Source: an uncultured Spartobacteria bacterium (GTDB lineage Bacteria > Verrucomicrobiota > Verrucomicrobiia > Chthoniobacterales > Chthoniobacteraceae). Taken from it: a stretch of DNA of 64,000 nt. The stretch spans positions 1-64,000 of the forward strand of contig CAIRYQ010000123.1 of NCBI GenBank assembly GCA_903882875.1, read 5' to 3'. Below, piece after piece: positions 1-64,000 of the stretch (position 1 is the stretch's first letter; every line of letters starts with the position of its first letter). Below the pieces are notes generated by a model, which worked only from the letters and a program-made list of their open reading frames with translations, was not told where the DNA came from and did no database searches. The position numbers and the translations under genes were made by a program.

Positions 1-111
1 TCTCTCGCCGACCTGCGCTCCAAGCTCATGCGCTACATCCGCCAATACAATAAAACGGCAACCCCAATCAAATGGACTTACTCCAATCCCAAACAAAGAA
101 TCAAACCGTAG
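1..111 (+). CDS. IS630-type transposase, C-terminal end only (partial)
   Basis: Frame 1 is open from the first base to a TAG at 109-111, giving 36 residues. The tail reads like the end of an IS630/Tc1-family DDE transposase: a helix with LMRYIRQYNK followed by PIKWTYSNPKQRI, where members of this family commonly carry a Trp plus aromatic and a final RI. The catalytic residues would lie upstream, outside the window, so intactness cannot be judged. No terminal inverted repeat was recognised just downstream. Its codon use is less G+C-rich than the neighbouring genes, which fits a mobile element. Assignment rests on 36 residues and is moderate. Confidence 0.55.
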   Translation, partial: SLADLRSKLMRYIRQYNKTATPIKWTYSNPKQRIKP

Positions 112-118
112 CTGATTC

Positions 119-334
119 ATGTGTTACGTTGCACTAGTGTGGGCTTTGTCCGTGGATGCCGCCGCTCTGCTCATCGCAAAAGACCAGGCAGAGGCACGAC
201 GCCATCGCGAGGCGATGCAGCATCAGACACGACTTGCTGCTGCAACTCTCGCTGCGCAGCAGCAGATGTTGCAACCGCGCGCTGCTGCGCCAGTGCCGAA
301 GGTGATCAAAGGCCCGCCGCCGCCGCAGTCGTGA
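119..334 (+). CDS. Small hypothetical protein (doubtful)
   Basis: A 71-residue frame follows the transposase stop by 7 bases. It has a hydrophobic start (residues 3-19), an Ala/Gln/Arg-rich helical middle and a Pro-rich end (KGPPPPQS). No family was recognised. It could be a short membrane-anchored protein, or noncoding DNA next to the insertion element. The rest of this 316-base interval (112-427) shows nothing else recognisable. Confidence 0.25.
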   Translation: MCYVALVWALSVDAAALLIAKDQAEARRHREAMQHQTRLAAATLAAQQQMLQPRAAAPVPKVIKGPPPPQS

Positions 335-427
335 AGGCACCCGTGATGTCGAAGCTCAGCCTTTTCTTCGCGTGTCACGCTGGTGCAGCGAACAATACTA
401 CGCGAACAGGTTCTTGCACTCGCCCTG

Positions 428-1267
428 CTACTTCAGCGTCTGGAGATACTTCACCGTCTGCGGGATTTGTTTTTCCGCGTCGGCGTTTTCGTCCTCGATG
501 AAGTAGTGCTTCACGCCGGACTTCGCGGCGGCGGCGAGCACGGCGGGCCACTGCACCTGGCCGCTGCCGAGCGCGACGCTCTGCTCATTCGGCGCGTGGC
601 CGGTGAACACGCCGGTCTGCGCGCCCTTCGCGATGTCCTTGAGGTGCATGAGCTGCCAGCGGCCGGGATATTTTCCGAGCAGCTTCACGGGGTCCGCGCC
701 GGGATGCACGACCCAGAAGACGTCCATCTCGAACGCGACGAACTTCGGGTTCGTGCGCTCCATGAGCACGTCGAGGAAAGTTTTCTCCGCGCCCTCGGCG
801 ACGGGGCGGAACTCGTAGCCGTGGTTGTGATACGCGAAGGTGATGCCCTCCTTCGCGAACGCCTCGCCCCACGCGTTGAAATCCGCGGCGGCCTTCTCCG
901 CGTTTTCCATCGTGAAAAGCGCGCCGTGCGGAATCCACGGGCACGCGACGTATTTCAGCCCGAGCGCCTTTGCGTCCGCGACGCACTTCGCGAGTTCCTT
1001 CGAGAGTGCGCCGTATTGCATGTGGATGCTGAGCGGCTGGAGTCCGCGCGACGTGAGTTCCTTCAGCAGGGCGTCGGGCGCGAGGTCATAGGTGCCGGCG
1101 AGCTCCACCTCGCGGATGCCGAAGGCCTTCACCTTGTCGAGCGAGCCGGGCACGTCCTTTTTGAACGAGTCGCGGAGCGAGTAGAGCTGGAGTCCGGTCT
1201 CGCCGGAGAAGTCGCCGGCGACGGCGGTGGCGGTGAGTGCGGCGAGGGAGAGGAGGAGGCGTTTCAT
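428..1267 (-). CDS. Exported sugar phosphate isomerase/epimerase-like TIM-barrel protein
   Basis: The 279-residue product, counted from the ATG at 1267, has a Sec signal (MKRLLLSLAALTATAVAG) and then an AP-endonuclease-2/xylose-isomerase-like TIM barrel. Barrel landmarks are GLQLYSLRD on the first strand, AYHNHGYEF, FEMDVFW, QLMHLKD and FIEDENAD. These supply the acid and His residues that normally bind one divalent metal. Such proteins are abundant in PVC bacteria and are thought to isomerise or epimerise sugars, but the substrate cannot be read here. An upstream in-frame start at 1312 would place 15 residues before the signal peptide and was rejected. The gene lies 48 bases after the TPR gene on the same strand. 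Confidence 0.85.
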   Translation of the reverse strand: MKRLLLSLAALTATAVAGDFSGETGLQLYSLRDSFKKDVPGSLDKVKAFGIREVELAGTYDLAPDALLKELTSRGLQPLSIHMQYGALSKELAKCVADAKALGLKYVACPWIPHGALFTMENAEKAAADFNAWGEAFAKEGITFAYHNHGYEFRPVAEGAEKTFLDVLMERTNPKFVAFEMDVFWVVHPGADPVKLLGKYPGRWQLMHLKDIAKGAQTGVFTGHAPNEQSVALGSGQVQWPAVLAAAAKSGVKHYFIEDENADAEKQIPQTVKYLQTLK

Positions 1268-1315
1268 CGCGCGAAGAATGACCGGGCGCGGAGCCACGGG
1301 GCAAGTGTGCATTGT

Positions 1316-2149
1316 TCAGCGCCGCTTCTTCCCCTTCGTCACGAGCGACCGCACGTATTCGGTGCGCTGTTTCAGCAGCGCCGCATCCGGTGACTTGTAT
1401 TCCGCGGCAAGCTCGTAGATGCCGAGCGCCTGTTTTGCCGCGCCGAGGACGGCGGTCTCATTCGCAAGATTGAAAAGCAGATCGCCCACGAGCGGATCCG
1501 GCGCCTTCACAAATTTCAGCCGCTCGCGGAGCTGGTAGCTCAGCCCGTGGAGCACGGTGTATTTTTCCTTCGCCGCCGGCGCTTCACCGATCCGCACCGG
1601 GCGCGCATCGCGTCCGTAGTCGAGGCCGAGCACCGTGTGCGTCTCCAGCCATTTCGGATCGCCCGCGAGCGCAAGTTTTGCCTCGAGGATTTTCACATGC
1701 ACCCATTCGGTGCCGTGGTGCGAGTCCGCCTTGCGCTCGATGCCCTTGCGAATCCACTCCAGCGCCTTCGCGTTTTCACCGAGCAGTTCGTACGCGGTGC
1801 CGAGGTTCGACGCCACGGCGTAATCGCCCGGTTCCGCCTGCTCCGCCGCTTCGAGGACTTCGCGCGCCTTTTGAAAATGCCCGAGAAAAACGAGCACGCC
1901 GCCGTAGTCGCTGCGCTCGCGAACCGTGGGCGTACCCGCCATTTTCGTGGCCAGCTCCTTCTCCCATTTTTGAAACGACACCGCGTTTGCGCGATCCGGC
2001 AGAAGCGACGCCTTCGACGCCCACGCCATGTCCTCGCCAAACTCCATTTTCTTTCCGTCGAGATTCACGTCGGAAATATTGATGCACGCCTGCGCGGGTA
2101 CGAGCAGCGCGGCGGCGGTGGCGAGGAGCGTGAATTTCATGCGGCGCAT
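1316..2149 (-). CDS. Exported TPR-repeat protein
   Basis: The 277-residue product starts at 2149 (MRRMKFTLL) or at the ATG 2140 nine bases later. A hydrophobic signal ends near AQA|C; the residues before the Cys do not make a good lipobox, so secretion by signal peptidase I is as likely as lipidation. The middle holds TPR-like helix pairs, for example GDYAVASNLGTAYELLGENAKALEWIRKG and a later pair around LLFNLANETAVLGAAKQALG. The C-terminus is basic (KGKKRR). No enzymatic motif is visible, so a scaffolding role in the periplasm is inferred. The open frame continues upstream to 2803, but that part overlaps the transglutaminase gene and is not credible. Confidence 0.75.
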   Translation of the reverse strand: MRRMKFTLLATAAALLVPAQACINISDVNLDGKKMEFGEDMAWASKASLLPDRANAVSFQKWEKELATKMAGTPTVRERSDYGGVLVFLGHFQKAREVLEAAEQAEPGDYAVASNLGTAYELLGENAKALEWIRKGIERKADSHHGTEWVHVKILEAKLALAGDPKWLETHTVLGLDYGRDARPVRIGEAPAAKEKYTVLHGLSYQLRERLKFVKAPDPLVGDLLFNLANETAVLGAAKQALGIYELAAEYKSPDAALLKQRTEYVRSLVTKGKKRR

Positions 2150-2264
2150 CGTATGGCCGCCCGGTGTGTGCAGGCCAGCGTGGAGAAGCGGGCCGGGGAA
2201 TTTGGCATCGGCGTAAATTTCCAATGGTGCCGCCGCCGCGGAAAGATCGATCCGCGCTGCAGGA

Positions 2265-3176
2265 TCACACGGCGCGCGGCGGAAAGCGAAGCTCGGGCGT
2301 GCCATCGAGGCGTTTTGACATGTCGATCGGATCGCCCGGACGCACGTCTGCCGGATCCACCTGGTAGGCCCATACGTTGAACCACGCGAGGCTCGCGGGC
2401 CCGAAGAGCGTGGAGAAAGCGCAGTCCACGGCATCCAGCCCGCACGCGATATTAATACGGCCGATCCGGGGCTCATTAAAACGTGCATCAAACGTGTACC
2501 ATCGGTGCCCGACATACACCTGCATGTAGGCGTGAAAATCCATCGGCGACCCCGGATCCCAGCATCCGACATCCGGCACGTAACCGGTGACATAGCGGGT
2601 CGGTACATTGAAGCACCGTGAGAGCGCGACCGCGAGATGGGCAAAATCGCGGCACACGCCGTGGCGTTGCGCGAGGATTTCGCTTGCGGCGGTGTAGGGG
2701 CTCCCGGAACCCCATCGGTATTCGATATTGGCATGCACCCAGTCGCAGATCGCCTGCACTCTGGGCAGGCCGTCGGCGTAGCCGCCGAATTGCTGCCGGG
2801 CAAACGCCATCAGCCGGTCCGAATCGCAATAGCGGCTGGGCAGCGTGTAGTAGATCAGGTCAGTTGGCACGTCGGAGACCGGCACATGTTCGTCGATCAG
2901 CCAGTGATCATCTGTCGTCGTCGGGACATGCACAAAAATGTCGTGGCGAACAGTCGTGCGGCCGGGCGGCAGGGTGAACCGCTGCATGCGATTTCCATGG
3001 GCGTCCCCGTAGAATTCCACGGGCTGAAAAGGGCTGATGATCATCTGCTCCCCGTCTTTCCGCTGCCACGGATCGAGCCGCGGGAACACGTTGAGGATTG
3101 CCGGCGTGAATGCAGAGGACTCGTAGGCGAATTCAAAGCCGCAGCGAATCGTGATATGCGGAGTCGTGGAATTCAT
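2265..3176 (-). CDS. Transglutaminase-like cysteine peptidase family protein
   Basis: The product is 303 residues. Residues 1-100 form the beta-rich N-terminal region typical of bacterial transglutaminase-like proteins. The papain-like core follows with the triad Cys175 (GVCRDFAHL), His215 (DFHAYMQVY) and Asp230 (WYTFDARF). There is no signal peptide, so it should act in the cytoplasm. Family members cleave or form amide bonds in peptides, and their natural substrates are mostly unknown. The stop of the upstream amidotransferase gene overlaps this ATG (3173-3176), so the two are probably translated together. Some relatives sit in ATP-grasp peptide-synthesis clusters, but no ATP-grasp gene is present here. 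Confidence 0.88.
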   Translation of the reverse strand: MNSTTPHITIRCGFEFAYESSAFTPAILNVFPRLDPWQRKDGEQMIISPFQPVEFYGDAHGNRMQRFTLPPGRTTVRHDIFVHVPTTTDDHWLIDEHVPVSDVPTDLIYYTLPSRYCDSDRLMAFARQQFGGYADGLPRVQAICDWVHANIEYRWGSGSPYTAASEILAQRHGVCRDFAHLAVALSRCFNVPTRYVTGYVPDVGCWDPGSPMDFHAYMQVYVGHRWYTFDARFNEPRIGRINIACGLDAVDCAFSTLFGPASLAWFNVWAYQVDPADVRPGDPIDMSKRLDGTPELRFPPRAV

Positions 3177-3811
3177 CGGCTTGGCGATCGGCGTGAAAGT
3201 TGCGCGAAGAAGTCATCAAACAAGCTCGCATACGCCAAATCGCGCTCGGGGTGAAATTGGACGCCAATCCCCCACGGATAATCGCGGAGCCGCACCTGCT
3301 CGATGATCCCGTCGCCCGCGTGCCAGGCTTCGACTTCGAGCGCAGCCGCCACGCGATCGAGCGCCTGATGGTGCGAGCTGTTCACCATTTCAAAACGATG
3401 CCGCACGCCACTCGCATGACGCAGCGGCTGCACATTCGCCGACTTCATCTCCGGCGCATCGTGCTCAGGGATGTCCACGAGCAAGGTGCCGCCGAGTGCG
3501 ACATTGAGCACCTGCACGCCCTTGCAGATGCAGAGTAGCGGCAGACGGTGCTCGCAGGCAAAGCGCACCGCGGCAAACTCCCACGCATCGCGCTCCGGCT
3601 CCGCGTCGCGAATCAGCCAGGGATCGCGCGGCGGCTCGTTGTGGAATTGCAGCGCGATATCCGGCCCGCCGGTGATCATCACGCCCTGCGCATCCGCGAG
3701 ATCCACCGACGTGCGTCGCGCGTTGGCGATGCGAACGTCCGGGTGCCGCGCATGAAACTGCGCGAACAGCGGCTCGTCACTTTGTCGGATCCATGTGGCG
3801 ACCTCACTCAT
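3173..3811 (-). CDS. Class I glutamine amidotransferase-like gamma-glutamyl hydrolase (peptidase C26)
   Basis: The 212-residue product is counted from ATG 3811. It has a GATase1 fold: the glycine-rich MITGGPDI segment (about 45-52), the nucleophile elbow CICKGVQ with Cys96, and the catalytic pair His187/Glu189 in GVQFHPE. The NSSHHQA segment (145-151) is typical of the PuuD/gamma-glutamyl-GABA hydrolase group. It probably hydrolyses a gamma-glutamyl amide, though the substrate is not known. An upstream start at 3889 would run into the region before the divergent glycosyltransferase and adds no conserved sequence. It overlaps the transglutaminase-like gene by ATGA, so both may act on the same gamma-glutamyl compound. 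Confidence 0.85.
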   Translation of the reverse strand: MSEVATWIRQSDEPLFAQFHARHPDVRIANARRTSVDLADAQGVMITGGPDIALQFHNEPPRDPWLIRDAEPERDAWEFAAVRFACEHRLPLLCICKGVQVLNVALGGTLLVDIPEHDAPEMKSANVQPLRHASGVRHRFEMVNSSHHQALDRVAAALEVEAWHAGDGIIEQVRLRDYPWGIGVQFHPERDLAYASLFDDFFAQLSRRSPSR

Positions 3812-3912
3812 TCCCACACCAGAGCAGAAGCCGCCCGCAAAGCGAGCGGAGCCTGCACGCGATGGGGAAAGCGGAGTTGGATTTTGCAAGAAAATTTGTT
3901 TCGATCGCGCGC

Positions 3913-5196
3913 ATGTCGCACATCGGCCTGATTTGCCCGGAACTCAGCGGGCACCTGAATCCGATGACCACGCTCGGACGCGAACTGCAACGCCGCGGCC
4001 ATCGCGTGAGCGTCGTCGCGCGTCCCGATGGTCGGCGGAAAGCCGAAGCGGCGGGACTCGGGTTCGCGCCGGTCGGTGAGCGGGAATTTCCGGTGGGCTC
4101 GATGCAGGCGACGTCCGCGGAACTCGGAAAGCTGAGCGGCATGAAGGCGATCCAATTCACTGCCGAACTGCTGCAGCGCGGCGCGGCGGCGATTTTGCAG
4201 GACGCGCCGGAGGTGATCGCGCGGGAGAAAATCGAGGCACTGCTCGTGGATCAGGTCGCATCGGCCGGCGGCACGGTCGGGGATCAGCTCGGTCTCCCGC
4301 ATGTGACCGTCTGCAACGCGCTCGCGATGAATCCCGATCCGCACGTGCCGCCGGGCGTGCTGTCGTGGCGTTTCGCGCCGGGCCTGCTGGGCCGCGCACG
4401 GAATGCGTTTGGCTACGCGCTGCTGCGCTGGCTCGCGCGTCCCGTGGTGAATGAAATCGATCGCCATCGCGCACGGCACAAACTGCCGCCGCTCGCAGGC
4501 GGACTCACCGCGAATTCGTCTCTCGCGCAGATCGCGCAGCAGCCGGCGTTCTTCGATTTCCCGCGAAAGGCGCTGCCGGAAAATTTCCACTACACCGCCC
4601 CGTGGCATGACGAGGGGAGCGCCGATGAGATCGCATTCCCGTGGGAAAAGCTCGACGGCCGTCCGCTCATCTACGCCTCGATGGGCACTCTGCAAAACCG
4701 GCAGGACGTCATCTTCCAAACCATCGCCGCCGCGTGCGCCGGGCTCGATGCTCAACTCGTGATCTCACTCGGCAGCCGCGACCAGGATGCTGGCGCGCTC
4801 GCTGCGACATTTGCCGGAACGCCCATCGTCGTCCCGTTCGCGCCGCAGCTCGCGCTGCTCCGGCGCGCGGCGCTGAGCATCACGCATGCCGGCCTGAACA
4901 CTGCGCTCGAATCGCTCAGCCACGGCCTGCCGATGGTTGCGATTCCAATCACCAACGACCAGCCCGGCGTCGCGAGCCGCCTCGAATGGCTCGGCGTCGC
5001 CGAAGTCGTGCAGCCCGGAAAGCTCACCGCCGCACGCCTGCGCGCGGCGATCGAAAAGGTGCTGCGCGATTCGCGCTACCGCGAAAATGCACGCCGCCGG
5101 CAGGAGGAAATACGCCGAATGAACGGCCCCGCGCTCGCGGCGGACATCGCCGAGCAAGCCTTCACCACGCGCCGCGAAGTGCTTCGCAGGATTTGA
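3913..5196 (+). CDS. MGT-family glycosyltransferase (zeaxanthin glucosyltransferase-like)
   Basis: The product is 427 residues from the ATG at 3913 (MSHIGLICPELSGHLNPM). The N-terminal GHLNPM motif is that of UDP-glycosyltransferases of the GT1/MGT group. The C-terminal donor-binding half contains THAGLNTALESLSHGLPM near residue 324 and ITNDQPGVASRLEWLG, matching the PSPG-type nucleotide-sugar motif. The closest remembered relatives are CrtX-like enzymes that put glucose on hydroxylated carotenoids. No carotenoid genes lie in the window, so the acceptor is uncertain. Forty codons of open frame upstream of the chosen start overlap the divergent amidotransferase promoter region and were left out. 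Confidence 0.8.
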   Translation: MSHIGLICPELSGHLNPMTTLGRELQRRGHRVSVVARPDGRRKAEAAGLGFAPVGEREFPVGSMQATSAELGKLSGMKAIQFTAELLQRGAAAILQDAPEVIAREKIEALLVDQVASAGGTVGDQLGLPHVTVCNALAMNPDPHVPPGVLSWRFAPGLLGRARNAFGYALLRWLARPVVNEIDRHRARHKLPPLAGGLTANSSLAQIAQQPAFFDFPRKALPENFHYTAPWHDEGSADEIAFPWEKLDGRPLIYASMGTLQNRQDVIFQTIAAACAGLDAQLVISLGSRDQDAGALAATFAGTPIVVPFAPQLALLRRAALSITHAGLNTALESLSHGLPMVAIPITNDQPGVASRLEWLGVAEVVQPGKLTAARLRAAIEKVLRDSRYRENARRRQEEIRRMNGPALAADIAEQAFTTRREVLRRI

Positions 5197-5346
5197 ACGG
5201 GCGCGCTGTCAGCCGGTCTCATTGTGCGGATTCGCTCTGCAATCGTTCCGATTGTGCCGCCATTCGCCACGAACACACTTCCCCGCAGCCGCGATTCGGT
5301 TTAGACAAATCGCCCTTTCCGCTCCGCCTCTCACTCCGCGCAACAC

Positions 5347-6333
5347 ATGACCAGCACCCAAGAAATCACCGACCGAGTCAAGGAACACACCCCGTGGGTC
5401 ACCGCACTCCAGCAGGAGATCGCGCGCGTCGTCGTCGGGCAGAAATATCTCGTGGACGGGCTCCTCGTCGGGGTGCTCACGAATGGGCACGTCCTCCTCG
5501 AAGGCGTCCCCGGCCTCGCGAAGACGCTCGCGGTGAAGACGCTCTCCGCGGCAATCAAAACGGGCTTCCGACGCATCCAATTCACGCCCGACCTGCTGCC
5601 GGCGGATCTCATCGGCACGCTCGTTTACAATCCGCGCGAAGGCGTGTTCACGACGAAGCAGGGCCCCATTTTCAGCAACCTCATCCTCGCCGATGAAATC
5701 AACCGCGCGCCTGCGAAAGTGCAGAGCGCGCTGCTGGAGGCGATGCAGGAGCGGCAGGTCACCATCGGCGATCAGACCTTCAAGCTGCCCGACCCCTTCC
5801 TCGTGCTCGCGACGCAAAACCCGCTCGAACAGGAAGGCACCTACACGCTGCCCGAGGCACAGCTCGACCGCTTCATGCTGAAGCTCCGCATCACCTACCC
5901 GAGTAAGGTCGAGGAGCGGCAAATCCTCGACCTCATGGGCACCAGCGCGCCGAAGCTCAACGTGAACGCCGTCGTGGACCCCGACCAAATCATCCGCGCC
6001 CGCGAGCTCGTGAACAGCATCTACATGGACGACCGCGTGAAGGACTACATCGTGGACATCGTCTTCGCCACGCGCGAGCCCGCCGCCTACAAGCTGCAGA
6101 TGGCCGGCCTCATCCGCTGGGGCGCGAGCCCGCGCGCGACCATCGCCCTCACGCTCGCGGCCAAGGCGCGCGCCTTCCTGAGCGGGCGCGGCTACGTGAC
6201 GCCGCAGGACGTGAAAAGCATCGGCCTCGACGTGCTGCGCCACCGCGTTGCGATCACGTATGAGGCGGAAGCTGAAAACCTCACGAGCGAAAAGATCGTC
6301 GAGAAGGTCTTCGCCACGCTGCCGGTGCCGTAG
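5347..6333 (+). CDS. moxR: MoxR-family AAA+ ATPase
   Basis: The 328-residue product is a complete MoxR ATPase: Walker A GVPGLAKT at 53-60, Walker B LILADE with D116/E117, then NRAPAKVQSALLEAMQE and the sensor segment VLATQNPLEQEGTY. A C-terminal lid domain follows. MoxR proteins act as chaperone-like ATPases that work on partner VWA-domain proteins. This gene heads a run of DUF58, DUF4381, BatA, BatB/C, BatD and BatE genes with very short gaps or overlaps, so its clients are probably the downstream VWA proteins. The DUF58 gene begins 9 bases after this stop. Any promoter should lie in 5197-5346, where no strong consensus was seen. Confidence 0.95.
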   Translation: MTSTQEITDRVKEHTPWVTALQQEIARVVVGQKYLVDGLLVGVLTNGHVLLEGVPGLAKTLAVKTLSAAIKTGFRRIQFTPDLLPADLIGTLVYNPREGVFTTKQGPIFSNLILADEINRAPAKVQSALLEAMQERQVTIGDQTFKLPDPFLVLATQNPLEQEGTYTLPEAQLDRFMLKLRITYPSKVEERQILDLMGTSAPKLNVNAVVDPDQIIRARELVNSIYMDDRVKDYIVDIVFATREPAAYKLQMAGLIRWGASPRATIALTLAAKARAFLSGRGYVTPQDVKSIGLDVLRHRVAITYEAEAENLTSEKIVEKVFATLPVP

Positions 6334-6341
6334 TTCTGCGC

Positions 6342-7229
6342 ATGGACAGCGCGCGCGACATTTTAAAGAAGATCCGTCACATTGAGCTCAAGACCCGTGG
6401 GCTCGTGCAGACGGCATTTTCCGGACAGTATCGTTCAGCGTTCAAAGGTCGCGGTATGAACTTCGAGGAAGTCCGCGAATATCAGCCCGGCGACGATGTG
6501 CGGGCGATTGACTGGAACGTCACGGCGCGCATGGGCGATGCGTTCATCAAGAAATTCACCGAGGAGCGCGAGCTGACGGTGATGCTCGTCGTGGACGTGA
6601 GCGCGTCGGGCGAATTCGGCAGCGTGCATCTCAGCAAGCGCGAACTCGCCGCGGAGGTCGCGTGCGTCTTTGCGTTCAGCGCCATCCGCAACAATGACAA
6701 GGTCGGCTGCATCCTGTTTTCCGATCACGTCGAGCTGTTCATCCCGCCGGGGAAGGGCCGCCTGCATTCGCTGCGCATTATCCGCGAGATTCTTTTCTTC
6801 GAGCCGAAGGGCCGCGGCACCGACCTCGCGGGCGCGCTGGAATTCCTCAATCGCGTCACGAGCCGCCGCGCCGTCGTGCTCATGCTCTCGGATTTTCAGG
6901 CGCCCGATTACGCGAAGCAGCTCCGCGTCACCGCGCGCCGACACGATCTCGTCGCGATGCCCATCGCCGATCCGCGCGAACTGGAGCTGCCGGACGTGGG
7001 CCGCATCGTGATCGAGGACGCGGAGACGGGTGAACGGCTGCTGGTGAACACTTCCGATCGTCGCACCCGCGTGCGTTACGCCACCGAGGTCGGCGGCTGG
7101 CACAGCGACCTGCCGGGCGGCTTCCGGCGCTTCGGGATCGACACGATCGGCTTGCAGACAAACGAGGACTACGTGCCCGCGCTGCGGCGTTTCTTCACGA
7201 CGCGCGAGCACCGGCTTTCAATGGGATGA
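6342..7229 (+). CDS. DUF58 domain protein
   Basis: The product is 295 residues. It carries the DUF58 signature FKGRGMNFEEVREYQPGDD followed by VRAIDWNVTARMG (about residues 35-63), and then a VWA-like fold with the DVSASGEF segment replacing a classical DxSxS MIDAS. No membrane segment was found. DUF58 proteins almost always sit directly after moxR and are thought to link the ATPase to membrane VWA proteins. That order is kept here. The next gene is 115 bases away across a degenerate inverted repeat, the largest break in this operon. Confidence 0.93.
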   Translation: MDSARDILKKIRHIELKTRGLVQTAFSGQYRSAFKGRGMNFEEVREYQPGDDVRAIDWNVTARMGDAFIKKFTEERELTVMLVVDVSASGEFGSVHLSKRELAAEVACVFAFSAIRNNDKVGCILFSDHVELFIPPGKGRLHSLRIIREILFFEPKGRGTDLAGALEFLNRVTSRRAVVLMLSDFQAPDYAKQLRVTARRHDLVAMPIADPRELELPDVGRIVIEDAETGERLLVNTSDRRTRVRYATEVGGWHSDLPGGFRRFGIDTIGLQTNEDYVPALRRFFTTREHRLSMG

Positions 7230-7238
7230 TGAAGACGA

Positions 7239-7340
7239 TTTTGAACTGCGAAGATCACGAAGGACAGGAAGGCGATACAGGGGAGGTGACTTGTCCTCAA
7301 ATTCTCCGTCCTCGTGTCATTCGCACCCTTCGTAGTTAAA
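7239..7340. repeat. Degenerate intergenic inverted repeat, CGAAG/GACA type
   Basis: Between the DUF58 and DUF4381 genes lies a stretch with imperfect inverted arms. The left arm (7239-7269) contains TTTTGAACTGCGAAG then CACGAAGGACAGGA. The right arm (7304-7340) contains CCTCGTGTCATTCG then CCCTTCGTAGTTAAA. Read on the opposite strand, the right arm repeats the AACT..CGAAG..CGAA..GACA pattern of the left. It resembles the ACCACGAAGGACACGAAGG-like intergenic repeats known from planctomycete and verrucomicrobial genomes. A long hairpin could form in the operon mRNA. The arm similarity was judged by eye. Confidence 0.5.
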
Positions 7341-7344
7341 CTCG

Positions 7345-7893
7345 ATGATCCTCGCCGCGATCCAATCCGCAACACCGCCCGCATCCCCGCCGGATGCAAA
7401 GCCCGATCCGCTAGCGGGCTTGCGCGGGATCGCGCCGCCGGTGGATGTGCCGTGGCCTCCGTGGGTGTGGTGGGTGATCGGCATCGGCTCCGTGATCGCG
7501 GTCGCGCTGCTCACATGGCTCTTCGTTTGGCTCGCGCGCCGCACGCCGAAGGCTCCGCCGCCGACTCCGCGGCAGATCGCGCTGCGGGAGCTGGAGGACT
7601 TGCGCATGCACATCCGCGAACTCGATTCCTACGCGTTCAGCGTGCGTGTATCCGATGTGCTGCGCACCTACGTTGGCGCTCAATTTTCACTGCCGACGAC
7701 CTCGCAGACCTCGCCAGAATTTCTCGCGAGCATCGCCGACTCGCCGCGCTTTTCCTCGGTGGACCGGGAACTCCTCGCCACTTTCCTCGAACGCTGCGAC
7801 ATGCTGAAGTTTGCGCGCATCGAGGCGCACGAGGAGGAAAATGGCGAGCTGCTCGGTGCGGCGGCGGCGTTCGTCCAGGGAACCCGGACATGA
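7345..7893 (+). CDS. DUF4381-like membrane protein of the Bat operon
   Basis: The 182-residue product has one membrane segment at about 41-65 (WVWWVIGIGSVIAVALL), preceded by a Pro-rich outside part. A soluble domain follows, with PTPRQIALRELEDL and a segment about forming YAFSVRVSDVLRTYV. This arrangement and its place just before batA match DUF4381 proteins of Bat operons. It probably anchors or spaces the VWA partners in the membrane; its biochemical role is unknown. It ends 4 bases before the BatA start. Another open frame (7314-7901) covers the same DNA but lacks these features. Confidence 0.8.
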   Translation: MILAAIQSATPPASPPDAKPDPLAGLRGIAPPVDVPWPPWVWWVIGIGSVIAVALLTWLFVWLARRTPKAPPPTPRQIALRELEDLRMHIRELDSYAFSVRVSDVLRTYVGAQFSLPTTSQTSPEFLASIADSPRFSSVDRELLATFLERCDMLKFARIEAHEEENGELLGAAAAFVQGTRT

Positions 7894-7897
7894 GCAC

Positions 7898-8911
7898 ATG
7901 AATTTCGACGCGTTCAGTTTTGCCCGGCCCTGGTGGCTTCTCGCGCTGCTTGTCGTTCCGATCGTCGCTTGGATGCAGGGCGGGCGCGGGCCTTCGCCGG
8001 CGATCCGGTTTTCGCATGTCGCTCCGCTGCGCGGCTTCGCGCAGGTGCGCCGGGCGGGAGTCGGCGGGCTCGGTGCGCTGCTGCTCTGCGGGGCGCTCAT
8101 GTGTTTCGTCATCGCGCTCGCGCGGCCACGGCTCGGCAAGACGCAGGACCTGATCGAATCGAGCGGCGTGGACATCATCCTCGAACTCGACGTGTCGGGC
8201 TCAATGCTTTCCGAGGACTTCAAGCTCGGGAACGATCGCGCGAGCCGCATCGAGGTCGTGAAGGATGTGACGAAGCGTTTCATCGAGGCCCGCCCGAATG
8301 ATCGCATCGGCATCATCGCATTCGCGGGACGCCCGTATCTCGTGAGCCCGCTCACGCTCGATCACGACTGGCTTTTGAAAAATCTGGAGCGCCTGCGCAT
8401 CGGCCTCGTCGAGGACGGCACGAGCATCGGCTCCGCGCTGGCGAGCGCGGCGAACCGGCTGAAAGATCGGAAATCAAAAAGCAAAATCATCGTCCTGCTG
8501 ACGGACGGCGACGAGAACATCACGACGATCCCGCCCGCTACTGCCGCCGAGGCCGCGAAGACACTTGGGATCAAAATTTACACCATCGCCGCAGGCACGA
8601 ATGGCACCGCGCCGTATCCCGTGGGGCGCGATTTTCTCGGCAACAAGGTGTATCGCGACGTGCCGGTGACGGTGGAGGAGGGCGAGCTGCGCAAGGTCGC
8701 GGAGATCGGCGGCGGCAAGTTTTTCGTCGCGATGGACACCAATGCGCTGAACAAGATTTTCACCGAAATTGACAAGCTGGAGAAGACCGAGGTGAAACTG
8801 CAAAAGAAGACGGACTGGAAGGATCTTTTCCAGTGGTTCATCGGCGCAGGAGCCGCGCTCGCCGTGCTGCACGCGCTGCTCTCGCAGACGATTTGGAGGA
8901 CGGTGCCATGA
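7898..8911 (+). CDS. batA: BatA-like VWA-domain membrane protein
   Basis: The product is 337 residues from ATG 7898. Two N-terminal membrane segments (about 12-27 and 55-75) follow the typical FARPWWLLALL start and end in ALARPRLG. The VWA domain has a complete MIDAS motif DVSGS at 98-102, with a later TDGDEN segment. A final membrane helix lies near 305-325. BatA is a Bacteroides aerotolerance family protein thought to bind metal and ligands at the cell surface under control of MoxR. Its stop codon overlaps the ATG of the BatB gene (8908-8911). Upstream in-frame codons from 7811 are inside the DUF4381 gene and were excluded. Confidence 0.92.
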   Translation: MNFDAFSFARPWWLLALLVVPIVAWMQGGRGPSPAIRFSHVAPLRGFAQVRRAGVGGLGALLLCGALMCFVIALARPRLGKTQDLIESSGVDIILELDVSGSMLSEDFKLGNDRASRIEVVKDVTKRFIEARPNDRIGIIAFAGRPYLVSPLTLDHDWLLKNLERLRIGLVEDGTSIGSALASAANRLKDRKSKSKIIVLLTDGDENITTIPPATAAEAAKTLGIKIYTIAAGTNGTAPYPVGRDFLGNKVYRDVPVTVEEGELRKVAEIGGGKFFVAMDTNALNKIFTEIDKLEKTEVKLQKKTDWKDLFQWFIGAGAALAVLHALLSQTIWRTVP

Positions 8912-10998
8912 GCGATCTCCATTTTGCCCACCCGCAGTTTTTGTGGGCGCTCGCCGCGCTCCCGTTGCTCGCCGCGCTGATTTTTCATGCGGAAAAAATG
9001 CGACGCATCGCGCTGGACTGCCTGATCGCGGCGCGCTTGCAGCCGCGGCTCGCGGGCAATGTGAGCGTTGCGCGCAGGCGTGCGGGCTTCGCGCTACTGC
9101 TGGCCGGAATTGTGTTCTCGCTCGTGGCGCTGGCGCGTCCGCAGTGGGGCTTCACTTGGGAGGAAAAGCGGCAGAGCGGGCGCGATGTGATCATCGCAAT
9201 TGATGTCTCAAACTCGATGCTCGCGACCGACCTCCAGCCGAACCGCCTCACGCGCGCCAAGCTCGCCGCGGAGGATCTGCTGAACCAGATCGAGGGCGAC
9301 CGCGTGGGACTGCTTGCGTTCGCGGGATCGTCGTTCTTGCAGGCGCCGCTCACGTCGGACTTCGGCGCAGTGCGCGAGTCGCTGCAGGAGCTGGACACGG
9401 ACATCATCCCGCGCGGCGGGACGAATCTTTCGGATGCGATCAAGGCGGCGGACGAGGCATTCGGCAAAGGCGAGAGCGAGCATCGCGCGCTGATCATTTT
9501 TTCCGACGGCGAGGAGCTTGAGGCGGACGCCGTCACCGCGGCGCGTGAGTGCAAGGATCGCTTTCACACATTCACCGTCGGCCTCGGCTCGTCGGACGGC
9601 TCGCTCATTCCCATGCCGGTGAAGGGCGGCGGCACGGAATTCCTGAAGGACGACAGCGGGCAGTACGTGAAGTCGAAGCTCGACGAGCCGCGCATGAGGG
9701 AAGTTGCGGAAGCGGGCGGGGGCTTCTACATTCACCTGCAAAACGGCCCCGCTGAGATGAAACAGATCGTCGGCGACGGCCTCGGCAAAATGAAAGAACA
9801 CGAGACAGACGCACGTTTCACACGGCAGCCGATCGAGCGATACCAGTGGCCGCTCGGCGCGGCGGTGACTGCGATCGTCGCGTCGCTTTTGCTCGGCGAG
9901 CGGCGCAGGCAGGGTGCGGTGGGGGCGGTGAAAATCGCGGCAGTGCTGCTGTTGCTCGTAGTGCGTGCGGATGCGCGCCATGCGGGCATCGAGAAATACG
10001 AGGCGAAGGATTACAAGGGATCGCTCGGGGAGTTCGACGGCGAACTGAAGACTCGCGATGTCGCGGAACTGCATTTCGACGCGGGCAGCGCGGCTTATGA
10101 ACTCGGCGACTACGAGCGCGCGGCGGATTCATTCAGCCGTGCACTTGGCACCGCGACCCCGGAGTTGAAGACGCGCGCTTCATACAATCTCGCGAACACC
10201 CTCGCGCGTCGCGGCGTGAAGCATGAGAAAAAGGAGGACAAGCTCGGCGACCTGCGCGACGCGGTGCAGCAGTACGACGAGGTGTTGAAATCCGATCCGA
10301 AGCACGAGGACGCAAAGCACAACCGCGATCTCGTGGCGAAGCTGATCGCGCAACTTGAAGAGGAGCAGAAGCAGGAAGAGCAGAAGAAGCAGGACGGAAA
10401 AAAGGACGACAAGGAGAAGAAAAACGACAAAGACAAAAAGGATCAGCAGGACAAGCAGGACTCCTCGCAGGGCGGGAACGACAAGAAGGACGATCAGCAG
10501 AAGCAGAAGGATGGCTCCGGGAAGGATCAAAAGAGCGAGCAGGGCAAAAAGGACGGGAAGGATCAGCAATCCAAGGACGGGAAGAACGGCGAGCAGAAGG
10601 ATTCGCAGGAAAAGAAGGACGGGCAGCAGTCGCAGCAGAATGACGGAAAGAATGATCCGGGTGCGCAGAAGAAAGATGCGCAGCAGCAGAATGCCGACGG
10701 CAAGGACGATAAGGACGGCGACAAGAAGCAGCCGCAGCCCCAACCGAAGGATGGCGGAGACGAGAAGCAAAAATCCGGCGAGGTGAAGGCGGCGAATCCC
10801 GGTCAGCAGGAGCCCGGCAAGGACGATCCGGCAGCCGAGGCCGCGGAGGCGGCACAGGCCGCGCAGGAGGGACGCATGACGGAAAAGGACGCGGCGCAGA
10901 TCCTCGAGGCTCTGAAGCGCGTGGACCGCCGAGTGCGGCTGCTCGACCCGAAGGCCGAGCCGCAGAAAAATCCGAACAAGCCTTTCAAGAACTGGTAG
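8908..10998 (+). CDS. batB: BatB-BatC fusion: VWA domain, TPR repeats and long Lys/Gln/Asp-rich tail
   Basis: The product is 696 residues. Residues 1-310 are BatB-like: two membrane helices (FLWALAALPLLAALIF; FALLLAGIVFSLVALA), a MIDAS motif DVSNS at 99-103 and a VWA fold. A third helix follows near 315-330. Then come TPR helices (YKGSLGEFDGEL, LHFDAGSAAYELGDYERAA) as in BatC. From about residue 485 to 640 the chain is almost entirely Lys, Gln, Asp, Glu, Ser and Gly, and should be disordered. The end (EALKRVDRRVRLLDP ... NPNKPFKNW) resembles a normal BatC C-terminus. BatB and BatC are usually separate genes. It overlaps batA by 4 bases and is followed 7 bases later by batD. Confidence 0.92.
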   Translation: MSDLHFAHPQFLWALAALPLLAALIFHAEKMRRIALDCLIAARLQPRLAGNVSVARRRAGFALLLAGIVFSLVALARPQWGFTWEEKRQSGRDVIIAIDVSNSMLATDLQPNRLTRAKLAAEDLLNQIEGDRVGLLAFAGSSFLQAPLTSDFGAVRESLQELDTDIIPRGGTNLSDAIKAADEAFGKGESEHRALIIFSDGEELEADAVTAARECKDRFHTFTVGLGSSDGSLIPMPVKGGGTEFLKDDSGQYVKSKLDEPRMREVAEAGGGFYIHLQNGPAEMKQIVGDGLGKMKEHETDARFTRQPIERYQWPLGAAVTAIVASLLLGERRRQGAVGAVKIAAVLLLLVVRADARHAGIEKYEAKDYKGSLGEFDGELKTRDVAELHFDAGSAAYELGDYERAADSFSRALGTATPELKTRASYNLANTLARRGVKHEKKEDKLGDLRDAVQQYDEVLKSDPKHEDAKHNRDLVAKLIAQLEEEQKQEEQKKQDGKKDDKEKKNDKDKKDQQDKQDSSQGGNDKKDDQQKQKDGSGKDQKSEQGKKDGKDQQSKDGKNGEQKDSQEKKDGQQSQQNDGKNDPGAQKKDAQQQNADGKDDKDGDKKQPQPQPKDGGDEKQKSGEVKAANPGQQEPGKDDPAAEAAEAAQAAQEGRMTEKDAAQILEALKRVDRRVRLLDPKAEPQKNPNKPFKNW

Positions 10999-11005
10999 CC
11001 GTACG

Positions 11006-12778
11006 ATGCCGCCCGGAATTTTTTCCCGAGTTCGAATCCGTCTGGCATGGTTGTTTGCGCTGCTGTGCGTGGCTGTTCCGGCGCTGCACACGGCGGCGGC
11101 CGAACCGAAAGTGCGCGGCATCCTTTCGGCGAGTGCCGCGAGTGTAGGCGAAGCGGTGGAATACGAGCTGACGATCGAGGGCGACGGGCGGCTGGAAAAT
11201 GAACCGTCGTTGAATGTGGATGGTATCGAGGTGCGGTTCGCTGGCCAGAACCGGCAGATGAGTTTCATCAACGGCAACGTGTCGAACCGGCTCATTTTCA
11301 CCTACCAGCTCGTGCCGAAGCGCGAGGGGAAATTCACGATTCCCGCGGTCGAGGTGCGCATCGGCGGGCAGGTTTTCAAGACGCTGCCCGCGACGCTCAC
11401 GGTCGCGCCAGGCGAGAAGATGAAAGAGGTGGGCGACCTTGCGTTTGCGAAAATTTTCCTGCCGAAAAAATCACTCTACGTCGGCGAGGTCGTGCCGATG
11501 GAGGTGCGCCTCTACCTCGATGCGACGGCGCGCTGGGATTTGCGGGCAATGCCGGCGCAGACCGGAGAGGGGTTCACCACACGGCCATTCGACAAGCCCA
11601 CGCAACGCAACGTCACGCTCGAAGGAAGGCCGTATGTGCTCGCGACGTTCAGCACGGTGATCACTCCGGGCAAGGCGGGCAGGATGGCGATCGGGCCGGT
11701 GCCGGCAAACCTCGTGGTGTCGAGGCCGCAGCGCGGGCGGCAGCAGTTCGACCTTTTCGGACGAGGCATGGGGCCGGCGACGGAAATGACAGTCACTGCG
11801 CCGGTGCTGGAGATTGATGTGAAGCCGCTGCCGGTCGCGGGAAGGCCGAAGGATTTTTCCGGCGCGATCGGGAAGTTCGAGTTCAGCGCGACGGGCACGC
11901 CGGAGCGTGTGAAGGTCGGCGAGCCGGTGAGCATGAAGCTCGTGATCCGGGGCAGCGGAAATTTCGACCGCATCGGCCAGCCGCCGCTCGACGAGCCGCA
12001 GGGGTGGACGACGTATTCCGCGAAGCAGGAATTCAGCGGCAACGAAGGCGCGGGCACCGAGGGCGTGAAGACGTTTGAGCTTCCGGTGACGCCGACGGTG
12101 GCGAAGACGAAGATGCCGGTCTTTGCGTTCAGCTACTTCGATCCCGAGGCCGAAAAATATGTGACGCTGAAAAGCACGCCCGCGCCGCTCACCGTCGAGG
12201 GCGTGCCGATGGTTGCGAAGCCGACGCCCGCGCCTGCGACCGCACAAAATCCGGTGCCACCGAAAGAGGAGCCGAAGACGCCCGCTGCGCAGGACATCCT
12301 CGCGAACCTGCCGGATATCGGCAAGGCGAGCACGGCGTTCGGGCCGCCGCTGTCGCCCGCGATTTTTTACTCGATCCTTTTTGCGCCGGTACCGCTGGCG
12401 TTTGGTCTCGTCGCGTGGCACCGGCGGCGCGGCGATGCGAAGCTCGCACGGGTGACGGCGCTGCGTCGCGAGCGTGCGGGCCTGATCTCGCAGATGAAGA
12501 ATGCGGCAAACCGCGCGGAGGTTTTCGACGCCGCGGTGAAGGCCGTGCGAATCGCCGTGCAGCTCGAAAATGGCGCGCTGCCGGACGACGACGCGGCGGC
12601 GCTGCTCGGCACGCGCAAGCTCGATGCGGAGACGGAAAAATCGCTGCGCGAAATTTTCGAGGCGCGGACCGAGCTGCTCTACGCGGGCGCGGCACGCGAG
12701 GAGTATCGCATCAGCGAGAGCGAGCGGGATCGTGTGGTGGATGCGATCACGAGCTTTGAAAAGAGCCCGAGGCGATGA
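11006..12778 (+). CDS. batD: BatD-like oxygen-tolerance family protein
   Basis: The product is 590 residues. After a signal peptide (about 12-31) the protein has repeated beta-sandwich modules with the phrases SVGEAVEYELTIEG, KSLYVGEVVPMEVRLY and RVKVGEPVSMKLVIRG, which are typical of BatD. A Pro-rich stretch leads to a membrane helix near residue 452 (AIFYSILFAPVPLAFGLVAW). A short cytoplasmic helical tail follows. BatD is thought to sit in the periplasm as part of the Bat complex with BatA and BatB. Its stop overlaps the ATG of the next gene (12775-12778). Confidence 0.9.
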   Translation: MPPGIFSRVRIRLAWLFALLCVAVPALHTAAAEPKVRGILSASAASVGEAVEYELTIEGDGRLENEPSLNVDGIEVRFAGQNRQMSFINGNVSNRLIFTYQLVPKREGKFTIPAVEVRIGGQVFKTLPATLTVAPGEKMKEVGDLAFAKIFLPKKSLYVGEVVPMEVRLYLDATARWDLRAMPAQTGEGFTTRPFDKPTQRNVTLEGRPYVLATFSTVITPGKAGRMAIGPVPANLVVSRPQRGRQQFDLFGRGMGPATEMTVTAPVLEIDVKPLPVAGRPKDFSGAIGKFEFSATGTPERVKVGEPVSMKLVIRGSGNFDRIGQPPLDEPQGWTTYSAKQEFSGNEGAGTEGVKTFELPVTPTVAKTKMPVFAFSYFDPEAEKYVTLKSTPAPLTVEGVPMVAKPTPAPATAQNPVPPKEEPKTPAAQDILANLPDIGKASTAFGPPLSPAIFYSILFAPVPLAFGLVAWHRRRGDAKLARVTALRRERAGLISQMKNAANRAEVFDAAVKAVRIAVQLENGALPDDDAAALLGTRKLDAETEKSLREIFEARTELLYAGAAREEYRISESERDRVVDAITSFEKSPRR

Positions 12779-14379
12779 GGGGCAACGTCCAAATTCAAAT
12801 GTCCAACCCCCAACACCCGATGCGCTCCGGAGCATTCGCGATGGTGGGGCTGCTAGTCGCAGTGCTGTTTTCTGCGCAAGCGTTTGCGGGGCCGGATGGC
12901 GATTTTGCGGTGGCGAACCGCGCGTTCAGCGAAGGTGATTTTTCCACGGCGCTGCGGGCGTACGAGCGATCCCTTGAGGCGGAACTTCATGCAAACGTGC
13001 TGTGCAATCTTGGAAACACCTGCTTCCGCCTCGGCAAGCTGGGCCCGGCGGCGCTGAGCTACGAACGTGCGCTCGCACTGCAGCCGCGGCTGCCGGATGC
13101 GGTCGCGAACCTCCGGCTCACGCGCGAAAAATCCGGCGCGCGGCTGCTCGACCAGCCGTGGTGGGAAAAGGCGCTGACGTGGTTCCCGTCCGGCACGGCG
13201 ATGAAGATCGCGCTCGGGACGGCGTGGTTTTTCACGCTCCTCGCGGCATCGCTGGCGTGGCGGAAAAAATACGGCGCTGCGTTTTGGAGTTCCGTCTGCG
13301 GGGTGCTGATCGCGGCGGGCTACGGCGCGGCGATCTATTGGGTGACGGATGATCGCGGGACGATCGCGATCGTGATCGCGGAGCGCGCGGCGGTGCATCC
13401 CGAGCCGGCGGAACATTCCAAGTCCGCCGAGTCGCTTCCGGGCGGCAGCCAGGTGCGCGTGCTCGGCGAATCGGGCGGCTGGATGTATTGCAGGCTGCCC
13501 GGCGACGGGCGCGGCTGGGTGACGGCGGCGGCGGTGGAGTTTGTGTTGCCGCGCGGGAAAGCGCCGGGACGCATTGGCGCGGCGAGTGCAGTGCTTCCGT
13601 CGCTCGCGTCCGTGGCGCTGACTCCGGCCGCGGCGCGCACGGCGGACTGGCGCGATGAGATTTGGAAAAAGCCGGGCACTTTCACGGCGCTGCGTCCGGG
13701 TGTGTTTCACTACGCGTTCGGGTGGAGCGGCATCACGGCGGCGGAGGCGGATGTGAGCAGCACGCTGTCGCCCGAAGGCCGGTGCGTGCTCGATTTTTCC
13801 GCGAGGACGACTGGGCTCGTGCGGACGATGTGGAAGATGGACGCGAAGGCCGTGTCGTCATGCGAGGCGGCGACGTTCCGCCCCGTGAATCTGACGCAGA
13901 CCGAGACGTACAAAAAAAAAGTGGTGACGACGGAGGTGGATTTTCTCGCCGACGGCCCGGTGCAGCGCCGTTCGCAGGAGCCGCCGGATACATCCGCATC
14001 GGCGACGAGGAGGTTCCGGTTTCCAAATGTGCATGACCTGAACAGCGCGGTGCTTTTCATCCGCAGCCAGGCGCTCGCGCAGGGCGACTCGGTGAAGCTG
14101 TGCGTGTATCCCGGCGGCGCGCCCTACCTCGCCACGGCGACAGTCACCGGGCGCGAACGGCTCTCAGTCGCAGGCCGCGAATGGGACACGATCAAGTGCG
14201 ACCTCCAGCTCAGCAGCATCACCGACGACTTCACGCTCATGCCGCACAAGAAATTCAAAAAGGCCACCGCGTGGATCTCGGACGACGGCGACCGGCTGCT
14301 GCTGAAAATCTCCGCGGAGGTGCAGGTGGGCAGCGTGTGGGCGGAACTGCAGAACGTGGATTTTTACGCGAAAAAATAG
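12775..14379 (+). CDS. BatE-like TPR/SH3 membrane protein fused to a DUF3108 domain
   Basis: The product is 534 residues from ATG 12775. An alternative ATG at 12820 starts directly at the signal peptide and removes 15 residues encoded by a repeat-like stretch. Modules in order are a signal peptide (about 16-39), TPR helices (45-115), two membrane helices (141-162, 170-190), an SH3-like segment (195-256, with GGWMYCRLPGDGRGWV), and a DUF3108-like domain from about 300 to the end (FHYAFGWSGITAAEADV, VLFIRSQALAQGDSVKL, LSVAGREWDTIKC). TPR plus SH3 is the normal BatE layout. DUF3108 proteins are usually separate periplasmic proteins. It is the last gene of the operon and converges with the next gene 4 bases away. 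Confidence 0.85.
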   Translation: MRGNVQIQMSNPQHPMRSGAFAMVGLLVAVLFSAQAFAGPDGDFAVANRAFSEGDFSTALRAYERSLEAELHANVLCNLGNTCFRLGKLGPAALSYERALALQPRLPDAVANLRLTREKSGARLLDQPWWEKALTWFPSGTAMKIALGTAWFFTLLAASLAWRKKYGAAFWSSVCGVLIAAGYGAAIYWVTDDRGTIAIVIAERAAVHPEPAEHSKSAESLPGGSQVRVLGESGGWMYCRLPGDGRGWVTAAAVEFVLPRGKAPGRIGAASAVLPSLASVALTPAAARTADWRDEIWKKPGTFTALRPGVFHYAFGWSGITAAEADVSSTLSPEGRCVLDFSARTTGLVRTMWKMDAKAVSSCEAATFRPVNLTQTETYKKKVVTTEVDFLADGPVQRRSQEPPDTSASATRRFRFPNVHDLNSAVLFIRSQALAQGDSVKLCVYPGGAPYLATATVTGRERLSVAGREWDTIKCDLQLSSITDDFTLMPHKKFKKATAWISDDGDRLLLKISAEVQVGSVWAELQNVDFYAKK

Positions 14380-14383
14380 CGCG

Positions 14384-15280
14384 TCATTCCGACGAGACCG
14401 AGCGATCCCTGCGGCGGTTCGGATTGTAGAAGGGCTTGAGCAGCGGGCTGCCGGATGCGGGACGCGGGAGGAGCTTCATCTCGGCGAGCGTGTCGTTGTC
14501 GAGGCGTCCGGTGCGGCGCAGCTCAACTTCTTCCTGAAAGGCAAAAATCGCCTCGCTTGTGGATGCGGCGGGAAGGCCGTCCACGCGGCCATCGTAGAGT
14601 TTTCTGGCCGCCAGAAACGCCTGTGCACGACGGACGATTCCCATCTGCGTCTCACGCGTCGCGGCGGCGAACGGTGTGTCGCGGAACATCGTCGAGAACG
14701 GCGAGTAAACCGGTGCCGGCATCGGCATCGGCGGTTCGACGGCGTTGATTCCGTCGGGCCGCACGCGGCGCACGGGCGGCGGTGTCGGTTCGGCGGGCGC
14801 GGGCTCCGGCGGAATTGCGCGTTCGCGCCGCAGGGGCGGAATCGGCTCGCCGGGTTTCGGCATGGCCTGCGGTGCCTGTGCAGTCGGCGCCGCTGATGTT
14901 GCGGGCGGAGGAGGATTGATTTGCTTCGGCAGCGGGGCCTCGGGCACGGGTGCTGGTGCGGGCTGCGGCGCAGGTTGCGATGCTGGCGCGTCCGCTGGTT
15001 GTGGAGCGGACGCAGCGTCCTTTTTTTCTCCGAAACCGAGAACGGCGAGCGTCTCCGGATTCAACTTGCCAGTGACAGTGATGCCGTTGCGGATCTGGAA
15101 TCGCCGGATCGCGGCGGCGGTCTCGGCGCTGTCGGTGCCGGTGATTTCGCCGTAGTAGAAGCCCCGCGTTTTCAGCGCGCCCTGCACGTCGCGGAGCTGA
15201 TCGTTTGCGGAGGCCGGGGAGAGGAGGAGCGCCGTGGCGGCGAGCAGTGCCGCGGCGGGAAGGGAAGGAAGCCGGTTCAT
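14384..15280 (-). CDS. Exported protein with two peptidoglycan-binding domains and a Pro-rich linker
   Basis: The product is 298 residues with a signal peptide ending near ASA|N (residue 25). A PG_binding_1-type domain covers about 28-82 (VQGALKTRGFYYGEITG ... GKLNPETLAVLGFG). A Pro/Ala-rich linker of roughly 100 residues follows, then a second, weaker peptidoglycan-binding-like domain at about 215-275 (AQAFLAARKLYDGRVDG ... GRLDNDTLAEMKLL). No catalytic domain is present, so a structural or regulatory role at the cell wall is inferred. It converges with the Bat operon, with only 4 bases between the stops. Confidence 0.8.
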   Translation of the reverse strand: MNRLPSLPAAALLAATALLLSPASANDQLRDVQGALKTRGFYYGEITGTDSAETAAAIRRFQIRNGITVTGKLNPETLAVLGFGEKKDAASAPQPADAPASQPAPQPAPAPVPEAPLPKQINPPPPATSAAPTAQAPQAMPKPGEPIPPLRRERAIPPEPAPAEPTPPPVRRVRPDGINAVEPPMPMPAPVYSPFSTMFRDTPFAAATRETQMGIVRRAQAFLAARKLYDGRVDGLPAASTSEAIFAFQEEVELRRTGRLDNDTLAEMKLLPRPASGSPLLKPFYNPNRRRDRSVSSE

Positions 15281-15338
15281 GGCGGTGTGAGGGAATGTGG
15301 ACGCAAAAGGCGGCGCGTCAATTCACACGATTTTCCGA

Positions 15339-16217
15339 TCAGCGACCGGCTGCCGGAGAAGGCGCGGCGATGAAATCAAGGATAGCCCTGCGGACGGGAT
15401 CGCCGGGTTTCACGATGTTGCCCGCGATGGAGCCGTGCGTGCGGTCGGGGATTTGGCGGAAGGTGACGCGCGTGTTGCCCGCGCCTTTCAGCACGGCGAC
15501 GAGGTATTCGTTTTCCTCCGAGCGGGCGGCCATGTCGTGATCTCCGGCGAGGACGAGCATCGGTGGCGTGTCCTTGCGGCAATAGAAAACGGGCGCGGCC
15601 TCGTCGGCGACGATCGTCTCCTTCGTGATGCCGCGCTCCTCGCGCACGGTGTAGTGCGTCATCGTCTGGCCGCTGAGAGGAATGTAGCCGGCGAACGAAT
15701 CCGGCGTGAGCCCGTGCGGTTTCAGCCAGCGCGCGTCCATCGCGAGCATGAGCGTGAGCCATCCGCCCGCGGAGTGGCCGCTGATGAATACCCTCTCCGC
15801 ATCGCCGCCGTGCTCCGCGATGTGTGCGCGCACCCACGCGACGGCCGCGGCGGAATCCTCGAGGTAAGCCGGATAGGTCGCCTTCGGGCTGAGGCGGTAA
15901 TTGACTGACGCCACCGCGATGCCGTCGGCGGCAAGTGCGCGCGCGATCTTCGGCGTCTCGCCGCCATCCTTTGCGCCGCCCTTCAGTGCTCCGCCGTGGA
16001 ACCACACGAGAGTGGCGAAATTTTTCCCGCCGCTCGGGAGGTAAAGATCCAGCTTGCACCGCTGCGACTCGTATTCGGTGAGCTTGTCACCGGTCTTGTA
16101 GGCGATGTTCGCGACTGTCTGGATCGGCGCGGCCCCTTCATCGGCGCGCAGAATGGCGGAATGTGTGAAGAGAAAAAGCAGGCCGAGCAGCGCGGCGAAT
16201 CTGGGGAGCGGTTTCAT
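15339..16217 (-). CDS. Exported alpha/beta-hydrolase esterase (BD-FAE/HSL-like)
   Basis: The 292-residue product starts at the ATG 16217; a GTG at 16226 would add 3 residues. A signal peptide covers about 1-26. The hydrolase core has the oxyanion motif WFHGGAL, the nucleophile elbow GHSAGGW, an acid in LAGDHDM and a His in RTHGS, so the triad looks complete. This is the pattern of esterases of the acetyl-xylan or feruloyl esterase type that remove side groups from plant polysaccharides. The exact substrate is not readable. It stands alone on the minus strand, 58 bases before the peptidoglycan-binding gene. Confidence 0.85.
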
Positions 16218-16384
16218 CCTCGGCACGATGGCGCGGCGGCGGCGCGCTCACAATCAGGAATTCCGCGCCCACCACTTCGCTTTGGACTTTACGAAGATTG
16301 CGCGCTGCCACTACGTTCCGCGCTCCATTTTGCAGCCGTTTCCGTGGGCGTCGAACACGGGCCGGAAAAAGTCCCACCACATCC

Positions 16385-17437
16385 ATGAGCGTCGCACTTG
16401 TCACCGGTTCCGCCGGACTGATCGGCTCGGAATCATGCAGGCGGTTCCATGCCGAGGGCATGGACATCGCAGGGATCGACAACGACATGCGGGCGCGGTT
16501 TTTCGGCCCCGAAGCCTCGACCACCGCCACGCGCCGCTCGCTGGAAAAATCGCTCAGGAACTATTCGCACACGGACGCGGACATCCGCGATCTCGATGCC
16601 GTGCGGAAAGTTTTTCAAAAATACGGCGGTGCGATCCGCGCGGTCATCCACACTGCGGGGCAGCCGTCGCACGACTGGGCGGCGCGCGACCCGCACACGG
16701 ATTTCGGCGTGAACGCCACGGGCACGCTGAACTTGCTGGAGGCTGCGCGCGAGTGCTGCCCGGAAGCGGCGTTCATTTTCACCAGCACGAACAAGGTCTA
16801 TGGCGACACGCCAAACCGACTGCCGCTGCTCGAACTCGAAAGCCGCTGGGAGATCGATCCCGCGCACCCGTACCTTGAGGGCGTGGACGAGACGATGTCC
16901 ATTGATCAGACGACGCACAGCCTCTTCGGCGCATCGAAGACCGCGGCGGATCTTCTCGTGCAGGAATATGGGCGCTATTTCGGGATGCGCACGGTGTGCT
17001 TCCGCGCAGGCTGCCTCACTGGCCCCGCGCACGCCGGCACCGAGCTGCACGGCTTCCTCGCCTACCTCATGAAATGCACCGTGGCGGGCAGGCCCTACCG
17101 CGTCTTCGGTTACAAGGGCAAGCAGGTCCGCGACAACATCCACAGCCACGATCTCGTCGAGGCGTTCTGGCAGTTTTTCCAGGCCCCTCGTTCGGGCGAA
17201 GTGTACAATATCGGCGGCAGCCGCCACTCGAACTGCTCCATGATCGAGGCCATCGAACTGTGCGAACGCCTCAGCGGACGCAAGCTCGACTGGACCTACC
17301 TCGACGAAAACCGAATTGGCGATCACATCTGGTGGATCAGCGACGTGCGCCGTTTCCAGCAGCACTTCCCCGGCTGGAAATACCGCTACGATCTGCCAGC
17401 CATCCTCCGCGAGATCCATGACGCCTGCTCCGGATAA
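16385..17437 (+). CDS. NAD-dependent epimerase (CDP-paratose 2-epimerase/tyvelose-type)
   Basis: The 350-residue product is an extended short-chain dehydrogenase: NAD-binding GSAGLIGSE near the start, [12 protein letters not shown], and the sugar-nucleotide half with [20 protein letters not shown] and [15 protein letters not shown]. These phrases match CDP-paratose 2-epimerase-like enzymes that make unusual dideoxy or related sugars for surface glycans. The usual YxxxK catalytic motif reads FGASK here, with Phe in the Tyr place. I recall relatives with the same LFGASK form, so it may define a subgroup rather than loss of activity. Its last 20 bases overlap the glycosyltransferase gene. Frame upstream of ATG 16385 was not used. 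Confidence 0.87.
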
Positions 17438-18194
17438 TCCACCCGCGCCCGCGCCGCTGAAGCTCCTCTCCGTCGTCATCCCGGCGCGGGACGAGGAAGG
17501 CTGCATCGCGTCCACCGTCGAGCACCTCCACGTCGAGCTCACGCTGCGCGGCATCGCACACGAGATCGTGGTCGTGGATGACGGCAGCAGCGACAGGACA
17601 TGGGAGATTCTCGACTCGCTCCGCTCGCGCATCGCGGAATTGCAGCCGGTGAAAAATGAGCGCCTGCACGGTTTCGGACGCGCGGTGATTTGCGGGCTCG
17701 ATCATGCGAAAGGCGACGCCATCGTGATCATGATGGCCGACGAGTCCGACGACTGCCGCGACGTGGTGCGCTACTGGGAGAAGCTGAACGAGGGCCACGA
17801 CTGCGTCTTCGGCAGCCGCTTCATGAAGGGCGGCGGCGTGATTGACTACCCGCGCTTCAAGCTCTTCGTGAACCGCCTCGCGAATTTTTTCCTGCGCGTG
17901 CTTTTCCGCCACGGGCTCAACGACACCACGAACGCATTCAAGGCCTACCGCCGCACCGTCATCGAAGGCTGCCGCCCGCTCATCGCGCCGCATTTTAATC
18001 TCACCGTCGAACTGCCGTTGAAGGCCATCGTGCGCGGCTTCTCGTGGACCGTGATCCCGATCACCTGGCGCAACCGGCGCCACGGCGAGGCCAAGCTGAA
18101 GATCAGGGAAATGGGCAGCCGCTACCTTTTCATCTGCCTCTACGTGTGGCTGGAAAAATACTTCAGCCGCGGCGACTACAAGAAAAGGCCATGA
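17418..18194 (+). CDS. Family 2 glycosyltransferase (dolichol-phosphate mannosyltransferase-like)
   Basis: The product is 258 residues. The GT-A fold shows [31 protein letters not shown], a MMADESDD metal-binding motif and a GSRFMKGGG acceptor loop. It lacks the C-terminal membrane domain of some family members, though a hydrophobic patch lies near [14 protein letters not shown]. It probably transfers a sugar to a lipid carrier or growing glycan. Its start lies inside the end of the epimerase gene, and its stop overlaps the methyltransferase ATG (18191-18194), so the three genes form one unit. Confidence 0.87.
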
Positions 18195-18859
18195 CCGGCA
18201 ACGAACCCGACGAACTCAGCGGCATCTACCGGCAGCGTTTTGAAAAAATGCGCGCCTACCGCACCCGCGTATGGGACGTGCTCATCCGCGGAAAATTCCA
18301 GGCCCGCGTGCAGCCCGGCGAGACCGTGCTCGATCTCGGCTGCGGCTACGGCGAATTCATCAACCAGATCCGCTGCGGGAAAAAATATGGCATGGATCTG
18401 AACCCTGACTCGCGGAAGAACCTCGCGCCCGAAGTCGAGCTGATCGAGCAGGACTGCTCGCAGCGATGGCCATTTCCCGACGGCGCGCTCGACACGATTT
18501 TTACGAGTAATTTCTTCGAGCACCTGCCTGGCAAGGCCGCGCTGAAGGCCACGCTCGACGAGGCGCACCGCTGCCTGCGGCCCGGCGGCCAGCTCATCGC
18601 CATCGGGCCGAACATCAAATTTCTGCCGGGAAAATACTGGGACTTCTGGGACCACCACCTGCCGCTCACCGAGGCTTCGCTTTCGGAAGGGCTGACGACC
18701 TGCGGCTTCACCATCCGCGAATGCGTGGACCGTTTCCTGCCCTACACGATGGTGAATGCGTGCGAAGTCCCGCCGTTCCTCATCGCCGCGTACCTGCGCT
18801 TCCCGCTCGCCTGGAAAATCCTCGGCCGCCAGTTCCTCGTCACCGCCGTCAAAAAATGA
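18191..18859 (+). CDS. Class I SAM-dependent methyltransferase
   Basis: The product is 222 residues. Motif I is VLDLGCGYGEFINQI (about 47-61), followed by the acidic loop YGMDLNPDS. The post-motif FTSNFFEHLPGKAALKATL, then CLRPGGQLIAIGPN, is typical of Methyltransf_11/25 enzymes. The substrate is unknown. Its tight coupling to an epimerase and a glycosyltransferase suggests O- or C-methylation of a surface sugar. It converges with the polymerase gene on the other strand, with 20 bases between the stops. Confidence 0.88.
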   Translation: MTGNEPDELSGIYRQRFEKMRAYRTRVWDVLIRGKFQARVQPGETVLDLGCGYGEFINQIRCGKKYGMDLNPDSRKNLAPEVELIEQDCSQRWPFPDGALDTIFTSNFFEHLPGKAALKATLDEAHRCLRPGGQLIAIGPNIKFLPGKYWDFWDHHLPLTEASLSEGLTTCGFTIRECVDRFLPYTMVNACEVPPFLIAAYLRFPLAWKILGRQFLVTAVKK

Positions 18860-18879
18860 CCCGGCCCGCGGGTGCGCGG

Positions 18880-20418
18880 CTATGCGCGCCGGACAGGCCG
18901 GAATGGACGCACGCCCGCGAGCTGCGACGCACGCAGCGGCAGCAGCGGTGCTTCCTTGGGAGCCTCGGATGGTTCCTTTTTCCGGCTGATCAGCCGCGCC
19001 AGTGCGCCGAGGAACAGCCAATACAGGGCGTTCAGCGGAAATGTCGTGATCACGGCCTTTACCAAAACCTCCGCGGCGGTCCACCCCGCGAGCAGCGCGG
19101 CGAGCAGGACGGCGAGCGTCCGGTCGCGGCCTTTCGGCATCGCGAGCAGCTTGCGATGGAACCACACGACCATCACCGTCGCGCCGATCAGGAGAACAGC
19201 GAGGCCCACCACTCCGTGTTCGATGAGAATCGTGGAGATGGGATCATGGTTGAAGGTGAGGTCGGTCATCTCCGTGATGTCACGAAGTCCGAACAGGCTG
19301 TACATTTCCTTGCTCGACATCAGATTGATGAATCCTTTCAGCCGGTCGCTGTAGGTCGAGATGGTCAGGACCGAGACGCCGTAGTCCGACTGCACCATGT
19401 GGGCAGGGTCAATGTCCGGCAAGTGTTCGAGAAGGAATCCAGCGGACAGGATCAGCGCGATGAATCCTCCGACAGCCGTGGAATAGAAAAGCAGCGTGCC
19501 TTTCCCTGATCGGAAGCAGGCGAACGCGATCAGTGCGATGATCCAGACGATGTGCGATGACCTCACGAGCGAGCCAAATGCGCCTGCGAAAAAGATCAGC
19601 GACATGATGATCGAGCTGGCCGTCTCGCCCGGTTGCAGCGGACGGTGGCGCCGCGCAAACCTCGGGTAAAGCGCGAGCAACGCGAAGCCGGCGCAGAGCG
19701 TCCCATAGACGCCGGCGGAGTTCAGCGTCGAGAACGGGCGCGGGCGGATTTCGTAGAGCTGCTTGGCCTCAATGGTCAGGCCGCTGCGCAGGTATTCCAC
19801 CTCGAAGTCGGCCATCCCAAACGTGAGCTGCACCAGCCCGTAGAGCGCAACCGGGATGAAGATGAGGAGAGCGGTGCGCAGAAACTTCTCAACTTGTGTG
19901 GCGTTCTCAAAGAGCCGCATGCCCACGACAGCGGCGACCGTATAGACGCCATGATTCACCGCGTCCTTTGCGGCTTCGATCAATGTGCCGCCCCTTCGCA
20001 ATGCGGTGATGAAGCTCGCCGCCGCCAGAATCACGGCCACCATTGCCAGAAAGATCTCCATGGGACGGTACCGGAGCATGTGAAAAATCCGCCGCGTCAC
20101 GATGGAAAAAAGGAGGCCCATCACGACCGCCGGCGCGGCCATCAGGACGTTGGAGACCTGATCCATGCTGAGGGTGCCGAAGATCACCAGCAGGCGTTTT
20201 GTCAGATCCGAATAGGCGCACACGCACAGCAGCAGGATGAGCCCGACGCGCGGCGCGATGATCGCGATCTGCACCATCACCAGCGTCGCCAGAATGCAGA
20301 ACGCGGCCAGCGGATTGCCGGCCTTCAGCAGCCAGATCGCCGCCGCCGCCGCCGCGCCTGTGCCGAGCGTCGGGACGACGAATCGTATCCAGGGGTTGTG
20401 CAGGTCATAGACGTTCAT
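18880..20418 (-). CDS. O-antigen ligase/polymerase-like multi-spanning membrane protein
   Basis: The product is 512 residues from ATG 20418; another start at 20445 adds 9. About ten or more hydrophobic segments are spread along the chain, with a long loop containing RPFSTLNSAGVYGTLCAGF, which resembles the Wzy_C/RfaL signature region. A second loop, about 370-430, includes YGVSVLTISTYSDRLKGF. The C-terminus is a charged cytoplasmic tail (ISRKKEPSEAPKEAP). It probably polymerises or attaches a lipid-linked glycan made by the flanking genes. It is transcribed opposite to them and lies divergent to the GT9 gene, with 115 bases between the two starts. Confidence 0.8.
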   Translation of the reverse strand: MNVYDLHNPWIRFVVPTLGTGAAAAAAIWLLKAGNPLAAFCILATLVMVQIAIIAPRVGLILLLCVCAYSDLTKRLLVIFGTLSMDQVSNVLMAAPAVVMGLLFSIVTRRIFHMLRYRPMEIFLAMVAVILAAASFITALRRGGTLIEAAKDAVNHGVYTVAAVVGMRLFENATQVEKFLRTALLIFIPVALYGLVQLTFGMADFEVEYLRSGLTIEAKQLYEIRPRPFSTLNSAGVYGTLCAGFALLALYPRFARRHRPLQPGETASSIIMSLIFFAGAFGSLVRSSHIVWIIALIAFACFRSGKGTLLFYSTAVGGFIALILSAGFLLEHLPDIDPAHMVQSDYGVSVLTISTYSDRLKGFINLMSSKEMYSLFGLRDITEMTDLTFNHDPISTILIEHGVVGLAVLLIGATVMVVWFHRKLLAMPKGRDRTLAVLLAALLAGWTAAEVLVKAVITTFPLNALYWLFLGALARLISRKKEPSEAPKEAPLLPLRASQLAGVRPFRPVRRA

Positions 20419-20533
20419 CGGTACGAAATGGGGAAAACCCGGCATGTTACATGTGCGGCGGGCAAAATCAATGAAGCCGCTCCCGGATGTCTTGTCAGAA
20501 ATGACGGCCCGCCTTAGTGCTTCCCGCCCTGCA

Positions 20534-21595
20534 ATGAGAATCGGCATCTACCGCACCTGCGGCATCGGCGACGCTGTCCAGCTCACGCCCCTGTTCCAGC
20601 AGATCCGCGCCGATTTTCCTGATGCGAAGGTCACTTTCTTCACGAGTGAAAACGTCGCGCCGCTCCTCGATGGCTGCCCGTTTCTGGACGAGACGGTGCC
20701 CTTTCCCAGCAGCCTCCTCGCAGGCACCGCCGCCGAATGGGGCGGCTTCCCGATGTGGAGACAGATCGCGCGCCGGGGAAAGTGGGATCTGTTTCTGGAT
20801 CTCGAGCCGCGCTGGCGTCGCTCGCTCGGCATCATGCTCGTCCGCGCCGGGCGCAAAGGCGGACTGCAGGGCGACGGATGGAAGCCGGTGCGGTTGTTCG
20901 ATGAATTTCTGATCCAACATCCTGCGGGCTTGGATCGCGGCCATTCCTCGGCCCGCTATCTGGAGCTTTGGCAAAAGGTCACGGGCAACAAAGATCGCAG
21001 GCTGGGCTATAATTTGGATCATGTTCTCGCGTCGCCGGCCAGCTTGCCCGAACTGCCCGCCCGTTTTGTCTGCCTGGTGCCCGGTGCCGGCAATGCCATG
21101 AATCCCGGGGAAGCCAAACGATGGCCGTTCACGAACTGGCTGCGCCTCGCGGGGCAGCTTGCTGAAGCCGGCTTCATTCCTGTCTGGCTGGGTTCGGCGG
21201 AAGATGAACGGCTGTTTCCGACAGGAGGCACCGGCATCAACCTCATGGGTCGGCTCGACCTCCGGCAGGCATGCCAGACTGTCGGCAAAGGCATGGCGCT
21301 CATCGGCAACGATTCCGCGCTCTTTCACATCGCCCTCGCAACGAGGACAAAGGCCGTGGGGCTCTTCGGCCCCACCAATCCCCAGCGGACCGGCCCGTTC
21401 AGAAATCCCAGCTCGTTGATCTTGAAGGCGCGCTTCGGGCGCGTCGCGCCCGCGCTTCTCGCCAGGCACGGTACCGACGCAGATCGGGACGCACTTGATG
21501 CCTGCGTTCCCATGCAAGAACTCGGACTCGATCTGGTTTCGCACGAGGTGTTCGGGTATCTCGCCGCTTCTCCAAATTCTCCAGAACTCCAATGA
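20534..21595 (+). CDS. Family 9 glycosyltransferase (heptosyltransferase-like)
   Basis: The product is 353 residues from ATG 20534 (MRIGIYRTCGIGDAVQLTPL). The GIGD motif and the later VPGAGNAMNPGEAKRWP, GMALIGNDSALFHIALA and VGLFGPTNPQRTGP phrases are those of ADP-heptose:LPS heptosyltransferases and relatives. It probably adds a heptose or similar sugar to a lipopolysaccharide core or other surface glycan. The open frame upstream to 20444 overlaps the divergent polymerase gene start and was left out. Its stop overlaps the next ATG at 21592-21595. Confidence 0.88.
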   Translation: MRIGIYRTCGIGDAVQLTPLFQQIRADFPDAKVTFFTSENVAPLLDGCPFLDETVPFPSSLLAGTAAEWGGFPMWRQIARRGKWDLFLDLEPRWRRSLGIMLVRAGRKGGLQGDGWKPVRLFDEFLIQHPAGLDRGHSSARYLELWQKVTGNKDRRLGYNLDHVLASPASLPELPARFVCLVPGAGNAMNPGEAKRWPFTNWLRLAGQLAEAGFIPVWLGSAEDERLFPTGGTGINLMGRLDLRQACQTVGKGMALIGNDSALFHIALATRTKAVGLFGPTNPQRTGPFRNPSSLILKARFGRVAPALLARHGTDADRDALDACVPMQELGLDLVSHEVFGYLAASPNSPELQ

Positions 21596-22704
21596 CCCGG
21601 CCAGAGATCAAAGCACACACCGGTCTGCGCGGACTCGCGGCCCTGAATGTAATGTGCGGACATATCGGGCTGGACCATTGGTTCCCATACCTCCGAGGGA
21701 CACAAAATTACCTGCTCTTTGGCAATCAGGCGGTTGATTTGTTCTTTGTCCTCTCCGGCTTCATCCTTGCCTACAGCTATCATCCCAAGGATGAGTGCGA
21801 GCAGGCGGATTTCTCATGGGGAAATTTTTTCGTTGCCCGGCTGGCGCGCATTTATCCTCTGCATCTGGCTACGCTCATCATCATGGGTCTCATGGCCTGG
21901 CAAGCGGGAAGGCACGGCCTCATCTCAGCCGAATACCGTTCACAAGACTTTGTGATCCAATTGCTCCTCCTGAGCTCTCTTCCTGTCATCGGAGTAGCCC
22001 GGCCGTGGAACTACCCGTCGTGGTCCATCAGCACCGAGTGGATTTGTTACCTCTGCTGTTTTCCCGTCTCATTTTACGCGCGTCGAAAGTTGACGGCGAA
22101 GATCGCCCTGATCGGCGTTCTGGCGTTGACGGCCATCGCCGTAAGCTGGCTCGTCCAAGTCCCTGCAGGTGAAAATCTGGGGATGGGCGTCACCGCGCTG
22201 CTCCGCGGGATCTGCGGTTTCTTTGCCGGCTCGTTGCTCCATCATCTTTCCATCCACGCGCCTCACCTGCGCGCGCTTGCCGCGCGATCCCTGCCCTGGT
22301 TGTTTCTGGCGGTCATGCTGCTTTCGATCGCGAGCCGTGCCGGACTCGTGTCTGCCTGGCTGATGCTCATCCTCTGGCCTCCTCTCGTGCTCGGCACCAC
22401 GGAACGCGGCTCATTCGTCACAGCGGCGCTGTCGCACCCGGCCGCCCTGTTTCTCGGTGAACTCAGCTACTCCCTCTACATGCTGCATGCGGTCTTCGGC
22501 AGAATGGCCAACGCAACCCTGTTCCACGGAAGCCCCTGGTCACCCGCTGTCTCCACGATTGCCGGTGTGCTCTTCATCATCGCAATCTTTGCCGCCTCCA
22601 TGCTGTCGTATCGCTTTTTGGAAAGGCCGGCGCGCGACTGGATCCGATCAAAATTTGGCCGGCGCATGAGGAAAGACACCCCGGACTCGGGCCTCACCCA
22701 TTGA
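21592..22704 (+). CDS. Acyltransferase 3 family membrane protein (OafA/YrhL-like), first copy
   Basis: The product is 370 residues. The start HTGLRGLAALNVMCGHIGLDH holds the conserved RG(L)AAL and His of acyltransferase 3 enzymes. It continues with DLFFVLSGFILAY and the FFVARLARIYPLHLATL segment. About ten membrane helices follow. Such proteins transfer acetyl or other acyl groups from the cytoplasm to surface sugars. It overlaps the GT9 stop by ATGA and is itself overlapped by the next acyltransferase (22701-22704). Confidence 0.9.
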   Translation: MTRPEIKAHTGLRGLAALNVMCGHIGLDHWFPYLRGTQNYLLFGNQAVDLFFVLSGFILAYSYHPKDECEQADFSWGNFFVARLARIYPLHLATLIIMGLMAWQAGRHGLISAEYRSQDFVIQLLLLSSLPVIGVARPWNYPSWSISTEWICYLCCFPVSFYARRKLTAKIALIGVLALTAIAVSWLVQVPAGENLGMGVTALLRGICGFFAGSLLHHLSIHAPHLRALAARSLPWLFLAVMLLSIASRAGLVSAWLMLILWPPLVLGTTERGSFVTAALSHPAALFLGELSYSLYMLHAVFGRMANATLFHGSPWSPAVSTIAGVLFIIAIFAASMLSYRFLERPARDWIRSKFGRRMRKDTPDSGLTH

Positions 22705-23786
22705 CTGTCTTGAAAGCAGCCTCCTTCGGCCCCAAGTCCACCCATCTGCCTTTGCTCACCGAAGCCCGCGGCGTGGCCGCCCTCCTCGTCGTGCATGTTC
22801 ATCTGCTCGTCTGGCACCTCCCGATCATCCGCGGCAGTTGGCGCTGCGCTACCGTGATCGTGAGCTATGGCTGGCTCGCTGTGGACTTCTTCTTTGTCCT
22901 GAGCGGTTTCGTCCTCGCCCATGTCTATGCGGGGCAATTTTCCATCTGGCCGGACCGCGTCCATTTGCGGTCGTTTTTTCAGGCACGCTTTGCCCGCATC
23001 TATCCGCTGCATCTTTTGGCCTCGACGGGATTTTTCCTGCTCACGGCCGGCTTTTCCGGCGTCTGGTCGTGGGGGCCATACTTGCACGATGTCTTTCTCG
23101 TCAATGCGCTGCCAAAGCTCTGGCCACTGAACATCCACTCGTGGTCCATCGGCGCAGAGGCCGTAACTTATCTTTTTGCACCGCTCATGATCGCCTTCGC
23201 CGGACGGCTGTCCAAGACTGCACTGTTCTTGGGACTCGGCGGCAGCGCAGCCTCCCTTGCCTATCTGGTCATCGGGCGATGGGGCGGGCATGACTATCAT
23301 TCCGTCTTCCGGTGTCTTCCCGAATTCTTCGCCGGAGTCCTGCTTTACCAGTTCTATCTGCGCCATCCGTTGAGACCGGCAGCCGCAGTCATCGGTGTGT
23401 CAGCCGCAATCGCGGCCCTGTTCATCTTGGTAAGCGGCGTGCTTCGTCCGCCGCTGGACAGCCTTGCCTGCTTGGTGCCCATCGCGCTGCTTGTTCTTGC
23501 CCTTCCGCAATTACCCGCCCCGCTCATCCGTAAATTGGCAGTGCCTCCCCTCCGGTTTCTGGGCGACATTTCCTACTCCGTCTATCTGCTGCATCCATTG
23601 TTGCTCCTTTTCATCCCCGGATGGAAGGAGCGGCTGCATCACGCCGGCCTGGCCGATTCCGGGATCGAATGGATCGTCTATGCGGCGGCTTTCGCCCTGC
23701 TCGTGGCGGGATCGTGGCTGGCGTATCGCTGGCTCGAACTCCCGTGCCGGACATTGCTCCGACCTGGAGGCGTCCGCAAAAACTAA
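22701..23786 (+). CDS. Acyltransferase 3 family membrane protein, second copy (TTG start)
   Basis: The product is 361 residues. The frame begins with TTG at 22701, which overlaps the previous stop as TTGA; no ATG lies before the conserved LLTEARGVAALLVVHVHLLV. Family landmarks are AVDFFFVLSGFVLAH and RSFFQARFARIYPLHLL, then about ten membrane helices. It is related to, but clearly different from, the preceding copy, so tandem duplication followed by divergence, or recruitment for a second acyl site, are both possible. The next gene starts 54 bases downstream. Confidence 0.88.
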   Translation: MTVLKAASFGPKSTHLPLLTEARGVAALLVVHVHLLVWHLPIIRGSWRCATVIVSYGWLAVDFFFVLSGFVLAHVYAGQFSIWPDRVHLRSFFQARFARIYPLHLLASTGFFLLTAGFSGVWSWGPYLHDVFLVNALPKLWPLNIHSWSIGAEAVTYLFAPLMIAFAGRLSKTALFLGLGGSAASLAYLVIGRWGGHDYHSVFRCLPEFFAGVLLYQFYLRHPLRPAAAVIGVSAAIAALFILVSGVLRPPLDSLACLVPIALLVLALPQLPAPLIRKLAVPPLRFLGDISYSVYLLHPLLLLFIPGWKERLHHAGLADSGIEWIVYAAAFALLVAGSWLAYRWLELPCRTLLRPGGVRKN

Positions 23787-23840
23787 GATCCCGCCAGCTC
23801 GCCGCTGGACAGCGCCGGGCACACGCGGGACACTCGTTGC

Positions 23841-24728
23841 GTGGCCACCGACCGACTCGCCGAGCAATTTCTCGAACATCTCGAAGTGGAGCGCAACGTC
23901 TCGCCGCTCACGCTCACGAACTACCGGCACGCGCTGGAAAGTTTCCGCAAATCCGTCGCGCAGCCGGCGTGGAAGGATCTGCGTCCGGATCATTTCCGAC
24001 GCTACCTTTTCGAGCAGATGAAGGCCGGCCTCGCGAAGCCTACGGTGCGGCTGCACTTCGCGGCGCTGCGGACTTTCTACCGCTTCCTCACCGAGCGCCA
24101 CGGGCTGAAGGACAATCCGCTCAAGCAGGTGCAGCTCCCGAAACTCGATCGCGGCCTGCCCGTCGTGCTCACGCGCCAGCAGATTGATGCGCTGCTCGCC
24201 GCGCCGCTCGCGATGGAAAAATCGGATCGCGCGCCGAAGTGGATGCCGCTGCGCGATGCGGCGACGCTCGAACTTTTCTACAGCAGCGGCCTGCGTCTCG
24301 CGGAAGTCGCGGCGCTTGATGTGCGCGACGTGGATGAGTTCACCGAGAGCGTGCGCGTGCTGGGCAAAGGCCGGAAGGAGCGCGTGGTGCCGGTGGGCGA
24401 TCTCGTACTGAAGGCGATCCAAAAATACCGCCAGGCCGCGGGTGTGAACACGGGCCCGCTTTTCATCAACAAATCGCGCCGCCGGCTGAGCACGCGCAAT
24501 ATGCAGGAGTCGCTGAAGCGGTATCTCGCCTTCGCCGGCATCCCGCGCACGATTTCGCTGCACAAGCTGCGGCACAGCTTCGCGACGCACATGCTCGATG
24601 CGGGCGCGGACCTGCGCAGCGTGCAGTCGCTCCTCGGCCACGCGAGCCTCTCGACGACGCAGATCTACACGCACGTCACCACCGAACGGCTGAAAAAGGC
24701 CTACGACGACGCGCACCCGCGTGCGTAG
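23841..24728 (+). CDS. xerC: Tyrosine recombinase XerC/XerD
   Basis: The product is 295 residues with a GTG start at 23841. An N-terminal SAM-like core-binding domain (about 5-100; FLEHLEVERNVSPLTLTNY) precedes the catalytic domain. All active-site residues are present: R152 (GLRLAEV), K176 (GKGRKER), H241 and R244 (HKLRHSF), H267 (LLGHAS) and nucleophile Y276 (QIYTHV). Length and motifs fit the housekeeping XerC/XerD enzymes that resolve chromosome dimers at dif, rather than a phage integrase. Whether it is C or D cannot be decided here. Its 3' end meets the arsC gene with 3 bases between stops. Confidence 0.9.
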   Translation: MATDRLAEQFLEHLEVERNVSPLTLTNYRHALESFRKSVAQPAWKDLRPDHFRRYLFEQMKAGLAKPTVRLHFAALRTFYRFLTERHGLKDNPLKQVQLPKLDRGLPVVLTRQQIDALLAAPLAMEKSDRAPKWMPLRDAATLELFYSSGLRLAEVAALDVRDVDEFTESVRVLGKGRKERVVPVGDLVLKAIQKYRQAAGVNTGPLFINKSRRRLSTRNMQESLKRYLAFAGIPRTISLHKLRHSFATHMLDAGADLRSVQSLLGHASLSTTQIYTHVTTERLKKAYDDAHPRA

Positions 24729-24731
24729 CGG

Positions 24732-25187
24732 TCAGGCGTTGAGCTTTGCCTCGTCGAGCCGGCCGGCGGCGTAGGCTTGGAAAGTGCGCGCGATTTCATC
24801 CCGCACGCGGCGGAAGACGGCAAACTGTTCCTCCTCGGTGCCGGTCGCGTGCGCGGGATCGTCGAAGCCCCAGTGGTGGCGGTTCACCTGGCCGGGGAAC
24901 ATCGGGCACACTTGATCGGCGTTGCCGCAGACGGTGATGACGGTCTCGACTTTCTCGGTGAGGAATTCACTGAGGTGTTTCGAGCGGTGCGTGGAAATAT
25001 CAATGCCGATCTCGGCGAGCGCCTTGATCGCGAGCGGGTGGACGTGGCCCGCGGGTTTCGATCCTGCGCTCGCGACGCGCAGCGCATCGCCTGCGGCGGC
25101 ACGCAGGATTCCCTCGGCGATGTGCGAGCGGCACGAGTTGCCGGTGCAGAGAATGAGAACGAGCGGTGCTTCGGAAAGGATGCCCAT
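24732..25187 (-). CDS. arsC: Arsenate reductase, low-molecular-weight phosphatase type
   Basis: The product is 151 residues. The P-loop CTGNSCRS (Cys14 to Arg20) is that of the LMW-phosphatase family. The further motifs [30 protein letters not shown] and [16 protein letters not shown] match thioredoxin-coupled arsenate reductases, with Cys residues at VC and VCP that could form the relay disulfide. The [10 protein letters not shown] segment is also characteristic. It reduces arsenate to arsenite in the cytoplasm. It starts 3 bases after the aquaporin gene, which suggests arsenite leaves through the channel. No arsR, arsB or acr3 is visible nearby. Confidence 0.92.
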
Positions 25188-25190
25188 GTC

Positions 25191-25850
25191 TCAGGCGGTG
25201 CGGCAGCATCCACGATCACGGACTCCGCAGCAGGCTGGCACGGCGAGCAGCGCGCCGAGCACGGGCGCGCCGAGATAAATCCACAGGTGCCCGATGTGTC
25301 CGCTCACGAGCGCGGGCGCGAGCGACCGGGCGGGGTTCATCGAAGCCCCGCAGATCGGCCCGGCGAACATCGCCTCAAGCCCGATGAGCGCACCGATGGC
25401 GATGCCTGCGGTGAGGCCCTTCTCCTTCGCACCGGTGCTGACGCTGAGCACGACGAGCATGAGAAAAAATGTGAGCAGCACTTCGAGCACGAAGCTTTGT
25501 GATGCAGCGCCCGCGGGCAGCGTCGCGCCGAGGTGTGCATTTGCGGGAAACAAAAATCTCAGCACGCCGCTCGCGGCGAACGCGCCCGTGCACTGCGCGG
25601 CGATGTAGCCGGGGACGCTGCGCCATTCGCTGCGGCCTGCGGCGGCGAAGCCGATGGTCACGGCGGGATTCAGGTGCGCACCACTCACATCACCGAAGCA
25701 GTAAATCATCACAAGCACGACGAGGCCGAACGTGAGCGCGATACCTGCGTGTCCGAGGGCGCCGGTCTGCTCGTTCACGACGATCGCACCGGTGCCTGCG
25801 AAGACGAGGCCGAAGGTGCCGAGGAATTCGGCGAGAAGTTTTTTCAACAT
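25191..25850 (-). CDS. aqpS: MIP-family channel, AqpS-like (probable arsenite exit channel)
   Basis: The 219-residue product has six hydrophobic segments and both channel motifs, SGAHLNPAVTIGF (NPA at 61-63) and GASMNPARSLAPAL (NPA at 172-174, followed by Arg175). By eye, the AqpZ selectivity-filter His aligns with Ala160, which suggests a wider, glyceroporin-like pore. The C-terminus ends in CCGVRDRGCCRTA, with four Cys in two pairs, a possible thiol-metal site. Together with the adjacent arsC this recalls the AqpS/ArsC arrangement of rhizobia, in which arsenite flows out through the channel. Upstream frame to 26012 overlaps the permease gene and was excluded. Confidence 0.85.
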   Translation of the reverse strand: MLKKLLAEFLGTFGLVFAGTGAIVVNEQTGALGHAGIALTFGLVVLVMIYCFGDVSGAHLNPAVTIGFAAAGRSEWRSVPGYIAAQCTGAFAASGVLRFLFPANAHLGATLPAGAASQSFVLEVLLTFFLMLVVLSVSTGAKEKGLTAGIAIGALIGLEAMFAGPICGASMNPARSLAPALVSGHIGHLWIYLGAPVLGALLAVPACCGVRDRGCCRTA

Positions 25851-25862
25851 GACGATGGGAAC

Positions 25863-25890
25863 AGAATACGGCGTATCGGCAAAGTTACAA
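25863..25890 (-). promoter_or_regulatory. Putative sigma70-type promoter of the aquaporin-arsC pair
   Basis: On the minus strand TTGTAA (25890-25885) and TATTCT (25868-25863) are separated by 16 bases, a good match to -35 and -10 boxes. Transcription would begin a few bases before the ATG at 25850, giving a very short leader. The small palindrome ATACGCCGTAT overlaps the -10 box and could be an operator, but no regulator gene is adjacent. Confidence 0.4.
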
Positions 25891-25923
25891 TCTGGCGGCG
25901 TGATGGCGCACGTAATTGCGGTT

Positions 25924-27618
25924 TCAAGCTCGGAAGAGTGCGCCCATCTTTTTTCCGAGGATGCGGCTGGCGACGGCGATGGTGAGGCCGAGGAAAACCA
26001 TCGCCCACACACCGAGCGCGGCAGCGAGGAATTTGCCGTCGCCGATCATCTGGAACAGCTCGTAGATGGCCTTCGTGATCGGGAAGTGCTGCTGCTTTTG
26101 CGCGAGGATGAGCGAGTCGCTGACCTCCAGCATCGCGAAGCTGAATGCGAGCAGCGCACCGGCGAGCACATTTGCCGCGATGAGCGGGAAGGTGATGCGC
26201 CGCAGTGTGCGCAGTGGTGGGCAGCCGAGATTTTGTGCAGCTTCCTCCAGCGTTTCGCTCGTCTGCTGCAAGCCCGCGACGGCGCTGCGCACGACGTAGG
26301 GCAGGCGGCGCACGGAATATGCGATGACGAGCAGCAGCGTCGGGTCTTTGCCGGGGTTCAGAAATTCGAAGAAGCGGCCGGGCTGCGTCATCGAGATGTA
26401 GCCGAATGCGAGCACGAGGCCGGGCACGGCCAGCGGGAGCATGGAGATGGTGTCGAGCGTCTGGCGGCCGGGCAATTTTGTGCGGACGATCACGTAGGCA
26501 ATGGCGAGGCCGAGCACAATGTCCACGGCGACGGAGAGGCCCGCGTATTTGAGCGAGTTCGTGATGCTCGGCACGGTGAGGTAATGGCCGAGCGCGTCGC
26601 TGTAGTGCTGCGTGGTCCACTCGCCCGGCAGCACGGTGCGATACCAGTCCTTCGAGAAGGATTCGAGCACCACGCCGATGTGCGGCAGCAGCGCGAGGAA
26701 GGTGATGCCTGCGAATGCCATCGCGCACAGCCAGCCAGCCGCGCCGCCGAGCGTGCGCGTGGTGCCGGCGGTGCCGGCTTTTCCGGTCATCGCATTTTCG
26801 CTGCGGCCAAAGAGCAGCTTGCTCGCGGCGTAGAGCAGCGCGGTCGCGCAGAGCATCACGACGACGAGTGCGAATGGGAACGGGTTCCCGGAGATTTCCT
26901 TGATGCCGTAGAAAATCTGCACGCTCGTGACGCGCGAGTAGTCGAAGATGAGCGGCGTCCCGAGTTCCGTGAACGCGAAGATGAACACGATCGTGCCGCC
27001 CGCGAACAGCCCCGGCATGATCAGCGGCAGCGTGATGCGGCGGAATTTTCGCCAGCCGGTGCAGCCAAGATTTTCCGCGGCCTCCTCCATCGCGGGGTCC
27101 ACGTTTGCGAGCGCGGCGGTGAGATTGAGGAAGAGGATCGGGTAAAGGTGCAGCGCGTTCAGGATCACGCAGCCCCAGAATTGCCCGCGCCCGAGCCAGT
27201 CAATCGTCTCGCCCGGCGCGAGTAGGTGGAGGTGCGTGAGCAGCGAGTTGAGTGCGCCGTATTGCCCGAGCATCTGCCGCACCCCGATCGCGCCGACGAA
27301 CGGCGGCAGAATCATCGGGACGAGCAGCAGCGCGGAGAGCGCCTTTTTCCCTCTGAAATCGAAGCGGTCGCTGAGAAACGCGAGCGGCAGCGCGATGACG
27401 AGGGTGAGCGCGGTCGAGGCGCACGCGAGCACGAAGGAATTCCACAGGCCCTCGACGTAGATGCGGTTCGCGAAGACTTCGCGGATGGCGACGAGCGTGA
27501 AGTTTCCGCTCGGATCGAAAAACGCCCGCTGCACCGTGGTGAGGATCGGCCACAGGAAAAAGCAGCCGAGCAGCAGCGCGGTGACGGCCCAGACCGTCCA
27601 TGCGAGGGGTTTTGACAT
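25924..27618 (-). CDS. Two-domain ABC transporter permease (FbpB/ferric-iron type)
   Basis: The product is 564 residues with about twelve membrane helices in two repeated permease halves. Each half has an EAA loop: EEAAENLGCTGWRKFRRITLP near residue 180 and EEAAQNLGCPPLRTLRRITFP near residue 470. Such fused permeases serve binding-protein-dependent uptake of ferric iron, thiamine, phosphonate or small organic ions. No ATPase or binding-protein gene is next to it, so the substrate is open and the partners must be encoded elsewhere. It lies upstream of the aquaporin gene, 73 bases apart. Downstream co-transcription is possible, but the aquaporin has its own likely promoter. Confidence 0.88.
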   Translation of the reverse strand: MSKPLAWTVWAVTALLLGCFFLWPILTTVQRAFFDPSGNFTLVAIREVFANRIYVEGLWNSFVLACASTALTLVIALPLAFLSDRFDFRGKKALSALLLVPMILPPFVGAIGVRQMLGQYGALNSLLTHLHLLAPGETIDWLGRGQFWGCVILNALHLYPILFLNLTAALANVDPAMEEAAENLGCTGWRKFRRITLPLIMPGLFAGGTIVFIFAFTELGTPLIFDYSRVTSVQIFYGIKEISGNPFPFALVVVMLCATALLYAASKLLFGRSENAMTGKAGTAGTTRTLGGAAGWLCAMAFAGITFLALLPHIGVVLESFSKDWYRTVLPGEWTTQHYSDALGHYLTVPSITNSLKYAGLSVAVDIVLGLAIAYVIVRTKLPGRQTLDTISMLPLAVPGLVLAFGYISMTQPGRFFEFLNPGKDPTLLLVIAYSVRRLPYVVRSAVAGLQQTSETLEEAAQNLGCPPLRTLRRITFPLIAANVLAGALLAFSFAMLEVSDSLILAQKQQHFPITKAIYELFQMIGDGKFLAAALGVWAMVFLGLTIAVASRILGKKMGALFRA

Positions 27619-27655
27619 CTCCCTGCGAAGTAGCGACCTTTTTCCCTGCGGCCAA

Positions 27656-27691
27656 TCCCGAATGACACAAAAGACACACGGAGACGAAATG
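27656..27691. repeat. Degenerate intergenic repeat, GACACAAAAGACACAC type
   Basis: In the divergent gap between the permease and lipoprotein genes, the sequence GAATGACACAAAAGACACAC followed by GGAGACGAAATG is rich in repeated GACAC units. It resembles the stretches at 7239-7340 and 36275-36317. It is followed by a short palindrome TGCTGGAAATTTAGCA. The similarity was judged by eye. Confidence 0.35.
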
Positions 27692-27744
27692 CTGGAAATT
27701 TAGCATTGCCATCCGTCCCGTGATCCACTACATCAGCCGAGTCT

Positions 27745-28134
27745 ATGAACCGATTCATCCTTTCGATTTTGTCGCTCGCGGTCGCAGTCGGTGTCGGCGC
27801 GTGCAACAAGCAGCCCGACCCGAGGAAACCCGTCCCAGGCCCCAGGACCACCGAGAAAAAGGAGACGCCGCGCGACGTGGACGACGGCTACACCGAGCCC
27901 GTGAAAAAGAAAGAAAGGGATGATGTCGTGGATGTGACGCCCTTTGAAAAAAAGAAAATCCCGGACGCGCCCGTGAAACAAAACCCTGACTACGCGATCA
28001 AGGCGGAAGGCAAGCCGGGCTACGTGAAGAGCCCTTACGATGGACAAGGGCGGCTGATTGACGTGCGCGGCCTGCCGCCCGGCACCGAGGCCGAATGTCC
28101 CTACACGCACCGCACGTTCCTCGTCCCTCCGTAG
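27745..28134 (+). CDS. Small Lys-rich lipoprotein with a conserved SPY/PPGT C-terminal motif
   Basis: The product is 129 residues. A signal peptide ends at a lipobox VGAC (Cys20), so the mature protein should be a lipoprotein. The middle is charged and low in complexity (KKETPRDVDD, VKKKERDDVVDV). The last 45 residues form a small compact unit: YVKSPYDGQGRLIDVRGLPP followed by GTEAECPYTHRTFLVPP. I recall similar C-terminal units in small verrucomicrobial proteins of unknown function. It is a single gene followed by a strong terminator. Confidence 0.75.
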   Translation: MNRFILSILSLAVAVGVGACNKQPDPRKPVPGPRTTEKKETPRDVDDGYTEPVKKKERDDVVDVTPFEKKKIPDAPVKQNPDYAIKAEGKPGYVKSPYDGQGRLIDVRGLPPGTEAECPYTHRTFLVPP

Positions 28135-28165
28135 GCCGCGTCACTGTTTGTTGAAAAGATTTCGT

Positions 28166-28207
28166 CCCCGGCTTGTCGGTTTTCCACCGCAAGCCGGGGT
28201 CTTTTTT
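28166..28207 (+). terminator. Rho-independent terminator
   Basis: A perfect 10-bp stem, CCCCGGCTTG (28166-28175) with CAAGCCGGGG (28190-28199), closes a 14-base loop and is followed by TCTTTTTT. It ends the lipoprotein transcript and insulates it from the tyrA operon. Confidence 0.88.
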
Positions 28208-28221
28208 GGAGCGAGATGAGA

Positions 28222-28241
28222 GTTGAGTGTTGAGTGTTGGG
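28222..28241. repeat. Short tandem repeat of GTTGAGT
   Basis: Two perfect 7-base units GTTGAGT and a degenerate third (GTTGGGA) lie in the short leader between the terminator and tyrA. The composition differs from the surrounding G+C-rich DNA. Confidence 0.55.
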
Positions 28242-28286
28242 AGGAAAAAACGCTGCCTCTCCTCGCATCACCCAACTCCTTCCCGA

Positions 28287-29138
28287 ATGAAACGCATCGC
28301 AATCCTCGGCCCCGGACTCATCGGCGGCTCCATCGCGCTCGCGCTGCGGCGGGCGGGCGGCTCGCACGTCACGCTCTGGGCGCGGCGCGCGGATGCGGTC
28401 GCGGAGATCGGAAATGCCGACTGTGCGGATGCGGCGACGGACGATCTTCAGGCTGCGGTGAGAGATGCGGATCTCGTGGTGCTCTGCGTGCCCGTCGGCG
28501 CGATGGCGGGACTGGCCGAAAAAATCGCGCCGGTCGTTTCGCGTGCTTGCACCGTCACGGATGTCGGCAGCGTGAAAGGCCCGGTGCTTGCGGAGCTGCG
28601 TCCGGTTTTTTCCGGACACGCAAATTTTGTCGGCAGCCATCCGATGGCGGGCAGCGAACACACGGGCCTTGCGGCGGCGAGTGCGAATCTCTTCGACGGC
28701 ACGACGTGCATCGTCACGCCCGATGCGGACACGGACGCGGCGGCGCTCGCGGCGGTGTGCGAGTTTTGGAAGGGCATCGGCTGCCGCGTCGCCGAACTTC
28801 CCGCGGCGGAGCACGACGAATGCGTCGCGCTCGTGAGCCATCTCCCGCACCTGCTCGCCGCCGCGCTCGTGAACACCGTCACCGCGCAGAACGATCACGC
28901 CTTTCGCGTCGTGGGCCCCGGCTTCCGCGACACCACTCGCGTCGCGAGCGGCCCGCCCGCGATGTGGCGCGAGATCCTCCGCGAAAATTCCGCAGCCGTG
29001 CTGCCCGCGATTGACGCTTTGATTGCCAAGCTCTCCGAATTTCGCCAAATCCTCGCGCTCCCCGGTGACGGGCACGAGACGCACGATCTCCTCGCTGCCG
29101 CACGCGCCGCACGCAACCGCATCACTTTCCCAAAATAG
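28287..29138 (+). CDS. tyrA: Prephenate/arogenate dehydrogenase
   Basis: The product is 283 residues from ATG 28287. The NAD(P)-binding start is AILGPGLIGGSIALALRRAG. Family motifs follow: VPVGAM, TDVGSVKGPVL, GSHPMAGSEHTG and the helical half with SHLPHLLAAALVN and GFRDTTRVASGPPAMW. It oxidatively decarboxylates prephenate or arogenate in tyrosine synthesis. There is no fused chorismate mutase or ACT domain, so feedback control, if any, must come from elsewhere. It is the first gene of tyrA-aroA-cmk-plsC, with aroA 3 bases after its stop. Confidence 0.95.
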   Translation: MKRIAILGPGLIGGSIALALRRAGGSHVTLWARRADAVAEIGNADCADAATDDLQAAVRDADLVVLCVPVGAMAGLAEKIAPVVSRACTVTDVGSVKGPVLAELRPVFSGHANFVGSHPMAGSEHTGLAAASANLFDGTTCIVTPDADTDAAALAAVCEFWKGIGCRVAELPAAEHDECVALVSHLPHLLAAALVNTVTAQNDHAFRVVGPGFRDTTRVASGPPAMWREILRENSAAVLPAIDALIAKLSEFRQILALPGDGHETHDLLAAARAARNRITFPK

Positions 29139-29141
29139 AAA

Positions 29142-30470
29142 ATGCCAGACTGGAAAATCGAAAAGGCCCCGGCCATCCACGCCGAGATGACCGTGCCCGG
29201 AGACAAGAGCATCTCGCACCGCGCGATCATGTTCGCGGCGCTCGCGAATGGCCGCGCGAAAATCACCGGCTTCCTGCCCGGCGAGGACTGCCTTTCGACG
29301 ATGAAGGCCTTCCGGCAGCTCGGAATCCGGATCGAGCGCACCGACGAGACGACCATGATCATCGAGGGTAAGCGCGGACATTTCACCGCGCCGAGCGGTG
29401 ACATTGACTGCGGAAATTCCGGAACGACGATGCGCCTGCTCTGCGGCATCCTCGCCGCGCAGCCGTTCCGCTCGCGGCTCGTGGGCGACGCATCGCTCAG
29501 CAAACGCCCGATGAAACGCGTGATCGATCCGCTCACGCTGATGGGCGCGAAAATCACCGCCGAGGGCGAACGCGGCAGCGCGCCGCTCGTGATCGAAGGC
29601 GGCCCGCTGAAGGCGATTGATTACACCTCGCCCGTCGCGAGCGCGCAGGTGAAGAGCGCCGTGCTGCTCGCCGGACTTTTTGCAAAAGGCACGACGACCG
29701 TGACCGAGCCCGTGCTCTCCCGCGACCACACCGAGCGGATGCTGGCGTGGCACTTCGTGCCCCCGCGGCGGAACGGCCTCGCGGTCTCCGTGAGCGGCGG
29801 GCAGACACTCGAGCCGCGCGACTTCGCGGTCCCCGGCGACATTTCCAGCGCGGCCTTCTGGCTCGCCGCCGCCGCCGCGCAGCCGGGCGCGCATCTGCTG
29901 ATCAAAAGCGTCGGACTGAACCCCGCGCGCACCGGCGTGCTCGCCGTGCTCATCCGCATGGGCGCGCATGTGAGCGAGATCGTCGAGAATGCCGATTGCG
30001 AACCGAGCGGCACCGTCGAGGTCCGCGGCACGGAGCTGCGCGCGACCACGATCGGCGGCGCGGAAATCCCGAACGTGATTGACGAACTCCCGATCCTCGC
30101 CGTCGCCGCCGCGCTCGCGGAGGGACGCACAATCATCAAGGACGCGCACGAGTTGCGCGTGAAGGAAACGGATCGCATCGCCGCCGTCGCAAAGAACCTC
30201 CGCGCATTCGGCGTGCGGGTGGAGGAGAAGGAAGACGGCATGGAAATCGAGGGCGGCGCGAAATTGCACGGCGCGACCGTCGAGAGCTTCGGCGACCACC
30301 GCATCGCGATGGCGTTCGCGATCCTCGCCACATTCGCCGATGGCCCGTCGCTCATCCGCGACACGGCCTGTGTGGACACGAGCTACCCCGGCTTTTACGA
30401 GACGCTGCGCAAGCTCGCAAAGCCCGATCCCTCGGAAATCCCGGTCGTCTCGTCGCTGCGCGCCGAGTAA
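29142..30470 (+). CDS. aroA: 3-phosphoshikimate 1-carboxyvinyltransferase (EPSP synthase)
   Basis: The product is 442 residues, the usual length. Signature motifs are PGDKSISHRAIMFAAL near the start with the essential Lys and Ser, GNSGTTMRLLCGI near residue 88, and VKETDRIAAVAKNLRAFG with the catalytic Asp/Glu region. A final FGDHRIAMAFAI loop is present. It joins shikimate-3-phosphate and PEP in the step before chorismate. The gene sits between tyrA and cmk with gaps of 3 and 10 bases, a common linkage in bacteria. Confidence 0.97.
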   Translation: MPDWKIEKAPAIHAEMTVPGDKSISHRAIMFAALANGRAKITGFLPGEDCLSTMKAFRQLGIRIERTDETTMIIEGKRGHFTAPSGDIDCGNSGTTMRLLCGILAAQPFRSRLVGDASLSKRPMKRVIDPLTLMGAKITAEGERGSAPLVIEGGPLKAIDYTSPVASAQVKSAVLLAGLFAKGTTTVTEPVLSRDHTERMLAWHFVPPRRNGLAVSVSGGQTLEPRDFAVPGDISSAAFWLAAAAAQPGAHLLIKSVGLNPARTGVLAVLIRMGAHVSEIVENADCEPSGTVEVRGTELRATTIGGAEIPNVIDELPILAVAAALAEGRTIIKDAHELRVKETDRIAAVAKNLRAFGVRVEEKEDGMEIEGGAKLHGATVESFGDHRIAMAFAILATFADGPSLIRDTACVDTSYPGFYETLRKLAKPDPSEIPVVSSLRAE

Positions 30471-30480
30471 ATTTTTGCCG

Positions 30481-31143
30481 ATGCCCACACCCATTGTCAT
30501 TGCTATTGACGGCCCCGCGGCGAGCGGCAAGAGCAGCGTCGCCCGCGCATTGGCCCGCCGGTTGCGCTACCGCTACGTGAACACCGGCGCGATGTACCGC
30601 GCTGTCACCTGGCTCGTGGTCTCCCGCGGCATCACTCCCGCAGACACGACCGCGGTGCGCGCGATGCTCGATTCGACCGTGTTCGAGTGCGGCTTTAATG
30701 CGACTGGCGAAAGCACCGTTCTCCTCGACGGCCTCGATCCTTCCCCGCACCTGAACGACGCCAGCGTGACCGCCAGCGTCTCCACCATCGCCAGCATCCC
30801 CGAGGTGCGCCGCCGCCTCGTCGCAAAGCAGCGCGAATGCGTAAAGGACTCCGACGTCGTGATGGAAGGCCGAGACATCGGCAGCGCCGTCTTCCCCGAG
30901 ACGCCGTACAAATTTTACATTGATGCCACGCTCGAAGTCCGCGCCGCGCGACGGCAAAGGCAGGGAGTCGCCGACCGCATCGAGGCCCGCGACAAGCAGG
31001 ATTCCTCGCGCCCGATGAGCCCGCTCATCATCGCCGAGGACGCGCACGTCGTGGACTCCTCGCACCTCACCATTGACGGCGTCGTCGGCGAAATCATCGG
31101 CCGGCTGAAGCTGAAGAATCTCGCCCTTCCCGAAGGCATCTGA
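30481..31143 (+). CDS. cmk: Cytidylate kinase
   Basis: The product is 220 residues from ATG 30481. The P-loop is GPAASGKSSVARALA, followed by YVNTGAMYRAVTW, a CMP-binding segment VVMEGRDIGSAVFPE and a lid-type RRQRQGVADRIEARD. It phosphorylates CMP and dCMP. The aroA-cmk neighbourhood is widely conserved; rpsA, often next, is replaced here by plsC. It begins 10 bases after aroA. Confidence 0.96.
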   Translation: MPTPIVIAIDGPAASGKSSVARALARRLRYRYVNTGAMYRAVTWLVVSRGITPADTTAVRAMLDSTVFECGFNATGESTVLLDGLDPSPHLNDASVTASVSTIASIPEVRRRLVAKQRECVKDSDVVMEGRDIGSAVFPETPYKFYIDATLEVRAARRQRQGVADRIEARDKQDSSRPMSPLIIAEDAHVVDSSHLTIDGVVGEIIGRLKLKNLALPEGI

Positions 31144-31155
31144 CCGTTCCGCAGC

Positions 31156-31779
31156 ATGGGTCTCACCTACGCCGCCAGCTACCAGTTTTCAAAATTCGTC
31201 GGCGAAACATTCTTCGACCTGCGCGTTTACGGGCAGGACAAGATCATCGAGGAAGGCCCCGCGCTCCTCGCGATGAACCACCAGAGCTTCCTCGACCCGC
31301 CGTTTGCGGGCATCTCGTGCCACCGCGAGATCCACTACCTCGCACGCAAGACGCTCTTCGACATCCCCGTCATCGGCTGGATTCTCCGGCGCATCAATGT
31401 CATCGGCGTGGACCGCGAAGGCTCTGATGTCTCCGCGCTGAAGGCCGTCATGCGCATCCTCCGCGCCGGTGGCTGCACCATCGTATTCCCCGAGGGCACG
31501 CGCACTCGCGACGGCAGCCTCCAGCCCGCAAAGCCCGGCGCGGGATTCATCATCGCCAAGACGCTCGCACCGGTCGTGCCGATGCGGATTTTCGGCGCAT
31601 TCGAGGCATTCCCGCGCGACGTGAAAATCCCGCGCCCCTCGCCCGTCACAATCGTCGTCGGCGATCCGATGCGCTTCACAGCCGGCGACGTGAAAGGCGA
31701 CCCGCGGGTCGTCTTCCAGCGCATCAGCGAGCAGGTGATGGAAAAAATCGCGGCGCTGAAGAATCCGCGCGAGGAGTGA
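31156..31779 (+). CDS. plsC: 1-acyl-sn-glycerol-3-phosphate acyltransferase
   Basis: The product is 207 residues. The catalytic NHQSFLD motif (NHxxxxD) lies at about 41-47, the acceptor-binding FPEGTRTRDGSLQPAKPG at about 115, and the VPMRIFGAFEAFP segment follows. It acylates lysophosphatidic acid to phosphatidic acid at the inner membrane. The hydrophobic anchor of longer family members is not obvious. It is the last gene of the tyrA operon, 12 bases after cmk. Confidence 0.92.
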   Translation: MGLTYAASYQFSKFVGETFFDLRVYGQDKIIEEGPALLAMNHQSFLDPPFAGISCHREIHYLARKTLFDIPVIGWILRRINVIGVDREGSDVSALKAVMRILRAGGCTIVFPEGTRTRDGSLQPAKPGAGFIIAKTLAPVVPMRIFGAFEAFPRDVKIPRPSPVTIVVGDPMRFTAGDVKGDPRVVFQRISEQVMEKIAALKNPREE

Positions 31780-31869
31780 GATTCGGAGGCGAATCAGGCG
31801 GCGTTCGGACGATGTGGAGCCCGATTTTTTCGGGATCCGGAAGGCCAAAAAAAAAATTTGAAAAATCTT

Positions 31870-31900
31870 TGAACGGCGGCGCGGGCGGGCGGTCATAGAA
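31870..31900 (+). promoter_or_regulatory. Putative promoter of the candidate RNA
   Basis: TTGAAC (31870-31875) and CATAGA (31895-31900) are 19 bases apart, with a tract of A and T just upstream (31848-31868). Transcription would begin near 31907-31911, a few bases before the terminal stem of the RNA candidate. The -10 box is weak. Confidence 0.35.
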
Positions 31901-31912
31901 ACCGTTACAAGT

Positions 31913-32047
31913 GTTAGGGTGGTTCGGGCCGCTCGTGGTACTCCGGTGGGAGTCCGCGGGCGGCCCGGCATCTTTTCAGGGGGACGCCTTGGAACCTGCG
32001 GGATATGGCGGCTGGCTCCGCGCGGCAGACTTTCACCACGCCGAGCA
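31913..32047 (+). ncRNA. Candidate structured noncoding RNA, family unassigned
   Basis: The 334-base gap between plsC and the ACT gene (31780-32113) has no credible frame, but can fold. A terminal helix pairs TGTT, GG and GTGGT (31913-31924) with ACCAC, CC and AGCA (32035-32047), with one bulge and one mismatch. Inside, an 11-bp stem pairs CGGGCCGCTCG (31926-31936) with CGGGCGGCCCG (31958-31968) and carries an ACTCC/GGAGT upper stem with a GGTG loop. A second hairpin lies around 31996-32028 (CTGC..GCGG/CCGC..GCAG). A TTTT run follows the terminal helix. It lacks the conserved SRP, RNase P and tmRNA motifs; 6S RNA cannot be excluded. Confidence 0.45.
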
Positions 32048-32060
32048 TTTTCCCGAACTG

Positions 32061-32126
32061 AAAAAAATGCCTCCGGTCTGCTCAACATTCGACGCCCAAG
32101 CGGAAATCCCGCACTACCGCGGAGGC
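32061..32126 (-). terminator. Possible Rho-independent terminator of the hdc-ACT pair
   Basis: On the minus strand GCCTCCG (32126-32120) pairs with CGGAGGC (32075-32069), with an inner GCGG/CCGC hairpin in the loop, and is followed by ATTTTTTT. The left arm overlaps the last codons of the ACT gene. The long loop makes this weaker than a standard terminator. Confidence 0.4.
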
Positions 32127-32518
32127 TCCCCGATCAGCACGTCGCGCAGCACTGCGGCGGCGGCGGCGTTGTCGTTCGCGACGAGGCTCACGATGCTGAA
32201 TTCCCCAGCGCGCCGCACGATGTGCATCGAGCGGAGATCGCAGCCCGCGTCTTTCAGGCGCAACGCGATTTTTGCGAGCGCGCCGGGTTTGTCGTCGAGA
32301 CGGATGAGCAGCGTGTCCTGTGTGACGGCGCGGTAGCCGAGGTCCCGCAGGATGTGCAGCGACTCGTCGTATTTGTCCACCGTGAGCGAGAGGATGCCCT
32401 CCGCGCCGTGGCTCTCCACGTCGAAGTCCTCGATGTTCACGCCCGCGACGGCGAGCGCCTCCGCGATGCGCGCGAGGACGCCGGGCTGGTTCGGTGCGAG
32501 GACGTGCAGGAGTTTCAT
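32114..32518 (-). CDS. Tandem ACT-domain protein
   Basis: The product is 134 residues from ATG 32518. It is two ACT domains with nothing else: the first (MKLLHVLAPNQPGVLARIAE, then VNIEDFDVES) and the second (TLLIRLDDKPGALAKIALR, then CDLRSMHIV). Each has the NxPG/DxPG loop typical of amino-acid binding at the ACT interface. Such stand-alone proteins sense amino acids. Its ATG overlaps the stop of the histidine decarboxylase gene (32515-32518), so it may bind histidine or another amino acid and regulate that enzyme. This role is inferred from position only. Confidence 0.85.
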   Translation of the reverse strand: MKLLHVLAPNQPGVLARIAEALAVAGVNIEDFDVESHGAEGILSLTVDKYDESLHILRDLGYRAVTQDTLLIRLDDKPGALAKIALRLKDAGCDLRSMHIVRRAGEFSIVSLVANDNAAAAAVLRDVLIGEPPR

Positions 32519-33762
32519 GACGTGCGGGATTTTTTCTCCGCCGCGATTGACGCGGCAAAATCTGCGACGAACTCGTCCACGATGTCCTTCGTCACATGCG
32601 GCATCGTGATGAGGTGGCCGATGCCGCGCTTCGGCGCGATGATCCACTTTTTCATCACCGCTTCCGGCGGGCGCGGAAAGACGACGGTCACGGAGTTTTC
32701 ATTGCGCCACGCGTCAATGCCCCGCGCACGCAGCGCCTCCACCGCGTACGCCGCGCGCTCCAGGCTGCCGCGTACCATCTTGGTGATCCCCTCGCGCCCG
32801 AGCGTGCGCAGGCGATACCACAGGAAGAGCGGCCCGAACGCGCTGCGCGAACCGGCGATCGTGGTGTCGAGCGCGCCGATGTATTCGATGCTCCGTGCGA
32901 TGCGATCCACGTGCGATTTGCGCGCGAGCACCACGCCGCTCGGCAGCGGCGAGCCGAGCATCTTGTGGCCCGAGATCGCGATGCTGTCCGCGCCCGCCGC
33001 GAAATTCCACGACTGCGGCCTTTCCACAAATGGCAGGATCATCCCGCTCAGCGCGGCGTCGGCGTGGATGTATGAATTCGTGATCGCGAGATCGTCCAGC
33101 ACCGCACGGATCTTCGCGAGGCTGTCCACCGCGCCCTTCATCGTTGTGCCGATGTTTGCAAAAATGATCGGCGGCACGTCGCGATGGATGCGCAGCGTCT
33201 CGCGCAGATCGGTGTAGTCCAGCTCGCCGTTCTGCTGGCTCTTCAGCATGATGTTCCGCGTGTGCTGGAGACGGAGCACTTTCGCCACGGAGTAGTGCGT
33301 GTCCTCGGAAAAATAGCAGATGCCCTCGGGGAAAAGTTCCCGCGCCACGTAGAGGCCGTACATGTTTCCCTCCGTGCCGCCGCTCGTCACGTAGCCCCAC
33401 CAGCCGTCTTTGCCATTTTCCTTGGGCGCATGCGTGAACTCCGCAAAATCCGCCAGCACCTCGCGCTCGAATTCATGCGTGTTCAGCGGAATGTTCGAAC
33501 CGCCGAACGGATCGCCGACGTTGTTGATTGCAAATTCAAAAAACGGCAGCAGCTCAGAAAAATCGAAGTCCTCATTGCACGGATACCCGACGTAGTAGCG
33601 CCGCAGTCCGCTGAGCCGCGTGTGCAGCGCATCCAGCTTGCGCTGGTCATCTGCGGGGAGCTTTGGGCGCGGAGTGTTCACGGGAGTGCGGAAAATGTAG
33701 CGCCGCGCGTCCTCGGACGCAAACCCGCACAGGATCAAACCTCCGTTTTCTGATGAACGCAT
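32515..33762 (-). CDS. hdc: PLP-dependent histidine decarboxylase
   Basis: The product is 415 residues from ATG 33762; the frame stays open to 33900, but the extra 46 residues look noncoding. It is a group II PLP decarboxylase closely resembling bacterial Hdc: VGYPCNEDFDFSELLPFFEF, INNVGDPFGGSNIPLNTHEF, WGYVTSGGTEGNMYGLY, SEDTHYSVAKVLR, IHADAALSGMILPFV and the Schiff-base Lys267 in SGHKMLGSPLPSG. The reaction is histidine to histamine and CO2. No histidine/histamine antiporter is next to it. Substrate is inferred from similarity to Hdc; a related serine-type decarboxylase is the main alternative. Confidence 0.85.
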   Translation of the reverse strand: MRSSENGGLILCGFASEDARRYIFRTPVNTPRPKLPADDQRKLDALHTRLSGLRRYYVGYPCNEDFDFSELLPFFEFAINNVGDPFGGSNIPLNTHEFEREVLADFAEFTHAPKENGKDGWWGYVTSGGTEGNMYGLYVARELFPEGICYFSEDTHYSVAKVLRLQHTRNIMLKSQQNGELDYTDLRETLRIHRDVPPIIFANIGTTMKGAVDSLAKIRAVLDDLAITNSYIHADAALSGMILPFVERPQSWNFAAGADSIAISGHKMLGSPLPSGVVLARKSHVDRIARSIEYIGALDTTIAGSRSAFGPLFLWYRLRTLGREGITKMVRGSLERAAYAVEALRARGIDAWRNENSVTVVFPRPPEAVMKKWIIAPKRGIGHLITMPHVTKDIVDEFVADFAASIAAEKKSRTS

Positions 33763-33804
33763 CTGCAAACTCCGCACACCCGCGCCAGCCGTGTGGCATC
33801 CGCC

Positions 33805-33842
33805 TATTTTTCCTTGAAAAATAACGATCTTTTTGCTAAGCA
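33805..33842 (+). promoter_or_regulatory. Promoter with a perfect palindrome, upstream of the DUF1501 gene
   Basis: TTGAAA (33814-33819) and TAAGCA (33837-33842) are 17 bases apart, with TG two bases before the -10 box, making an extended -10. An 8-bp perfect inverted repeat, TATTTTTC (33805-33812) and GAAAAATA (33816-33823), overlaps the -35 box and could bind a repressor or activator. The region is much richer in A+T than its surroundings and lies between the divergent hdc and DUF1501 genes. Confidence 0.5.
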
Positions 33843-33920
33843 CGGCCTTGCAGTGGGATTTCCACTCCGAGCCAGCAGCATTCCTGCTACCTTTCAACAA
33901 CTCCTGAACACCACAACACT

Positions 33921-35246
<1,326 letters not shown>

Positions 35247-35269
35247 TCCGGCAGAGCGAAAAAATTCAC

Positions 35270-35311
35270 AACCGCCGCCACTGGGAAACCGGTGGCGGCG
35301 GTTTGCTTTTT
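35270..35311 (+). terminator. Strong Rho-independent terminator
   Basis: A 14-bp stem with one G-T pair, ACCGCCGCCACTGG (35271-35284) and CCGGTGGCGGCGGT (35289-35302), closes a GAAA loop and is followed by TTGCTTTTT. It lies 24 bases after the DUF1501 stop. Confidence 0.92.
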
Positions 35312-35469
35312 GCCCGCCATTCCCGCGTATAGTACAATCTCCCGCAACCGAAGGCAGCAGCAGCGAGCACTCCATCCGGAAGCAGCACTCGGACGCCAGT
35401 GTCATTTGGATGCGTCAGCCCTGACCTCCGACGAGTCGCGCCGACAAATTTTCGGCACCACATTCCGCG

Positions 35470-36270
35470 CTACTTCACGTGCTTCAGCAGGAAGTCCACG
35501 AAGGGCTTCGGATCCTTCAGCGAATGCGGGTGGTGGTCCACGCCGGGCTTCACGATGACCTCGATGGTGCCGCCTGCCGCGCGATATTTTTCCGCGAATG
35601 GCTTCGTGTTTTCGTCGTAGGGCACCACGACGTCCGCATCGCCGACGACAGCGACGATGGGGATGCCGGCCTTTGCGAGCGCCTCGGCCTTGTCGAGCGG
35701 GTTGCCCTTGAAGTCCTTCGCCGTCTCATCGGTGAGGCCGTAGATTTCGAGCGCCTGCTTCCAGCAGCGTGCGTCGCCCTTGCCCTTGCCCTTGCCGCCG
35801 GGCCACGAGCGGATGTCGAGCACCGGCGCGTCGAGGTAAAGTGCGGCCGTCTTGTCGGGATGTGCGGCGGCGTAATTCACCGCATAGAGCCCGCCGCGGC
35901 TGAAGCCCTCGAGCACGGCGCGCTTCGAGAGGCCGTATTCGCTCACGGCGCGTCCGTGAAACTCATCCATGAGCGCGACGGACTTCGGATCGCCATACAT
36001 GTCGCTCACTTTGAAATACGCGACGTGCCATCCGGCATTCAGCAGCGCGATGTCGCCCTGCGGCTCGTGGCCGAAGAATTCCGTGCGCCAGATCCACGGA
36101 CTGCCCGGCGCGGCCTTCGCGGGTTTCACGACGAGGCCGGGGCGGCCATCGAGGGAGAATTCGTGGCGGACAAAGCCATTCCACTGGGTGGGAAGCTTTG
36201 CATCTGCAGCACGGGCGATGATGGTGAACGCGACGACGGTGAACGCGAGGAGGATGAGGAGGTGACGCAT
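35470..36270 (-). CDS. Exported alpha/beta-hydrolase
   Basis: The product is 266 residues from ATG 36270; a TTG at 36285 adds 5. The signal peptide covers about 1-22. The nucleophile elbow is GFSRGGLYAVNYAA, the acid is probably in VVGDADVVVPYDEN, and the His in VDHHPHSLKDP. The fold is that of a dienelactone-hydrolase or esterase-like family. A short Gly/Lys run (GGKGKGKGD) sits in a loop near residue 160. Similar proteins in PVC bacteria are annotated only as hydrolases. It stands alone on the minus strand. Confidence 0.8.
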   Translation of the reverse strand: MRHLLILLAFTVVAFTIIARAADAKLPTQWNGFVRHEFSLDGRPGLVVKPAKAAPGSPWIWRTEFFGHEPQGDIALLNAGWHVAYFKVSDMYGDPKSVALMDEFHGRAVSEYGLSKRAVLEGFSRGGLYAVNYAAAHPDKTAALYLDAPVLDIRSWPGGKGKGKGDARCWKQALEIYGLTDETAKDFKGNPLDKAEALAKAGIPIVAVVGDADVVVPYDENTKPFAEKYRAAGGTIEVIVKPGVDHHPHSLKDPKPFVDFLLKHVK

Positions 36271-36274
36271 GGGG

Positions 36275-36317
36275 AAGGTTTTCAAACGCAGAGAAGCGGA
36301 GACGCGGAGGCAGGGGA
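36275..36317. repeat. Degenerate purine-rich intergenic repeat, GCAGAGAAGCGGAGACGCGGAGG type
   Basis: Upstream of the hydrolase gene the plus strand reads AAACGCAGAGAAGCGGAGAC then GCGGAGGCAGGGG, a run of near-repeats of the unit GCGGAGA. It belongs to the same style as the stretches at 7239-7340 and 27656-27691. Confidence 0.4.
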
Positions 36318-36386
36318 AGTGCGAAGGCTGGGCTTGGCAAGATCACGCTGCCTTTCCGTTCACTGTTGTGGTATGTGACTCAGGCC

Positions 36387-36980
36387 ATGCGCGCAAATGA
36401 TCGCCTTTATACCCAGATAAAGGGTGGCATCTACCACTCAACGAGTGTGACGGGCTACCGTGGCATTCGTTCCTCAGGTGCTATCCAGCCAAACACAGGA
36501 TTATTTCCATCTTCGCATTTCAAGTCACAATACAGTTGTTGCCGCAAACTCGGTGCAATTTCACTTCTTGATCTCCAGAACCCCACTCGTCCGCTCGTCG
36601 GCAGAAAACGTTGGTCGAATTGGACGACATTCTTGGACAATCATCGGCCGATCACCGTCCTGCTCGACATCGATCCGGCTTACCTTTCTGAACAACTTCA
36701 CGATTTTGACTCGCTGCGAGAGCACGATCCTGACTGCACGATGGTTGCTGAGGCAGAGAAGTGTTATTCGAGACCGATTCCCATAAATGCAGTTCGGCGC
36801 TGCATTTTAGTTTGCGCGAAGTCGTATAGCTTTTTTCAGATTATCTCAGGTCACACGATTTCCGATACGGACTTCGCTCAGACCGAGGCGAACTTCGAGG
36901 CCAAACTTCGGAAGATTGGCTATACGGAGCCGCCCGACGTGAGCAGGTTATTCGACAAGACCTCGCCAAATACGAACTAA
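36387..36980 (+). CDS. Hypothetical protein, possible ADP-ribosyltransferase-like fold, lower G+C
   Basis: The product is 197 residues from ATG 36387; a TTG at 36366 would add 7. I do not recognise a specific family. The start GGIYHSTSVTGYRGIRSSGA resembles the YHxT..GIxxSGxI beginning of DarT- and RNA 2'-phosphotransferase-like ADP-ribosyltransferases. A small TRPLVGRKRWSN region and a later EAEKCYSRPIPINAVRRCIL follow. That Glu could be catalytic, but this is a guess. No signal or membrane segment is seen. G+C is visibly lower than in the neighbours: four 60-base lines counted hold 38, 57, 52 and 43 percent. Recent transfer is likely. No antitoxin gene is adjacent. Confidence 0.6.
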   Translation: MRANDRLYTQIKGGIYHSTSVTGYRGIRSSGAIQPNTGLFPSSHFKSQYSCCRKLGAISLLDLQNPTRPLVGRKRWSNWTTFLDNHRPITVLLDIDPAYLSEQLHDFDSLREHDPDCTMVAEAEKCYSRPIPINAVRRCILVCAKSYSFFQIISGHTISDTDFAQTEANFEAKLRKIGYTEPPDVSRLFDKTSPNTN

Positions 36981-36985
36981 CTTAG

Positions 36986-37014
36986 TTTAACCACGAACCA
37001 CTGAAGTGATCACA
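36986..37014. repeat. Short TTTAACCACGAA repeat remnant
   Basis: Directly after the low-G+C gene, the sequence TTTAACCACGAACCACTGAA followed by GTGATCACA includes the TTTAACCACGAA core also seen, inverted, at the right arm of the 7239-7340 repeat. It contains a small GTGATCAC palindrome. Confidence 0.35.
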
Positions 37015-37099
37015 CCTCGCGCGGATTTTTTAGCGCGGCGATTTTTTCCGTGACGCGTTCGCTGAGGCATGTGTGATGGCACCGGAGCACCGCGGCAGT

Positions 37100-38209
37100 T
37101 CAGCGCGGGGCGGATGCGAGCTTCCAGATTTCCTGTTCCTTGGCCTCGATGAGCGGGAGCCACTGCTCCATCTCCTCGGGGAACCATCGCTTGGTCGGGT
37201 CGAGGTGGTCGCGCGAGGAGGGCTGGTTGGTGCGGTTGCCCGCGAGGAAGGCCCAGTTCTGCGGCCGGGTGTAGTGGAACCAGAGGCGGTTCTTGGCAAA
37301 AATCATATTGTAGAGTTTCATAACCCTTCCCGGCAACAGGTCATCAAGCGCCTTTCCATTTCCAAATTCCAGCTTGCTTCCAAGGCTCTCGACCATGATC
37401 TCGCCGAGGCCGAGGTAAGCGAGAGAGTGTTCGCCCATGCCTTGCAGGTGGATGCCGTCACATGTCGGGTAATCGGGAACGAAGGACGCCTGGCCACCGC
37501 CCGCTGGGCCAAGATAGTCCGCATCGAGAACCATTGCGGTGTGTTTCTCAGCGATTGTGCGGATGGCTTTGCGGTAGGAATCGAGATCGGCATTGCGTGG
37601 CGTGAGATCGGGCAGGTGCTGTAATTCTACCCTCTTCGGTCGAGTCGCGAATTGCATCGGCAGCACCAGCGCGATGCGCCGCTTCCTCCCCCCGCTGAGG
37701 CGATCCTCCGCAAGCTTGACTCCTCCCAGAGACAATTTCACGAACTCATAGCCGTTGATATCGAAGAGGTAATACCCTGAGTTGGTATTGAACATCCCAT
37801 CCAAATCCATCCGCCACTTCGGCTGCCCGCTGAGGCGCTCGATCAATTTCTCATACGCCTCGGTGAACGCGGAGACGCCCTCCTTGCCGGCGAAGCTCTC
37901 CATCTTCCCAAACTGGCAGATGACGACCGTGGCGCCCATCTTATCGAGCTGGGTCTCGAGCGTGGGGTAGTTCAGGTCGCGCCGCTGCTCGAAGACCGTG
38001 TCGCCCTCCCACGCGAGGCTGCGGAAGCGGATGCGGTCCTTCGGCTGCGCCCACGTGACGAGCGTCTCCAGCCAGCCCTCCTCGGCGAGCGCGACCATGT
38101 CCTCCCCGCCCACGAGCGCGACGACGTCGTTCGGCTTCAGCCACGGCTCCGCGGCGCGGGCGGTGAGCGTGAGGAGAAATGCGAGGAGCAGTGCGGCGAG
38201 GGTTCGCAT
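37100..38209 (-). CDS. Exported SGNH/GDSL-type hydrolase
   Basis: The product is 369 residues with a signal peptide (about 1-20). The core resembles SGNH hydrolase-like domains of PVC dehydrogenase-associated proteins: NDVVALVGGEDMVALAEEGW, the segment RFRSLAWEGDTVFEQRRDL, VVICQFGKMESFAG and CDGIHLQGMGEHSLAYLG with the Asp/His pair. The first block carries Gly-Gly-Glu where a Ser nucleophile would be expected (GDS), so activity may be lost or changed. A C-terminal helical segment follows (RPQNWAFLAGNRTNQP). Domain three of the giant protein at 45143-49693 is built the same way. Confidence 0.75.
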   Translation of the reverse strand: MRTLAALLLAFLLTLTARAAEPWLKPNDVVALVGGEDMVALAEEGWLETLVTWAQPKDRIRFRSLAWEGDTVFEQRRDLNYPTLETQLDKMGATVVICQFGKMESFAGKEGVSAFTEAYEKLIERLSGQPKWRMDLDGMFNTNSGYYLFDINGYEFVKLSLGGVKLAEDRLSGGRKRRIALVLPMQFATRPKRVELQHLPDLTPRNADLDSYRKAIRTIAEKHTAMVLDADYLGPAGGGQASFVPDYPTCDGIHLQGMGEHSLAYLGLGEIMVESLGSKLEFGNGKALDDLLPGRVMKLYNMIFAKNRLWFHYTRPQNWAFLAGNRTNQPSSRDHLDPTKRWFPEEMEQWLPLIEAKEQEIWKLASAPR

Positions 38210-38443
38210 GGCGCAGGATGATGCACAGCGGGGCGGCAGACAGGAAGCACTCTGCGTGTGTTTCCTTCGGCTGCCGGTTTTTCAAAATCCGCCGGAGGCC
38301 GCTTTGAAGCGGGATGTTGGCCCCGCCGGTCTTTCGGTTTCGGAATCCGTATCCTGCTCCGCGCGACGCGCCGGACTCAACGCGCCATTCCCCTCATTCC
38401 TTCGTGGTGACAAAGCCGCGCGCATCCGCCATCGTCCGCGGCA

Positions 38444-39241
38444 ATGCTGAAGCTTCTTTTCCTTGGTGACATCGTCGGCGAGCCGGGCCGCAGGGCCGTG
38501 ATCGAGACAGTGCCCCGCTGGCGCGACGAGCGCGGGATCGATTTTGTCGTCGTGAACGGCGAGAACTCGGCGAACGGTCGCGGCATCACGCCGAAGATTT
38601 GCACCGACCTGCTGCGCGCAAAAATCGCGGTCATCACGAGCGGTGATCACATTTGGGATCAGAAGGAAATCGTCCCGCACCTCGACATGGAGCCGCGCCT
38701 GCTGCGCCCGCTGAACTACCCGCCCGCCACGCCGGGCCGCGGCAGCATCGTGCTCGACACGCCAAAGGGGAAGGTCGCTGTCGTGAACGTGCAGGGCCGC
38801 ACCTTCATGCAGCCGCCGCTGGAGAATCCGTTCCTCGTCATGCAGGCCGAAGTCGAGCGGCTGCGGCAGGAGACGCACATCATTTTCGTGGACATGCACG
38901 CGGAGACCACGAGCGAAAAAATCGCGATGGGCCGCTTCCTCGATGGCCGCGTGAGCGCGGTCGTCGGCACGCACACGCACACGCAGACGGCGGACGATCA
39001 GATTTTCTCCGGCGGCACGGCGTTCCTCTGCGACGCGGGAATGTGCGGCCCGGTCGTGAGCTGCCTCGGCCGTGAAGTGGAGCCGATCATCCAGCGATTC
39101 CTCACCGGGCGGCCCATCCAATACCCCGTCGCAAGCGGCCCGGTGAAACTGCACGGCGCGCTGATCGAGATTGATGAGTCGAACGGCCGCGCGATGAAGA
39201 TCGAACGCGTCGCGGAGATGTTTCATCCGCAGCACGGGTGA
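38444..39241 (+). CDS. ymdB: YmdB-family metallophosphoesterase (cyclic nucleotide phosphodiesterase)
   Basis: The product is 265 residues. All family metal ligands are present: D9 (LFLGDI), E40 and N41 (VNGENSANG), H69 (TSGDHIWD), H152 (VDMHAETTSEK), H177 and H179 (GTHTHTQTAD). YmdB-type enzymes carry a di-iron centre and hydrolyse 2',3'-cyclic or related phosphodiesters. In Bacillus the homologue affects biofilm and motility choices. No signal peptide is seen. The following ABC exporter ATPase gene starts 10 bases later, so the three genes may form an operon. Confidence 0.92.
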   Translation: MLKLLFLGDIVGEPGRRAVIETVPRWRDERGIDFVVVNGENSANGRGITPKICTDLLRAKIAVITSGDHIWDQKEIVPHLDMEPRLLRPLNYPPATPGRGSIVLDTPKGKVAVVNVQGRTFMQPPLENPFLVMQAEVERLRQETHIIFVDMHAETTSEKIAMGRFLDGRVSAVVGTHTHTQTADDQIFSGGTAFLCDAGMCGPVVSCLGREVEPIIQRFLTGRPIQYPVASGPVKLHGALIEIDESNGRAMKIERVAEMFHPQHG

Positions 39242-39251
39242 GGGCGCGCAC

Positions 39252-39986
39252 ATGATCGCAGTCGAAGGCCTCACCAAACTTTACGGCGACATCACCGCGG
39301 TGAGTGATCTCACTTTCACCGTGGAGCCGGGAAAAGTGATGGGACTCGTGGGGCCGAACGGCGCGGGCAAGACCACCGCGCTGCGCTGCATGTCGGGCAT
39401 CATCCCCACGACCCACGGGCGCATCGAAATCGAGGGCTCCGACCTGCGCGACGATCCGCTCGCTGCAAAAAAGCTCCTCTCGTTTTTCCCCGACGAGCCG
39501 CGGCTCTTCGACTACCTCACCGTCCGCCAGCACCTCGAATTCACCGCGCGGCTCTACCAGGTGCGCGACGCCGTGGCGCGCAGCCGCGAACTGCTCGACG
39601 CCCTCGAAATGAGCGACAAGGCCGACGCGCTCCCCGCCGAACTTTCGCGCGGCATGAAGCAGAAGGTCGCGCTCGCATGTGGATTCCTGCACCAGCCGCG
39701 CGCGATGTTTTTCGACGAGCCGCTCACGGGCCTCGACCCGCTCGCCATCCGCCGCACGAAGGATCTCATCGCGCAAAAGGCGCGCGACGGCGCGGCCATC
39801 ATCATCAGCTCGCACCTGCTGCATCTGCTCGAGGAGGTGTGCAGCCACGTCCTCATTTTGAAGCGCGGGAAAAAGATCGCGCACGGCACGCTCGATGAAA
39901 TCCGCGCGGAGCACCGCGAAGGCGGCAGGGAATCCACGCTGGAGGAAATTTTCATCCGCCTCGTTGGCGAGGACGCGGGAAAATGA
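39252..39986 (+). CDS. ABC exporter ATP-binding protein
   Basis: The product is 244 residues. Walker A is GPNGAGKTT (about 35-43), the Q-loop region includes LSFFPDEPRLFDYL, the signature is LSRGMKQKVALAC, Walker B is MFFDEPLTGLD, and a switch His follows in ISSHLLHLLEEV. It fits ABC-2-type exporter ATPases such as those of the CcmA/NatA group. Its stop overlaps the ATG of the permease gene (39983-39986). The transported compound is unknown. Confidence 0.93.
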   Translation: MIAVEGLTKLYGDITAVSDLTFTVEPGKVMGLVGPNGAGKTTALRCMSGIIPTTHGRIEIEGSDLRDDPLAAKKLLSFFPDEPRLFDYLTVRQHLEFTARLYQVRDAVARSRELLDALEMSDKADALPAELSRGMKQKVALACGFLHQPRAMFFDEPLTGLDPLAIRRTKDLIAQKARDGAAIIISSHLLHLLEEVCSHVLILKRGKKIAHGTLDEIRAEHREGGRESTLEEIFIRLVGEDAGK

Positions 39987-41746
39987 GCGCGCCGGTGAAC
40001 GCGCTCGGCTACCTCGTCACGCGTTCGCTCGTGAACGGCCTGCTGTCGCGCCTGCGCCGTCTGCGGCAGCCAAAATACCTCCTCGGCGCGATCCTCGGCG
40101 CGGCTTATTTCTATTTTTACTTCGGCAGGCTCCTCGGCGGATCGCGCATGCCGTGGGGCACGGGCGGCGGCCCGGCGGCCCCCCACCGGCCCGAAATCGG
40201 CGCGGCGATTCTCTTCGTCGCGACCATCGTGCTGTCGTGGATTCTGCCCGCATCGCGGGCGGCGATCGGATTTACGGAGGCGGAGATTGCGTTCCTTTTT
40301 CCCGCGCCGATCTCGCGCCGGACGCTCGTGATCATGCGGCTCGTGAAGTCGCAGGCTGCACTGCTGCTTTTCTCGGCGTTCATGACGCTGATCAGCGGGC
40401 GCTTTCACCTCGGCAGCGAGGCATGGCTGCGCGTCGGCGGATGGTGGGTGATCATGAACACGCTGAACATGCACCGCCTCGGCGCGTCGTTTGCACTCCA
40501 GCGCCTGCGCGAGCGCGGTATGGCGGATGGCAAGCGGCGCGTGTTCGTCGTGCTGGCGATCGTCGCGTTTGCGGTGCTCGTGGAATTCATGCGCCGACGC
40601 CTGCCGACGCCGCCCGATCTCACCGCGGCGCTGAGCGGACGCGGCAACGTGATGGACTACCTCGTGCAGGTGCTGCACACAGGCCCGTTGCGGCAGGTGC
40701 TCGCTCCGTTCAAGCTCATCGTGGCCCCGAACTTCGCGCACGACGCGGCGACATTCCTGCGCGCGCTGCTGCCTGCGCTCGGAATCATGGCGCTGCATTT
40801 CATCTGGGTCGTGCGCGCAGATGTTTCGTTCGAGGACGCATCCATTGAGGCCGCGAAAAAGCGCGCCGCATTCCTCGCCGCGCGCGGACGCGGCGAACTG
40901 CGCGCACGGGGCAAGAGCGACAAGGCGCGCACGCCGCTCTGGCGACTGCGTCCGACGGGTTTCGCGCCGCTCGCATTTGTCTGGAAGAGCCTGCTGAAAT
41001 CCGGCGGACGCCGCACGCTCGGTCGCTGGGCCGCATTTTTCGCCGTGCTCGCATCGGGCGCGTTTGCGCTGGGCCGCGTGGATCGTCTCACGCACCCGCT
41101 CATCGTCACGGCATTCGTCATCGGCGGGGGTTGCTACATCGCGCTGCTCGTCAGCTTCGTGATGATCGGCCAGCACTCGGCGGCGCAGCTCCGCCAGGGC
41201 ATCGCCGCGATGGATCTGCTGAAGACATATCCGATCCCCGGCTGGCAGATCGCACTCGGCGAACTCGCAGGCCCTGTGTTGCTTGGCTCACTCATGCAAT
41301 GGTGCTCGCTCTGCATCGGCCTCATGCTGCTCTCGATTGCGCCCCCGCTGCATTCGCATCTCGGCATCATTGCCGCAATCGGCGGCGGCATCGCGCTGCT
41401 TCTGCCGACCTTCAATCTCTCGACCGCCATCCTCCCTTGTGCGGGCGCGCTGCTTTTTCCCGGATGGTTCCGCCCGCAGGAAAACGCCGGCCCCGGACTC
41501 GAGAACACCGGCATGAAGCTCATCCTCGGCACCGCACAGCTCCTCGCCGTCGTCGTCGCGATGATCCCCGTCGCATTTTTCGGCGCGGTCGCGTGGTTTG
41601 CCTTTGGCAAAATCACCGCGCTCACAGAATGGCGCGCGCTTGTGGCGGGCGGCACGGCGATGCTCATCCTCGCGATGGAGGCCGGCCTCGGCATCGCGTG
41701 GCTCGGCTCGCTCTACGACAATTTCGACGTGAGCAGCGAGCCGTGA
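39983..41746 (+). CDS. ABC-2-type exporter permease with large extra domain
   Basis: The product is 587 residues. Membrane segments are scattered through the chain, for example 30-48, 72-90, 110-135 and several between 350 and 580. The middle (about 285-325) is a charged cytoplasmic stretch rich in Lys and Arg (AKKRAAFLAARGRGELRARG). The end has four or five closely spaced helices. This matches the large putative ABC exporter permeases of PVC bacteria that pair with a single ATPase. Substrate unknown. It converges with the rhodanese gene, 20 bases apart. Confidence 0.82.
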   Translation: MSAPVNALGYLVTRSLVNGLLSRLRRLRQPKYLLGAILGAAYFYFYFGRLLGGSRMPWGTGGGPAAPHRPEIGAAILFVATIVLSWILPASRAAIGFTEAEIAFLFPAPISRRTLVIMRLVKSQAALLLFSAFMTLISGRFHLGSEAWLRVGGWWVIMNTLNMHRLGASFALQRLRERGMADGKRRVFVVLAIVAFAVLVEFMRRRLPTPPDLTAALSGRGNVMDYLVQVLHTGPLRQVLAPFKLIVAPNFAHDAATFLRALLPALGIMALHFIWVVRADVSFEDASIEAAKKRAAFLAARGRGELRARGKSDKARTPLWRLRPTGFAPLAFVWKSLLKSGGRRTLGRWAAFFAVLASGAFALGRVDRLTHPLIVTAFVIGGGCYIALLVSFVMIGQHSAAQLRQGIAAMDLLKTYPIPGWQIALGELAGPVLLGSLMQWCSLCIGLMLLSIAPPLHSHLGIIAAIGGGIALLLPTFNLSTAILPCAGALLFPGWFRPQENAGPGLENTGMKLILGTAQLLAVVVAMIPVAFFGAVAWFAFGKITALTEWRALVAGGTAMLILAMEAGLGIAWLGSLYDNFDVSSEP

Positions 41747-41766
41747 CGCGGCCACTCCTGCCCGCA

Positions 41767-42312
41767 TCACCTTCGCGCTGCAACCTCGTCGCCTTCCATG
41801 ACGAGCTTTGTCGTCCGCACATCGAGCAGCGGGCCGAGTTCATACACATTCGTGTAGCCGTAGGTCGCGAGCGCGACGAACGTGGAAATGTTCAACGACG
41901 CAGGCGGCGACTTTGCGGCGAGCGAGACCGGCGCACCGCGGAAATTGTTGTTGCAGTAAATCAGCACGCGCGTCGTCTTTTCCGGCAGCGACTTTGCGAG
42001 CGACTCCTCGGTGAAATCGGTGAATGGCAAACTCACCGCGCCCTTGATGTGGCGCAGGCGAAACTTGTCCGCGCTGCGTGCATCGAGCACGACCGTGCCC
42101 GGTTCCGCGGCCATCGCCGCGAACTGCTCCTCGCTGAGCCGGCGCTTCGCACGCACGGGCTGCACCTCGCGCGCGATCTGGAGATACTTCGGGAAATCAA
42201 TCAGCTCGTTCGGGATTCGCGGTGCCGCCGCACCCTGGCGCTGCTCGATCCTGTCGGCTGCGTGGAGCGGTGCGAACGACACGATGGCGAGGATGAATGC
42301 GGGCAGTTTCAT
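41767..42312 (-). CDS. Exported rhodanese-domain protein
   Basis: The product is 181 residues with a signal peptide (about 1-18). The rhodanese domain (about 58-181) has VLDARSADKFRLRHIKGAVS and an active-site loop with Cys in IYCNNNFRGAP, which is longer and more polar than a canonical CRxGx[RT] loop. A sulfur-transfer role in the periplasm is possible; a binding role is equally likely. Its ATG overlaps the stop of the small exported protein gene (42309-42312), which in turn overlaps the VIT/VWA gene. Confidence 0.85.
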   Translation of the reverse strand: MKLPAFILAIVSFAPLHAADRIEQRQGAAAPRIPNELIDFPKYLQIAREVQPVRAKRRLSEEQFAAMAAEPGTVVLDARSADKFRLRHIKGAVSLPFTDFTEESLAKSLPEKTTRVLIYCNNNFRGAPVSLAAKSPPASLNISTFVALATYGYTNVYELGPLLDVRTTKLVMEGDEVAARR

Positions 42313-42662
42313 TGGCGTGTGACTTTGCGGGTTTTGAGATCGAGCGCGTATTTTTCCCCGCGCTCATTTGTGATCAGCAGCGTGTCGTCCTTCGCGACGA
42401 GCGCCGTGATGAAGACATCCTGCACGTCGCGCTCGAGTTCCGGGTTCACGCGCACTTCGTAGATGCGCACGCGCCACAGCTCCTTGCCCGAGCTGATGCC
42501 CTTCACGACGACGAACCCCATCGCATCGTGCGGCGCGGAGTATTCGACTCCTTTGATCACGATGGGCGCGACGTCGGCCGGTGCCGACCGCTTTGCGAAG
42601 ACCGGCGCAATCCCGCCGAGAAGAACAGCGCAGAAAGCCAGCAATGCGGATGTTCTATTCAT
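42309..42662 (-). CDS. Small exported protein of unknown function
   Basis: The product is 117 residues from ATG 42662. A signal peptide covers about 1-23 (ALLAFCAVLLGGIAPVFA). The remainder is a beta-rich domain with VAPIVIKGVEYSAPHDAMGF and a repeated short pattern ending in NERGEKYALDLKTRKVT. I do not recognise the family. It overlaps the VIT/VWA gene upstream by 8 bases and the rhodanese gene downstream by 4, so the three products are likely made together and may act on the same periplasmic target. Confidence 0.7.
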   Translation of the reverse strand: MNRTSALLAFCAVLLGGIAPVFAKRSAPADVAPIVIKGVEYSAPHDAMGFVVVKGISSGKELWRVRIYEVRVNPELERDVQDVFITALVAKDDTLLITNERGEKYALDLKTRKVTRQ

Positions 42663-45027
42663 AGACTTCGTAGAGTTCGGTTCCGATGGTGAACCGCACG
42701 TTGCGTCCGAGTGCGAGCCACTGTGCGGCCTCGGGTTTGCTGGTGAGCAGGTCGAAGTATTCCTTCGAGGCAAACTGCACGCGGTTGCGCTTCGCGTCCG
42801 CCTTCACGGACTGCACGTCCGTGTCGCTCCAGTCCGCGCCGTTTTGAGTGAATGCCTTGCCATTCACCCAGCGTGTCTCCTGCTCGATGTTACCGAGCTT
42901 GCTCTGCACTTCGCCGGCGGTGCCGCGCAGCCTTGCCGCGGATTTTCCGACATAGCCGCCAGGGCCGCCAGCAGCGCCCGCGCCCACCGCGGACACATCG
43001 CCCGGCGCGGCATTGCCGGCGATCACCCCGCCAAAGTTTTCCGAGCGCGCCTTTTCCAACGCGACGGCCGGAGCATCCGCCGACTTCAGCGAAAGATTCC
43101 CGCGTCCGTTGAGCGCGCCGTCGTAGCCGTCCTTCTTCCCGCTCAGGTCGCCCCAGCTCTTGCGGTAAAACGACTGCGCCTCCGCATTTTGATCGAGCAT
43201 CTGGAAACTCCGCGCCGCCACCGGCACGCCTCGCCTCGCCTCGTCCTCGACGATGAGATAGCTCGTGTAGGGCGTGACGATGGCGTAGTGCCGCGCAAGC
43301 TCCACGATCTCGTCGCGCAGCTCCTTGTTCTCTCCGCGCAGGCGGATCTCGTCGAGCAGCCAGCCCACACGGCGCAGCGCCCAGAGCTGCGCGATGAATT
43401 CATTGCCCGGTTCGCGTCCGGCAGAAAATTTCACGCGCTGCGCCATGCGCTTCGACTGTCCGTTCAGCGTGCCGTCGAGCACGAGGTCGCCGTCGCCGTC
43501 GCCACTGTAACGGCCCGCGAGCACAAGCTGGTCGCCGCGAAAAAGATCGGGCAGCGGATTCGGGTAGAGTTTCGTGACCTTCACGCCCGCCGGGAAATCC
43601 AGGTGGAGGTTCGTGAGCAGCGGCTCTTTGATTTTGGAAAAGAACGCAGAGACCTTCACCTCAATGTCCTCCTCCGGCAGGACGAATTGCGTCGCCGCAC
43701 GCGTGCGCTCGGCGATCTTGTCGAGCAGGTGCGTGTTGATGTCCGTGCCTATGCCGAAGCAGAAAATCCGCGTCGTGCTCGCCTGATCCGGCGCGACGCG
43801 GGCGACGAGACGCTCCTCGTCCGTCTCGCCGATCGTCGGCTTGCCGTCCGTGAGAAACACGATGACGAAAGGCCGCGAGTTGCCCGCGGGCTTGAGCTTC
43901 AGCGAACGTTCGAGCGCATCCGCGATTGCCGTCCCGCCAATGGGTTTCAGGCTCTGGATGAACTCCTGTGCCTTGTCGCGGTTCGCCTTCGAAGCTTCGG
44001 CGAGCTTTTCAAAGAACGGCTCGGCCTCCGTCGAAAACCGCACCAGCTCGAAGCGGTCGGTGTCGTTCAGATTTTCGACACAGAACGCCATCGCCTTCTT
44101 GAGTTGATCGAGTTTTTTGCCGGCCATCGAGCCGCTCGTGTCCATCACGAATACAACATCCTTCGGATTCACGTCCTTCGATTTCATCACAGCCGCGCCG
44201 GGCGATGCGAGCAGCAGGAACCAGCCGTCCTCGCCCTCTTTCTTGTGCGTGAGCAGATGCACGCCGACCTCGGTGTTGGCGGTCGAGTAGAGCAGTTGAA
44301 AATCCGTGTCAGGCCGCGCATTCGACGCCTCCCACCCGACGACTGCGCGCTTCTCGCCATCACGCTTGATCTCCACGGAATGCGACGGCGAGTAGAGCGC
44401 CTTGATGGGCGCGTCCTGATCGATCGTCACGCGCATAGAGACCGTCTTGAGCGGCTGCGCGGAAAATTTCTCCGTGTTCAGCGGATAGAGGTACGTCGCG
44501 ATGCCGCCGTCCACTTTCAGCAGCTCCGTGTAAGCGAGCGTCACCTTTTTCCGCGAGTGCGGCTCGATGGGAAAGATGCGCACGCGGAACGCCGCGCGGC
44601 CGGTGTATTCGAGCAGCGCGGGATCCTTCTGCCGCCTCACGATGTCCTCGTAAATCGCGCGCGCCTTGCCTGCATCGAGCAGCTCGGCCTCCATGTCCTT
44701 GCCACCGATCTGCATCGTGAACTTGTCGAGATACGCGCCCTTCGGAATCGGGAAAATGTATTCGCCCTCGAGGTTCGTGTCGTTCGGATTGAAGAACTCC
44801 TGCTCGACGCGCGTGACCGATTTCTGCCCGGTGATCTCCACATCCACCTTGTGAAACGCGACCTCCAGCGGCGCGAAGACGTAGTGCGGCGGCGGCATCG
44901 GACGATGCGGCGGAAATGGCGGATGCGGAAACGGCGGCGGATTGTGGATGATGATGAACCCGTCGGCACGCGCGCCACCGGCGAGCGCAACAAGTGCCAA
45001 GAGCCCGGCGAGGAATTTTGCTTTCAT
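42655..45027 (-). CDS. VIT plus VWA domain exported protein
   Basis: The product is 790 residues with a signal peptide (about 1-21). A striking His/Pro-rich segment follows (NPPPFPHPPFPPHRPMPPPH, about 29-48). The VIT domain (about 55-185) has NPNDTNLEGEYIFPIPKGA and IYEDIVRRQKDPALLEY. The VWA domain has a complete MIDAS, DTSGS starting at Asp296, with TDGKP later. The C-terminal third includes a Gly/Ala-rich linker (GAGAAGGPGGYVGKSAA). No sortase signal or C-terminal membrane helix is present. Family members act in surface complexes and adhesion; the partner is unknown here. Confidence 0.9.
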   Translation of the reverse strand: MKAKFLAGLLALVALAGGARADGFIIIHNPPPFPHPPFPPHRPMPPPHYVFAPLEVAFHKVDVEITGQKSVTRVEQEFFNPNDTNLEGEYIFPIPKGAYLDKFTMQIGGKDMEAELLDAGKARAIYEDIVRRQKDPALLEYTGRAAFRVRIFPIEPHSRKKVTLAYTELLKVDGGIATYLYPLNTEKFSAQPLKTVSMRVTIDQDAPIKALYSPSHSVEIKRDGEKRAVVGWEASNARPDTDFQLLYSTANTEVGVHLLTHKKEGEDGWFLLLASPGAAVMKSKDVNPKDVVFVMDTSGSMAGKKLDQLKKAMAFCVENLNDTDRFELVRFSTEAEPFFEKLAEASKANRDKAQEFIQSLKPIGGTAIADALERSLKLKPAGNSRPFVIVFLTDGKPTIGETDEERLVARVAPDQASTTRIFCFGIGTDINTHLLDKIAERTRAATQFVLPEEDIEVKVSAFFSKIKEPLLTNLHLDFPAGVKVTKLYPNPLPDLFRGDQLVLAGRYSGDGDGDLVLDGTLNGQSKRMAQRVKFSAGREPGNEFIAQLWALRRVGWLLDEIRLRGENKELRDEIVELARHYAIVTPYTSYLIVEDEARRGVPVAARSFQMLDQNAEAQSFYRKSWGDLSGKKDGYDGALNGRGNLSLKSADAPAVALEKARSENFGGVIAGNAAPGDVSAVGAGAAGGPGGYVGKSAARLRGTAGEVQSKLGNIEQETRWVNGKAFTQNGADWSDTDVQSVKADAKRNRVQFASKEYFDLLTSKPEAAQWLALGRNVRFTIGTELYEVYE

Positions 45028-45142
45028 GCTCCGACGTTGCCACGGTGCGTGTCGGCGAGTGTCAGCCCGCTGTGCGGAGTTTGTCAGAAAATCGTTACGC
45101 GCAAAGGCTCCGCAGACAGGATTGCCTGCGTCACGGCTCGCG

Positions 45143-48100
45143 CTACTTTTTCACATGCAGCACACCGCGCATGATGAGGTGATGGCCGGGGAACGAGCAC
45201 ACGTACGGGTAGTCGCCGGGCGGCTCGGGCGCGATGAAGTCCACGACTTCCTCCTTGCCGTGATCGAGCAGCTTCGTGTGCCAGACGATGTCGTAACTCT
45301 CGGGGATGAAGCCGACATCGAAGCCTTTCGCACCGAGCGCGATTGCCTTTTCGCCGACGGCGTCAGCCTTGCCGGGTTTCACAAGGAGCATGTTGTGCGG
45401 CATGAAGTCCTGATTCGCAAACGTGAGCCGGATCTTCTTGCCGGATTTCACGGTGAGTTCCTTCACGTCGTAGCTCATCTTTTCCGGGATGGTCGCGATG
45501 CGGATGGTGGTGAGTTCGGACGTGTCGGAGAGGATGCCCGACTTTTTCCCGGCGACCTCGGCGGCTTCGGCGATGACGCCGCCGCGCAACGAGGACTCCA
45601 CGTTGAACCACAGGTGCTGCACCGTATTCGCGGCGATGCGCGCGTGCGGCTCGGGTGATTTGAGGAGCTGGCCGAGCAGTTCGACATTCCGCACGTTGTG
45701 CTGCTGGTGAATCCAGAGCGCTTCGAGCAGATGGTGCGCGTCCTCCTTCTTGTTCGGATCGAACTGCTTCATCCACGTCTGCGTCGCGGCGATGACTTCC
45801 CCGGAGTCGCGTCCGCTGAGTTCGATGTGTGTGCGGTGGCGGATGCCGTCCACGGGGTTCTTCAAATTTTCCAACAGCGCGGGGATCGGCTGGCCGGCGA
45901 TGGCGACGGGCTTTTGCAGCGGGCGGTCAATCGCGGTGATGCGGTAGATGCGGCCGTGCGCGTGATCGCGGTTGGGGTCGCGCACGTTGTGCTGCATGTG
46001 GCCGATGATCACGTTCTGCCAGTCGCTCACGTAGAGCGCGCCGTCCGCGCCGAACTTGATGTCGGACGGCCGGAAATTCTTGTCGCCGCTCATGAGGAAG
46101 CCGCGCGATTTTTCCTCGCTCTTGCTGCCGTCGGCATTCGTCACGGTGACGCTCAGTTCGTCGCCGTCCGGCTCGCCCCACACCGCGCCGGTGTCGGGAT
46201 TGCGGTCAAGGTGATATTGCTTAATGCCGAGGAAGCCGATGACGTTGCAGATCAAAAAGTCGCCCTGCATTTTCTCCGGAAAATGCGCGCTCGAGAGGAT
46301 GCCGCTCGAGGTGACGGGCCGGACTTCCTTCTTCAAAAGCTCGTGCATCTTGAAGCCGCTGCCCTCGGGCCGCACCTGATATGCGCGGCCGCCGGTGCCG
46401 TCGGTGGCGTAGTGATAGCCCCAGTAGTCGAACGAGATTCCGTGCGGGTTCGGCGAGTTCCCCGCGTGCATCGAGATGGTGAAGCGGCGCGGGTCGAAGC
46501 GGTACATCGCGCTCGCGCCGCTCTGCAGAGACGGGCCCCACGGGTGCTCGTGGTTGTGCTGCATGAAGACACCGCTCTGCCAGTAGATCGCGCCGTCGGG
46601 CCCGTAGATGAGGTTGTTCGCGCCGTGGTGCGTGTCAGACGAGTCGAGGCCGTGGAGCAGCGGGATGCGGATATCGGCCACGCCGTCGCCCTTCGAGTCC
46701 TTGAGGAAAAGGATCTCGGACATGCAGGTGACGATCACGCCACCGTTCCAGAACTCGAAGCCGAGCGGATTCTGCACCTTCGCAAATTCCGTGACGCGAT
46801 CGGCTTTTCCGTCGCCATCATCGTCGTGAAAAATGAGGATTGCGTCGTCCATTTTTTTCAGCGGTTCCCATTTCGGATACGTCGGCCACACGGCGGCCCA
46901 GATGCGGCCCTTCGCGTCCACCTGCATCTGCACGGGCTTCACGAGCTGCGGGAATTTTTTCTCGTCGGCAAAAAGGTTCACCTTGAAGCCCTTCGCGACT
47001 GCCATGTGTTTGATCGCCTCCTCGCCGTCGAGGTAGTTCAGCACGCCTTCCTTCATGGCGCTCGAGCTCTTGCTCTTGCCGCCGACATTCGAGATCACAG
47101 GAATGGGTGCGGGCACGTTGCTGTCGTCCACTTTCTTGTCCTTGCCCGTCGCTCGCGCCCAGATGCGCTCGTCGCGGTTTGCGGTCATCACGTCGAGCAT
47201 CTTCAGCTCATGCTGGAGGACGACGGCATTCGTCTGGCCGTCCACGAAGCTCAGCGTCGAGCGGCCGCCCCACACGTCGTTGCCATCGGAAGCGTGGTAG
47301 CGGTTGTGCCAGTGCATGTCCTTGTCGAGCACCGCCTCGCGCAGCGGATCGAGCGAAGGCGATGAGCTGACCTGTTTGCCGAGCAGCGCCTCTGCGATCA
47401 CTTCGCCGAGCTGGCGGTTGCCGTCCTCGGTGAGATGCACGCCGTTGATCGTGAGCGGCGTCTTCGCGTTTTTGAAAAGCTCAAGCGACGGATGGAACAG
47501 ATCCACAAACGCGACGCCCGCTTCCTTCGCCGCGGCCTCGGTGGCTTTCGTGTAGGCTTCGAGCTGCGCGTTGTGCGCCTTGCCGTCGGGGACGTTTGGG
47601 TTGTGCGTGTCCTCGTGCGCGATGGGGCTGAAGAGCACGATGCGCGGGAAGTCCTTGCCGTTCGCCTTCGAGCCACGCGTTTTTTTCACGAAGTCCACGA
47701 GCTTCTTCTTATGCTCGTCGGCCTTCTCGATGCCCGCAAACGATTCGTTGTAGCCGAAGAATCCGAACACGACATCGGCCTTAACGAGTTGCAAATACGC
47801 GGTCATCGAAATCTGCCCGCTGCTGCGCGGGAACGAATCGGGCCGGTCGCCGCTGGTGCTCATGTTGCGCAAGCGCACCTGCTGATCCGGCAGCGCGCTC
47901 TGGAGCAAAGTTTCCATCCAGCCATCGTGCTGCATGCGGTCGGGCAGGCCGTTTCCGAGGATTGCGACGATATCGCCTTTCCTGAACGCAAACGGCGCAG
48001 GGTCGCGGTAGTCCGCAGGCACATCGGCGAGCGCCGGCTCCTTGGACGCCGCCGCAGGCTTCTTTCCGTCGTTCTTCGCGGTCTTCGCACCGCCCGCTGC

Positions 48101-49693
48101 GGGCACGCCGGGCTTTCCTCCGTAGGTGAGGTAGGTCAGTTTGCCGCCGCCTTTCACATCAATCTCCATCGCCTCCGGCGCGGCCACCTTCGTGATTTTG
48201 AAAACTTCCTTCCGCTCCGCATCAAGTAGCGTGAGCGAGAATCCATCGAGCCTGCTCTCGAATCCGCTGCGATTCCACACGCCGATTTTTTCGACATCCA
48301 CCGCGCTGCCGAGATCGAGTTCCCACCAGGGTTGCGTCGAGCCCGAATTCGTCGTGTGCGTCTGCCCGCCCTTGCCCCAGTCGGGACTCTTGTTGCCGTC
48401 AATCGCCTTCTCCGCAGTGCCGCTGCCGTTCGTGCTCGACTGCGTGGCCTTGCCGCCGCGCGCCACATTTTTTCCACCGCTGATCACCTCGACTTCCGCG
48501 AGCGTGAGGATGCGCTTGTCACCCGGCAGTTCGATGCGGACAAAGCGCGCGGGCCTGCCCGTGACGAGCGGCGCATTCGCCGGCTCGACGGGCTTCGCCG
48601 CCGCGTCCTTTTTCTCATCCTGCTTCGCCGCCTTGTCGCCCTTGGCGCCGTCCTTCTTGTCGTCCTTTTTCTTCTCCGGCTTCGCATCGCCCTTCGTGTT
48701 GTCATTCGCCGGGATCGGGCTTTCGAAGCCCGCATACATCTCCGGCTTGATGCCGCGCGCATACGCACCGCCACCAAAGGTGTTTGGCTTGAATGGCCCG
48801 ACGAACGCGATGTTCAGATCGGGCGTGATTTTGTCCTCAATGCCGAGCGCCCACAGGCATCCGTTCACGATCAGCCGGCGATAGCCGTCGTTCGTGATGT
48901 CCTCCGACGTGCCGTAGAGCGACGTGAAGGCGCGCGCGGATTTTCCATTCGCCGCCTTGTAAGTGCGCGTCCATTCCGAAGGCTGCGGCGGCTTCGTCGC
49001 GTCGGCGGGCGAATCTGGCGTCATGCCGTTCAACGGCTGCGCCATCGTGAGAATCTCACCATCGGTCGGCTTGCCCACATAGCCGCCCGCCTGCACCCAC
49101 ACATCCTTCACGCCGCACAGAATCGGATGCGACGTCTTCTCCGGCACGATGCTGATGCGTGTGCTCTGCTTGTGGTTCTGTCCGTAGTGCCCCACCCAAG
49201 TCTGCCCGAGCACCTGGTGCCCGAAGCCCAGCTCATAACCGGCGACCTTGCTGTTATAGGAATATTTCGCAAACGGATCATCCGCGCCCGTCTTGAAGCC
49301 GTGCGTCGCCGTGCGCATCCCGATCACCGGCCCGCCGCGTTTCAGATAGTCGTCGAAGTGCTGCATCTGCTCCTTCGGGAAATTTTGAAAGCGCAGGAAA
49401 ACCACCGCGAGATCAGCGCTGTCGAGCGCCTCCATGCCCGGCATGTTCTGCGGCTCGCCCGCGGCGATGTTGCCGTCCTTATCAATGTCAAACAGCACCG
49501 TGCATTTGAACCCCTGATGCTTCGCGAGAATCCGCGCGAGTTCCGGCAGCGATTCCTCCGAGCGATACTCGTGATCGCCTGCGAGAAAGACGATGTGCTT
49601 CCCTTTTCCGGGCCCGTCAGTGCCCTGGTAAACGAGCGGTGCGGCGGTCGCGACACTCGCGAGCGAGAAAATGGTGAGCAGGATGCGTTTCAT
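45143..49693 (-). CDS. Giant exported protein: ThuA, discoidin-like, SGNH, PVC dehydrogenase and azurin-like domains
   Basis: The product is 1516 residues from ATG 49693, with a signal peptide (1-18). Modules in order are a ThuA-like domain (about 30-300, [20 protein letters not shown]), a Lys/Asp-rich linker (329-374), an F5/8C-like domain (378-518, [20 protein letters not shown]), an SGNH-like domain (561-776, [15 protein letters not shown]), a propeller of the PVC dehydrogenase type (895-1264, [20 protein letters not shown]) and an azurin-like domain (1402-1516). Likely copper ligands are H1433, C1499, H1504 and M1508, with the same spacing as azurin (46, 112, 117, 121). It may degrade and oxidise a sugar in one protein. 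No CxxCH motif was found. Confidence 0.9.
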
Positions 49694-50128
49694 GGAATGG
49701 GATGGATGGGTGAGTGTTTGGTCGTGAAAGCTGGGACGCGGGCGCGCATCGCGAGGCAACGGTGAGTGCCGCGTGATGACCCGATCTGGCGCGGGTTATT
49801 TGGCGCTTTCCTCCCGCCTCACGCGGCAGAAGGTCCGGATTGCAAGATGCCAGACGACAAATGGCGAAGGGTGGGAACGAAGTTCGTCGGACAAATGAGC
49901 TGACGATTGAAGGCGGCTTCCACCCGGCGGCACGAGCCTTCCGACGCGGGGCAATCGCACGAACACACGGCGCCATTCCCGTTTGTCAGCCCTGCCTCCC
50001 ACTCCTTCTTGAACGCGAAATCAATCATGCTCCGATTTCGTCCGCGTCCAAAATCCCGTTTGCGCGCCGCTCGGATGTGCATAGGCTCGCGGCCCATTTT
50101 CCGAAGACCCGCATACTTTCAACACCAC
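49694..50128. other. Intergenic region between the giant gene and transaldolase
   Basis: This 435-base divergent gap holds no credible frame; the open stretch from 49907 continuous with transaldolase lacks conserved sequence before ATG 50129. Promoters for both genes should lie here. No clear -35/-10 pair, repeat or hairpin was recognised. Confidence 0.6.
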
Positions 50129-51088
50129 ATGTCCACTCAACTCGATCAGCTCAAGCAACTCACCAAAGTCGTCGCCGACACGGGCGATTTTGAATCCATG
50201 AAGGCCTACAAGCCGCAGGACGCGACGACGAATCCCTCGCTCATCCTCGCCGCCGCCTCAAAGCCGGAGTATGCGCCGCTCGTGGACAAGGCGGTCGCGG
50301 ATCGCAAGGGCAGCGGCCTCACCGGCGCGAAGCAGGTGGACGATGTGGTGGACCACATCCTCGTGAACTTCGGCCTCGAAATCCTCAAAATCGTCCCCGG
50401 TCGCGTGAGCACGGAGACGGACGCGCGCCTGTCGTTCGACACAGCAGGCTCGATCGCGAAGGGCCGCCAGCTCATCGGGATTTACGAGAAAAACGGCATC
50501 AGCCGTGATCGTGTGCTGATCAAAATCGCAAGCACATGGGAAGGCATCAAGGCCGCCGAGGTGCTGGAAAAGGAAGGCATCCACTGCAACCTCACGCTCC
50601 TCTTTTCGCTCGCGCAGGCCGTGGCGTGCGCCGAGGGCGGCATCCAGCTCATCTCGCCGTTCGTCGGGCGCATTCTCGATTGGTTCAAGGCGAGCACAAA
50701 GAAGGATTACGCGCCGACGGAAGATCCCGGCGTGGTGTCGGTGACGCAGATCTACAACTACTACAAAAAGTTCGGCCACAAGACCGAGGTGATGGGTGCG
50801 AGCTTCCGCAACAAGGGCGAGATCACCGAACTCGCGGGCTGCGACCTTCTCACGATCAGCCCCGCGCTGCTCGGCGAACTCCAGGCGAGCACCGACCCGC
50901 TCACGCGCAAGCTTGACGCCGTCGCAGCGCAGAAGCTGGACATCGCGAAGCGCCACTACGACGAGAAGACGTTCCGTTACGAACTGAACGACGACGCGAT
51001 GGCGACAGAGAAGACGGCGGACGGCATCCGCAAATTCGCCGTGGACATCGTGAAGCTCGAGGCGCTCGTGGCCGCGAAGCTCAGGTAA
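50129..51088 (+). CDS. tal: Transaldolase (TalB type)
   Basis: The product is 319 residues, the size of the TalB subfamily. The Schiff-base Lys132 lies in [18 protein letters not shown]. Other family motifs are [18 protein letters not shown] near the start and [30 protein letters not shown] and [10 protein letters not shown]. It exchanges dihydroxyacetone units between sugar phosphates in the pentose phosphate pathway. Its 5' frame is open to 49907, but the first 74 codons are not conserved. A terminator follows 6 bases after the stop. Confidence 0.96.
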
Positions 51089-51094
51089 GGCGTC

Positions 51095-51129
51095 TGCTGG
51101 CGGTTTAAGAAAAAACCGCTGGCGTTTTT
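51095..51129 (+). terminator. Rho-independent terminator of transaldolase
   Basis: GCGGTTT (51100-51106) pairs with AAACCGC (51113-51119); five more outer pairs including three wobbles extend the stem. TTTTT follows at 51125-51129. Confidence 0.7.
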
Positions 51130-51167
51130 CCGACAGGTTGCAACGGCGCACACAGTGCGAGCTGGCA

Positions 51168-52040
51168 TCACTCCACGAACTCCAGCGGGCCGAGTTCCGG
51201 GACGAAGCCGAGCTGCTGGCCGCGGCCGAGGAATTCGCGGATCGCGGCGCGGCCGGTGCCGCCGTAGTCGAGCGTGTAGTCGTTCACGTACATGCCGATG
51301 AATTTGTCCGCGAGCGTCGTGTCCATGTCGCGTGCGAGCGGCATGGCGTGCGCGACTCCGGCGGCGCGGTGTTCGAGGCCGTAGCGGATGCTCTCGAAAA
51401 GGATGCGGTTGATCTCCGAGCGGTCGGCGGGCGCGAGGTCTTTGCGGATGACGTTGCCGCCTAACGGGAGCGGATAGCCGGTTTCTGTTTTCCACCACGC
51501 GCCGAGGTCGAGCACGAGGTCGAAGCCGTCGCGCGCATACGTGAGCTGGCCCTCGTGGATGATGAGGCCGACGTCCGCATTTCCCCCGGAGATGAAATCG
51601 AAAATCTGATCGAACGGCACGACGGTGTGGATCGGTTCGCCGAGGAGGAAAAGTTTCAGTGCGAGGAATGCGCTCGTCATTTTCCCCGGCACGGCGATGC
51701 GCTGGTGGCCGAGCCAGTCGCGGATCGCGCCGAAGTCGCTGAGGTCCGGCAGCGCCTTGCCGCGGCGGACGATGAGCATCGGGCCGTAGCCGTCGCCCAT
51801 GCTCGCGCCGCAGGGGAGCAGCGCGTATTTGTCCGCGACGTGCGCGTAGGCGTGGATGCTGATGGCCGAGATGTGCAGCTCGCCGCGCGTGGCACGCTCG
51901 TTGAGCGTCTGGATGTCCTGCAGGATGTGCTCGAAGCGCCAGCGGCCCGTGGGGATTTTTCCCTCGGCAAGCGCGAAGAACATGAAGGCGTCGTCCGGAT
52001 CGGGCGAGTGGCCGAGGGTGAGACTGAAGGAGTCGGACAT
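51168..52040 (-). CDS. mqnD: 1,4-dihydroxy-6-naphthoate synthase of the futalosine menaquinone pathway
   Basis: The product is 290 residues. The start LTLGHSPDPDDAFMFFALAE is diagnostic for MqnD. It is followed by ISAISIHAYAHVADKYALL, PCGASMGDGYGPMLIVRRGK and GGNADVGLIIHEGQLTY, all in a periplasmic-binding-protein-like fold. It converts cyclic dehypoxanthinyl futalosine to 1,4-dihydroxy-6-naphthoate. Presence of MqnD means the organism makes menaquinone by the futalosine route; other mqn genes are not in the window. It is a single gene, convergent with transaldolase. Confidence 0.95.
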   Translation of the reverse strand: MSDSFSLTLGHSPDPDDAFMFFALAEGKIPTGRWRFEHILQDIQTLNERATRGELHISAISIHAYAHVADKYALLPCGASMGDGYGPMLIVRRGKALPDLSDFGAIRDWLGHQRIAVPGKMTSAFLALKLFLLGEPIHTVVPFDQIFDFISGGNADVGLIIHEGQLTYARDGFDLVLDLGAWWKTETGYPLPLGGNVIRKDLAPADRSEINRILFESIRYGLEHRAAGVAHAMPLARDMDTTLADKFIGMYVNDYTLDYGGTGRAAIREFLGRGQQLGFVPELGPLEFVE

Positions 52041-52101
52041 GGTTGGATTTACGAAAGTGAACAGCTCGCGGCTGCACCGAGGCGTGCGCCGGCAAGGCGG
52101 A

Positions 52102-52998
52102 TTATTTTGCCATGAGCCCGCGCGTTTTCAGCCAGAGTTCGAGACGACCGGGGAAATCGCCTGGCGCCTGCGTGTCGTTTGCGCGCATTCCGAAGCCGTG
52201 TCCGCCCGTCGAGTAGATGTGCAACTCGGCGGAGACCTTCGCCTTTCGCAGCGCGAGGAAGGCGAGCGTGCTGCCCTCGGCGAGCGAGCCGGGATCGTCG
52301 TTCGCCTGCGCGAGGAATGTCGGCGGCGTCTTGGCGGTGATGTGGATTTCGGGTTTCAGCTCGGTGAGCGAATTGTCCGCGAGGATGTGCCACGCGTAGC
52401 AGAGCATGAGGAAATCGGGACGGCAGCTCACCTTGTCCGTCGCGTCGGTGGCGGGGTAGAGGCGTGTCTCGTCGTTCGTCGCGGCGATGAGCGAGACCTG
52501 CCCGCCGGCGCTGAATCCGAACAGCCCGATGCGGTCCGGCTGCACGCCGAGGTCCGCGGCCTTCTCACGCACGAGGCTGATGGCACGCTGCGTGTCCCAC
52601 GCGGGGAACTCCCACGGCTTCGCGAGCTTGTTCGTCGGGCAGCGGTGCTGGAGCACGGCGGCGGTGAACCCCCGCTCGCGGAACCACAACGCGAGGTCGG
52701 AGCCTTCGTGTTCGGAGGCGAGAATGCCGAATCCGCCGCCAGGGACGATCACGACGGCAGTGCCGTTTTTTTTCTCCGCCGTGGGAAAATAATACTCCAA
52801 CCGCGGCTCGGCGATGTTCGTGAGGCGCGAGATGGGCAGCTTGTCCGTCGGCTTCGATGGCGTGAGCGTCTCGGGGCCGGGCACGGTGAATTCGCCCGGC
52901 GGCTTGCCTTCCCACAGTTTCAGCACGCGGTCGGGCTTCGGGATTTCAGCGCGGACAAATGCAGTGAGCAGCGCGAGGAGGGCGAATGCGGTTTTCAT
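52102..52998 (-). CDS. Exported alpha/beta-hydrolase esterase (xylan esterase-like)
   Basis: The product is 298 residues from ATG 52998, with a signal peptide (about 1-17). Core motifs are VVIVPGGGFGILASEHEG (oxyanion loop), GFSAGGQVSLIAA (nucleophile elbow), an acid near ANDDPGS and a His in TGGHGFGMR, matching the BD-FAE group of acetyl-xylan and feruloyl esterases. The frame upstream to 53088 is not conserved and was excluded. It lies downstream of a 247-base gap and 61 bases before mqnD. Confidence 0.85.
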   Translation of the reverse strand: MKTAFALLALLTAFVRAEIPKPDRVLKLWEGKPPGEFTVPGPETLTPSKPTDKLPISRLTNIAEPRLEYYFPTAEKKNGTAVVIVPGGGFGILASEHEGSDLALWFRERGFTAAVLQHRCPTNKLAKPWEFPAWDTQRAISLVREKAADLGVQPDRIGLFGFSAGGQVSLIAATNDETRLYPATDATDKVSCRPDFLMLCYAWHILADNSLTELKPEIHITAKTPPTFLAQANDDPGSLAEGSTLAFLALRKAKVSAELHIYSTGGHGFGMRANDTQAPGDFPGRLELWLKTRGLMAK

Positions 52999-53245
52999 GC
53001 GGCGGTAATTAGATGGAGCGCACAATCGCACGGAGGCGGCAAACATTTCCGTCGAGCGCAGCGCAACGAACCAACGGGAGCGCATCACACCGGGGGATGA
53101 AGCTTCACTGAATGTTGGAAGCGGACGTTTGAACTTCGGCGTTCAGAGCCTGTGCGGCGCCGCAATGTCACGACCCGAGCCGCATCCGCACGACGCCTGC
53201 GCAGAACATAATTTTCAACATCCGAAATTGCTCACGGCTGCGGCC

Positions 53246-54067
53246 TCAGTGCAGCCGCACGAAATCGCGCAGGAACTGGAACCAGATGAACAACAGCCCG
53301 CGCCATGTGTAGCGGATCGCGCCGTCCTTGCCGCGCGCGAGGATTCCGGCGGTGACGTTGTGCGCGATCTGCGCGGCCTGCTCGTCGTGGAGCTGAGTGC
53401 CGAGTTTTTCCGGATCGGTCTCGGCGAGTCCGGCGGTGAGGACGTTGTTGCGCGCGAGGAAATCGCGGTGGCTGTCGAGGAGTTGCCCGAATGACTTGCC
53501 GCCGTCCTCGCCATTCGTGCGCCACTCGGGCGCGAGCTTGAGGTTGAGCGCGAATGGATAATTCCAAGTCGTCCAGATCGTGCCGTCGGCCCCGCGAGAA
53601 ATAATCCGCAGGTAGTAAAATGCGAAATTTTCCTGCTCTACGAGGCAGATGACGGCCTGCACGCGCTCGTCCGATTTATGAAAGACGCGGAAGAACTGCC
53701 GCGCCTCGTCCCACTCGCGGCCGAGATCCGCGGCGTGCTCAAAGCCCTCGCCTTCGATTTCGCCGGTGAGGTCGTCGAGCGCGGGGAACATTTCGCGGTG
53801 CGGCGGCGTCTTGTGGCGCAGCTCGGTGTTCACGGGCATGGCGATTTTCCGCACGCGCGTGATCAGCTCGTACCACGGCCACACGAGCCAGAAACTCATA
53901 AAAATCAGCCCCATCGGCCACCAGCCCGTGAGCAGCCAGCCCGCGAGGAACGATGTGCTGAGGTAGCCGAGCACGCCGATTTTGTTCAGCACGAGATTGC
54001 CCGTCGTGCGCAGCGCCACGCTGAGCGCGAACACGCCGAGAATCAGGAAAAGATCGGCCATGCTCAT
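53246..54067 (-). CDS. Membrane protein of unknown function
   Basis: The product is 273 residues. Two or three membrane helices lie at the N-terminus (about 5-20, 28-45, 50-65; SFLAGWLLTGWWPMGLIFMS). A soluble alpha/beta part follows with repeated Trp and aromatic positions (TIWTTWNYPFALNLKLAPEW). No family was recognised. A possible start two codons later (54061) would not change the picture. The glutaredoxin gene lies 13 bases upstream on the same strand, so co-transcription with it is likely. Confidence 0.75.
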   Translation of the reverse strand: MSMADLFLILGVFALSVALRTTGNLVLNKIGVLGYLSTSFLAGWLLTGWWPMGLIFMSFWLVWPWYELITRVRKIAMPVNTELRHKTPPHREMFPALDDLTGEIEGEGFEHAADLGREWDEARQFFRVFHKSDERVQAVICLVEQENFAFYYLRIISRGADGTIWTTWNYPFALNLKLAPEWRTNGEDGGKSFGQLLDSHRDFLARNNVLTAGLAETDPEKLGTQLHDEQAAQIAHNVTAGILARGKDGAIRYTWRGLLFIWFQFLRDFVRLH

Positions 54068-54080
54068 GGGGTCGCTCCGA

Positions 54081-54323
54081 TCATGGCTTGAGCCCGTGCC
54101 GCGCGACGAATGCCTCGAGTTCCTCTGGGCCGAAATCTGGCAGCACGACGCCTTCGCGCGTGACGAGCGTGGGCGTCTTGCCCTGGCCGGAAAGCCGGAT
54201 CATCTCGTCGTAGTCCGCGCGATCGGCCTCCACGTCAATCAGCTCGTAGCCGAAGCCGCGCGTGTCCAGCCACTCGCGCGCGGCAATGCACCACGGGCAC
54301 CAGGTTTTCACGTAGAGCTTCAT
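54081..54323 (-). CDS. Glutaredoxin-like protein
   Basis: The product is 80 residues, the size of a minimal glutaredoxin. The redox motif is CPWC at residues 9-12 (KTWCPWCIAAREWL), with the cis-Pro TPTLV segment and a C-terminal FGPEELEAFVARHG helix. CPWC rather than CPYC is a known variant. It should reduce disulfides in the cytoplasm. Its start overlaps the stop of the neighbouring small exported protein gene (54320-54323). Confidence 0.9.
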   Translation of the reverse strand: MKLYVKTWCPWCIAAREWLDTRGFGYELIDVEADRADYDEMIRLSGQGKTPTLVTREGVVLPDFGPEELEAFVARHGLKP

Positions 54324-54679
54324 TTTTTCTGCGATGCCTCGGCCCTCGCCTTCCAGCGCGCGGAGAATCCCTCAATGTAAACTTGCAGCGTCCCGCGGTA
54401 CCGTTCGAGCGCCGCGGCCGCCTCCTTGTCGCTCACGATCGCCGCGTGTTCGCTGGAAACGACGAAGTTCGTGCTCGCGAGGCGCAGGATGAGCTTCGTG
54501 TGCGATTCCTTGTAGGCCACGACCGGGAAGCAGTCGCCCTTTTCCATCGCCCATTTCGAGCCGTCGGTGAGTTCCACGGCGAGATCCTCGAGCAGGCGCG
54601 CATAGAGCGTCACGCGTTCGCCCGCACCCGCGTGCGCGGTGCAGAGGGCGAGGAGGAGGGCGGTGATCAGCGCTTTCAT
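54320..54679 (-). CDS. Small exported protein of unknown function
   Basis: The product is 119 residues from ATG 54679, with a signal peptide (about 1-18). The mature part has ERVTLYARLLEDLAVELTDG and SKWAMEKGDCFPVVAYKESH and ends in a basic helix (FSARWKARAEASQKK). It has one Cys (in KGDCF) in the mature part. I do not recognise the family. It overlaps the glutaredoxin gene by ATGA, so the two are likely co-expressed. Confidence 0.7.
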   Translation of the reverse strand: MKALITALLLALCTAHAGAGERVTLYARLLEDLAVELTDGSKWAMEKGDCFPVVAYKESHTKLILRLASTNFVVSSEHAAIVSDKEAAAALERYRGTLQVYIEGFSARWKARAEASQKK

Positions 54680-54765
54680 TCCGCGGAGTCTGCCGCGCGG
54701 CCGGTGGAAAATCAACGCCTCACCTGCGGCTGGCAAAGCGATGCAAGTCCTGAGATGAATCGCCC

Positions 54766-55416
54766 ATGCCTGCGCCGAGCCTTCCGAGAAATGTCACCGT
54801 CATCGCCCATGCGCTCGCCCGAGTGAAGCTCACGCGCCTGCGCGACGAGCGCACGCCGCCCCGCGAGTTCCGCCGCAACGCACAGGAACTCGCCGTGCTC
54901 CTCGCATTCGCCGCCACGCAGGATCTCGCGACCTCGCCGGAAAAAGTCCGCACGCCGCTTGCGGAGACTACCGGCGCGAAGCTCGCGCGGCCGATCGTCG
55001 TCGTGCCGATCCTCCGCGCGGGGCTCGGGATTTGCGATGCGATCCTGCCCTTTCTCGGCGACGCCGCCGTGGGCCATATCGGGATGCGCCGCGACGAGTC
55101 CACGCATCTGCCGACATCGTATTATTTCAACGCGCCCACGCAACTTGCCGAAGCCGACGTGCTGGTCGTGGACCCGATGCTCGCCACCGGGCACAGCGGC
55201 GCGGACGCCATCACAAAACTCAAGCAGGCCGGCGCGCGGAGCATCCGTTTCATCTGCTTTCTTGCCGCGCCCGAGGGCATCGCGCACCTCTGCACGCAGC
55301 ACCCCGATGTCGCCATATTCACGAGCGCCGTGGATGAGCGGCTGGACGAGCGCGCCTACATCTTCCCCGGCCTCGGCGACGCCGGCGACCGCTACTTCGG
55401 CACGCTGCCCGTTTGA
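54766..55416 (+). CDS. upp: Uracil phosphoribosyltransferase
   Basis: The product is 216 residues. Family motifs are HALARVKLTRLRDERTPPRE at the start, ILRAGLGICDAILPFLGDAA, the PRPP-binding VDPMLATGHSGADAITKL and the uracil-binding end AVDERLDERAYIFPGLGDAG. It salvages uracil to UMP. It converges with the amidase gene on the other strand, and the two coding regions overlap by 25 bases at their 3' ends. Confidence 0.96.
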   Translation: MPAPSLPRNVTVIAHALARVKLTRLRDERTPPREFRRNAQELAVLLAFAATQDLATSPEKVRTPLAETTGAKLARPIVVVPILRAGLGICDAILPFLGDAAVGHIGMRRDESTHLPTSYYFNAPTQLAEADVLVVDPMLATGHSGADAITKLKQAGARSIRFICFLAAPEGIAHLCTQHPDVAIFTSAVDERLDERAYIFPGLGDAGDRYFGTLPV

Positions 55417-56729
55417 GCGTGGCGGGATTTCGCGCAGTGGCTGCGCAACCCCGCGACGATCGCATCCGCGTATTCGCGGAAAATGCTGCGCCGCATTTTT
55501 CCCGCGACCTCTCGCTCGCCCTCGTAGTCGCCAGCCTGGATGCGCGCGTAGGTCAGCTCGCTGTTCATGCAGTACGGCTCGAGGTACACCACCGGGCACT
55601 CGAAGATTCGGTTCGCGAGAAGATTCCGCGCCCACACATATTTGTCCGCACCCGCGCGCACCGCGTTGCCGCCGAAGTAGGTGAAGGGCGGCAGCCCCGT
55701 CGCATCCGCGAGCGCCTTTGCGAGCGGCGCGGCGGCGGCGAGTTCCTCCGCATGGCTGCGCGTGAGCAGGCGCAGCAGCATCTCGAAACGCTGGTCGTCG
55801 AACCGCAGCTCGTCGGCGCTGAAGCAGCCGTTCACCATCACATGCAGATCCTCCTTTTCCGCAAAATCGGGATGCTCCGGATCGCGCCAGTCGGTTCCGT
55901 TGAAATGGATGCACACGGCGAGATCGGGCCGGATTTTTTCCCGCACCCTGCGCGCGCGCTCATGGATTTCCGCGACGCGGTAAAAGAGGCGTTCGGCATG
56001 CCACTGCACCGTTTCGCGCTTCTGCGGATCGTGCGGGCCGTCGTAGTTTTCGCGCGCCGCCGCGATGCCGAGGAGCTGCATTTCCTTCCGCGCCGCCGGG
56101 CGCAGCGCATCCACCGTGAAGGGCGACGCCGGCGCGTTCGCGTCGCGCACGAACGACACCTCCGCGCCGAGCGCGCGCAGCTTCGGCGCGGCGAGCTGTG
56201 CCACGAGCAAAGTCATGTCGCCCTCGCGCACCGACCTGTCCTGCCCGCGCTGAAATGAGCGCCCTTCCATCAGCGCCCAGTCGCCGCCGATGTGCCCCGG
56301 ATCGAGCGCGATCTTCACGCCGTCGAGCGGGCGCTCCGCCTTCGTTCGCGGCAGCGCCGACACCGCGCGCCAGTCCCGCGGCACAGCCTTCGCCGACTTC
56401 GCGTCCTTCGCAAATCGCAGCACGAACGGCTCCGGCGGCGTGAGCGTCTTCAGAACCATCGCCTCATTTTCACGCACCTCGATCACGCCAGCCGCCGCGC
56501 CACCCGGCGCATACGCCTTGTCGAGCAGTCGCTGGAATTCCGCCCGCGTGATCGTGTCGTGGAAAGCCTCAAGCCTCGCCCAGTCCGGTGCCGAAACCAG
56601 CGGGCTGAGCCGCTGCGCAAATGCCGCGCGGCACACGAACACGAGCAAAACGGCGAAGACAAAACGGAACAGGCGTGGTGGCACGCCGCACAGCATACGG
56701 ATGCCCTGCGGGAAAATCGAGCGCCGCAT
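55392..56729 (-). CDS. Exported N-acetylmuramoyl-L-alanine amidase-like protein
   Basis: The product is 445 residues; an internal ATG at 56696 would shorten the leader by 11. A signal peptide covers about 18-38. The Amidase_3-like core has KIALDPGHIGGDW (zinc His), later CIHFNGTDWRDPEHP and VYLEPYCMNSEL. The catalytic Glu is probably within that last block. A large insertion between the two halves makes the protein longer than usual. It may cut peptide stems from peptidoglycan in the periplasm. It is convergent with upp. Confidence 0.82.
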   Translation of the reverse strand: MRRSIFPQGIRMLCGVPPRLFRFVFAVLLVFVCRAAFAQRLSPLVSAPDWARLEAFHDTITRAEFQRLLDKAYAPGGAAAGVIEVRENEAMVLKTLTPPEPFVLRFAKDAKSAKAVPRDWRAVSALPRTKAERPLDGVKIALDPGHIGGDWALMEGRSFQRGQDRSVREGDMTLLVAQLAAPKLRALGAEVSFVRDANAPASPFTVDALRPAARKEMQLLGIAAARENYDGPHDPQKRETVQWHAERLFYRVAEIHERARRVREKIRPDLAVCIHFNGTDWRDPEHPDFAEKEDLHVMVNGCFSADELRFDDQRFEMLLRLLTRSHAEELAAAAPLAKALADATGLPPFTYFGGNAVRAGADKYVWARNLLANRIFECPVVYLEPYCMNSELTYARIQAGDYEGEREVAGKMRRSIFREYADAIVAGLRSHCAKSRHAQTGSVPK

Positions 56730-56781
56730 GGATGCCGTGCGGTTTCCGCGGTCGGCTTTGCAGGATCGCGTCCACGCCCGA

Positions 56782-57750
56782 TTATTTTCCCGCGATGATC
56801 AGATCGAAGCGCGCATTGAATTCCTCGAGCGGGAGGCCCCCGTCCTCGATGGACGCCCAGCCGTCGTAGCCCACTTCGTCAAGCGCGCGGCGGACTGCGG
56901 GCCAGTCAATGCTGCCGTCGCGCGGATGCACGAATTTCCCGCCGTGGCCGTCCGGGTTCAGCTTGAAATCTTTCACATGCAGTTTCGCGATGAGCGGGCC
57001 GAGCGCCTTGATCCAATCCTGGACCGGCGTCACGTATTTCACGTGGTTGCCGATGTCGAAATACGACTTCACCCACGGGTGCGCGAACGACGCGATGAAG
57101 TACCGGTAGAGTTCCGGCTTCACCCACAGATTGTTCCAGACGTTCTCGAGCGCGATGATGACCTTCAGTTCCTCAGCAAGCGGGATCAGTGCTTCGACGG
57201 CCTTCTTCGACGTGTCCGTCGCCCTGTTCTGCGCAGCGATGTAAGCCTCGAACTTCGAGTTGTCGCCCTTCACCACACGCGAGACGTGTCCGTTTTTCTC
57301 GTCGAATTCGATGTCGAATTCCCACGGCTCCGGCATCGGGATGCCGCCGACCTTGCACGGCACGACGAGAACTGCGTCGGCACCGTAGCCTTTCGCGGCG
57401 CGCAACGCGAGGCGCACCTGCTCCTGCGAATTTTCCACCGCCTTTGCGTCATCGCTGTTGAAGCTCATCCACCCGCGCAGGACGGAATGCACGCGCATCC
57501 CCATCTGCTCCGCGAGCGCGCGGCCCTGCGCGGCCTCCTCCTCGGGGCAAATGTGCGTCGTCTCCACGCCCTGAAAACCCGCGGCCTTCAGCGGAGCGAG
57601 CGCGTCCTCGGTGACCTTGCCGATGATTTTCGCCTTGCGAATCTTGCTGTGAAATTCCGCGGCACGCATGGACTGCGGCGTTAGCACCGAGCACGAGGCG
57701 GCCGCGGATGCTGCGGCGAGAAATTGACGGCGGGAGAGTGAAGTTTTCAT
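56782..57750 (-). CDS. Exported sugar phosphate isomerase/epimerase-like protein (Tat signal)
   Basis: The product is 322 residues. The N-terminus has a twin-Arg-like signal SRRQFLAAASAAASCSVL. The TIM barrel shows IIALENVWNN, VKSYFDIGNHVKY, AKLHVKDFKL and WASIEDG, which supply the Glu, Asp, His and Glu metal ligands of the xylose-isomerase-like family. It is related to the protein at 428-1267 but only distantly. It probably folds in the cytoplasm and is exported with its metal. The next gene (57887) is divergent, so it may be part of a sugar-degradation set. Confidence 0.87.
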   Translation of the reverse strand: MKTSLSRRQFLAAASAAASCSVLTPQSMRAAEFHSKIRKAKIIGKVTEDALAPLKAAGFQGVETTHICPEEEAAQGRALAEQMGMRVHSVLRGWMSFNSDDAKAVENSQEQVRLALRAAKGYGADAVLVVPCKVGGIPMPEPWEFDIEFDEKNGHVSRVVKGDNSKFEAYIAAQNRATDTSKKAVEALIPLAEELKVIIALENVWNNLWVKPELYRYFIASFAHPWVKSYFDIGNHVKYVTPVQDWIKALGPLIAKLHVKDFKLNPDGHGGKFVHPRDGSIDWPAVRRALDEVGYDGWASIEDGGLPLEEFNARFDLIIAGK

Positions 57751-57886
57751 GGGAGGAATGAGGATGGTGATTGTCCCGCGCAGTCAACCGCTTGCAATGC
57801 GATTCTGCTTCCGAATCCGCCGCCACTCCCGCTCGCTCGCACGATCACAGAGCGAGGTTCGGTTTGTCTTTTCCCGCGCCGTCGCA

Positions 57887-59176
57887 ATGAATGCGCGCAC
57901 CATGCTTCCTCGCCTCCGCCCCGCATTGCTCCCCTGCGTCGCCACGATTCTTGTCACCGCGTTTGCCTCCGCCGACACGAATTCCAACTGGCCCCGCTGG
58001 CGCGGCCCGCACGACAACGGCAGCACTGAGAGCGGCGCATATCCGACCAAGTGGGATGCGACCACAAACGTCCTCTGGTCCGCACCGCTTCCCGGCAAAG
58101 GCTGCTCCACGCCGATCGTCTGGAACGAACGCATCTACCTCACCGCGCCGTCCGACGGGCAGGACACGCTGCTCGCATTTGACTGGGCCGGCAAGCCGCT
58201 CTGGCAGACGCCCGTCGGCCCCGAGCGCGCGGGAAAAAATCGCAACGGCTCCGGAAGCAACCCTTCACCGACGACCGACGGCACCGCGATCTTCACCCAT
58301 TTCAAGAGCGGAAATCTCGCCGCCTTCGAGATGGACGGCAAACTGCGCTGGAAGACGAACCTCCTCGAGCGATTCGGAAAAGACATGCTGTACTGGGACT
58401 ACGGCACGTCGCCCGTGCTCACGGAAAAGGACGTGATCGCCACGCTCATGCACCACGGCGAATCGTACATCGCGGCGTTCGACAAAATCACCGGCGACCT
58501 GCGCTGGAAGGTCGCGCGCAATTTCACGACGCCGACCGAGGGCGATCACAGCTACGCTACGCCGATCGTGATCCGCCACGCGGAAAGAGAGGCGCTGCTC
58601 GTGTGGGGCGGACAGCACCTCACCGCGCATGACGCAGCGACCGGCGCGACGCTGTGGAGCTGCGGCGATTTCAATCCCGAATCGAAAAACAACTGGGTCG
58701 CAGTCGCCTCGCCCGTGATCGCCGGCGACATCGCAGTCGTCCCGTACGGACGCGGCTCGCGGCTGCACGGCATCAGACTCGGCGGCACCGGCGACATCAC
58801 CGCCACGCACCGCGCATGGGTGCGCGACGACACCGGCAGCTTCGTCCCCACGCCACTCGAATACAAAGGCCGCATCTACCTCGTGCGCGACCGTGGCCAA
58901 GTCGTGTGCATCAATCCCGCCGACGGCTCGACAGTGTGGACCGGCGACTTTCCTAAAGGCAGCGCGAGCTACTATTCCTCGCCCGCCGCAGCCGATGGGA
59001 AAATCTACGCCGCACGCGAGGACGGCACCATCTTTGTGGCGAAGATAGACGGCGCATTCGAAGTGCTCTCGGAAAACAAAATGGGCGAGCCCGTCATCGC
59101 CTCGCCCGTCCCCGTTGGCGGCCGCCTGCTCATCCGCGGCGAGAAGCACCTCTTCTGCATCGCCGCCGGAAAGTAA
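57887..59176 (+). CDS. Exported PQQ-like beta-propeller protein
   Basis: The product is 429 residues from ATG 57887; an ATG at 57902 is also possible. The signal peptide ends near residue 30. The body has repeated blades with a W motif: NWPRWRGPHDNGSTESG, KPLWQTPVGPERAGKN, GKLRWKTNLLERFGKD, GDLRWKVARNFTTPTEG and GSTVWTGDFPKGSASYYS. These fit the PQQ-enzyme-like repeat. No Cys or heme motif for redox activity is evident. Such proteins are very common in PVC bacteria and may be binding rather than catalytic. Confidence 0.88.
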   Translation: MNARTMLPRLRPALLPCVATILVTAFASADTNSNWPRWRGPHDNGSTESGAYPTKWDATTNVLWSAPLPGKGCSTPIVWNERIYLTAPSDGQDTLLAFDWAGKPLWQTPVGPERAGKNRNGSGSNPSPTTDGTAIFTHFKSGNLAAFEMDGKLRWKTNLLERFGKDMLYWDYGTSPVLTEKDVIATLMHHGESYIAAFDKITGDLRWKVARNFTTPTEGDHSYATPIVIRHAEREALLVWGGQHLTAHDAATGATLWSCGDFNPESKNNWVAVASPVIAGDIAVVPYGRGSRLHGIRLGGTGDITATHRAWVRDDTGSFVPTPLEYKGRIYLVRDRGQVVCINPADGSTVWTGDFPKGSASYYSSPAAADGKIYAAREDGTIFVAKIDGAFEVLSENKMGEPVIASPVPVGGRLLIRGEKHLFCIAAGK

Positions 59177-59280
59177 CGCAGGCACTCCAGTCCGCAGCGC
59201 ATTCCAAATTCGGCGCACATCCCATCCCCAAGTTTTCAAACCCTGAACCCTTAACTCGGAACACAAAATCCGAACCTCCC

Positions 59281-60021
59281 ATGAAATTCACGCTCCCCGC
59301 CATCCTCGCCACACTGCTGCTCGGCTCACTCCATGCCGCCGATTCCACACCGCCATCCGGTTTCCAAGCGATCTTCAACGGCAAGGATCTCACCGGCTGG
59401 TACGGCTGGAATCCGCATTCCTCGGTGAAGCTCACAGGCGAGAAGCTCGAAGCGAACCTCAAACAGCAGCGCGAGGATTTTTCAAAACACTGGCGCGTGG
59501 AAAACGGGGAGCTTGTGAACGCCGGCACCGGCCCGTATGCGACGACCGATGGCGAGTTTGGCGACATCGAGCTGCGCGTCGAATACAAGACCGTCGCACA
59601 CGCCGACAGCGGCATCTACCTGCGCGGCTGCCCGCAGGTGCAGATCTGGGACAAGAACCAAATCTTTGATCCCAAGAAGCCCGACCGCAAGCCGCACCTC
59701 GGCTCCGGCGGACTTTTCAACAACACGCCGAACACGCCGGGCCGCGACCCGCTCGTCCTCGCGGACAAGCCGTTCAGCGAATGGAACACCTTCCGCATCA
59801 TCCAAGTCGGTGCGCGCACCTGGGTGTGGCTGAACGACAAACTCGTCGTGGACGGCAACCCGATGGAAAACTACTGGGACCGCGCGAAGCCGTTTCCGGC
59901 AAAAGGCCCGATCATGCTCCAGACGCACGGCGGCGAAATCCGCTGGCGCAATATTTTCGTCCACGAGATCAGCGCGGACGAGGGGAAGAAAATCGTGAGC
60001 GAGGCAGACGCGAAAAAATAG
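59281..60021 (+). CDS. DUF1080 exported protein (3-keto-disaccharide hydrolase family)
   Basis: The product is 246 residues with a signal peptide (about 1-20). DUF1080 landmarks are FQAIFNGKDLTGWYGWNPHS, WRVENGELVNAGTGPYATTD, DIELRVEYKTVAHADSGIYLR, WDKNQIFDPKKP and WVWLNDKLVVDGNPMENYWD. The concanavalin-like fold binds or cleaves keto-disaccharides. It lies 104 bases after the PQQ-like gene on the same strand; the gap has a short AAACCCTGAACCCTTAACTC stretch. It converges with DUF1552, 6 bases apart. Confidence 0.93.
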   Translation: MKFTLPAILATLLLGSLHAADSTPPSGFQAIFNGKDLTGWYGWNPHSSVKLTGEKLEANLKQQREDFSKHWRVENGELVNAGTGPYATTDGEFGDIELRVEYKTVAHADSGIYLRGCPQVQIWDKNQIFDPKKPDRKPHLGSGGLFNNTPNTPGRDPLVLADKPFSEWNTFRIIQVGARTWVWLNDKLVVDGNPMENYWDRAKPFPAKGPIMLQTHGGEIRWRNIFVHEISADEGKKIVSEADAKK

Positions 60022-60027
60022 CCGCGC

Positions 60028-61359
60028 TCAGACTTCCTCCAGCGCCACCTTCGCGTCGCCGAAGGTCTTCGGGCGCACGTCCATCTTGTCCATCATGGAC
60101 ATGAAGAGGCGGCACATCTGGCGCTCGGGCTTGTCCTTGTAGTCGAGCACGCGGCCGCCGTGAATGCGCCCGCCTGCGCCGCCGAGGACGATGATGGGAA
60201 GCTGGTCGTTGTCGTGCTTCGCGCCAGCCATCATGCTGGAGCAATGCAGCAGCATCGTGTTGTCGAGCAACGTGCGCGGACCTTCCTGGATCGCGTCGAG
60301 CTTCCGTGTGAGATACGCGAGCTGCTCCAAAAAGAACTGGTTCACCTTTAGGAAATCCTCGCCGTCGCTGTGCGAGAGCAGGTGGTGGATCATGTAGTCA
60401 ATCCCGTGCCCGGCCTGCTGCACGCTCGGGAGATTTGGAAAGCGGAGCGCGCTGTGATCGTTATTGAGCTTCAGCGTGGTGATGCGCGTGGTGTCCGTCT
60501 GGAAGCCGAGCACGAGGATATCAATCATCAGCCGCATGTGCTCGCCGATGTCCTGCGGGATGCCGTCCGCAGGACGTGCGATGTTTGGTTTTTCCAAAGT
60601 AGGCCGCCAGCCTTGCAACTCGCCGCGCTTGCCGGCGTTCTCGATGCGCTTCTCCACGTCGCGCACGGATTCGAGATACTCGTCGAGCTTGCGCTGGTCG
60701 TTCTTGCTGATGCCGAGCCGCAAATCCTGCGCGTCGGCGAGCACGGCATCGAGCACGCTCTTGTCCGCGGGTGAAGCGTCGTCCTTGAAGAGTCGGTCAA
60801 ACGCGAGCGCAGGATACAGTTCCAGCGGCGTCGGCGTGGTCGGCGAACTCCACGAGATGTGCGAGCTGTAGAGCATCGAGTAATTTTTGTGCACCGCCGG
60901 ATTCGAGCGCTCGCACGCGAGCACGAGGCTCGGCACTTTCGTCGAGTGTCCGTAAGTCTGCGCGAGCATCTGATCGAAACTCGTGCCCGAGCGAATCTCG
61001 CCGCCGCTCGCGATGGGCGCGCCGGAAAGCATGTTGCCCGTCTGCGAACTGTGGATGTTTCCCTTGCGCGCCTCCGCGTGAAACAGCCCGCGCACGAAGA
61101 GCATCTTCTCGCGAAAATCGGCGAGCGGCGCGAGCACACGGCCGAGTTCCATCGCCTTGCCCTCGCCCTTCGCCCACCATTCCTTCGAGTGAAAACCGTT
61201 GCCGGAAAACGTCACGCAGAGACGCACCGGCGCCTCGCTCGCGGGCTTGTTCTTCCGCGGCTCGTCGCCCCAGACGTTGAACGATTCGAGCCAAGGCAGC
61301 GCCATCGAGACGCCGACTCCGCGGAGAAATGCACGGCGAGAAAAGTGATGGGTGTTCAT
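60028..61359 (-). CDS. DUF1552 exported protein
   Basis: The product is 443 residues. A twin-Arg-like signal (SRRAFLRGVGVSMALPWLES) is followed by the DUF1552 core: RLCVTFSGNGFHSKEWWAKG, GGEIRSGTSFDQMLAQTYG, and the end with HCSSMMAGAKHDNDQLPIIV, LGGAGGRIHGGRVLDY. The function is unknown; these genes regularly follow a DUF1592/1588/1585 gene, as here with a 6-base gap. They are thought to act with the cytochrome-type partner in the periplasm. Confidence 0.94.
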   Translation of the reverse strand: MNTHHFSRRAFLRGVGVSMALPWLESFNVWGDEPRKNKPASEAPVRLCVTFSGNGFHSKEWWAKGEGKAMELGRVLAPLADFREKMLFVRGLFHAEARKGNIHSSQTGNMLSGAPIASGGEIRSGTSFDQMLAQTYGHSTKVPSLVLACERSNPAVHKNYSMLYSSHISWSSPTTPTPLELYPALAFDRLFKDDASPADKSVLDAVLADAQDLRLGISKNDQRKLDEYLESVRDVEKRIENAGKRGELQGWRPTLEKPNIARPADGIPQDIGEHMRLMIDILVLGFQTDTTRITTLKLNNDHSALRFPNLPSVQQAGHGIDYMIHHLLSHSDGEDFLKVNQFFLEQLAYLTRKLDAIQEGPRTLLDNTMLLHCSSMMAGAKHDNDQLPIIVLGGAGGRIHGGRVLDYKDKPERQMCRLFMSMMDKMDVRPKTFGDAKVALEEV

Positions 61360-61365
61360 GGAGGT

Positions 61366-64000
61366 TCAGTTGTTTGCGACGAAGTCCCGCCCGCGCACCT
61401 CGCGGAACTGCGGGCTGAGGACGATCAAATCAATCACGGTGCCGACACGGTAGCCGTTTTCGCGCAGCCGCGCGAGCATCGTGTCGAGCAGCGGCTTGTC
61501 GGAAAGCTGCACGCTGCGGCCGAGCGCGTAGCCGAGCAGCTTGCGGCAGAACTGCCGGAGGAAATCGTCGCGCCGTGTGTTCACGAGATACGAGCGCAGG
61601 CCGTCGAGTCCCTCGAAGGCCGTGCCATCCGGCAGCTTCACGTGCGTATCAATCGCAAGTCCGCCAGCGTCCTTGTTGCGTGCGCGTCCGATGGCATCAA
61701 AGCCTTCGAGGGCGAAGCCAAACGGATCAATGCGCTGATGGCATTTCGCGCACTGTGCGTCGCCGCTGTGGCGCTCGATGAGCTGGCGCTCGGTGAGTCC
61801 CTGCGGTGCTTCGTCCGGCAGCACGGGCACGCCCTTCGGCGGACGCGGCAGCTTTTCCCCGAGCACGACTTCGCTCAGCCAGTTGCCGCGCAGAATCGGA
61901 CTCGTGCGCGAGGCACCGCTCTGTTTCGCAAGCGTGCTGGCGAATGCGAGGATGCCGCCGCGTCCGCTCGCGCGGAGTCCGTCCACGCGCTGCCAGCCGT
62001 CGGATTTCTGATTTGAAATCCCCGCGCCCAAAGCAATGCCGTAGTGCTTTGCGAGGTCGGCATTCACGAAAGTGTGATCGGCATCGAGCAGCGATAGGAC
62101 TGAGCGATCCTTTTCAAACAAATCCGTGAAGAACTGCACGGCTTCCTCCTGCATCGCGCCACGTACCGAGGTGAAAGTCGGGAAGTGCCGCTCGCTCTTT
62201 TCATCCAGCGCCGCGACATCGCGCACATGCAGCCACTGGCAGCCGAATTCAGTCGCGAGCCTGCGCACCTTCGCATCGCGCACCATGCGTCGCGCCTGAG
62301 CAGCAAGCGCGTCGGGATCGTGCAGTTTGCCGGATGCGGCGAGCGAGCGCAGTTCGTCATCGGGCGCGGATGACCAGAGAAAATAGCTCAGTCGCGTCGC
62401 CAGCTCCCAGTCATTCACCGGCGCTGCCTTCGGTCCCGGCGCCGCCTTTTCACCGCGGTAGAGAAACGCCGGTGCGACGAGCACTCGTGCGAGCATCATC
62501 CGCACTGCGGCGGCATGCGGCAGTTCCTGCTTGCGCAGCTTTTGGTAAAGCGCGCGCAGTTCGTTCTTCTCCGCGTCGCTCAAGGACCGCCGCCACGCGC
62601 GCCCGGCGAAATCAATCGCGGCCTGCACATGCTTCGGCTCGACTTCGACAAGCCGTTTCCTGAACGCCTCCGCGGCGCGCGCAATCGGTTCGCGCATCGG
62701 CTCGAATGCGGCCGGCTTCGCATCCTGCGTCGCGAACTGCCAGAGCTGCTCGAAGGCGTCCACCTGCTTCAGCGCCGACTCGCTCACAAAATGCAGCTCA
62801 TCCCACATGCGATCCAGCGCGGCAACCTGCGCATCGTCGAGCATCAGCCGCTTCAGTTGCTCGTCCTCGCGGTAGAAAAGCGTGAGCGTCACGACCTCGT
62901 CCACAGGCACGATCTTCGTGTAGCAGAGCGCGACGGGAAACAGCGCGCGGAAATCGTCGAACGCCGTTTCAAACCGTCGCCGCACCGCGCAGCCGTCGCG
63001 AACGAGAATCGGCGCGCTGTGCGAAGTGCGCAGGTTGTTGTCCGACCACTGGCCCTTCGCCTGCGCGGATTCGGCGCGGCTTGCGAAAAGGCCGCTCAGC
63101 TTTTCCGGCCTGCTCGTGCCCGCCTGAACTTGCAGCGCAGCCTCGGCGTCGCTCGCGGGATCGAGTTTCGCAGTCACGACAAGCTCCGTGTCCTTGATCT
63201 GCGCCGCAGGAATCTTGACCTCGATAATCGTCCCCGACCCCGTGCGCAAGGCGTCCGGCGCTGCGCCGGGGATGTCGCGCAAAGGCACGTCCTTCGCGCC
63301 CTTCGTCACGAGCCGCGCATTTTCCCAAAGCACCGCGCCCTTCGCCCTGCCGTCGCCGGCATCGCCTGTCGCGAGGAAGATCGTCACGTCGCCTCCGTCC
63401 TTTGGCGCTGCGAGTTTCACACGCAGCTCGTGCTGCGCGGCCAGCGGTGTCACGGGTTCCTGCCATCCCTTCGGCCCGTTCTCCTTGCCGATGTGGCCCA
63501 CGCTCGCGAAGCGCCACAGCGATTGCTGCCAGTCCTGGATGAGCCTCGTCACCGCCGCCGCATCGGCAGGCGCTGCCGAACGGAATTGCGCGCGAATGAT
63601 GTCGAGCACGGGGGATGGCGTGCCGTCATTCAGCGCCGCCCAAAGCATCGCCGAGTATTTCGGATTCAGGTCGTGATCCTTCGCGACAGCGGCGATGGAT
63701 CTCTTGTCGTCGCGCAGGGCGTCGCGCTCCGCGAGCAATGCCTTCACATATTTTCCCACGGGCAGTCGTCCACCCGTGTTTGTGTCGAACTTGATGCCCT
63801 GCAAATTCACCGCCGTCGCGCCGCCCTGCTCGCTGAACTGCGCGTAGAATCCGCGAATCTTCGCCAGCGCCTCGTCCGTCCAGTCGCGCTGCGAAGCGCT
63901 CGGTGAAAAGCGGATGCCATCCGGCAGCAGCACCGCGTGGTTTGCGATTTCCTTCGCCGCATCGAGATACTTCGTCAGCAGCGGTGGCGACATCACCAAC
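61366..64000 (-). CDS. DUF1592/DUF1588/DUF1585 heme-containing exported protein, 5' end cut by window
   Basis: The frame is open to the right edge, so the N-terminus (normally a signal, cytochrome-like and DUF1587 domains) is missing. The visible 878 codons include a DUF1592-like middle (YFLWSSAPDDELRSLAASGK), DUF1588 (FLTDLFEKDRSVLSLLDADH replaced here by FFTDLFEKDRSVLSLLDADH) and DUF1585-like end with a CAKCH motif near residue 750 of the visible part, followed by QRIDPFGFALEGFDAIGRAR. The CxxCH is a heme c site. It pairs with the DUF1552 gene 6 bases downstream. Confidence 0.92.
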   Translation of the reverse strand, partial: LVMSPPLLTKYLDAAKEIANHAVLLPDGIRFSPSASQRDWTDEALAKIRGFYAQFSEQGGATAVNLQGIKFDTNTGGRLPVGKYVKALLAERDALRDDKRSIAAVAKDHDLNPKYSAMLWAALNDGTPSPVLDIIRAQFRSAAPADAAAVTRLIQDWQQSLWRFASVGHIGKENGPKGWQEPVTPLAAQHELRVKLAAPKDGGDVTIFLATGDAGDGRAKGAVLWENARLVTKGAKDVPLRDIPGAAPDALRTGSGTIIEVKIPAAQIKDTELVVTAKLDPASDAEAALQVQAGTSRPEKLSGLFASRAESAQAKGQWSDNNLRTSHSAPILVRDGCAVRRRFETAFDDFRALFPVALCYTKIVPVDEVVTLTLFYREDEQLKRLMLDDAQVAALDRMWDELHFVSESALKQVDAFEQLWQFATQDAKPAAFEPMREPIARAAEAFRKRLVEVEPKHVQAAIDFAGRAWRRSLSDAEKNELRALYQKLRKQELPHAAAVRMMLARVLVAPAFLYRGEKAAPGPKAAPVNDWELATRLSYFLWSSAPDDELRSLAASGKLHDPDALAAQARRMVRDAKVRRLATEFGCQWLHVRDVAALDEKSERHFPTFTSVRGAMQEEAVQFFTDLFEKDRSVLSLLDADHTFVNADLAKHYGIALGAGISNQKSDGWQRVDGLRASGRGGILAFASTLAKQSGASRTSPILRGNWLSEVVLGEKLPRPPKGVPVLPDEAPQGLTERQLIERHSGDAQCAKCHQRIDPFGFALEGFDAIGRARNKDAGGLAIDTHVKLPDGTAFEGLDGLRSYLVNTRRDDFLRQFCRKLLGYALGRSVQLSDKPLLDTMLARLRENGYRVGTVIDLIVLSPQFREVRGRDFVANN

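Follow-up and report, generated by a model that had tools for sequence, protein, structure and literature searches.

A 1516-residue exported propeller protein with a C-terminal cupredoxin, a copper-tailed variant of the PVC propeller-cytochrome family

The minus-strand gene at 45143-49693 of the analyzed window (the whole stretch of 64,000 nucleotides from an uncultured Spartobacteria bacterium, contig CAIRYQ010000123.1) encodes a copper-tailed variant within the PVC propeller-cytochrome family. On balance, the product is taken to be a carbohydrate-active oxidoreductase that is exported, belongs to the PVC propeller-cytochrome type (DUF7133/TIGR02604), and uses a C-terminal type-1 copper domain as its electron outlet. 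The predicted outlet role of the copper domain is well supported by the tails of related proteins, and we infer the direction of electron flow. The features of the gene are as follows.

45143..49693, minus, whole gene, 1516 aa plus stop (open reading frame and single-frame orthologues)
49640..49693, minus, putative signal peptide, residues ~1-18 (read by eye from the sequence)
48734..49636, minus, ThuA-like module, residues ~20-320 (Pfam PF06283)
48494..48661, minus, Lys/Ala/Asp-rich linker, residues 345-400, with the lowest conservation of the chain (sequence and orthologue alignment)
48059..48490, minus, F5/8C galactose-binding-like module, residues 402-545 (Pfam PF22633, PF00754)
47324..47998, minus, SGNH-like module, residues 566-790, without catalytic Ser and Asp (Pfam PF13472)
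45914..47035, minus, DUF7133/TIGR02604 beta-propeller, residues 887-1260 (Pfam/NCBIfam, AlphaFold model, structural matches)
45599..45901, minus, HEAT-like helical module, residues 1265-1365 (helices in the AlphaFold model; HEAT_2 match in the relative L086)
45524..45598, minus, flexible junction, residues 1366-1390, site of tail change among relatives (model and alignments)
45146..45514, minus, cupredoxin domain, residues 1394-1516 (Pfam PF00127, family profile, fold match)
45395..45397, minus, copper ligand H1433 (sequence and alignments)
45197..45199, minus, copper ligand C1499 (sequence and alignments)
45182..45184, minus, copper ligand H1504 (sequence and alignments)
45170..45172, minus, copper ligand M1508 (sequence and alignments)

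Reading frame, spread of the architecture, and gene neighborhood

The preliminary description had given the right coordinates and left the strand unstated. The frame runs on the minus strand from an ATG at 49693 to a stop at 45143 without an internal stop, there is no N in the window, and third-position GC is 0.78 to 0.89 across the entire 1516-residue frame, as for one coding frame. The plus-strand reading of the same interval contained stops and was rejected as the gene. The product was, as described earlier, one intact exported chain with the ThuA, F5/8C, SGNH-like, propeller, and cupredoxin modules in this order (Pfam/NCBIfam matches and orthologues); a sixth module, the HEAT-like helices in the interval between the propeller and the copper domain, had been missed. 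A promoter scan found nothing.

Relatives were scanned with one genome per species, and the best 80 of at least 532 encoding stretches were retained. The search for the same module order in other PVC genomes, which had been proposed as a check, was positive: among the best 80, all five modules without heme were present in 29 complete single frames and the five modules plus a C-terminal CxxCH in 20, 7 had no ThuA in frame, and 5 had no ThuA and carried heme. These orthologues came from Verrucomicrobiota and Planctomycetota, with two under Proteobacteria titles, and many of the record titles denote MAGs, the taxonomy of which may be wrong. Because of the many complete orthologues across Verrucomicrobiota and Planctomycetota, the predicted five-module architecture is a conserved orthologous protein and no singleton.

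The frame is not an error, since complete single-frame orthologues share its module order, and the joining of genes by a sequencing error, once named as the danger to the five-module reading, was thereby ruled out. ThuA forms its own frame in some relatives (G003 and L213) and the modules can thus exist apart, but a sequencing or binning artefact fusing separate genes is barely credible against the identical order in the 29 complete orthologues of 1490 to 1685 aa, the 20 more with an added heme domain, and two orthologues from Verrucomicrobium sp. BvORR034 and BvORR106, the record titles of which bear no MAG label. In L075 (G003:C347) and L213, ~4.4 kb of the contig separates the ThuA frame from the frame that encodes F5/8C, SGNH, and propeller, the fusion being split or interrupted there.

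Such a cupredoxin was encoded in 67 of 387 genomes sampled evenly from Verrucomicrobiota, and in 22 of these 67, the source genome included, it lay inside an open frame of at least 900 residues. Mean conservation in the orthologue alignment was 0.80 to 0.85 for the propeller, HEAT, SGNH, and ThuA modules, 0.76 for the cupredoxin, and 0.67 for F5/8C. Five loci (L155, L156, L180, L199, and L220) had a shorter SGNH-propeller-cupredoxin paralogue of ~1070 to 1115 aa in tandem just downstream on the same strand, with a gap after the five-module gene of at most 0.1 kb in four of them and ~0.9 kb in L156.

The gene probably stands alone. A divergent transaldolase-like frame, read by eye, starts near 50130, and a BD-FAE-like esterase is located further along in the window. 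Downstream adjoins a VIT and VWA protein of 790 aa with inter-alpha-trypsin-inhibitor-like architecture (42655-45027, minus), and a VitK2_biosynth (menaquinone biosynthesis) protein is encoded near the locus (51168-52040, minus). Within ~6 kb of the 80 orthologue loci, sulfatase was found at 23, DUF1501 at 12, SASA-type esterase at 7, and PSD/PSCyt proteins at 9 to 12 (PSD/PSCyt3 at 12), all as raw counts without a random-locus control.

The copper domain and its exchange with cytochrome

The C-terminal domain was an azurin/auracyanin-type cupredoxin with the full type-1 copper ligand set, by sequence and by fold match. Ligands H1433, C1499, H1504, and M1508 were found where the preliminary description had placed them, and their azurin spacings of 66, 5, and 4 were confirmed. 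The Copper-bind match scored 40.0 bits (Pfam), the model superposed on the auracyanins 6kol and 2aan with rmsd of 1.6 and 1.7, and in a family-profile search auracyanin A (1.6e-23) scored better than azurins; the azurin equivalog TIGR02695 was not reached (39.7 bits versus a curated cut-off of 105.1). The four ligands were invariant across an alignment of 32 related cupredoxins and retained in 61 to 62 of 62 orthologues, and the pattern H..C-x4-H-x3-M occurred in 121 of 123 propeller-linked cupredoxins. Fold and ligands are shared with auracyanins A and B and azurin, but these are small free proteins, whereas the source cupredoxin closes an exported chain of 1516 residues. A related cupredoxin without a propeller was located near the start of a 578-residue frame (L089:6164-7897, G000:C84).

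PVC-type heme-binding CxxCH proteins (TIGR02604, HEAT, and TIGR02603; e.g., Lac161_ORF7) resemble the source chain in propeller family, HEAT-like helices, and C-terminal position of the redox domain. In contrast to them, the source chain has a cupredoxin tail, additional ThuA, F5/8C, and SGNH-like modules in front, and no C-terminal CxxCH heme domain; inspection of the sequence found no CxxCH motif anywhere in the 1516 residues.

The tails were surveyed within the bacterial family in 57 genomes (source and relatives) with 83 intact SGNH-propeller chains, of which 42 ended in CxxCH, 40 in a cupredoxin, 1 in neither, and 0 in both. In the junction alignment, the bodies stayed in register through the HEAT helices and then continued into a cupredoxin or a cytochrome (Cytochrom_C/CBB3 type). 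The chain at L052 was 75% identical to the source protein over 818-1379, with a propeller up to 87% identical to that of L046, yet it ends in a class-I-like cytochrome c. The same type of cytochrome follows ThuA, F5/8C, SGNH, and propeller in L208, which was nested among copper-only chains in the tree. In the AlphaFold model, pLDDT was below 50 at residues 1365-1383, consistent with a tether there.

A third tail state was present in the wider set, in which a TIGR02603 heme domain, unlike the replacing cytochrome domain, comes after the cupredoxin; in L168, for example, Copper-bind covers 1393-1503 and the TIGR02603 heme domain 1543-1675. The dual-tail orthologues (L168, L161, L163, L178, L204, L230, and others) were 1385 to 1958 aa long, with copper and heme domains fused in one chain as a putative copper-to-heme relay, and all Planctomycetota copies with a visible tail had this form. 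The body tree of the SGNH-propeller chains required at least 4 tail changes (the starred branches alone also force 4) and the three-state tree at least 8, counts that are estimates from quick trees with some weak branches and may comprise gains or losses.

The proposal that the copper domain works without a separate cytochrome stands for the source chain only: of the 89 tree rows whose tail is known, 31 pair copper with heme. The proposed electron-transfer role of the copper domain is supported, because in close relatives it is replaced by cytochrome c or followed by a heme domain. As judged from these alignments, the tail probably serves as an electron outlet that can be swapped, and the swap may have come about when paralogues recombined within their common HEAT region.

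Front modules, propeller, and possible chemistry

In the protein scan, the ThuA match (PF06283) fell just short of the curated cut-off (31.7 versus 33.4 bits); it exceeded the cut-off in the genome scan (35.6 bits) and in the orthologues L168 and L208 (37.1 and 38.9 bits). The F5/8C-type module scored 36.2 bits (Pfam), and its top PDB sequence match was the F-type lectin FBP32 (1.4e-30). The F-type lectin motif is H-x24-R-x-D-x4-R/K; residues H446, R475, and R481 of the module are conserved among orthologues and resemble the lectin site, but they do not strictly form the motif, because they are spaced differently and the Asp is absent. Polysaccharide binding by the predicted F5/8C module is plausible.

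The SGNH-like module matched Lipase_GDSL_2 with 41.7 bits and lacked the catalytic Ser and Asp of an SGNH/GDSL hydrolase. Of 64 orthologues, 62 had Gly at the nucleophile Ser position 582 and all 64 had Asn in place of the DxxH Asp (position 750); His753 and Asn649 were retained, and no member of the wider family set had Ser, Asp, and His together. The suggestion that this module removes a group therefore finds no support. An active esterase was ruled out on these residues (Ser to Gly, Asp to Asn), though the module may have some other activity; as it is conserved (mean 0.80), it matters, but not through the usual hydrolase chemistry.

The propeller was assigned by DUF7133 (203.6 bits) and TIGR02604 (184.4 bits versus a curated cut-off of 122.2), and its AlphaFold model had a mean pLDDT of 90 and pTM of 0.81. 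Its sugar-dehydrogenase-like fold was borne out by the best structural matches (Z of 23 to 27), which were PQQ sugar dehydrogenases together with domains of AA12 pyranose dehydrogenases and included the PQQ enzymes 3a9g (Z 27.2), 3das (Z 24.4), and 1c9u (Z 23.0). Searching PDB sequences with a propeller profile yielded short repeat matches only and was uninformative. PQQ aldose and glucose dehydrogenases and the AA12 pyranose dehydrogenase of Coprinopsis superpose on the propeller at an identity of only 12 to 20%, and the source chain differs from them by an apparent lack of most PQQ contacts mapped in a partial alignment and by a predicted copper outlet in place of a cytochrome. The Coprinopsis AA12 enzyme also joins its propeller to an electron-transfer domain.

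In the favored oxidoreductase reading, the F5/8C module, perhaps with ThuA and the non-catalytic SGNH module, would hold a glycan or sugar, which the propeller would oxidize or oxidatively cleave. From there the electron would reach the tethered copper, which would hand it to an acceptor, either soluble or in the membrane, or, in the longer relatives, to the fused heme. Oxidation of a sugar, as first suggested, is unproven: the fold match is strong, but three PQQ contacts had no counterpart in the partial YliI alignment. Against this reading also speaks the absence of a sulfatase among the neighbors found in the window. A wider version is possible but tentative, namely a widespread class of PVC carbohydrate oxidoreductases in which one catalytic body, probably without PQQ, has acquired copper, heme, or copper-plus-heme outlets through exchange of domains, possibly for oxidative instead of hydrolytic glycoside cleavage.

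That the propeller acts as a glycoside hydrolase or a lyase with no net redox chemistry, the tail serving for docking, localization, or copper or heme storage, is considered unlikely. In favor of this reading, and against the oxidoreductase, stands Lac161_ORF7, a purified TIGR02604-HEAT-cytochrome protein that acts on lactose and is the only such protein found with a reported activity, described as a hydrolase (Km 1.8 mM) and not an oxidase (PMC5342196). The apparent lack of canonical PQQ contacts agrees with it, as do propeller lactonases and other non-redox propellers, whose match scores (Z near 23) approach those of the sugar dehydrogenases. Left unexplained by a hydrolase or lyase, however, are the three tails, alike only in binding a redox metal, that swap or extend at one junction, and the near-invariance of the four copper ligands.

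A canonical PQQ-dependent sugar dehydrogenase feeding the fused cupredoxin is improbable, despite PQQ enzymes being the top structural matches. The propeller was aligned with E. coli YliI (locus L264) by hhalign only in part (probability 82.6%, 129 columns). In this partial alignment, the Arg of RNPQG corresponds to Pro1081, the second Arg of R-x-R to Ser1210, and the Lys to ~Gly1153, only Asn1082 and Arg1208 remaining of the mapped contacts; no counterpart was found there for R228, K377, and R408 of PQQ glucose dehydrogenase (the Acinetobacter enzyme, 1c9u), which we take to be the PQQ contact positions and the roles of which were applied to the alignment columns. No match to pqqE was found above the cut-off in the source genome, which likewise tells against the favored reading; the pqqC search also matched no control, so its silence does not show absence of PQQ synthesis.

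Inward electron flow, with copper or heme donating to a propeller that reduces the substrate, is very unlikely: nitrous oxide reductase, a reductase joining propeller and cupredoxin, is among the top Foldseek matches, but its superpositions are poor (rmsd ~26, TM 0.17 to 0.19), sugar dehydrogenases fit the propeller far better, and carbohydrate-linked neighbors recur.

Relation to known systems and significance

The literature supports a carbohydrate link: Lac161_ORF7 acts on lactose (PMC5342196), and carbohydrate-binding modules are present in planctomycete cytochrome proteins (PMC5615132, which does not mention azurin or copper). Among the latter, the PSCyt1-3/PSD proteins, like the source protein, combine a PVC redox protein with carbohydrate-binding modules, but their domains are different (PMC5615132). 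No report of the present architecture was found in the open-access literature on cupredoxin/azurin fusions in PVC bacteria. Azurin/auracyanin-type domains are now seen in Planctomycetota; a survey that dropped hits of more than 200 residues had blamed its single Planctomycetota azurin hit on contamination or wrong annotation (PMC8779525).

The 5.8-Mb source genome (G000) contained 58 TIGR02604 and 23 ThuA matches, so that propeller dehydrogenase-like proteins are greatly expanded in it. PVC genomes encode dozens of propeller-cytochrome proteins, which may have a part in glycan breakdown (PMC5615132). Copper and cytochrome tails occur on nearly identical bodies and therefore provide matched pairs for a direct test of the role of the tail.
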